The notes beneath the pieces were generated by a model. That model was not told where the DNA came from. It worked only from the letters and a program-made list of their open reading frames with translations, and ran no database searches. From a virus, in IMG/VR virus record IMGVR_UViG_3300007510_001540, positions 1 to 27,307 of that record: a DNA stretch of 27,307 nucleotides. One strand, given 5' to 3'. Position 1 is the stretch's first letter. Each line of letters begins with the position of its first letter. Shown here piece after piece: positions 1 to 27,307 of this stretch. A program made the translations under genes and the position numbers.

Positions 1-183
1 AACCTCAAGCTCCGGAGTTGAGTCTAAATTGAACGTAAATCTAGTAGAACCTGCATCTTTGAAGTATATCTGATCTCCAGCAGCATCTAGTATAATGTCA
101 CCTGCAACATCTAGTGTAAGACTCCCTGATGAGAGATCAATCTCAGTACCGTCAATTGTAATATTATCAACGACTATTGCCAT
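1..183 (-). CDS. Repeat-type virion structural protein, N-terminal part
   Basis: The reading frame starts at the ATG at 183 and runs off the left edge, so only the first 61 codons are visible. The peptide is a run of short beta-repeat units (for example LTLDVAGDIILDAAGD and IYFKDAGSTRF), the same unit type that fills the 1426-aa protein upstream. Its ATG overlaps the upstream stop by one base (TAATG), which suggests translational coupling and co-production. Such Gly/Asp-rich repeats are common in fibre-like proteins of marine phages. A tail-fibre or accessory structural role is inferred, and nothing can be said of its C-terminus. Confidence 0.72.
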   Translation of the reverse strand, partial: MAIVVDNITIDGTEIDLSSGSLTLDVAGDIILDAAGDQIYFKDAGSTRFTFNLDSTPELEV

Positions 184-3100
184 TATTCATCTCCTTCTAG
201 TAATTCAAGCATCATTTTATATCTTTTTCCAGTAAGATTATTGACAACAGTTAACATGTTTTCTTCCTCAACAATTGTCCAATCACCTCTATCATTTTTG
301 AGGTGGAGGTCACCTGTATATATATTTGCCCATCGATATGTTGAAGAACCTAAATCAAATGTAGCATCCTGAGTAGGTAATAATGTCCCTCGAACATTTA
401 CATTACCGGGAGTTCCTGAAGTTCCTGCTAGTAAGTTTAGCTGACCACTAGCATTGTTATTAACGATATCTATTGCAGTTGATGCCGACGAATGAAGATA
501 TCTTGTTGAGCCACCAAGTTCGAAGTTAGCTCCAGCTATTACTCTAACAGCTTGAGTATCACCCTTGAGTCGTAATACCTCTTGCCCTTCACCACCACCA
601 TCTGAATCATTTACTCTAAACCTAATGTCTTTATCAGCTACTTTTTGATCAATGTTGAAGTGATTTGCTGCACTAGCTTTCATTTCTAGTACAGTGTTGT
701 TTGCTGCACCAATATGACCAAATGATCCAGTCCCTATATAAGCTGCACCAGATAAAACAACATCACCACCAAATACTGCAGTTCCTGAAACAACAGTACT
801 GCCTTTCTTTCCTACTGCACCAGATACAAAGAAATATACATCGTCACCATACATGTTTGTATAATTTCCATCTGTATCAAACGAAACAGATCCTGTTGTT
901 CTTATCATTGATCTAAGCGAATCATGCTGTATGAAGAAAGCAGCTGTTGTATTTGTAGTCGACGAAGCCAGATCAGATAAAGATTTAGCTGTTACTACAT
1001 TACCGTCATCAAACATCAAATCATCAGAGCTTCTATACATTCTCGCAGTAGCATCACCAAATCTATAAGATCCTGCAGAACTTATATCCAAGTTTGTAAC
1101 AGAAGAAAAGTCTGCGCTACCCCCAAGTTTGAGTGATCCTGAAATCATCACGTCACCACCAAATAGCGATGTCCCACGTACTGATGATCCCTGAGATGAT
1201 GATGTCCCAGAAACATAAAAATTGATATCAGCTCCGGAGCTTTCATCTACTGTAGATGCACCTCCTGACATAAATAATATTTGTGTTCCCGATATGTGAA
1301 GCTTATTACTAGCAGACCATATAGCATTTTCACCTATACTGTCACCATCATAATCTGTACCGCCCAATATAATTTTACTTGAATCAGCTATTCTCAAAGT
1401 ATCAGCGCTGGTATCAAGTCTAAAGACTTCATCGCCACCAGCACCTTTGAATATGAGATCTTTATTGCTTACTTGCGGTTGAAAGACAATATCAGAAGAA
1501 CTATTTGATATTTTCAGTATGCTGGTTCCGTCATCTTTGAGTTCTAGATCACCGCCACCTGCATCTATAATGGCATCGCCAACAACATCCCAAGTTGCAC
1601 TTGTTGTACTATTCGCTGTAAATCTAAATGACTCAGTCCCAGAGGGATCAAATATATAGTCATTCCCCGCAGCGTCCAGTTTCATGTCGCCAGCTACATT
1701 GATCTTCATGTCAGTTTCAGCGTTTGCAGTAAATCTAAATGACTCAGTCCCGCCAGGATTGAAAATATAGTCATTCCCAGCAGCATCAAACTTTATGTCT
1801 CCGGGGGCGTCTAAAGTAATATCAGTACTGCCGTTAATGACAAAGTCTAGTGCAGTAGTACTTCCAGTGATGAACGTAATATTATTTCCACCCGAGGAAA
1901 GCTTAATGTCACCTGCAGACTCAATAGTCAAGTCTGTTCCATCACTTACAATGCTCTCACCAGTATCTGCAAATTCTATCTTTCTGTTGGATCCCATCTT
2001 AAGCGATTTAGCAGATGAGTCAATTCTAAAAACTTCTGCTTCGTCGTCGCCGTTGAAAATAATATCTTTAGTATCTATTGAAGATGTAAGAATTACGCTC
2101 CCACCAGATTGCTGAAATCTTAAGAATGTTGTTCCGCCGTCCTGTAGATCGATCTTACCACCGTCAGCATCTAAATTGATGTTCCCTGGTGCGTCTAGCG
2201 TAATCTCTGTTGTACTGTTCATCACAATATCTAATACTGTATTACTTCCATCCTTGAGTGTAACGTTGTCCCCGTCAGCATCAAGTATGATATCCCCTGT
2301 TGCGTCTATGTGAGCATCACCTGCGGTTGTAAAAGTAAGATTATCTGAAGCAACGTCGATATAGTGATTAGTCCCAGTTAACTGCAATTGACTAGCACGA
2401 AATTTAGTCAAATACATGTCTGCCAAAGTAGTCACAGTTCCATCTGTGATGTCCTTTGTTCCCACACCCCACGTATCATCTGCAACTCTTCCAAAAACTA
2501 AAGCTTTGTCAGCTGAGCTTGATCCAGAAGCAATGGCAATTCCGCCATTAGAGTTTGTAGATGTAGTCCCTGACGCCAGCAGAATCACAGGATCTTCAAT
2601 TAGTAAGTTAGTAGAGTCTAAAGTAGTTGTTGACCCCTGAACTGTAAGTGTTCCCTCAATTGTAGTATTGCCGGCAAATGTAGCATTAGCACCAGAAAAT
2701 GTTATTGCTGTGGTAGAAGAAGCACTACTTTTGACAACTAGTTCTCCACCTGTCTGTGTAAGCCTACCATATTCAGTTCCGGCTTCTTTCAGTACAACAT
2801 CCGCGCCGTCAGTATCTAAAAATATATCACCTTCTGAGTCTATAGTAACTGTGCCACCAGATATTGTAAGCGCAGAGCCATCGCCCTCAATCTTTTCGCC
2901 ATCATCTCCAAACGTAAGACCGATACTCGCGGGAATATTGATATCACCAGCATCTGTTACGCCTATATGAACGTCTGTACCATCGCCGTATATGTAAGCA
3001 TTTGAGTCTGCAAACATAATCTTCTTGGATGAAGCCATCAATAGACCCGTTTGTGATGTGTCAAATCTAGCAATCTCTACGCTAGACCCCCCGGTTGATC

Positions 3101-4463
3101 CTTTGAAAATAATATCAGCGTCAGAAACAGAAGCTGACATAATCACACTTGATGATGAATTAGTGAAGTGCAGAAGATCTGTGCCGCCGTCCTTGAATAT
3201 AATATCCGCAGAATCAGCATCTAAGATAATGTCACCGTCTGCATCTAAAGTAATGTGTCCGGCAGCTGCAGAGTTGTCAGTTGAGGCAATTGTTAGTGCG
3301 CCGCTAGATGTAACATCAAATGTAGCATACCCACCGTCAACACTATCGTAGCCAAGCTTAAGCTGTGATCCAGTCTCTATTAGATCTAACTTATATACAG
3401 GACTATCATTATTAATACCAATAGATTCTCTGCTAGCATCAACAAATAACAAGTGTGTATTAGTGTCACCTTCTGATCTGAAATCTCCCGAAGTAGCACC
3501 CTCTTCATTAATGACTAGTGATGACGGCGAAAATGTTCCCGTTACATAAAAGTTACCAGAAACAGCAAGATCAGCTTCTACAGCATATTCTGCTAATCCT
3601 GTCGGTATCTCTAGTCTTAGATTATTAGATGCATCAATAGTCCACTGTGCATAAGCACTGCCAGATGTGGGCCCACCATACTCTAATCGTAAGTGAGCAT
3701 CAGATCCTGAATGTGCAACATGCAGTTTAGCAGCCGGCTCACTGCTACCAATACCGACTCTGTCTGTCGAAGCATTAACAAATATAGCATGTTCATCTGA
3801 GGTGCCCTCAACTTGAAAATTGATAGTACTGCCAGAGGGTTTGAAAACAACTCTATCATTACTACCTGATAACTCGTCGAAATCAACAAAGTGCGCGCCT
3901 CCCGCATGCATACTAATGTTATCTGGAGAGAATCTAATGTTTGTGTCTGAATCATCATTGTGATAAAGATATTCATCTAGGCCAATATCTCCAACAACAT
4001 CGAGTGTATAAGTTGGTGATGCTGTACCAATTCCAACTTTATCAGCAGAAACATCAACAAATAATAAGTTTGTAGTAGAATCACCCTTTACTTGAAAGTC
4101 TGCTGTTGATCCTGCATCTGTGTTGAATACAGCAGCACCTGAAACTAGTAGCTTATTTGGAACACGTAAATTACCCACAACAGATTCGTCTACTTCAATG
4201 ACACTCCGCTCGGCATATAAAGTACCTGAAACGACAACATCACCTGAAAACAGCACTGTTGATCCGTCATTTCTATTTCCGTCATACTCTTCACTAGAGC
4301 TGCCAGAAATTAGTAACCAAACGTCATTACCAACACCGGTATTTGAGCTAGAAAGCTCACCGTCATAATTTGCTGCATTAGAAGAAGAGTATATTTGGGT
4401 AAGACCACCCTCACCAATAATCTTGGTAACTCTTATCTGATCTGATCTAAAATCCTTAGCCAT
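183..4463 (-). CDS. Large tail-fibre-like repeat protein (1426 aa)
   Basis: This is probably an elongated virion fibre or other tail appendage. After a short N-terminal region (MAKDFRSDQIRVTK) come copies of the phage-fibre motif VGIGT-x-x-P-x-x-x-LDV (near residues 147 and 236). A long series of units like GDIILDADGDNVTLKDG and KDIIFKG-x-x-x-EVFRLDTS follows. In the middle is a segment (GTLTVQGSTTTLDSTNLLIEDP) of a type common in marine phage fibres. The C-terminus has GDLHLKNDRGDWTIVEEE and then TGKRYKMMLELLEG, an ending I recall from many marine phage structural proteins. The start is supported by GGAG eight bases before the ATG. Two adjacent 37-residue units are close copies. It lacks a recognisable peptidase S74 chaperone. 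Receptor binding is not demonstrated. Confidence 0.85.
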   Translation of the reverse strand: MAKDFRSDQIRVTKIIGEGGLTQIYSSSNAANYDGELSSSNTGVGNDVWLLISGSSSEEYDGNRNDGSTVLFSGDVVVSGTLYAERSVIEVDESVVGNLRVPNKLLVSGAAVFNTDAGSTADFQVKGDSTTNLLFVDVSADKVGIGTASPTYTLDVVGDIGLDEYLYHNDDSDTNIRFSPDNISMHAGGAHFVDFDELSGSNDRVVFKPSGSTINFQVEGTSDEHAIFVNASTDRVGIGSSEPAAKLHVAHSGSDAHLRLEYGGPTSGSAYAQWTIDASNNLRLEIPTGLAEYAVEADLAVSGNFYVTGTFSPSSLVINEEGATSGDFRSEGDTNTHLLFVDASRESIGINNDSPVYKLDLIETGSQLKLGYDSVDGGYATFDVTSSGALTIASTDNSAAAGHITLDADGDIILDADSADIIFKDGGTDLLHFTNSSSSVIMSASVSDADIIFKGSTGGSSVEIARFDTSQTGLLMASSKKIMFADSNAYIYGDGTDVHIGVTDAGDINIPASIGLTFGDDGEKIEGDGSALTISGGTVTIDSEGDIFLDTDGADVVLKEAGTEYGRLTQTGGELVVKSSASSTTAITFSGANATFAGNTTIEGTLTVQGSTTTLDSTNLLIEDPVILLASGTTSTNSNGGIAIASGSSSADKALVFGRVADDTWGVGTKDITDGTVTTLADMYLTKFRASQLQLTGTNHYIDVASDNLTFTTAGDAHIDATGDIILDADGDNVTLKDGSNTVLDIVMNSTTEITLDAPGNINLDADGGKIDLQDGGTTFLRFQQSGGSVILTSSIDTKDIIFNGDDEAEVFRIDSSAKSLKMGSNRKIEFADTGESIVSDGTDLTIESAGDIKLSSGGNNITFITGSTTALDFVINGSTDITLDAPGDIKFDAAGNDYIFNPGGTESFRFTANAETDMKINVAGDMKLDAAGNDYIFDPSGTESFRFTANSTTSATWDVVGDAIIDAGGGDLELKDDGTSILKISNSSSDIVFQPQVSNKDLIFKGAGGDEVFRLDTSADTLRIADSSKIILGGTDYDGDSIGENAIWSASNKLHISGTQILFMSGGASTVDESSGADINFYVSGTSSSQGSSVRGTSLFGGDVMISGSLKLGGSADFSSVTNLDISSAGSYRFGDATARMYRSSDDLMFDDGNVVTAKSLSDLASSTTNTTAAFFIQHDSLRSMIRTTGSVSFDTDGNYTNMYGDDVYFFVSGAVGKKGSTVVSGTAVFGGDVVLSGAAYIGTGSFGHIGAANNTVLEMKASAANHFNIDQKVADKDIRFRVNDSDGGGEGQEVLRLKGDTQAVRVIAGANFELGGSTRYLHSSASTAIDIVNNNASGQLNLLAGTSGTPGNVNVRGTLLPTQDATFDLGSSTYRWANIYTGDLHLKNDRGDWTIVEEENMLTVVNNLTGKRYKMMLELLEGDE
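1618..1839 (-). repeat. In-frame 111-bp tandem duplication in the fibre gene
   Basis: Two consecutive 111-bp units (1618-1728 and 1729-1839) encode near-copies of a 37-residue module containing NDYIF-(D/N)P-x-GTESFRFTAN. The shared block at the start of each unit is almost identical in DNA, and the units diverge towards their ends. The period is a multiple of three, so the fibre gains or loses whole modules without frameshift. Confidence 0.7.
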
Positions 4464-4478
4464 TGATTAATCTCCGAA

Positions 4479-4802
4479 CTATCCTCGTAGCCTTGTGCCC
4501 CAGGCAGTGTAATTTATGGCCGATCCAGAAACACTAGTTCCCATGATGACAGACCATTGCCCGCTTGTTTTTGTTGATGATACAATAAACGCATTAGTAT
4601 TGTCATCATCTTGCATAAAACCCCCACCACTTCCTGGGTCTGTGTTATGAAGAGATCCAGATGACCCTATGTGAGTCCCTGATGTAACTACACAAACTAT
4701 AGGCGTTTCATTATATTCTCCACCCAAGCTAACTGTTACAAACCCTGTGGAATCACATATCGCAGTACCCGACTCAGCAGAATATGTTAGTAGTCTTGGC
4801 AT
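4479..4802 (-). CDS. Small beta-rich structural protein, H-type-lectin-like (107 aa)
   Basis: The protein is short, rich in Gly, Ser, Thr and aromatic residues, and has no charged helices. The pattern is a central SLGGEYNETPIVCVVTSG strand pair and a C-terminal SGSAINYTAWGTRLRG. That resembles H-type lectin-like domains found at the tips of phage fibres, where the last strand ends in an aromatic-x-x-(W/I)-G-type motif. It lies between the fibre gene and another protein of the same style, so a baseplate or fibre-tip role is likely. The fold assignment is from pattern only. Family identity is uncertain, but a virion role is fairly safe from context. Confidence 0.6.
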   Translation of the reverse strand: MPRLLTYSAESGTAICDSTGFVTVSLGGEYNETPIVCVVTSGTHIGSSGSLHNTDPGSGGGFMQDDDNTNAFIVSSTKTSGQWSVIMGTSVSGSAINYTAWGTRLRG

Positions 4803-4805
4803 TCT

Positions 4806-5156
4806 TTATCCAATCACATTAATTGCTTGACAGTGAACCAATCCGCTGAAATTGCTAGAAAATCTGATTGTTGCTTTAGAAGTTGACACCTCTGCTACAT
4901 AACAATTAATATTTGCCTGATTTCCAGAAGAAGTATTTCCACTAGTACCGACTACAGTCACTGTAACTGTGGGTTCTGAATTGAATGTCTCGTCAAATTC
5001 CCAATCAACTGTACTTTGATCTGAGACAGTCAATTGTTTCACTTCAATTTCAACAGACTTGTCCGAAAACAATTGACGTCTAACAGGGTGTCTAGTATAC
5101 GGATAGCGCTTTTGATATCTATTACCGTCTCTAACACGCATTCTTACTGATGCCAT
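4806..5156 (-). CDS. Small structural protein with H-type-lectin-like C-terminus (116 aa)
   Basis: The N-terminus is very basic (MASVRMRVRDGNRYQKRYPY). The C-terminal about 80 residues form alternating hydrophobic strands (VDWEFDETFNSEPTVTVTVV and KATIRFSSNFSGLVHCQAINVIG), the pattern of H-type lectin domains (strand, aromatic sugar-binding strand, short terminal strand). An in-frame TTG lies four codons upstream at 5168, but the GGAG that overlaps it sits six bases before the ATG at 5156, so the ATG is preferred. It is followed closely by its 107-aa neighbour and then the long fibre, consistent with a tail-tip or fibre assembly group. Carbohydrate binding is inferred. Confidence 0.6.
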   Translation of the reverse strand: MASVRMRVRDGNRYQKRYPYTRHPVRRQLFSDKSVEIEVKQLTVSDQSTVDWEFDETFNSEPTVTVTVVGTSGNTSSGNQANINCYVAEVSTSKATIRFSSNFSGLVHCQAINVIG

Positions 5157-5203
5157 AACATACTCCAATATTTATTGATAAGTATGCACTTCGTACTATG
5201 AGA

Positions 5204-6502
5204 TTAGAGTTTCAGTGACGCTAGTGTCGCTAGATCAGATCTTTCACCCTTACTTAAGTTGACATGAGCTGTTAATTTACTACCGGCCAACTTCTTAGAA
5301 ACAACTGACAAACCATTGGATCGCTTGTCAATATAGGGTGTATCGATCTGGTCAGTATCGCCTAACAAAACAATTTTTGAATCTTTTCCTACTCGTGTTA
5401 TGACAGTTTTGAGTTCATGAATTGTTGCATTTTGTGCTTCGTCAACAATTATAAAAGAATTATTAAACGTTCTCCCTCTAATATAACTTAACGGAGCGAT
5501 ATCGATTTGACCCTTTTCTATCATAATATTGAAATATGATATGTCTTTATATGTGTGTCTAAAGTTATCAATAAGCGGCATAATCCACGGGTGCATCTTT
5601 TCATTCATATCACCAGGTAAGAAACCCATCTCTCTGCCTACGGGCTGAATTGATCTGGTGAAGACTATTCTATCATATTGTTTTTTATGGAGTGCGTCCA
5701 ACGCAGACGCCAATGTCAAGAACGTTTTGCCAGAGCCCGCGATACCTGTTAAGCAAACTAAGTCAATATCTAAATCACTTAGTGCATGCATAGCAAATGT
5801 TTGTTCTTTGTTTTTGGGTGTAATGCTAGTCACATCACCATGTACGCTATCTTTAATTTTATGAATCTTTTTATTTTTATAGACACACAGCGCTGACTTG
5901 TTTGAACATGACTTGGCAACAACATAGCAATTTTCGAATAAATTGTTATCATTGCTGTCACCTAAAACAATACTTCCATCTGAAAATATTCTGTCGATCT
6001 GACTGTCACTAAGCTGCAATTCGCATACACCCGTTTTCTCTTCAGTTGTTTCTATAGAAATATGATCCTTGTAGTAATCTTCTGCAGCAATTCCGAGCGC
6101 ATCACATTTTACTCTAAGATTTATATCTTTTGTAATGACCTTAATAGTTGAGCCAGACTCAACTTTAAGCTTTAGAGCTGTTGATATAATTCTGTTATCA
6201 CCAAATGTAATATCCAGTCCCAGATCAAGCCCTGGTTTGACAAAGTCTTGTGTCATAACCCTTATAGTTTGATCTGTTTCTACTATGTGAACACCCACAT
6301 CCAGTCTTCCCAAACCTCTTAGATCGTCTAGATATCTATTGACATGTCTAGCTGACTCACCTAATATACCCTGCTTGTCTTTAAATCTATCGAGTTCATC
6401 TAAGACGACAAAGGGCAAAATAACATCGTTACCCGGAAATGAATGAATTGAATTTTTATCATATAAAAGTACTGATGTATCTAAAATTAAAGACTTTCTC
6501 AC
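5204..6502 (-). CDS. phoH: PIN-PhoH protein (PhoH2-type ATPase/ribonuclease)
   Basis: This 432-residue protein has the two-domain PhoH2/YlaK layout. The N-terminal PIN nuclease domain (about 1-145) has acidic residues at Asp8 (LILDTSVLLYD), in FGDNRI (about 102) and in TKDINLR (about 126). The C-terminal PhoH ATPase has Walker A GIAGSGKT at about 253-260 and Walker B IIVDEAQN at about 351-358. Characterised PhoH2 proteins combine RNA unwinding with RNase activity. PhoH genes are widespread in marine phages, where their role is unsettled. The start is GTG with AGGAG ten bases upstream, and the PIN motif begins almost at once, supporting it. The gene is divergent from the sigma-like gene on the plus strand. 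Confidence 0.92.
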   Translation of the reverse strand: MRKSLILDTSVLLYDKNSIHSFPGNDVILPFVVLDELDRFKDKQGILGESARHVNRYLDDLRGLGRLDVGVHIVETDQTIRVMTQDFVKPGLDLGLDITFGDNRIISTALKLKVESGSTIKVITKDINLRVKCDALGIAAEDYYKDHISIETTEEKTGVCELQLSDSQIDRIFSDGSIVLGDSNDNNLFENCYVVAKSCSNKSALCVYKNKKIHKIKDSVHGDVTSITPKNKEQTFAMHALSDLDIDLVCLTGIAGSGKTFLTLASALDALHKKQYDRIVFTRSIQPVGREMGFLPGDMNEKMHPWIMPLIDNFRHTYKDISYFNIMIEKGQIDIAPLSYIRGRTFNNSFIIVDEAQNATIHELKTVITRVGKDSKIVLLGDTDQIDTPYIDKRSNGLSVVSKKLAGSKLTAHVNLSKGERSDLATLASLKL

Positions 6503-6539
6503 GTTTAAACTGCTCCTGAACTACTAGTGTTTTATGTAC

Positions 6540-6569
6540 ATATTTCTATTCGACGATATTATATTTCTA
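6540..6569. promoter_or_regulatory. Direct repeat ATATTTCTA x2 in divergent intergenic region
   Basis: The 86-bp gap between phoH (minus) and the sigma-like gene (plus) must hold both promoters. It contains two exact copies of ATATTTCTA at 6540-6548 and 6561-6569. Their spacing is 21 bp start to start, about two helical turns, which would put both copies on the same DNA face. An operator for a shared regulator is possible. The region is AT-rich, so chance is not excluded. Confidence 0.3.
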
Positions 6570-6588
6570 CTAAGTAGGAAATGATTAT

Positions 6589-6879
6589 ATGAATAACACA
6601 GCGACAAACCCCATTTTAGACAGTAATAATATAGTTGAAGGTACAACATGTTTTCATGAACATGATAAGCTAAATATTTCATGCAAGAAAGCATCTTGTA
6701 AATATTGGATAGATAGCAAAGACAGTAATAACTGCTCTATGATAGCAGCCAGACACGGCCCGATGACTTTACAAGAAATAGGCGATATATTCGGTGTGAC
6801 TAGAATGAGAGTGTGCCAAATAGAAAAAGCTGTAATTCAAAAGCTAGCAGTCAAGACCGGAAAAATATCAGATTTATGA
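6589..6879 (+). CDS. Small sigma-70 region-4-like DNA-binding protein (96 aa)
   Basis: One of only two plus-strand genes seen. The C-terminal half (about 60-92) is a sigma-70 region-4-type helix-turn-helix: MTLQEIGDIFGVTRMRVCQIEKAV closely follows the LxEIGxxxGVTRERVRQIE signature. The first half has Cys/His residues (CFHEHDKLNISCKKASCKYW, then a later Cys) that could bind a metal. There is no region 2, so it cannot be a whole sigma factor. It could bind a promoter -35 element or act as a transcription co-factor, as small late-gene sigma-like proteins do in other phages. AGGA lies nine bases before the ATG. Its stop overlaps the end of the convergent FtsZ-like gene by six bases. Confidence 0.8.
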   Translation: MNNTATNPILDSNNIVEGTTCFHEHDKLNISCKKASCKYWIDSKDSNNCSMIAARHGPMTLQEIGDIFGVTRMRVCQIEKAVIQKLAVKTGKISDL

Positions 6880-8085
6880 TTCAATGCCGCCAAGTAATGT
6901 AATAGCTATTAGTCCCGGAACGGATTCATTAACATAGATTCCTGAGAATAATGTCTCAGTTCTGCCACCGACATATGAAAGAGCTGCTTCTAATTTTTTG
7001 CTAACCACTGGATCATTTGCCATGTTAGATGTAACTACTAGTAACATAGCTCCAGTAGCTATCGATCCTCGTGGGGCAGAACACGGCGATGATTTGATAC
7101 AACCCTGAAATAAGGAAGATCCTAAGTCTCTAATGTTAGTATCTCTAGCTATAGTACTACCCACAACCATTCTTCCTGGTGTACCCAAACATCGTTCTAA
7201 GTCTTTAGTGTCAAATGATTGAATAGGCGAACTTTCTGATGAGAGTTTAAATATTTGCGCCATTAACTTAGCAAAATTTCTATTAGCAGACGGATACAAA
7301 TCAAGCATCCCTACCTTGCCTCTGAGCAATTGAAGTTGTCGTTCATTGTCAATTACAATATGGGGATGTCTAGAAACATCTTCGATTGTAGATTTATAAT
7401 TTGATGATATCGTAGGATTTAGTAGTTCTTGAGCAGATGGTTTTGTTATAACATAGACAACCTTCCCAGTTGATTCACATGATTTTAGGTGTCTATCAAT
7501 AGAATTGTGTAGTGTTGAACACGCACTACCTGTACCACCTCCGCCACCCGCTAGAACAAATACCCAATCAACCGGCCCAATTCGTGTTCTAAGCGCGTCT
7601 TCTAATAGAGTACTATTTTCCTTGAGCACTTGACGACCCACATCTATATCTTTTCCCACACCGTCAGCACCAGGCATAAGTAAAAAGTTTTCGGGCGCTA
7701 CACCTGCAGGCTGATCTTTGACTGTTGTATTTACCAATATTGTTTTCGAAAATCCTAAATCTAGAAATGCTTTAGCTAATTTACCACCACCTCCGCCAAC
7801 ACCAATAAATGCACACTTAATAGCACAAGCAGATGAATTCTCAGGTAACATCCGTTCATCTGCTTCTACGGGATCATCGTCATATGCTTCGACAAAGTCA
7901 AACCCAAGATCATCCGCAGGGTTTATGTAAGTGTCTTCTTTTGTATCTTCTTGTCCAGCCATTTCTTTTTCCTTGTCGTTTATAACTAAGCTATTATGTG
8001 TCTCTATAACATTGTTGATGATCTTGGGTTTGGTTACAACTGCATTGCTTCTTTTTGAAAACAAACTTTTTGTTGATGAAGCCAA
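6874..8085 (-). CDS. FtsZ/tubulin-like GTPase
   Basis: The glycine-rich loop GVGGGGG (about 95-101) and the tubulin/FtsZ signature loop AGGGGGTGS (about 179-187) are both present. They are flanked by FtsZ-like strands (DWVFVLAGG and VVYVITKPS). In the T7 synergy-loop region, SFDTKDL (about 290-296) aligns with FtsZ NLDFADV: both aspartates are kept and Asn becomes Ser, so polymerisation-dependent GTP hydrolysis looks possible. The first about 90 residues are a polar, acidic extension. The listed start is TTG with AGGA ten bases upstream. The ATG at 7962 has AAGGA at better spacing and may be the true start. Phage tubulins (PhuZ, TubZ) position DNA or capsids, but here FtsZ-like motifs are closer. 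Role unknown. Confidence 0.82.
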   Translation of the reverse strand: MASSTKSLFSKRSNAVVTKPKIINNVIETHNSLVINDKEKEMAGQEDTKEDTYINPADDLGFDFVEAYDDDPVEADERMLPENSSACAIKCAFIGVGGGGGKLAKAFLDLGFSKTILVNTTVKDQPAGVAPENFLLMPGADGVGKDIDVGRQVLKENSTLLEDALRTRIGPVDWVFVLAGGGGGTGSACSTLHNSIDRHLKSCESTGKVVYVITKPSAQELLNPTISSNYKSTIEDVSRHPHIVIDNERQLQLLRGKVGMLDLYPSANRNFAKLMAQIFKLSSESSPIQSFDTKDLERCLGTPGRMVVGSTIARDTNIRDLGSSLFQGCIKSSPCSAPRGSIATGAMLLVVTSNMANDPVVSKKLEAALSYVGGRTETLFSGIYVNESVPGLIAITLLGGIES

Positions 8086-8246
8086 TGATATTGAATCCTG
8101 ATCTAATGCTGACGACTATAAATATGTCTATACGATAATACTAACTAGCCTAAAATTGCGGTAAAATCCACTACTCTGGATGTCTATGCATATATCAAGC
8201 AACTGATGATCATCAATTTGAACCCACAAATCTCTATTTTTAAAAA

Positions 8247-8608
8247 TGGTGGAGACGAGGAGAGTCGAACTCCTGTCCAAGATAACGTTAAATTCAAGTC
8301 ATTCACAAGTTTATTTAGCTTATTCCCAAACTAAAAAGGTAGCAACAAAATTCCCATTCCTATGTTGCCTCGGATTCCACCTGTTTCCAGGGTAACCATT
8401 TTTGATTTGTTATTTTCATAGGATCTCTACCTATTATTCAATATTGGGTAATAAGGTTATTGAAAACCCCACTACTAAGCTGCTAGAGCTACGTTGTAGA
8501 AATTATTGTTATTAGCAATTATTTTTTTGATAAATCTTTTAGCTCGAATCATCATTAGAGCACTTGCACTATCCTTCTAGACTACCCTGTCGAAACCGGT
8601 GCGTCCCC
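8247..8608 (-). ncRNA. ssrA: tmRNA, one-piece, tag ANNNNFYNVALAA
   Basis: Read on the minus strand, the 5' end GGGGACG pairs with CGTCTCC just before an encoded ACCA, forming a 7-bp acceptor stem. Its third pair is G-U, the alanine identity element. The 5' half has GGTTTCGACAGG and the 3' half a T-arm (AGGAGTTCGACTCTCCT), both typical of tmRNA. The tag frame begins at GCT (8516) and encodes ANNNNFYNVALAA, ending in two TAG stops (first at 8475-8477). The hydrophobic ALAA end matches the proteolysis signal recognised by ClpXP-type proteases. Length is about 362 nt. It follows the Hc1-like gene by 17 bp with no obvious own promoter, so it may be processed from a longer transcript. Confidence 0.95.
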
Positions 8609-8625
8609 TTAATCTTGTTGTCAAG

Positions 8626-8820
8626 CTAGTCTGCTTTTCTAGACTTTTCTTCTACAATAGTTAGTTTGACTAATTCAGCTGTAGTATTTTTGAGTAAGCG
8701 AAGACCCTTTCTTGCACGAACACCTGCAGATGCATTACCGCTAGCGTTTTTGTGTACATCTAGATCAATTGATTCAACCAGCACTTTAATTTCGTCCCAG
8801 CTCTCTAGTATTTTTGACAT
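8626..8820 (-). CDS. Hc1/histone-H1-like small DNA-binding protein (64 aa)
   Basis: The motif NASGNASAGVRARKGLRLLKNTTAEL follows the GNKAAGxRARKxLxxLKKLxxEL pattern of the Hc1/histone-H1-like family known from Chlamydiae, Bacteroidetes and some phages. The protein is short and helical, with a basic C-terminal half. Such proteins bind DNA non-specifically and may condense the nucleoid or phage DNA. A strong AGGAGG lies five bases before the ATG, suggesting high expression. It lies directly before the tmRNA in the direction of transcription. Function is inferred from the motif alone. Confidence 0.72.
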   Translation of the reverse strand: MSKILESWDEIKVLVESIDLDVHKNASGNASAGVRARKGLRLLKNTTAELVKLTIVEEKSRKAD

Positions 8821-8829
8821 ATTAACCTC

Positions 8830-9087
8830 CTATGTCTCTGTGATAATTATGTTTTTGTGATTGTCTTTGTTTTGAAGCGACTGAGAAATTTCTACCAGAC
8901 TGAGTAAAGAATCTCTATTTTCTAGTTCCATTGCTAAGAATTCAATAATCTTAAGAATTTGTATTTGTGTAATTCCATAGTTCATGATCTCAGCGACAAT
9001 TTGACGAGAAACAAAATTATCTGCAGAAGCTGCCTCTTCTTCGTGAGTCATCTTTTGGTTGCTCTTTGAAAATATTATATCTGTCAT
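8830..9087 (-). CDS. Unknown small acidic protein (85 aa)
   Basis: I do not recognise this protein. It appears mostly helical (for example VAEIMNYGITQIQILKIIEFLAMELENR) with no Cys, no membrane segment and no catalytic motif. Its ATG overlaps the stop of the preceding gene in the ATGA arrangement, so the two are translationally coupled. The Hc1-like gene follows after nine bases. The setting suggests a small accessory or regulatory protein of the operon. Confidence 0.65.
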   Translation of the reverse strand: MTDIIFSKSNQKMTHEEEAASADNFVSRQIVAEIMNYGITQIQILKIIEFLAMELENRDSLLSLVEISQSLQNKDNHKNIIITET

Positions 9088-9536
9088 CGTTCGCTTGTCG
9101 CTGTTTCTTCAATATATGATTCTACTACAAATTTATCTTTTTCTTTAATAACCAAAACCTTGCCGGTAATTTCAGTGTCAACCATCTCTCTAGTCAAGAT
9201 AATCTTCTCGCCATATTTTCTATGTTCCACAGCATATTTTGTATGTTCCCATGTTGCTATGTCACAATCATATGTTTTCAATAAGTCTCTCAAGTCTGCT
9301 GGTATTGAATAACTAACATCTTCAATAGATGCAACAGCTCTTGTCTCGTCTTTTCCCGCAATTATTTCTGACTTACACAAATCGTATACTTTGTGAACCA
9401 CACCACAATTATTACATTGTGAGTACTTTGGTATTACAGTGTCACTTTCGTCTACAATAGAAAAAACCACGAATTTATGAAATAGCGGATTGCTTTTTCG
9501 CTTATATTGTGGAAGAATGCAGTGACAATCAATCAT
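9084..9536 (-). CDS. Unknown protein with Cys motifs (150 aa)
   Basis: The N-terminal half has MIDCHC and a later CNNCG with a nearby His (QCNNCGVVHKVYDLC). This looks like a small zinc-binding ribbon. The C-terminal part is alpha/beta with charged residues and ends in a strand-rich segment (GKVLVIKEKDKFVVESYIEE). I recall similar uncharacterised proteins in marine phages but cannot name a family. An in-frame GTG lies six codons upstream (9554). The ATG at 9536 is preferred because the Cys motif follows directly, although neither start has a clear Shine-Dalgarno. It overlaps the next gene by four bases. Confidence 0.65.
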   Translation of the reverse strand: MIDCHCILPQYKRKSNPLFHKFVVFSIVDESDTVIPKYSQCNNCGVVHKVYDLCKSEIIAGKDETRAVASIEDVSYSIPADLRDLLKTYDCDIATWEHTKYAVEHRKYGEKIILTREMVDTEITGKVLVIKEKDKFVVESYIEETATSER

Positions 9537-9564
9537 GTGCTTAATACCATACACTGAATAACAC

Positions 9565-9783
9565 TTAGGAAGCTTTTTCTAGCGGCGAAAGTATGCTATT
9601 CAAGCCGTTCTGAAATGATTTCTCGATTGAGCCTGTTACTAACCTGACTAGCACGGACATTTCCTTATCTGATAGTGTTAGTGCCCCAACACCTTTAGCT
9701 TCAAGTAGTTCAGTAACCACTGCTGTTTTGATAACTTCTAGAACATCTATTGCATTTCTGCCAACTTGAGTTTGTAATGTCAT
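9565..9783 (-). CDS. Unknown small protein (72 aa)
   Basis: Not recognised. It is a helical, slightly acidic protein with a segment (MTLQTQVGRNAIDVLEVIKT) followed by two predicted helices. It has no Cys and no strong hydrophobic segment. The start was moved eight codons inward from an upstream ATG at 9807, because AGGAGG lies five bases before the ATG at 9783. It sits between the YkuK-like gene and the Cys-motif gene on the same strand. Confidence 0.6.
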   Translation of the reverse strand: MTLQTQVGRNAIDVLEVIKTAVVTELLEAKGVGALTLSDKEMSVLVRLVTGSIEKSFQNGLNSILSPLEKAS

Positions 9784-9837
9784 AATATCCTCCTGTTTCA
9801 GAAACATTAACCTGGGCAGCGAGGAAGTAAAATAATA

Positions 9838-10332
9838 TTACTTAGCATGTCGGTCGGCAACACAACATGAAGCCCATGAATCTGGCTTCTGTACATACGA
9901 GTAACCAGAAGACATAACCCAACTCTTAAATATTGAAGAAAATTTACCGCTCTTGAATTTAGTGTCTTTATTGACATCGACATGTACAGCAATCTTTCTG
10001 TTAGCTAGCACTTTACGAATACTATTAGATACAGCTAGCGATCGATTGACTTCTTCTGTTAATCGTCCTGACAAAGAACTGTATTTTATGTCTGGTACAT
10101 CTCTGCAGAAAAAATAAAATCCGCCCTTTCCCTCTAGATAAAGACATATGGTGCTAGAGAAGACATATCGATCTCGTACACTTCTAGAATTGTGAGAATC
10201 TGTTCCTACATGTACTGTGTAATCTTTCTTTTGTTTGATAATGCTGATGATATCTTTTAGACTAATATTGCTGCCATCATATGATCTACGCCATATAGAT
10301 TTGTGACTATTAGCTATATTAGTATGATTCAT
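9838..10332 (-). CDS. YkuK/DUF458-type RNase-H-fold protein (164 aa)
   Basis: The sequence matches the YkuK (DUF458) family, which has a ribonuclease-H-like fold. VHVGTDSHNS is the first strand with the key Asp. Later come AVHVDVNKDTKFKSGKF (the HxDxNxxxxxKS block) and KPDSWASCCVADRHAK (the KPDAWAxxxVAD block). Acidic residues typical of metal-dependent nuclease folds are kept. Biochemical function of the family is not settled, though some role in RNA or DNA processing is suspected. The upstream frame stays open, but the ATG at 10332 overlaps the end of the chaperonin-like gene by 14 bases and precedes the first conserved block. It ends the yeaH-spoVR-prkA operon. Confidence 0.75.
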   Translation of the reverse strand: MNHTNIANSHKSIWRRSYDGSNISLKDIISIIKQKKDYTVHVGTDSHNSRSVRDRYVFSSTICLYLEGKGGFYFFCRDVPDIKYSSLSGRLTEEVNRSLAVSNSIRKVLANRKIAVHVDVNKDTKFKSGKFSSIFKSWVMSSGYSYVQKPDSWASCCVADRHAK

Positions 10333-11719
10333 CGCACACAACCCATGCACCCACCCTAGAACAAGTAATTGCTGTTTGATGCCCAATCTTGAGGCCGGCA
10401 AGAAATCCGGGCGCTGACATATTATATATCCCAGCAGACTCGAGTCTGGAAGCTATGCTTCTGAGGTGTCTCGGCAAATAGTTTATAGAATCTGATGTGC
10501 TTATTATTCCATGGCGACATGAGTCTCTATAGACTCTAATTCCTGACTCTATTCTGTCTCTAGTAATTCCGCTGCTAACACCAAAATCAGATCCAACATT
10601 TAGCTCTACACCCTTGTCAATTAGTGATCGAATTCTTTCACTAAACATATTCCTTTGAAATTCTGCAGAGTCAAATCCATTGCTAGTGTCGATATTTCCC
10701 AGCTTTTTCTTGAGAGATGATCTTCTTTTTGCGACAAGAGTCTTAGTGGTGTCATTGTAAATCGTAACCCCGCGATCAGTAATCTCAATTTCATCAATAC
10801 TAACTAAGTCTTCAAATGTTTTGCAAGATATGACATCACCCTTAAGAGAAGAGACAACATCAGCATTACACACAGCTGCAATATCAAACAATTGATTAGC
10901 ACCAATTTCATCAGACTGCACCGCAATTGGAAAGACGTTCAGACGCCCATATGACATATTGACAGCTAGTGTATTTTCAACATCGCCTCCAAACCCGCGC
11001 GCGATAATCACACATGAATCATGATCTTTTATAGACGCGTCCAAAATATTATGAATTGAACCTATAGACTCTACGATGCCATCGATTATCAATACTTTGG
11101 GATTTGACCTAATCCATGGCAAATTACTATACTCTTTCTGAAATATTTCAGGAATATCACATTTCAGAAATTTATATCCACTCTTTACACGAATATAGCT
11201 TGATGGTGAATCTCTTTGTACAAAATGAATTTGACCGTCAGCCCCAGACATCTGAACTGTCTTTTTCACTGCGTGTGAAGACAGGTCATCTTTCATTATG
11301 TTTTCGCATATTGTGAGTGCTTGAGATGATGAGCATCTTCTAGTTTGCTTTGAAAGTCTAGAAATTATTACGTCGATGTCATTGAGTGTCTCATTATTAC
11401 GTAATTTTTTACGTTTGATTAAGTATTTAGACATCTCTAAGAAGGCTAGCACTGTGATAACACCAGAGCAGCTCCACTTGTTCTCTGATGTAATGATAGA
11501 GTTTATCAATACATTCCTTAGGAGGATATCATTAGTATTGCTTAGAGGACATTCTCCTGTCATTCGAAGAATATCTATCGGTGCTAATCCTATGACGCCC
11601 CCTGTATATGCTATAGTTGATTTACCATCAAAGAGTAAGTTTACATACTCATCTAAATCTGAAACATAAGAAATAAGCTTTTTATCAACATCACTGCTTG
11701 AGAGCACCCGGGATTTCAT
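10319..11719 (-). CDS. Highly diverged GroEL-like chaperonin, probable altered ATPase site
   Basis: I align this 466-residue protein with GroEL by eye. LNVFPIAVQSDEIGANQLFDIAAVCNADVVSS (about 260-291) fits the apical block around VAAVKAPGFGDRRKAMLxDIAxLTGG. SIHNILDASIKDHDSCVIIARGFGGDVENTLAVNMSYG fits the segment before it, and FEDLVSIDEIEITDRGVTIYND fits the one after. The region about 360-425 follows RVxKLxGGVAVIKVG and then RVEDALHATRAAVEEG. Key ATP-site positions differ: the DGTTT loop (Asp87 of E. coli) corresponds to SCSGV, and Asp398 to Ser392. The protein is about 80 residues shorter than GroEL. Phage chaperonins exist (for example phage EL), but this one may be non-hydrolytic. GAGGT lies nine bases before the ATG. 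Confidence 0.65.
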   Translation of the reverse strand: MKSRVLSSSDVDKKLISYVSDLDEYVNLLFDGKSTIAYTGGVIGLAPIDILRMTGECPLSNTNDILLRNVLINSIITSENKWSCSGVITVLAFLEMSKYLIKRKKLRNNETLNDIDVIISRLSKQTRRCSSSQALTICENIMKDDLSSHAVKKTVQMSGADGQIHFVQRDSPSSYIRVKSGYKFLKCDIPEIFQKEYSNLPWIRSNPKVLIIDGIVESIGSIHNILDASIKDHDSCVIIARGFGGDVENTLAVNMSYGRLNVFPIAVQSDEIGANQLFDIAAVCNADVVSSLKGDVISCKTFEDLVSIDEIEITDRGVTIYNDTTKTLVAKRRSSLKKKLGNIDTSNGFDSAEFQRNMFSERIRSLIDKGVELNVGSDFGVSSGITRDRIESGIRVYRDSCRHGIISTSDSINYLPRHLRSIASRLESAGIYNMSAPGFLAGLKIGHQTAITCSRVGAWVVCDESY

Positions 11720-11736
11720 ATGAGATGTACCTCGTT

Positions 11737-12000
11737 TTAGTGATATCGATTATCATTACCAGAATTCTTAACAGCATTTACTATTTCTTTACCGATGTCA
11801 GCTAGCATACCAGTACTGCTTTCAACTTTTTCTTTAGCTAATTTCTGTGTCTGTAGTAAAAGAGATGTTCTAATAAGTGCTCCAAAGAGGCCTAAGCCAA
11901 AAAATAGCCAGGCTTGCCATGTCAACCCTGAAATTAGGAGTGTACAGCTGCATATGCACAAAATCTCCGGAAGTTGAATGTTAATACTGTTTTTTGACAC
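11737..12000 (-). CDS. Small membrane protein (87 aa)
   Basis: Two hydrophobic stretches span about residues 10-45 (LPEILCICSCTLLISGLTW, then AWLFFGLGLFGALI), probably forming a membrane hairpin. A charged helical tail (KLAKEKVESSTGMLADIGKE) follows. There is no signal cleavage site and no lipobox. The start is GTG with AGGAG five bases upstream. It lies between prkA and the chaperonin-like gene on the same strand, so it may anchor or regulate that system, but no family is recognised. Confidence 0.65.
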   Translation of the reverse strand: MSKNSINIQLPEILCICSCTLLISGLTWQAWLFFGLGLFGALIRTSLLLQTQKLAKEKVESSTGMLADIGKEIVNAVKNSGNDNRYH

Positions 12001-12026
12001 TTGGTCTCCTGTTGCTGTTTGAGGTA

Positions 12027-13976
12027 TTAGTTATCTCGCCAAAGATTGTTACTAGCATACGTCAGAATCTCTTCAGCGCTATGTTCATTATAACCATAAT
12101 CGTCAATTAGCGTCTGTACCATTTCAGAATATTTTTTCTGTTGGTCATCATCTCTGGTTTTAGATTTTGTAACAATTCTAGCCATATCTTTGACTGAGCC
12201 TATTAGATAATTCTCTATAGCTTCTTTGAGCGGCTCATAACTTTGATAATTGATTGTTTCTTTGCGTCTCATTTTTGCAAACATATAAGCAGTAACATCA
12301 CTTCTGAATCCATCACGTGCAGACCCTATAATACCAATTTGCTCTTCGATAATCTTCATGAAGTGTTCGTCGGGAGATCGCTCTTCTTTCGTAACTTTAT
12401 CTTTCATTTTTTGACGTGTTGTGTAAGCTTCAGCATTATCCAAGTATGTATCAAATAAATTCTGAGCCTGTTCTGAGTAAGCTGATATGAATGCTTTAGC
12501 AATTTCTGTTTCTAGAATTTTCAAGTATTCTTCTCTAACAGTTTGCTGAATGATTTCTAGACACTTAGTCTTGAATTCTTCATTGATAATCTGTTCTTTG
12601 ACTTGCTTGATAACACTATCTATAATCGCTATAGGTGTTATGATATTTTTGTCAGAGTCAGTTAGTGCATTATCTATAGCTTTCATTATGAATCGTGTTG
12701 ATATACCTTTCATCCCCTCATCGCTAGACTCTTCTCTTAGATCTTCAATGTCTACCTTCTTTACACGACCTTTTTCAATAACTTCATCACCGTTATATAT
12801 TTTCATCTTTGTAAGTAGATCACACTTGCTAGAGGGCTTAAGTCTAGAAAGTACAGAGAACATGCTAGCAACCTCTAGAGTATGCGGCGCAATATGGGCG
12901 TCAAAATCAGACCTACTAAGAATTTTCTCATAAATCATGACTTCTCTATCTAATTCTAAAATATAGGGAACATTGATCTTAACAATTCTATCCATAATAG
13001 CTTCGTTAGTATGCTCACTCTGGAATCGATTCCACTCTGATTCATTACAGTGTGCAAGAATAACACCGTCAAAGTGCAACATGTCATTCTTTCCAGGTGA
13101 TGGGATTCTTTTTTCTTGTGTTGCTGTGATAATGGTGTGCAAGAATTCTATTTCGTTCTTGAAAACCTCAACTAACTCTACAATCCCACGATTACCGACA
13201 TTGAATGCACCGTTAAGTGATAGAACACGTGGGTCATCTTCAGAGTACTTATCAAGCTTAGATATATCCTCTGTACCAATCAAAACTCCTACATCCTGAC
13301 TATTTGCGTCCATTGGTGGGACTGATGCAATTCCTCTCCGGCCTCGCTGAGAAAATGTTGTTTCAACAACAGTCATGTCTTCATATTTTCCATCATAGTC
13401 TTCTAGAAGGTTCCATCTAGCTACTGGACTTATATCTCCATCGATCGATACACCTAGCATGCTATTGAACTGATCCCTAAGACTTCTTGGAATTAGCTGT
13501 AACGGCTCACCTCTTTGAGGATCATTTTCTAAGTGATAGTAAGTAAATCCCTCTAGGGAGCTTTTGATATGCTCTGTAAGCGCAGATTTTCCTGCACCAA
13601 CTGGGCCCATTAGAAGTAGAACTTGTCGACTCTCTTCTCCCTTACTAGCAGCTGAATTCAAGAATCTCATTATTTTTGAGATTACTCGTTCCATACCAAA
13701 AAACTCACTATCAAAATAATCATATATTTTGATATTATCACCACCGAAGATCTTGTTTTTTCTAGAGTCACTGCTATCCATTGTTCGGACACCATGGGAT
13801 TCGAGTGCATTTCGAAGTCTTTTGTGTGACAGTATTACGATCTCCGGATTCTTCTTGACGAGATCTAAATACTCTAAAAATGTGCCTCGAAATTTCTTTT
13901 CTTTTCTACTGTCAGAACGCTGACTATGAATAATGTCTAAGAATTCTTTTTCTGTCACAGCTTTTTTCTTACTCAT
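12027..13976 (-). CDS. prkA: PrkA/YeaG family AAA+ protein (649 aa)
   Basis: The full-length PrkA layout is present. The N-terminal AAA+ domain has Walker A GPVGAGKSA (about 124-132). A long middle region includes VEVFKNEIEFLHTIITATQEKRIPSPGK and FDGVILAHCNESEW, both conserved in PrkA. A helical C-terminal region follows, which in this family carries a kinase-like fold. PrkA was described as a serine kinase. Later work reports ATP-dependent protease activity and a role in sporulation in Bacillus, and its Escherichia homologue YeaG acts in stress and starvation with YeaH. AAGG lies seven bases before the ATG. Length is normal for the family, with no sign of decay. It follows spoVR in the same operon. 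Confidence 0.95.
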   Translation of the reverse strand: MSKKKAVTEKEFLDIIHSQRSDSRKEKKFRGTFLEYLDLVKKNPEIVILSHKRLRNALESHGVRTMDSSDSRKNKIFGGDNIKIYDYFDSEFFGMERVISKIMRFLNSAASKGEESRQVLLLMGPVGAGKSALTEHIKSSLEGFTYYHLENDPQRGEPLQLIPRSLRDQFNSMLGVSIDGDISPVARWNLLEDYDGKYEDMTVVETTFSQRGRRGIASVPPMDANSQDVGVLIGTEDISKLDKYSEDDPRVLSLNGAFNVGNRGIVELVEVFKNEIEFLHTIITATQEKRIPSPGKNDMLHFDGVILAHCNESEWNRFQSEHTNEAIMDRIVKINVPYILELDREVMIYEKILSRSDFDAHIAPHTLEVASMFSVLSRLKPSSKCDLLTKMKIYNGDEVIEKGRVKKVDIEDLREESSDEGMKGISTRFIMKAIDNALTDSDKNIITPIAIIDSVIKQVKEQIINEEFKTKCLEIIQQTVREEYLKILETEIAKAFISAYSEQAQNLFDTYLDNAEAYTTRQKMKDKVTKEERSPDEHFMKIIEEQIGIIGSARDGFRSDVTAYMFAKMRRKETINYQSYEPLKEAIENYLIGSVKDMARIVTKSKTRDDDQQKKYSEMVQTLIDDYGYNEHSAEEILTYASNNLWRDN

Positions 13977-14016
13977 TGGTTACCTTACCCTTGGTGATTA
14001 ATTGATTTTTCATAAC

Positions 14017-15330
14017 TCAGATCTCCCAGATGTCGCCTTCGACAATTGTGTATAATTTGACGACGTCACCCCATAAAGTTGTTAAGTGTACAACAACCTC
14101 GTCAGCATGTGAAAGATCTAAATCTCTACCATCATGCTCATGACGTAATATTAGCATGTCACCGTCATCAATACTATCAATATAGATAACGGGTATACCA
14201 TTAGTCCCAACATTGTTGATTAAGTCACTTCTCACACTTTTCCATCCTTCATCATTTGATATTTCATCAATGACAAATTTGTCCTTTTGTTTAGAAAAAC
14301 TAAACAATCCTAACTCGTAACAGTCATTTTGTGTAAGGTATTGTCGTAGAAAAGATGCATCATGGCATGTTTCTCTTGCAATAAAGCACTCATCTATTCC
14401 GTGACGCTCTTCAATTCTTTTGAACATTTCAAAACCCAGATGGTAAGGATTTAGACCACCAATATGCGGTCTAATAACTTGATTATGACTTTTCAAAAAA
14501 GGAAGATGATATTCTTGTGGAAGATCAAGTGTATGCATTAGTCTATAGTGCCAGAATGATGCCCAGCCCTCATTCATTATTTTTGTCTGAATTTGAGGGA
14601 TAAAATATTGTGATTGGTTCCGGACAATTTCTAGAATATCTTTTTTCCAGTCCGGAATCTTCGGCGCGTGATTAATGACAAAATTGAGTAAATCATACTC
14701 AGGCTCAAGTGGTATATCATCTAGATCAAAATCTTTGTACTTCCCATCAACATCTTCTTTTATCAATTTGGTATATTTTTCTCTGAGCTCTTCTTCAGAC
14801 GGTCGATTAATATGATATCTATGAGTTTGGAATTGAATCGCATGCGCAGCATCTAGAACTTCTTCTACTAACACAATTCCAATAGTTGGATCTTCAATGT
14901 ACGATTGAATTCTTTTTCTAGATGATCGCATTCTTTGAACAATAGACTTGGGCCCAGTATGACTAAACATACGATTATTTTTGAAGAAATCAGAGTGACC
15001 TACACAGTGACACATAATCAGCAACTGAAGGTACGCAGCATTTTCACGCATGAGATATGCAATCGAGGGATCAGAGTTTATTATAAGCTCGTAAGGGAGC
15101 CCGGACATGCCCAAATTGTATTGCTGTTGAGTTCTTTCAAATGACTTTCCAAAACTCCAATGACCGTAATGAGAAGGCATACCATGGTATGACATGTGGC
15201 CTATCATTGACAAGTAATCACATACCTCGTAATGTATGTCAAACCAATCTAATCCAGCTTCTTCAGCTGCAATCTTTATTTTATCATCCCACTCTTGAAG
15301 AAATTTGAAATCCCAGTCTTCTAAAAACAT
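14017..15330 (-). CDS. spoVR: SpoVR/YcgB family protein (437 aa)
   Basis: SpoVR signatures are clear: WDFKFLQEWDDKIKIAAEEAGLDWFDIHYEV at the N-terminus, then YHGMPSHYGHWSFGKSFER, and CHCVGHSDFFKNN. Next come EGWASFWHYRLMH with conserved His residues and LNPYHLGFEMFKRIEERHG. The family is needed for spore cortex formation in Bacillus and is linked to stress in enterobacteria, but its biochemistry is unknown. The frame is open to an ATG at 15387. The chosen ATG at 15330 overlaps the yeaH stop by one base (TAATG), places the conserved block at the N-terminus and has coupling logic, whereas the upstream ATG lacks a ribosome site. Length is near normal. Confidence 0.95.
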   Translation of the reverse strand: MFLEDWDFKFLQEWDDKIKIAAEEAGLDWFDIHYEVCDYLSMIGHMSYHGMPSHYGHWSFGKSFERTQQQYNLGMSGLPYELIINSDPSIAYLMRENAAYLQLLIMCHCVGHSDFFKNNRMFSHTGPKSIVQRMRSSRKRIQSYIEDPTIGIVLVEEVLDAAHAIQFQTHRYHINRPSEEELREKYTKLIKEDVDGKYKDFDLDDIPLEPEYDLLNFVINHAPKIPDWKKDILEIVRNQSQYFIPQIQTKIMNEGWASFWHYRLMHTLDLPQEYHLPFLKSHNQVIRPHIGGLNPYHLGFEMFKRIEERHGIDECFIARETCHDASFLRQYLTQNDCYELGLFSFSKQKDKFVIDEISNDEGWKSVRSDLINNVGTNGIPVIYIDSIDDGDMLILRHEHDGRDLDLSHADEVVVHLTTLWGDVVKLYTIVEGDIWEI

Positions 15331-16532
15331 TATGTATTGTCCTTGCCTATCATTTTTTTGCCCAATAGTTTCTGAAACCCTGGCCATATATCATGCTTAT
15401 TGAAAACTTTGACAATTTTAAAATTTCCGCCACTAAGTACTTCATATACAGATGACATTCTAGACTCGCTAGTTGTCCACTTAATTCTCTCATCCTCAGG
15501 CTCAATTTCGCAGTAGCCAAATAGTTGGCTTTTGTCTTTTAGCTTTTGAGCTTCTTCTAGAGTTTTTTGAGTATCACTAGACCAGTTATCACCATCAGAG
15601 CATTGAAAAACATATACGTTCCACAATGATGGGTGATAACGCTTATCAATAATATTATTAATCTTGACTAAACCTGACGAGACTATTGTACCGCCACTAT
15701 TACCACGCTGAAAAAACTTTTCTTCATCAACTTCATATGCTTCTGAGTCATGTGCTATAAATATGACGTCGACTTTTTCATAGCGATGTCTAATGAAATG
15801 ATACAATAGAAAATAGAAGCTTCTAGCTAAAAATTTCTTTTCTTGTGTCATCGAACCGGACACATCCATGAGGAAAAATATTACAGCGTTACTAGATTCT
15901 TTATTTGTAACCTTGATGTGCCTGTACTGTAAGTCGTTTTCATGAAATGGAAAGCTCTCTTCATCGTTTCCTACACTGCCAGATAATTTATTTTCATGGT
16001 TAGTTGCTTTCTGCCTCTTGATTTTGTTTATAATCGTCTTTTTCTTATCAAGTCGCGGCCGAATTCCATTCTTTCTATAGCCATGGCGCTTAATTTTTTC
16101 ACCCACAATATTCTTGAGAGTCTTTTTTTCTAGATCAGGTAATTCTAAATCATTGAACAAGTAGTATGATAATTCCTCGAGGGTAATTTCTACCTCGTAA
16201 TACTCTTCACCAGCTTCATTCCCAGGCTCACCCGATCCAGGTGCTTGTTGGGGACTACCAGCATCGCCAATAACTTGACCTTTTTTGATGTCCTTGCCGG
16301 GAGCAGAACCTACGTTCTTGTTAGTTTTGTTGTCACCGTAGATAAATTTATATTCTTTGATACCACGGACCGGGATTTTTATTTTTTTTGTCCCATCTTG
16401 ACCAATAATAGACTCATCTGCGACAATATGGTGTACACCATCTCTAATCGCTCTCTCAATTTTCTTTTTGTGACGACGTCTGTCAGATGCTGATCGATCT
16501 GCAACTCTCTTATGTTCACGAAAAATTGACAT
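15330..16532 (-). CDS. yeaH: YeaH/YhbH family protein with von Willebrand A domain (400 aa)
   Basis: The N-terminus MSIFREHKRVADRSASDRRRH and the following basic block are typical of YeaH (UPF0229, YhbH). A linker rich in Gly/Pro/Glu lies at about 70-110. The C-terminal half is a von Willebrand A-like domain with the metal-site motif DVSGSMT at about 223-229 and FIAHDSEA after it. In bacteria YeaH is encoded with PrkA and often SpoVR, and acts under nutrient and other stress. Here it is the first gene of the minus-strand operon yeaH-spoVR-prkA. AGAGG stands before the ATG. The 95-bp gap upstream holds an inverted repeat and probably the promoter. Confidence 0.95.
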   Translation of the reverse strand: MSIFREHKRVADRSASDRRRHKKKIERAIRDGVHHIVADESIIGQDGTKKIKIPVRGIKEYKFIYGDNKTNKNVGSAPGKDIKKGQVIGDAGSPQQAPGSGEPGNEAGEEYYEVEITLEELSYYLFNDLELPDLEKKTLKNIVGEKIKRHGYRKNGIRPRLDKKKTIINKIKRQKATNHENKLSGSVGNDEESFPFHENDLQYRHIKVTNKESSNAVIFFLMDVSGSMTQEKKFLARSFYFLLYHFIRHRYEKVDVIFIAHDSEAYEVDEEKFFQRGNSGGTIVSSGLVKINNIIDKRYHPSLWNVYVFQCSDGDNWSSDTQKTLEEAQKLKDKSQLFGYCEIEPEDERIKWTTSESRMSSVYEVLSGGNFKIVKVFNKHDIWPGFQKLLGKKMIGKDNT

Positions 16533-16590
16533 ATTACCTCTAAGTATGGTTTGGGAGATCGATTAGTGCAGTGTTTCAATTATCCCGCGC

Positions 16591-16626
16591 ATATTATCAT
16601 ATTTATAAATAAACATTTGATAATAT
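16591..16626. promoter_or_regulatory. Inverted repeat and TATAAATA palindrome upstream of yeaH
   Basis: Perfect 9-bp arms ATATTATCA (16591-16599) and TGATAATAT (16618-16626) enclose an 18-base loop containing the palindrome TATTTATAAATA (16600-16611). On the minus strand this gives TATAAATA, the T4-type late-promoter element, about 68 bases before the yeaH ATG. The repeat begins directly after the stop of the HAD gene. No T-run follows, so it is not a standard terminator. A promoter or operator for the yeaH operon is the likely use. Confidence 0.35.
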
Positions 16627-16627
16627 A

Positions 16628-17143
16628 TTAGTGTCTTATTAATGTCGACTGAAATTTTATATTTCCCATATTGTCGACAACTTTGCGAATCGCTCTAATA
16701 TTAGATAGATTATCTTCATGCACGTGAACCATGGTAATGTCATCATCTTTGATTCTACTGATTACATAAAGTGCTTTAAGCATAGGGTCAGAGCTTCCTA
16801 CTGCCTCTACATCAATTGCACCCAAATTCAGTGTTTTGAGAAATTTCTTCACTGGCGCCGGATTTGAACGTGCAGTCAATATAACTACATTTCTTATTCC
16901 GTCTTTATTGATAGCTGCGATTAGATTATTATATGTGTGTTGAATTAATTCAATGCTGTCCGGATACTTTTCGAAATTTTCAAAATTGAATTCGTCACCG
17001 CGCCTGGGGACATACTTTGCATACTCACTACTAGTAAGCTCATCAACAGAGCCATCGATGTGAGTAATAATAACTTTAGAGTCTGACTTTACTAGTGTGT
17101 CATCAAAATCAAATATGTGAAGATTTCTTTTTTTCCTGCGCAT
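16628..17143 (-). CDS. HAD-superfamily phosphatase-like protein (171 aa)
   Basis: HAD motif I is LHIFDFDDTLVKSD (nucleophile Asp12, acid/base Asp14). VVILTARSN fits motif II, and a lysine-containing helix (PVKKFLKTL) and a late acidic segment (TMVHVHEDNLSN) fit motifs III and IV. The family covers phosphatases of sugars, nucleotides and nucleic-acid ends. Substrate is unknown. The frame is open upstream to 17218, but the ATG at 17143 puts motif I near the N-terminus and overlaps the nucleotidyltransferase gene by 35 bases. Neither start has a strong ribosome site. Pairing with a RfaE-like transferase suggests a sugar-phosphate or nucleotide pathway, which is inference. Confidence 0.8.
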   Translation of the reverse strand: MRRKKRNLHIFDFDDTLVKSDSKVIITHIDGSVDELTSSEYAKYVPRRGDEFNFENFEKYPDSIELIQHTYNNLIAAINKDGIRNVVILTARSNPAPVKKFLKTLNLGAIDVEAVGSSDPMLKALYVISRIKDDDITMVHVHEDNLSNIRAIRKVVDNMGNIKFQSTLIRH

Positions 17144-17636
17144 TTTTGACAAGTTCTGAACTACTCTGAACTTTTCCTCCCCCGACGTTAAATATAACCC
17201 TACACCCAATTTCCTCACAAAGCGAAAATTCCGGAACAGTTGTCTTGTCTGTTCTGTCTCCGCCCTTTGTAAAGAAGTCAGGCTTTAAACACCTCAGCGC
17301 TTCAGTAACGAATTGGCTGCCATCATCCCACCCAACAACAAAGTCGACACCTTCAACTCCTGCTGCTATTTCTAGTCTTTCATTGTGGGGCATAAATGAA
17401 AATCCTTTCTTGCGTTCTAGAAACCCATCACCATTGACAATAACAACAACAATACCCATTGGTAGACTTAGATCGCTCTCACCACATGCCATGTCTGCTG
17501 TCCCTTGTATACATCTAAGATGTCCTACATGCAGAGGATCAAAGCCACCAGATGTTGCATAGATAGAAAAATCTTCATAGTTACTGTCGATATGCGCTTT
17601 CAAGTCGATAACATCTTCGAATATCAGTGCTGGCAT
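17109..17636 (-). CDS. RfaE/HldE-type nucleotidyltransferase (175 aa)
   Basis: The sequence has the cytidylyl/adenylyltransferase fold signatures: SGGFDPLHVGHLRCI, where HVGH (about 36-39) is the nucleotide-binding HxGH motif, and later GGKVQSSSELV, which corresponds to the (S/T)SSxLI motif. VVIVNGDGFLERKKGFSFMPHNERLE resembles the RfaE/HldE C-terminal domain (ADP-heptose synthesis). Length fits a stand-alone transferase domain. Possible substrates include heptose-1-phosphate or another sugar/alcohol phosphate; the sequence does not decide. The next gene (HAD) overlaps its end, and HAD phosphatases act in the same heptose pathway. Marine phages often carry similar proteins. Confidence 0.85.
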   Translation of the reverse strand: MPALIFEDVIDLKAHIDSNYEDFSIYATSGGFDPLHVGHLRCIQGTADMACGESDLSLPMGIVVVIVNGDGFLERKKGFSFMPHNERLEIAAGVEGVDFVVGWDDGSQFVTEALRCLKPDFFTKGGDRTDKTTVPEFSLCEEIGCRVIFNVGGGKVQSSSELVKNAQEKKKSSHI

Positions 17637-17656
17637 GTTTAAACCTCATATTGTTG

Positions 17657-19273
17657 TTACATCATACATTTGTGGAATTCATCAGGAAAATATTTTTTAT
17701 TCCTGCTGTAAAATAATTCCCAGTTCTCATCTAGTATATATGTCACTGCATGGTCTTCAGAATTTCTAACGCTTCTTCCGACAGACTGAACTATAGTTTT
17801 TGCAGTTTGTAATGGGTACCACCACTTCCACTTATTCATTCTCTTTTTAACAAGCTTGTCACCGAGATATGGATATGGTACTTTGCAAACTATTTGAAAC
17901 CTCGAAGCTTCGCCCACTAGATCAATCCCTTCAGTCATTGATGGTGATAACAATACAGTCGACTTTTTTGATGCTATATGTTTTTTAAGCATTGCTTCAC
18001 GATTATCTGAGTCGTGAATTATAATTCTACTGCTTTTCAAACTCTTCTTGAGGTGATTTGCAATTTTAAATGAATGTGTATGAATAATTCCTTTGTCATT
18101 TTTGTGTTGTTCTAGAATTGCCTTGATAGCTTTTGTCAACTTTGGCAGTGTGTCATCGATTTGATTCATTGACATTTTTCCAATTGGGCAGAAAAATATA
18201 GGTCTGTTCTTGACAGGAAATGGTGAGGGCATCGATATAAACGCAGTTTGATCTTTAGGGATCCCAAGAGATTGGCAGTACCCATCTTTGTCTAATATTG
18301 TTGCGGACATCATAAGAATTTTGCGACCCAGTCTAAAGGCTATCTGTGACCCATATGGTGACACATCGATAGGCTTAAAAATAATTTTATCACTTTTTCT
18401 ACCGTAGCCTTTCTCATAGTCAAAGACCCAATTATCTTTATCATATAATTCTAAGAATCTTTTTATTTTTTCGTAGTGACTATTAATCAGATCTACTTGT
18501 CTAGCTAGTGAAATAAAATCTTTTAGCTTGTCCTTAAGACCGCTATATTTTTCTAACATCGAATTAATATGAGATCTATGACTAGCTAGCTTTGGAAAGT
18601 ATGTATTGCTAACCCACTTATAAGTTTGTATTTGTGTGTTATTTTTAGGAATACTCATTTTGAGTGTACTTTTAGCAAATCTTTCTGTGATAGCTACTTC
18701 AATAAATTTGCTCAACTCTGTTTCTGTATTATGTGCTTCATCAATAACAAGAAGTTGTCTTGCACCAATCTTTCCGGAATAAGTAGCCTCTGTCAAAAAG
18801 TATGGATAGTTAGTAACACTATTCTTCGAGCTTAAAAAAGCTTCTTTCTTTTTCTTATATAAACATCCCATCATGCATGCATTCCAAAATTTGCTACCCC
18901 GTTCTTCAGCGCGAAGTTCTTTAGCACTATCACGACATGTATTTCCCTTTTTGAACGTACACATATAATTGCTCGAACTTTTAATAGACTTCATACCCAT
19001 AGCTGCATAATCTTTGACATACTGATCTTGAAGCACTTTTTGCGTTGTTACAAACCATGTGCCCTGTTCGAACTCATCGACGTCAGGCATATGCTTATTC
19101 ATATATTGTGATACAGTATACGCAATTGCTGACTTGCCACACCCGGTACCGGCCTCAATAATCACAAATTTCTTGTCATTATCGATAAACTCTTGAAGGG
19201 CAAATTTGATTGCAGTTGTCTGCTGATCTCTAATATTATCATACGGAAAGTATTTTTCGAAACGATGTGTCAT
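17657..19273 (-). CDS. XPD/DinG-like superfamily 2 helicase (538 aa)
   Basis: Walker A is AGTGCGKSA (about 41-49) and motif II is DEAH (about 178-181). The C-terminal motif VI is SVGRSVRN (about 505). Four cysteines between motifs I and II (Cys105, 113, 133, 137) are spaced as for the iron-sulfur cluster of XPD/Rad3/DinG helicases. These are 5' to 3' DNA helicases that unwind damaged or structured DNA, R-loops and forks. The protein is shorter than E. coli DinG, mainly at the C-terminus, but all core motifs are present. The gene lies between the methylase and the nucleotidyltransferase on the minus strand. Role in repair or replication is inferred. Confidence 0.9.
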   Translation of the reverse strand: MTHRFEKYFPYDNIRDQQTTAIKFALQEFIDNDKKFVIIEAGTGCGKSAIAYTVSQYMNKHMPDVDEFEQGTWFVTTQKVLQDQYVKDYAAMGMKSIKSSSNYMCTFKKGNTCRDSAKELRAEERGSKFWNACMMGCLYKKKKEAFLSSKNSVTNYPYFLTEATYSGKIGARQLLVIDEAHNTETELSKFIEVAITERFAKSTLKMSIPKNNTQIQTYKWVSNTYFPKLASHRSHINSMLEKYSGLKDKLKDFISLARQVDLINSHYEKIKRFLELYDKDNWVFDYEKGYGRKSDKIIFKPIDVSPYGSQIAFRLGRKILMMSATILDKDGYCQSLGIPKDQTAFISMPSPFPVKNRPIFFCPIGKMSMNQIDDTLPKLTKAIKAILEQHKNDKGIIHTHSFKIANHLKKSLKSSRIIIHDSDNREAMLKKHIASKKSTVLLSPSMTEGIDLVGEASRFQIVCKVPYPYLGDKLVKKRMNKWKWWYPLQTAKTIVQSVGRSVRNSEDHAVTYILDENWELFYSRNKKYFPDEFHKCMM

Positions 19274-19319
19274 GTGTTATCCATTTAATCTGATTTTATG
19301 CAAGTGTCTTTAAAGTTAG

Positions 19320-19883
19320 CTATAGTACAACGTTTGCATCAACTTCTAGCCCATGTCTATCCCAGCCGCTAACTTTTTGCCTTGCAAATAATTCGACTTT
19401 GGTTTGTGACGGAAACATTGCCTCTATTCGCTCTCTAACTTGATGAGGCTTAGCCGAGTGTTTTCCCCTAAGCTCTGTAACAAGCTGTCTAATGTTTCTC
19501 GCACCTCGAGGTTGAGGAATCTTGCCCTTCTTACCAATAATGCAAATCTCACATTGTGACATAGTGTAGAATCCTGGATTGACTCTCTCCTTATTCCAAA
19601 TAAATCCAATCGTACAGTAATTAAATCCCCAGCTTTTCAAGAGTTCTATTCCTTGATCAAGGTGCGGGCTGGTAACCCACATAAACATTAGACAATTGTC
19701 AGCTGTGATATCAGGAACAGGTAAAAGCTTCAGTTGTCGCAGCTTGAGACAGTTATAGTGTTTAATAGCACCCCCACTATCAGCACCACCCTTTCCTGTA
19801 TGCTGCTTTTGTCCCTTATAGTCCCATGGTGGATCAGCATATATAATCTGATATTTCTTGTTTTGATGAGAATTAAACGTCAT
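19320..19883 (-). CDS. MT-A70 family N6-adenine methyltransferase (187 aa)
   Basis: The catalytic motif IIYADPPWDYKGQ carries DPPW (about 17-20), typical of MT-A70/METTL-like and phage adenine methylases. Later motifs include CLMFMWVTSPHLDQGIELLKSWGF and ICIIGKKGKIPQPRG, also seen in this family (Ime4/Dam-like clade). It is a solitary methylase with no restriction gene nearby, so self-protection of phage DNA or regulation is likelier than a full restriction system. Length is typical of phage members. Target site is unknown. A strong inverted repeat lies 28 bases upstream of the ATG, which might be a regulatory site. GGACA precedes the ATG. Confidence 0.92.
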   Translation of the reverse strand: MTFNSHQNKKYQIIYADPPWDYKGQKQHTGKGGADSGGAIKHYNCLKLRQLKLLPVPDITADNCLMFMWVTSPHLDQGIELLKSWGFNYCTIGFIWNKERVNPGFYTMSQCEICIIGKKGKIPQPRGARNIRQLVTELRGKHSAKPHQVRERIEAMFPSQTKVELFARQKVSGWDRHGLEVDANVVL

Positions 19884-19911
19884 ATTTGTCCATACTTACG
19901 AATTATTACAA

Positions 19912-19944
19912 TTATTATATGCCATTGCACATAGCATATAATAA
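19912..19944. promoter_or_regulatory. 11-bp perfect inverted repeat upstream of the methylase
   Basis: Arms TTATTATATGC (19912-19922) and GCATATAATAA (19934-19944) are perfect complements with an 11-base loop. They lie in the 101-bp gap upstream of the MT-A70 gene, 28 bases from its ATG. No T-run follows on the minus strand, so it is not a standard terminator. An operator or a 5' leader hairpin is possible. No gene is seen in this gap. Confidence 0.5.
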
Positions 19945-19984
19945 GTTTATTCGTGAAACTCAAGCTGTACAAACAGACGCGAAA

Positions 19985-20227
19985 TCAGATGCTAGTAATT
20001 CCATCGTCATGAAAAAATGACACGTTACCGTCGTATTCTCTCATTACAACACCACTCCATGTACAGAATTTCTTTTTATCATTATAAAAATTGACCCTGG
20101 TAGCATGCGAGGAATTTGAACACCGCACTGTGCTAGTTGCTCTATACTCTCTAGATCTAAGAACCCACACCAGCGCCCCAGCACAGTGTGGACATACCCT
20201 CGAATGTAAATTAATCTTGCTCATCAT
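19985..20227 (-). CDS. Zinc-ribbon-like small protein (80 aa)
   Basis: Two cysteine sites, CPHCAG near the N-terminus and RCSNSSH with a further Cys (KKFCTW), suggest a small zinc-binding ribbon. The remainder is a beta-rich segment ending FFHDDGITSI. It is not otherwise recognised. In-frame GTG lies upstream at 20248. The ATG at 20227 is preferred because GGA stands five bases before it, with a second ATG directly after. The gene begins inside the last 17 bases of the preceding gene. Nucleic-acid binding is possible but unproven. Confidence 0.6.
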   Translation of the reverse strand: MMSKINLHSRVCPHCAGALVWVLRSREYRATSTVRCSNSSHATRVNFYNDKKKFCTWSGVVMREYDGNVSFFHDDGITSI

Positions 20228-20693
20228 TCGATTCCAATTGGATGTCACCCATATCTGTCATGACACTAACTATTGTACACTTATTTATAAATTCATCAGA
20301 CAATTTAATTGCATCTCTCAAATATAATTTCATTTCAAAGTGCATATGAACTTTACATTTTGTTGTGTCAAATTTGCTAGCAAAAATTATAATTTCGTCG
20401 GGTAGAGAAAAGAGAAGACTCTTGACAACATTTTCGATATTGTTTGGATTACTACTCTTTGTTAGTGAGTATAATGTACTGTGATCACAGTCATCATCCG
20501 GATGTGAATTCATAACACATAGAATTTCTGCCAAATCTTTGACAAGCCCGGACCTTGATGCGATCATTGATAATTCGTACGAATCATCTTCTCTTTTCAG
20601 TGTAAACAAATCTGTGTAGTCACAGCATAACATTACTACATTTGTCTCTAGAAAGCCAAATTTCTTGATTTTGTCAGACTTTGTTGTCATCAT
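20211..20693 (-). CDS. Unknown protein (160 aa)
   Basis: Not recognised. It appears alpha/beta with strands such as NVVMLCCDYTDLFTL and DEIIIFASKFD, an acidic loop (SHPDDDCDHSTLY) and a helical tail with acidic residues (LESNDEQD). No signal peptide and no clear catalytic motif. Its start (ATGATG) overlaps the stop of the phosphomannomutase-like gene, so the two are coupled and may share a pathway. A TATAAATA element on the minus strand (20282-20289) lies within it, 55 bases before the next gene. Confidence 0.6.
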   Translation of the reverse strand: MMTTKSDKIKKFGFLETNVVMLCCDYTDLFTLKREDDSYELSMIASRSGLVKDLAEILCVMNSHPDDDCDHSTLYSLTKSSNPNNIENVVKSLLFSLPDEIIIFASKFDTTKCKVHMHFEMKLYLRDAIKLSDEFINKCTIVSVMTDMGDIQLESNDEQD

Positions 20694-21484
20694 GTCTTCT
20701 TGATGCTGCTAATAATATTATTGATAATTTCAATAGTCTGACTCGGCCCGGAAGTTTCATATGCCCGACCGGTTTTCACCAGATGTGAGTACAGCGAGTA
20801 ATCATTTCCCCCTGGTGTACACCTGTCCCCTACAAACCATGGCAATTGACTAGCAGGCAAGTGGGATAGTGATATTCTCTTGTCCCACCCAATTGGGTAT
20901 ATATCTATAGATGTGTTCCCACCTATAACTACTTCTAGCTTGTCTGAAAGCTCATAAAGATCTAAATAAGCTATAATAAGTTCTTTGAATTTTTTACGTA
21001 TATTTTGATCATGATCTGCTTTGACAAACTCTTCTCTGTCACTGTCCTCTGCGTCTCTGCCAATTGGGCACCAGTTTATTAAACTCTTTCGAAATGAAAT
21101 AAAATTTCCCGTAACGGGAAGAGACTTGTTGTCATTGAGGTATTGAGACTGAATGGTGCATAATACAGCTATCAGATTCTTGTATTCTTCATCGTCCAAA
21201 TACTCTTTCATGCTTAAACAGCTTATCAATTTGAAATCTGAATTGTGAAACTCATACAATTGAGTCCCGTTGCATGGCATAATTTTTATTTTTCTTACCG
21301 GTACAGCACCGAATTCCCAAAACAACGCGGTTTGCTCTTTGATATACTCCCATGAGCTGCCAGATACAATTCCAATATCAGCATGCTCAGATAGACTTCG
21401 AAGAGCGTTAACCATAGACCAATCAGCTCGCCCACGTGCGGGAGTTAAAGTTCCATCTAAGTCAAATAAAATAATGTTTTTCAT
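20690..21484 (-). CDS. Eukaryotic-type phosphomannomutase-like HAD protein (264 aa)
   Basis: The N-terminus ILFDLDGTLTPARGRADWSM matches the PMM family (human PMM1/PMM2) of the HAD superfamily: nucleophile Asp8 and Asp10 in DLDGT, followed by TPAR. IGIVSGSSWEYIKEQ corresponds to the GVVGGSD-x-x-KxxEQ motif. Near the end, PWFVGDRCTPGGNDYSL matches the metal-binding GD-x-x-PGGND-Y motif. These enzymes convert mannose-6-phosphate to mannose-1-phosphate, needed for GDP-mannose and glycans. Length (about 246-262 in the family) fits. Such eukaryotic-type PMMs are unusual in phages. With the RfaE-like and HAD genes it may act in sugar-phosphate metabolism. GAGG stands seven bases before the ATG. Confidence 0.85.
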   Translation of the reverse strand: MKNIILFDLDGTLTPARGRADWSMVNALRSLSEHADIGIVSGSSWEYIKEQTALFWEFGAVPVRKIKIMPCNGTQLYEFHNSDFKLISCLSMKEYLDDEEYKNLIAVLCTIQSQYLNDNKSLPVTGNFISFRKSLINWCPIGRDAEDSDREEFVKADHDQNIRKKFKELIIAYLDLYELSDKLEVVIGGNTSIDIYPIGWDKRISLSHLPASQLPWFVGDRCTPGGNDYSLYSHLVKTGRAYETSGPSQTIEIINNIISSIKKT

Positions 21485-21581
21485 AGTTATCCTCGTAGCA
21501 AGTCTATCTTTTTACACAAAATCGTACACTAATAGTTGGGCTACATATTGACTATAAACATACGAAAACATGGAGACAAAA

Positions 21582-22448
21582 ATGATTAAGGAGTATTCTC
21601 GCTATATGTTTGTAATGCTATTACCGGTATTAGCAGCATTGACAGGATGTCTAACTTCGAAAAGCTGTACAGATTTCTATCCTCAGTACGCAGTAGAAAC
21701 TCAGTCTGCACCTCTAAATTATAATGCATTTACACAAATAAGAGTCGATATTGCAATGACACCGACTGAATGCTATAATTCTCTATTGCAAGAACCGTGT
21801 GATGACATGCTTCCACATTTCCCCACAATCGAAGTAACGTCGACGGGAAGCGGCGCAGTAATTTCTCATGAGAATGGAAAGACATACGTGCTGACAGCAG
21901 CTCATGTTTGCTGGGTTGAGCCGTACGAGACTGTACAAAACAACACGATGATTTTAGAGATACTGTCGATATCTAATATCAATCTAGTACTGTATGATGG
22001 AACTGTTGCAACAGGCAACGTATTTTATGTTGATGAAGAAAGAGACGTATGTCTTATTTCCACCCCGGGTAGACTTGGCCAGCCGCTACCTATAGCAGAA
22101 AACAATCCTGTACAGGGGCAAAAATATTATAACATGGCAGCGCCGTACGGAATATTCTCTCCTGGAATGACACTATCGTTTGACGGATATTATTCAGGTA
22201 TGGATGAAGGCCTTCACTTCTATACTATTCCTGCCAGACCAGGTAGTTCTGGTTCGGCTGTCATTAATTCTCATGGAGAGATAGTTGGAATTATAACAAT
22301 GGCTAGCACAGTCTTTGAAACAATGTCAATTGTTACAAGCTTGTCGTCAATTATAGATGCTGAAAATATGATTCAAGCAGATTCAGATATATCAAATGCA
22401 AATACTGATTGGATTATTATGAGATCACCCGAATCACCCTCTGAGTAA
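21582..22448 (+). CDS. Trypsin-like serine protease lipoprotein (288 aa)
   Basis: The N-terminus has a signal peptide (YMFVMLLPVLAAL) and a lipobox LTGC with the lipid Cys at residue 23, so it should be tethered to a membrane. The protease fold shows all three catalytic elements: His108 in VLTAAHVC, Asp155 in ERDVCLIS, and Ser223 in RPGSSGSAVINSHGEIVGI. There is no PDZ domain, so it is closer to simple V8/trypsin-type proteases than DegP. Several extra Cys may form disulfides. The start is the ATG at 21582 with GGAG six bases upstream, not the ATG at 21570. It is on the plus strand, convergent with the next gene and divergent from the PMM-like gene, so it has its own promoter. Confidence 0.9.
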   Translation: MIKEYSRYMFVMLLPVLAALTGCLTSKSCTDFYPQYAVETQSAPLNYNAFTQIRVDIAMTPTECYNSLLQEPCDDMLPHFPTIEVTSTGSGAVISHENGKTYVLTAAHVCWVEPYETVQNNTMILEILSISNINLVLYDGTVATGNVFYVDEERDVCLISTPGRLGQPLPIAENNPVQGQKYYNMAAPYGIFSPGMTLSFDGYYSGMDEGLHFYTIPARPGSSGSAVINSHGEIVGIITMASTVFETMSIVTSLSSIIDAENMIQADSDISNANTDWIIMRSPESPSE

Positions 22449-22450
22449 CA

Positions 22451-22702
22451 TCATTTTTTTCTACTAATCTTAATTTGTGATTTGCTCAGAGTTTCTAGCA
22501 ACACATTTCTGTAACCCATCTCACTAGTAATTATAGATACTGCTGTCCCTGATTTATTTTTCGGATAGAATCGATCGATAGTACCTTGAATTACTTTTTT
22601 ATCTAAGTAGATTGCCCACACATGATCTCCTAGTTTGAATCCCATCATCTCAGTTACTGCCGGCTCTTTTACAATTGTCTTCTTCGTCTTCTTCTTTGTC
22701 AC
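22451..22702 (-). CDS. Lys-rich protein with SH3/Tudor-like segment (83 aa)
   Basis: The N-terminal about 15 residues are very basic (TKKKTKKTIVKE). The core (FKLGDHVWAIYLDKKVIQGTIDRFYP and then AVSIIT) looks like a small beta-barrel of the SH3/Tudor/KOW type: G-D-x-V strand, turn and GxIxxxx strand. A nucleic-acid or protein-binding role is likely but not shown. The GTG start at 22702 lacks a good ribosome site. A short frame from the ATG at 22728 (MTAKKKKAE) ends on it in a GTGA overlap and carries an in-frame A-AAA-AAG heptamer. The 3' end is two bases from the end of the convergent protease gene. Confidence 0.6.
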   Translation of the reverse strand: MTKKKTKKTIVKEPAVTEMMGFKLGDHVWAIYLDKKVIQGTIDRFYPKNKSGTAVSIITSEMGYRNVLLETLSKSQIKISRKK

Positions 22703-22747
22703 TCGGCTTTTTTCTTTTTTGCTGTCATGATAATATAATACAGTATG

Positions 22748-22791
22748 ATTATCGCAATGTATTTGAATGAATTCCAGCTTATTGTGATAAT
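22748..22791. promoter_or_regulatory. Inverted repeat upstream of the Lys-rich gene
   Basis: Arms ATTATCGCAA (22748-22757) and TTGTGATAAT (22782-22791) match at nine of ten positions, with a 24-base loop. The right arm overlaps the last codons of the metalloprotease gene. It lies about 46 bases before the GTG at 22702. There is no T-run on the minus strand. Similar repeats stand upstream of several other genes in the window. Confidence 0.3.
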
Positions 22792-23369
22792 TCCGTTACA
22801 TGTAAACCTGTCGTTGATTGACCAATTTGTTGAAGCACAGGGTTCATAAGGTGCCCGGGAATATTATAGTGTGAGTAACCAAGTGCATGACCCAACTCAT
22901 GAATTAATATTCGAATATCGCGGCGACTGTCATATGTCAACATAATAGCTGAGCCTACAATATTAGTCTCACCACTTTTTTTTACGCCGTATGATATTAT
23001 TGAGTTACTAAGCTTCCGGAAGTCGTAGTTTTGCTCTGGATTGACAAAGTATATCGCTCCTAACCAACCATCATAAAGCTCATTAGAGTCACACAGAGTC
23101 ATACTGACCTCACGGAATCGGTGTCCTAGCTGTTCCCAATGTGATAGTGCTCTGACAACGATAGCCTTATCCATCATCAACTCAGTGCAGATAATAATAT
23201 CCGGAGAAGATGACCACGTGTGATCTCTTTCAATAGTGTATGATACCGGTATGTCTGAACTTCTAGCCTGATATATATGAACTAGTTCTTGGCTGCTACT
23301 ATGATCGACATATTTTACATTCGGCGCAGCGAACAACATTAGAAAATATGTTACTAGTGATGAATTCAT
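22779..23369 (-). CDS. Secreted metzincin-type zinc metalloprotease (196 aa)
   Basis: The zinc motif is HELGHALGYSH (His157, Glu158, His161, His167): HExxHxxGxxH, the metzincin/matrixin consensus. It is followed by LMNP with Met175 as the Met-turn. A short N-terminal hydrophobic segment (SLVTYFLMLFAAP) probably acts as a signal peptide. The middle (IYFVNPEQNYDF, then the zinc helix) fits a matrixin-like catalytic domain with no prodomain or hemopexin. Length is that of a bare catalytic domain. It lies next to a small secreted protein in the same operon and near a lipoprotein serine protease. Target could be envelope or extracellular protein, not decided by sequence. Confidence 0.88.
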   Translation of the reverse strand: MNSSLVTYFLMLFAAPNVKYVDHSSSQELVHIYQARSSDIPVSYTIERDHTWSSSPDIIICTELMMDKAIVVRALSHWEQLGHRFREVSMTLCDSNELYDGWLGAIYFVNPEQNYDFRKLSNSIISYGVKKSGETNIVGSAIMLTYDSRRDIRILIHELGHALGYSHYNIPGHLMNPVLQQIGQSTTGLHVTELSQ

Positions 23370-23381
23370 GTTATGCTGAAT

Positions 23382-23780
23382 TTAAATTTCAGTTTTAGCC
23401 TCTTCAATATTGTCCAGAGGCGTTGTCGCTTCGTTTTCAATGTCTTCTAGAATTTCTGAAATAGGCCACAAAGCCTCAGGTATTGAATCAATTAACATGG
23501 GCGTAATTATAATTCTACCGTCTTCGTCGACGTTCATGATTATAATTCTTTGAACATGCGTGGGTCTAGTCTCTGAATTACTAGTAATTAGGACTGGGTA
23601 CGAATATGTCATATTTTCACCAGGATCAGTACTGAGCTGTGGAAGAGTCTGAGTGGTGTCTAAGTTTAGTGATGTACTAGTAGCTGGTTCAAGTAATACT
23701 CGAGTACATGATTCTTGCGCCCGGGCAATACCCAGTTGGGTAGTTAAAAAAGCTGTCAATATTAATATTGTACGAAACAT
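23382..23780 (-). CDS. Small secreted protein (132 aa)
   Basis: A clear signal peptide is present: MFRTILILTAFLTTQLGIARAQ, with likely cleavage after ARA. The mature part is acidic with Thr/Ser-rich strands (STSLNLDTTQTLPQLST) and two hydrophobic strands (RIIIMNVDEDGRIIITPMLI). No family recognised and only one Cys in the mature part. The metalloprotease gene follows after 12 bases, so they are probably co-transcribed; a substrate, inhibitor or partner of the protease is one idea. AAGG stands before the ATG. An inverted repeat lies 36 bases upstream. Confidence 0.68.
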   Translation of the reverse strand: MFRTILILTAFLTTQLGIARAQESCTRVLLEPATSTSLNLDTTQTLPQLSTDPGENMTYSYPVLITSNSETRPTHVQRIIIMNVDEDGRIIITPMLIDSIPEALWPISEILEDIENEATTPLDNIEEAKTEI

Positions 23781-23816
23781 AATGGAAAGCCGCCTTGTTG
23801 TCTAAAGCTGTGGTTG

Positions 23817-23849
23817 CAATTGTAGCGAAAATATTAGCGCTAGCAATTG
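23817..23849. promoter_or_regulatory. Imperfect inverted repeat upstream of secreted protein gene
   Basis: Arms CAATTGTAGCG (23817-23827) and CGCTA-G-CAATTG (23838-23849) pair over 11 bp with one bulged G, loop 10 bases. It stands 36 bases upstream of the ATG at 23780, in the gap between Hsp20 and the secreted-protein gene. No T-run follows in the minus direction. It may be a leader hairpin or operator. Confidence 0.4.
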
Positions 23850-23919
23850 TTTAGTAAATCAAACTTTCATTTAAGTATACCTTGCCTCTTATCTATGTGA
23901 ATCTAGATGTTCTTGATAT

Positions 23920-23953
23920 AAAAAAAAGGAGGCTCCTTTCGAAACCTCCTTTT
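23920..23953 (-). terminator. Intrinsic terminator after Hsp20
   Basis: On the minus strand, AAAAGGAGG and CCTCCTTTT form a 9-bp stem enclosing 12 bases, followed by a run of T. It begins 22 bases after the Hsp20 stop codon. This is the clearest rho-independent terminator in the window and ends the Hsp20 transcript before the secreted-protein operon. Confidence 0.9.
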
Positions 23954-23974
23954 GTAACTTAAGTGAATTAACGC

Positions 23975-24430
23975 TTATTCTACTTTGATAATTACCTTCT
24001 TTGTGATATCACCACCTGCAGGAATATCAACTTTGAGTAATCCGGATTCATAACGAGCACTAATAGAATCAGGATTTATGCCTTCGGGCAATGACCATGT
24101 CCTGGTGAAAGTGCTATATTCAAATTCTTGAGTCGTGTAGTTAGATTTTTTCTCTACATACTCATCTTCATAATTCGATGTTATAGAAAGTGTATTATTT
24201 TCAATATTGATACCAAAGTCTTCTCGTGATAATCCGGGTGCTGCTAGTGTAATCAAGTATCCTTGATCGTTTTTCGAAACGTTAGCTCTTGGCACAGTAG
24301 ATATTGCGCTGTTTTTAGAAATGCGAGTCTGATTTGATGAATCACCAAACAGTGTGTTAAAAAAAGTGTCAAAATTTTGGTCCATGGATCCCAGTTCGTT
24401 GATTCGAGTAATTGGAAAGAGGCTGCTCAT
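23975..24430 (-). CDS. Hsp20/alpha-crystallin small heat-shock protein (151 aa)
   Basis: The alpha-crystallin domain spans about residues 48-145: PRANVSKNDQGYLITLAAPGLSREDF at its start, FEYSTFTRTWSLPEGI in the middle, and the family's A-x-x-x-x-GLL-x-(V/I)-x-(I/V)-P motif as ARYESGLLKVDIPAGG near the end. The C-terminal KKVIIKVE carries the I-x-(I/V) tail motif. Such proteins hold unfolded proteins for refolding. Homologues occur in cyanophages and other marine phages. The gene is monocistronic by appearance: its own terminator follows, and a palindrome stands 26 bases upstream of the ATG. AGGA lies nine bases before the ATG. Confidence 0.93.
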   Translation of the reverse strand: MSSLFPITRINELGSMDQNFDTFFNTLFGDSSNQTRISKNSAISTVPRANVSKNDQGYLITLAAPGLSREDFGINIENNTLSITSNYEDEYVEKKSNYTTQEFEYSTFTRTWSLPEGINPDSISARYESGLLKVDIPAGGDITKKVIIKVE

Positions 24431-24456
24431 ATAATATGTCCTAATGATGTTAGTGT

Positions 24457-24493
24457 TGTCTAGATGTGAAATTCACATAATGTAGTCTAGACA
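24457..24493. promoter_or_regulatory. Nested palindrome upstream of Hsp20
   Basis: Outer arms TGTCTAGA (24457-24464) and TCTAGACA (24486-24493) enclose an inner near-palindrome ATGTGAAATTCACAT (24464-24478). The same gap has another TCACA/TGTGA pair (24544-24556) and the palindrome TTTCTTAAGAAA (24528-24539). It is not the CIRCE element (TTAGCACTC). The TGTGA/TCACA half-sites have a 3-base spacer, too short for the CRP consensus. An operator for the Hsp20 gene is plausible. Confidence 0.45.
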
Positions 24494-24563
24494 GAATATG
24501 CAAAAAGTACATCAACAATATGAATATTTTCTTAAGAAATCTGTCACACAATGTGATTCGATA

Positions 24564-24944
24564 TTACAGTGAATTTTTCTGTTTACTGTAAGACTCATTA
24601 TCACTAGTAATTGACTTACCAGTACAGTGCTTATTGCATGTTCTAGACAGTGTACATGGGATATTGTGAATCCAGCAGTAACCTATACCTGCTTTGTTTT
24701 TCATAGCTGCTTGAATACGAGGCGAGCAATCGTACGAAGCGCAATTTCTGCATGATAAAATCTTAAGATCAGTTCTATCATCTAGATCGATAGTACCATA
24801 ACAAGACTTTTCTATAGCTAGATTAGTATTGACACAAGAAATCTGTTCGTCTATAATTGCCAATGGCGTTGGAAACATTGAAATTGTAATATCTTGAACT
24901 AGACTTTTGAATAAAGACTCGATGCTTTCTTTAGTAGGTAACAT
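24564..24944 (-). CDS. Cys-rich small protein (126 aa)
   Basis: Nine cysteines are present, mostly in pairs: CRNCASYDCSPR, then GYCWIHNIPCTLSRTCNKHC near the C-terminus. This suggests one or two zinc sites or disulfides. The N-terminus is a plain helix (KESIESLFKSLVQDI), so it is not obviously exported and zinc is likelier. No family recognised. Its ATG lies inside the last codons of the 37-residue MKITK peptide (14-base overlap), suggesting coupled translation. It is the last gene before the Hsp20 region. Confidence 0.62.
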   Translation of the reverse strand: MLPTKESIESLFKSLVQDITISMFPTPLAIIDEQISCVNTNLAIEKSCYGTIDLDDRTDLKILSCRNCASYDCSPRIQAAMKNKAGIGYCWIHNIPCTLSRTCNKHCTGKSITSDNESYSKQKNSL

Positions 24945-25044
24945 ATATACTTAGCAAATTATGCACATCAGAAATCGACTGTCGAAGTAACCTAGCCTTC
25001 TTTTCTCTAATAATTCTTCTTAGCTGGTGTTTTGTAATTTTCAT
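24931..25044 (-). CDS. MKITK-family peptide, shortest member (37 aa)
   Basis: This short frame encodes MKITKHQLRRIIREKK followed by about 20 residues (ARLLRQSISDVHNLLSIYVTY). The first 16 residues match the shared N-terminus of the neighbouring genes in both protein and DNA, including Ile12-x-Glu14. It is too short to hold a folded body and may be a remnant, a leader peptide for the Cys-rich gene it overlaps, or a real mini-member. Confidence 0.6.
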   Translation of the reverse strand: MKITKHQLRRIIREKKARLLRQSISDVHNLLSIYVTY

Positions 25045-25080
25045 TTAATTACTCTGTAACGTTATATGGGATATATGTTA

Positions 25081-25599
25081 TTAGATCATCTCTGCAATAT
25101 ATGTTATCAGATCATCTTCACTATCATCAAATTCCCAGACTAGCTCGTCCCACTCATCAGGAGCAAATGAATATTTTGCTCCTGAAGCAAGATCCCAAGC
25201 GATACTCTGCATATCTACGCCAGGGTTATCAGCAGAATAATCTGCCCCAGCATCATCAGCCCATTGATCGAGACGGGCTTTGAGGTTGTCAATGTTTAGC
25301 CTGGCTCTTTCAGCTTCACGTTCTTTATAAGCTCGCTTACGATTTCTATCATTGCGTTTACCCATCACTTCATTATCAAGCTTATCCCAATCTTCGCCAC
25401 TAACATAAATTGCATCGTCGTCTAGATCATCTTGTAGCGATTTGATGCCTAAGCGCTTAGCCAATTCAGGCCATGCAGCTTCGGGGGTATGTGAGCTTAG
25501 TGGTTCGTCACCAAATTCAAACACCTGGCCGGTTTCATTATTAATAATGTCAAGCTCTTCTTTAATAATTCTTCTGAGTTGTCTCTTTGTAATTTTCAT
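25081..25599 (-). CDS. MKITK-family protein, 172 aa
   Basis: The N-terminus MKITKRQLRRIIKEELD is the family cassette. The body is acidic and helical (ERARLNIDNLKARLDQWADDAG) and ends in a strongly acidic segment (DEWDELVWEFDDSEDDLI). I do not recognise the body. Its ATG overlaps the stop of the preceding family member by one base (TAATG), so translation is coupled. If the N-terminal peptide were removed after Glu14, the mature protein would be about 158 residues and very acidic. Confidence 0.75.
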   Translation of the reverse strand: MKITKRQLRRIIKEELDIINNETGQVFEFGDEPLSSHTPEAAWPELAKRLGIKSLQDDLDDDAIYVSGEDWDKLDNEVMGKRNDRNRKRAYKEREAERARLNIDNLKARLDQWADDAGADYSADNPGVDMQSIAWDLASGAKYSFAPDEWDELVWEFDDSEDDLITYIAEMI

Positions 25600-26003
25600 T
25601 ATAACACATCCAATACTGCGCCGACGATATCATCAACGACGCGTCGAGCTCTTTGTAAGTCACGATCATCACCTGGGTTCATGCCCATAGTCATCATGTA
25701 CTTGTCAACAAAGTCCGCTACTGCTTTTGTTATTGCCTGCTCATCTGCCCGAAGCGCGGGATTACCAGTTCCTCTCTCGTTGAGCCTCACCTCTGTTACG
25801 ACATCAGGAAATTCGCCGGAAGCAAGAAGCTTTTTAGGGTCTGAGCCTGTATCAACCAAGATATCGAATACCTTCTGCTGCTGCTCAGGATCCATCTTTC
25901 CGGAATCCAAAGGCGGCTCGTCCAGCGGTGCTGCACCGCCAGTAAATCTTCCCCACTGAGCTTCTCGAATAATTTTTCTGAGCTGTTTTCTTGAGATCTT
26001 CAT
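25599..26003 (-). CDS. MKITK-family protein, 134 aa
   Basis: The start is placed at the ATG at 26003 (MKISRKQLRKIIREAQWG), 11 codons inside the longest open frame, because the family cassette begins exactly there and CAGG precedes it. The N-terminus is the most diverged copy (Ser, Arg and Lys changes) yet keeps Ile12-x-Glu14 and then Ala, the best match to a T4 prohead-protease site. The body has Pro/Gly-rich (PLDEPPLDSGKMDPE) and helical parts (DEQAITKAVADFVDKYMMTMG). Function unknown. Confidence 0.75.
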   Translation of the reverse strand: MKISRKQLRKIIREAQWGRFTGGAAPLDEPPLDSGKMDPEQQQKVFDILVDTGSDPKKLLASGEFPDVVTEVRLNERGTGNPALRADEQAITKAVADFVDKYMMTMGMNPGDDRDLQRARRVVDDIVGAVLDVL

Positions 26004-26007
26004 TATA

Positions 26008-26712
26008 TTACCTGTCGTCGTGATACTGGCCATCATGTAGTTTCATTTCTATTTCCTCGATGGCTTGAGCGATGGAAAACGAAATAGCATTTTCAAGTTC
26101 TTGAGTAGCGTATACAACCTGCTGTTCCCAAACACCTTTTTCGGTGCGAGTCATTGCCTCCGAGCCCGGGACAGGGCGTGCAAAGGCATCAGGCTCTTCA
26201 TCATAAAGCTTCATCATATCATTATAAAATAAGTCAGACATACGTTCAGCACATTTGTCTGCTGCCTCTTCAAAATGGCGTATATCTGCAACTGATTCGC
26301 GGAGAAGCTTAGCTTTCTCTTCCTTGATGATTCTATGAAGCTGTCGTTTTGTAATTTTCACTTTTCCCTCAGGAAGAGTCCGTCCTGCGTCGTACTCTCT
26401 TCTTGCGTGTGATACTTCACGATTAACATCGTGCTTATCGAACTCCATGGCTGAGGACATGTCTGTAATGATGTCTTCAGCTGTGGGTCCTTGGTCTAGC
26501 CCTTGATCCACCAGGAACGTCGCGAGAACAGACGATGAGTTGGGCCCACTAGATGTACCCATATACTCCATGGCCCATTTCTTATACTCGTCGACCAAGT
26601 TTTGAATATTTCCGCCTGGCACATTGGTAAGAGCCCCAACGATGTCTGGTACACTCCCGCGGGGCATTGCCTCTGATATCATTCTTCTAAGCTGTCGTTT
26701 CGTGATTTTCAT
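26008..26712 (-). CDS. MKITK-family double protein, two cassettes in one frame (234 aa)
   Basis: The protein begins MKITKRQLRRMISEAMPRG and has a second cassette at residue 118: VKITKRQLHRIIKEEKAKLL. The two halves are 117 residues each and their bodies are unrelated. The internal Val codon is GTG with GAGG placed suitably upstream, so the second half can be started on its own. It therefore looks like two family genes fused by loss of the intervening stop, or a gene producing both a long and a short product. The body of half two is helical with acidic residues (MSDLFYNDMMKLYDEEPDAF). Confidence 0.72.
   Translation of the reverse strand: MKITKRQLRRMISEAMPRGSVPDIVGALTNVPGGNIQNLVDEYKKWAMEYMGTSSGPNSSSVLATFLVDQGLDQGPTAEDIITDMSSAMEFDKHDVNREVSHARREYDAGRTLPEGKVKITKRQLHRIIKEEKAKLLRESVADIRHFEEAADKCAERMSDLFYNDMMKLYDEEPDAFARPVPGSEAMTRTEKGVWEQQVVYATQELENAISFSIAQAIEEIEMKLHDGQYHDDR
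26359..26372 (-). promoter_or_regulatory. Candidate internal ribosome site and GTG start
   Basis: On the minus strand TGAGGGAAAAGTG presents GAGG a few bases before an in-frame GTG (26361). The GTG begins the second MKITK cassette of the 234-residue protein. It would start a 117-residue product covering 26008-26361. Confidence 0.5.
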
Positions 26713-26726
26713 GTGAGTTCTCCTAT

Positions 26727-26951
26727 TTACCGTCGACCGGTGAAGTCGCTGATGTCGGTACCGTATTCCTCGTTTTCCATCTCATCAGCGATAGTCCTGA
26801 GTACATCGATGACATACCCCTGATTGGCACCGCCGGCGGCCTTAAAAGCATCGACAGCATTCAAGAGCGCCGCCATTTCTCGAGCGCCCTCGTTAAGCTT
26901 TTGCTTCTCTTCTTTAATGATTCTTCTAAGCTGTCTTTTTGTAATTTTCAT
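26727..26951 (-). CDS. MKITK-family protein, 74 aa
   Basis: The N-terminus is MKITKRQLRRIIKEEKQKLNEG, followed by a short helical body (AREMAALLNAVDAFKAAGG) and an acidic end (ENEEYGTDISDFTGRR). A weak GGGGA precedes the ATG, one base after the stop of the upstream member. It is the shortest multi-helical member and is unrecognised. The body has higher GC than the genome core. Confidence 0.75.
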   Translation of the reverse strand: MKITKRQLRRIIKEEKQKLNEGAREMAALLNAVDAFKAAGGANQGYVIDVLRTIADEMENEEYGTDISDFTGRR

Positions 26952-26952
26952 T

Positions 26953-27216
26953 TTAGTCCCCTAAATCGATCAAGGCATCAATAATGCCTCCCCAGCCGCT
27001 ATATTCTAGTTCAATAACGGCCTCTGCTAGTCTCATGAAGTCTCGGTCGAATCCGTCGACGAGCGGATCAAGGTTAGCCATCTTCTGTGCGAGCATTGAT
27101 TCGACGCCACTAGGATTTAGTGGGTATGTTGGTGGGAGATTCGGGCCAGCTTCTCTCAATACTCTAGCCTTCTCTTCTTTGATAATTCTTCTAAGTTGTC
27201 TCTTTGTAATTTTCAT
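26953..27216 (-). CDS. MKITK-family protein, 87 aa
   Basis: The N-terminus is MKITKRQLRRIIKEEKARVL, then a Pro-rich stretch (AGPNLPPTYPLNPSG) and a helical end (DFMRLAEAVIELEYSG). AGGAG lies six bases before the ATG. No function is recognised. Like its neighbours it shares only the first 20 or so residues with other members. Confidence 0.75.
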   Translation of the reverse strand: MKITKRQLRRIIKEEKARVLREAGPNLPPTYPLNPSGVESMLAQKMANLDPLVDGFDRDFMRLAEAVIELEYSGWGGIIDALIDLGD

Positions 27217-27233
27217 TTTATTCTCCTGAATGA

Positions 27234-27307
27234 TTACATAAATCGCCGGTTCGCGGCGTCGAAGTCGACGTCGTAACCTTCGGTGTCGTCGATAGGAGAA
27301 TTCGCGT
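27234..27307 (-). CDS. C-terminal end of a further gene, probably another family member
   Basis: Only the last 23 codons before the TAA at 27234 are visible (ending DFDAANRRFM). The frame runs off the right edge. Placement 18 bases upstream of the next MKITK gene and the acidic, small-residue style suggest it belongs to the same array, but its N-terminus is not in view. Confidence 0.5.
   Translation of the reverse strand, partial: ANSPIDDTEGYDVDFDAANRRFM

Follow-up and report, generated by a model that had tools for sequence, protein, structure and literature searches.

A shared N-terminal peptide ending in I-x-E as a probable capsid-targeting propeptide of T4-like marine phages

The loading of proteins into a phage head by means of a short N-terminal leader is a principle already known from bacteriophage T4, in which the internal proteins Ip1-3 and Alt carry a capsid-targeting sequence (CTS) that is cleaved by gp21. 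Across T4-related phages at least 10 internal proteins are reported (PMC12373910). An N-terminal stretch also directs the protein DarB of phage P1 to the head, and its first 30 residues are enough for a reporter (PMC9024508). In phiKZ and SPN3US, many head proteins are cleaved after Glu by a diverged gp21 homologue (PMC9026906 and PMC5694885). The peptide described here resembles that of DarB in being an N-terminal stretch proposed as a head-packaging signal; however, DarB is one protein of about 250 kDa with no shared tag family described, and the SPN3US propeptides discussed in these papers are mostly long, whereas here there is one short tag.

In the window, by which we mean the whole stretch of 27,307 nucleotides that was analysed, an open reading frame list and a peptide search place seven copies of one 14-residue peptide across six genes on the minus strand (24931-27216), the seventh copy lying inside the 234-aa open reading frame. 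The tandem array named in the original prediction is thus present as described. A degenerate pattern matched six of the seven cassettes and nothing in 100 shuffles, while the peptide search matches all seven, and the persistence of I12-x-E14 that had been claimed for every cassette was borne out (IKEE four times; ISEA, IREA and IREK once each). The tagged genes are as follows, ↓ marking the predicted cut.

26953..27216, minus strand: tagged gene, 87 aa; tag 27175-27216; second I/L-x-E candidate VLRE↓A at residues 19-22
26727..26951, minus strand: tagged gene, 74 aa; tag 26910-26951; second candidate site LNE↓G at residues 19-21
26008..26712, minus strand: tagged gene, 234 aa; first tag 26671-26712 (MISE↓A); internal tagged cassette in frame
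26008..26361, minus strand: internal tagged cassette, 117 aa; GTG codon with AGGG just upstream; candidate site LLRE↓S
25599..26003, minus strand: tagged gene, 134 aa; tag 25962-26003 (IIRE↓A)
25081..25599, minus strand: tagged gene, 172 aa; tag 25558-25599; relatives of the body are tagged in other contigs
24931..25044, minus strand: tagged gene, 37 aa; tag 25003-25044 (IIRE↓K)

The 117-aa cassette is either an in-frame start within the 234-aa frame or a fused second cargo. The view that these genes share nothing else needs one correction: 12 residues that follow the tag in the 37-aa gene are similar to the 117-aa cassette (blastp-short E 3.6e-5), so this smallest gene is perhaps a truncated copy of it. 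In PHROGs the tagged genes of the window had only weak matches, which are of unknown function (best E 4e-4), a phage collection returned nothing for the 22-residue tag or for two bodies, and the fold of the 172-aa protein had no convincing match among solved structures (best E 2.1). In an AlphaFold2 model of this last protein, the tag forms a helix at residues 5-16, followed by a low-confidence linker at residues 17-37 and a helical body.

The array extends past the window, as a contig that is 99.97% identical to it (G001) has four further tag genes directly upstream and one farther off. The search for the same tag on other genes, which had been proposed as a check, was positive in 10 of the 11 related contigs read whole, with 4-38 tag starts each, and 502 distinct tagged proteins were collected when all loci were pooled. 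Among the 186 tag starts of the 11 contigs, which were picked by residues 1-9 alone, [IL]12-x-E14 is present in 174; I stands at residue 12 in 178 starts, V in six and L in two, and never the S or A of the S/A-x-E motif given for phiKZ. An internal tag is found in 15 of 202 tagged open reading frames of these contigs. The bodies are on average acidic, with a mean charge of -6.6 per 100 aa, and are common to several contigs less often than other genes (75/186 versus 1045/1976). Most bodies are short orphan proteins in which no domain is recognised; enzyme-like ones (HD, P-loop kinase, PAP2, HAD and ART-like) also occur, mostly behind the second tag discussed below. A PADLOC scan of 100 tagged proteins gave weak single matches only (best E 0.0016).

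If the tag is a cleaved leader, a protease should accompany it, and the proposed search for a gp21-like prohead protease was successful, so that the absence of such a protease, which had been named as a ground for refutation, does not apply. Part of a 137-kb phage contig with genes for a T4-type prohead protease and a major capsid protein matches the window at 99.97% identity. The gp21-like protease (gene at 107668-108282) and the gp23-type capsid protein are found in G002, a longer contig that is near-identical to the window and comes from the same virus. The S77 protease (PF03420) and the gp23 capsid protein (PF07068) co-occur in the same 16 of 22 records, G002 included. They were not seen in five of 21 tag-bearing records (71-135 kb), one of which is the same virus as G002, while the other four may be fragments; one record in which neither was seen, G019 (135 kb), has many tags and is a possible counter-example. 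A search for I-x-E sites on the capsid and scaffold had also been proposed. All nine capsid N-termini read contain [VL]L[KR]E↓[ASQ], and this predicted cut site, L-[KR]-E↓[ASQ], agrees with the I-[KR]-E of the tag, where 388 of 454 tags have K or R as x; the scaffold genes are enriched in I/L-x-E sites. In G002, the pair of genes outside the tag set whose N-termini come closest to the tag sits between the protease and capsid genes; G006, G013 and G020 have only a single tag-like head-operon gene each.

Some bodies are found with this tag, with a different second tag that ends in I/L-x-E, or untagged, and homology among the three forms begins directly after the tag. What the sequences themselves show is a modular tag with a conserved I-x-E, gp21 and gp23 genes in the same virus, predicted sites on the capsid proteins that match, head-operon genes with tag-like N-termini, and the swapping of tags. 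We consider it probable that the peptide is a lineage-specific capsid-targeting propeptide of T4-like marine phages, serving a greatly enlarged set of packaged proteins. Its basic N-terminal helix (about residues 2-12) would bind the prohead scaffold core, the phage’s gp21-type protease would cleave behind the I-x-E that ends at residue 14, or else behind a second I/L-x-E around residues 21-22, and the cleavage would free the body within the head, from which it would most likely exit alongside the DNA to act on the host like T4 Ip1-3 and Alt. Against this reading count the tag-bearing records that show no gp21 or gp23, the acidic bodies, the tags that lack a second site, the single tag-like head-operon gene of G006, G013 and G020, and the lack of a late-promoter motif linking the arrays to head genes.

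The T4 scheme of the original prediction is kept in part. Like the T4 CTS, the tag is a short N-terminal leader (10-19 aa) on otherwise unrelated proteins that ends in I/L-x-E, and as in T4 a gp21-family protease and a gp23-family capsid protein occur in the same virus; the protease, the capsid gene, the I-x-E and the matching predicted sites speak for this reading. The leader sequence, however, is not that of T4: the tag has no sequence homology to the T4 CTS, the tag-profile scores of T4 ipI, ipII and ipIII (-32, -28 and -34) lie within the range of other T4 genes, and the x residue of the site, which is mostly K/R here, is Ala in both IPII and IPIII of T4, with Thr in its IPI and its gp23. 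The bodies, acidic on average, also differ from T4 IPII and IPIII, which are basic (about +5.5), Alt being outside this comparison. A small basic body is not a strict criterion for T4-type internal proteins. T4 has three Ips as against the 4-38 tag starts of a tagged contig, and the second interchangeable tag and the tandem fusions of the tagged phages set them apart from T4 as well.

Other readings of the peptide have to be weighed. The tag might target the prohead core while the bodies are structural or core fillers, for size control or DNA packing, and not injected effectors; the two tag-like genes conserved in the head operon and the preponderance of short orphan bodies would fit this. We hold it to be unlikely, as the bodies are very diverse and less often common to contigs than other genes, and enzyme-like bodies exist. 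That the peptide is a docking helix for a replication compartment, a tubulin-like filament or a host factor, unrelated to packaging, is suggested by the separate helix of the AlphaFold2 model and by a tubulin-like gene within the window, but appears quite improbable, since it leaves unexplained the conserved I-x-E, the match with the capsid site and the tag-like genes between the protease and capsid genes.

The repeat could also work as DNA or RNA, as a translation-start enhancer or a recombination cassette with the peptide a by-product, given that the tag always stands at gene starts and in tandem arrays in the collected sets, for which the search required a start codon. This is disfavoured and has very little probability: the peptide KITKRQLRRIIKEE is encoded by 28 different DNA sequences, third codon positions are the most variable (entropy 0.52, 0.41 and 1.08), and six internal tags sit at codons not usual as starts. 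Two promoter motifs were also considered and rejected. The T4-like late promoter TATAAATA has no strand bias that is consistent across the 11 contigs, and the motif [AG]ATA[CT]TTA[AGT], though commoner on the coding strand, lies <=80 bases upstream of only two counted tag genes, both in G008. Because neither motif ties the arrays to head genes, late expression of the tag arrays is unsupported.

The tag sequence, its scale and the interchangeable tags were not found in print in a search that had most subscription journals and bioRxiv outside its range; the literature on capsid targeting, internal proteins and jumbo phages yielded papers on T4, P1 and SPN3US, none of them found to describe the tag, and the literature search found no proteome of phage Immuto. 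If the capsid-targeting reading is true, possession of the N-terminal tag is enough to class hundreds of orphan phage proteins as packaged and, probably, injected. "Hypothetical proteins" would thereby form a class open to testing, from which candidate counter-defence proteins of uncultured marine phages could be shortlisted. The reading would also mean that other phages have enlarged on the packaging principle of T4 using an unrelated signal, and would provide new short signals for protein loading into phage heads. A wider reading, to which we give slightly less than even chances, is an open cargo code in marine T4-like giant phages: two or more interchangeable N-terminal labels, each with a prohead protease site at its end, would admit almost any protein, and a packaged set of dozens (an ART-like protein, P-loop kinases, HD phosphohydrolases, many orphans and some tandem polyproteins cut in the head) would be delivered to the host with the DNA.

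The combination of R, S and E-x-E is the catalytic signature of ADP-ribosyltransferases (ARTs). In one family with the second tag, R34, S75 and E128-x-E130 are invariant in all four aligned sequences. In a structure comparison of this family most VIA rows are ART-fold proteins, yet Z is at most 6.8; serpins were ranked first by Foldseek, and Pfam gave nothing. The resemblance to ADP-ribosyltransferases, the activity of T4 Alt, is suggestive.

Where the cut would fall may depend on a second site, which was sought as [ILM]xE at residues 18-32. Of the 331 tags with a residue other than A, S or G at position 15 (mostly Glu), 235 contain a second [ILM]-x-E, as a rule ending at residue 21-22, so that the predicted mature N-termini would often lie near residue 22-23 instead of 15. 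The remaining 96 of the 331, two window genes included, have no [ILM]xE at residues 18-32; the 172-aa window gene has no second site in this range. The second site is commoner in tags without A, S or G at residue 15 than in the others (235/331 versus 46/123, p 1.4e-10), a dependence that inheritance of a longer tag from a common ancestor might explain in part.

24931-27216, minus strand: six genes (87, 74, 234, 134, 172 and 37 aa) that start with MKITKRQLRRIIKEE-like peptides; a seventh copy of the peptide is internal to the 234-aa ORF

The array of tagged genes is confirmed: the run of at least six neighbouring genes with one N-terminal peptide in the original prediction is present, and Ile12-x-Glu14 is kept in 7/7 copies. 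A degenerate tag pattern matches six times in the window versus 0 in 100 dinucleotide shuffles. The further claim that these genes share nothing beyond the 14-residue tag stands for the bodies, the remainder of each protein, which are mutually unrelated in pairwise comparison; it fails for the 37-aa gene, in which a stretch of 12 residues after the tag resembles the internal cassette of the 234-aa ORF.

The window, a 27.3-kb virus fragment, matches parts of two larger contigs of the same virus, G001 (71 kb) and G002 (137 kb), from end to end at 99.97% identity. As anticipated, the tag occurs on other genes of this virus, the array extending further in G001 to a total of 12 tag starts, nested one included. 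The tag DNA pattern was found in 104 stretches among 2.9 million viral contigs. Genomes of bacteria and archaea, 257 billion bases in total, gave 7 such stretches, spread over four contigs; all four carry a metagenome-assembled-genome label, and one has exactly the size of a tag-bearing viral contig, 101,404 bases. A 22-residue tag peptide and two bodies found no match in 50,697 phage records, which is weak evidence given how short the query is. Eleven contigs were read from one end to the other (table); codon-block shuffles with the start-codon filter off gave 0-1 tag matches for G002 and 0-2 for G004.

Tags and related features in eleven related uncultured viral contigs (contig; tag starts, nested included; scaffold-gene rank for excess of I/L-x-E; tag-profile ranks of the two head-operon genes)
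G001; 12; -; -
G002; 7; 15/120; 1 and 2
G003; 0; -; -
G004; 26; 3/376; 5 and 7
G006; 25; 2/323; 1 (just the first gene within the top 14)
G007; 16; 1/367; 5 and 6
G008; 36; 3/348; 1 and 3
G009; 25; 8/356; 4 and 6
G012; 23; 3/341; 4 and 6
G013; 38; -; 4 (just the first gene within the top 14)
G020; 4; 6/236; 4 (just one tag-like gene, directly upstream of the protease)

Across all loci there are 502 distinct tagged proteins, 454 once redundancy is removed, with a median length of 106 aa. They fall into 270 blastp groups, in a comparison that covered proteins of 50 aa and longer; 207 groups are singletons and one, of 97 proteins, is probably chained through weak links. As many as 28 DNA versions encode one tag peptide, with variation greatest at third codon positions, which argues that selection acts on the tag as protein.

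In T4, propeptides of 10-19 residues direct internal proteins into the core of the prohead, and gp21 cleavage follows L/I-x-E (PMC9026906). A gp21-like prohead protease was also expected in the genome of this virus, and G002 has a match to PF03420 (T4 gp21, S77 protease). Of 22 records, 16 have above-threshold matches to both this family and PF07068 (T4 gp23), G002 included; the other six, which lack both, are 71-135 kb long and include G001, from the same virus as G002, and G003, which has no tags and was picked as a relative of the window's tubulin-like gene, not via the tag. Three records (G004, G005 and G017) each carry two adjacent gp23-type capsid genes, and immediately before the protease gene of G002 lies a 1884-aa ORF (locus L137, 1179-6833), perhaps, from its translation by eye, a portal gene with intein-like inserts.

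The I-x-E sites foreseen on capsid and scaffold were likewise found. All nine capsid N-termini that were read hold a predicted site, [VL]L[KR]E|[ASQ], at about residue 60 (I/L-x-E ends at residue 65 in T4 gp23), and the scaffold gene, assigned from its position, is richer in I/L-x-E sites than its own shuffles. Among fourteen distinct capsid-site contexts, retrieved with a pattern that demanded L-x-E, x is R in 10 and K in 4, and the next residue A in 10, Q in 2 and S in 2. Residue 13 of the tag is K or R in 388/454, whereas T4 has Ala in IPII and IPIII and Thr in IPI and gp23; tag and capsid site thus differ alike between the two lineages.

When 186 tag starts were chosen by residues 1-9 only, [IL]12-x-E14 was present in 174, the other 12 having mostly V12 or a shifted site. 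Conservation, in a profile where E14 was demanded by the search pattern, drops past residues 14-15 and rises again to a lower maximum at 19-22, in the KARLLxE segment. Another [ILM]xE is present within residues 18-32 in 46/123 tags with A, S or G at residue 15 and in 235/331 with another residue there (Fisher p 1.4e-10); the position after this second site is enriched in Q (5.1-fold), S (2.4-fold) and A (1.5-fold) and seldom holds L, P or R. The pattern may in part reflect common descent of a longer form of the tag, and against a second-site scheme stand the 96 of those 331 tags without one, including the window's 172- and 37-aa genes.

The tag profile was also scored on the N-termini of called genes that lack the tag. 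Out of 115 such genes in G002, the two best are small genes at 108750 (22.4) and 109238 (7.0), followed by a third at -4.7. Both are among the eight genes between the protease and capsid genes, with a probability of 28/6555 (about 0.004) by chance. Corresponding genes rank high in related contigs (table), where higher-ranked genes include array tags missed by the pattern; since the contigs are related, these rankings are not independent tests.

A second N-terminal peptide, tag 2 (roughly M[KN]xLR[EQ]YIRxLLxE, the final E demanded by the search pattern), stands at the start of 49 distinct proteins among the sequences retrieved. It was not found in the window's virus; it occurs in G004, G006, G007, G008, G009, G012 and G013, on larger, more enzyme-like bodies. 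One body stands behind tag 1 or tag 2 (68% identity over 187 aa, one pair), as does the GDVILTGRFKNK family (60-73% identity), and an HD-domain enzyme occurs in three forms, behind a divergent tag 1, behind tag 2 (38% over 172 aa) and untagged (66% over 193 aa), homology beginning right after the tag. Such exchange shows the tags to be removable modules and suggests their equivalence. An internal tag is present in 15 of 202 tagged ORFs (a count that includes both G001 and G002); in six of the 15 it does not begin at ATG, GTG or TTG, which means that some are genuine tandem fusions.

Most bodies are orphans: a Pfam scan of 100 tagged proteins, the top 100 by length from 167 non-redundant candidates between 120 and 600 aa, found 12 families, each with a single member, HD_4 and LRV/HEAT repeats among them. 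Homologues in other contigs are rarer for tagged bodies (75/186) than for other genes no longer than 322 aa (1045/1976, p 0.0012), a set that may hold spurious ORFs; the exception is G008 with G013, which have 17/34 tagged bodies in common. Four of ten tag-2 proteins gave Pfam matches (Zeta_toxin/AAA_33, HD, PAP2 and DUF2608/HAD). One tag-2 family, without a match in a Pfam scan, keeps R34, S75 and E128-x-E130 in 4/4 aligned sequences; most of its listed structural matches we take, by title, to be ART-fold proteins (Z up to 6.8), and Foldseek alone put serpins first. A resemblance to ADP-ribosyltransferases is suggestive only. In T4, the packaged protein Alt is an ADP-ribosyltransferase (PMC9026906).

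Taken together, these sequence features make it quite likely that the tag is a packaging propeptide, injection being the least supported step. At least 10 internal proteins are reported in T4-related phages, and Ip1-3 have the leader alone in common and each inhibit different type IV restriction enzymes (PMC12373910); a comparable signal is described for P1 DarB (PMC9024508). The tag is unrelated in sequence to the T4 capsid-targeting peptide, since on its profile the T4 internal proteins score between -28 and -34, values that other T4 genes also reach; we therefore liken the two in their working and do not claim descent. What stands out, on an otherwise known principle, is the scale, the second interchangeable tag and the tandem cargo. 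Neither tag string turned up in the full-text literature searched.

Other genes of the window are the following:
6874-8085, minus strand: Tubulin/FtsZ-like gene (E 3.6e-7, slightly below the Pfam cut-off), the query for finding relatives
8247-8608, minus strand: phage tmRNA gene, tag peptide ANNNNFYNVALAA
12027-16532, minus strand: adjoining genes for PrkA kinase, SpoVR and DUF444, a phage-borne cluster of the bacterial stress type
21570-22448, plus strand: trypsin-like protease with a signal-like N-terminus
22779-23369, minus strand: matrixin-like M10 peptidase

The last two are possible secreted phage proteases. Beyond the window, NHDW01000006.1 (306 kb, binned as a Methylococcaceae genome) has eight tag-pattern matches (loci L291, L295 and L296) and may be a giant phage.
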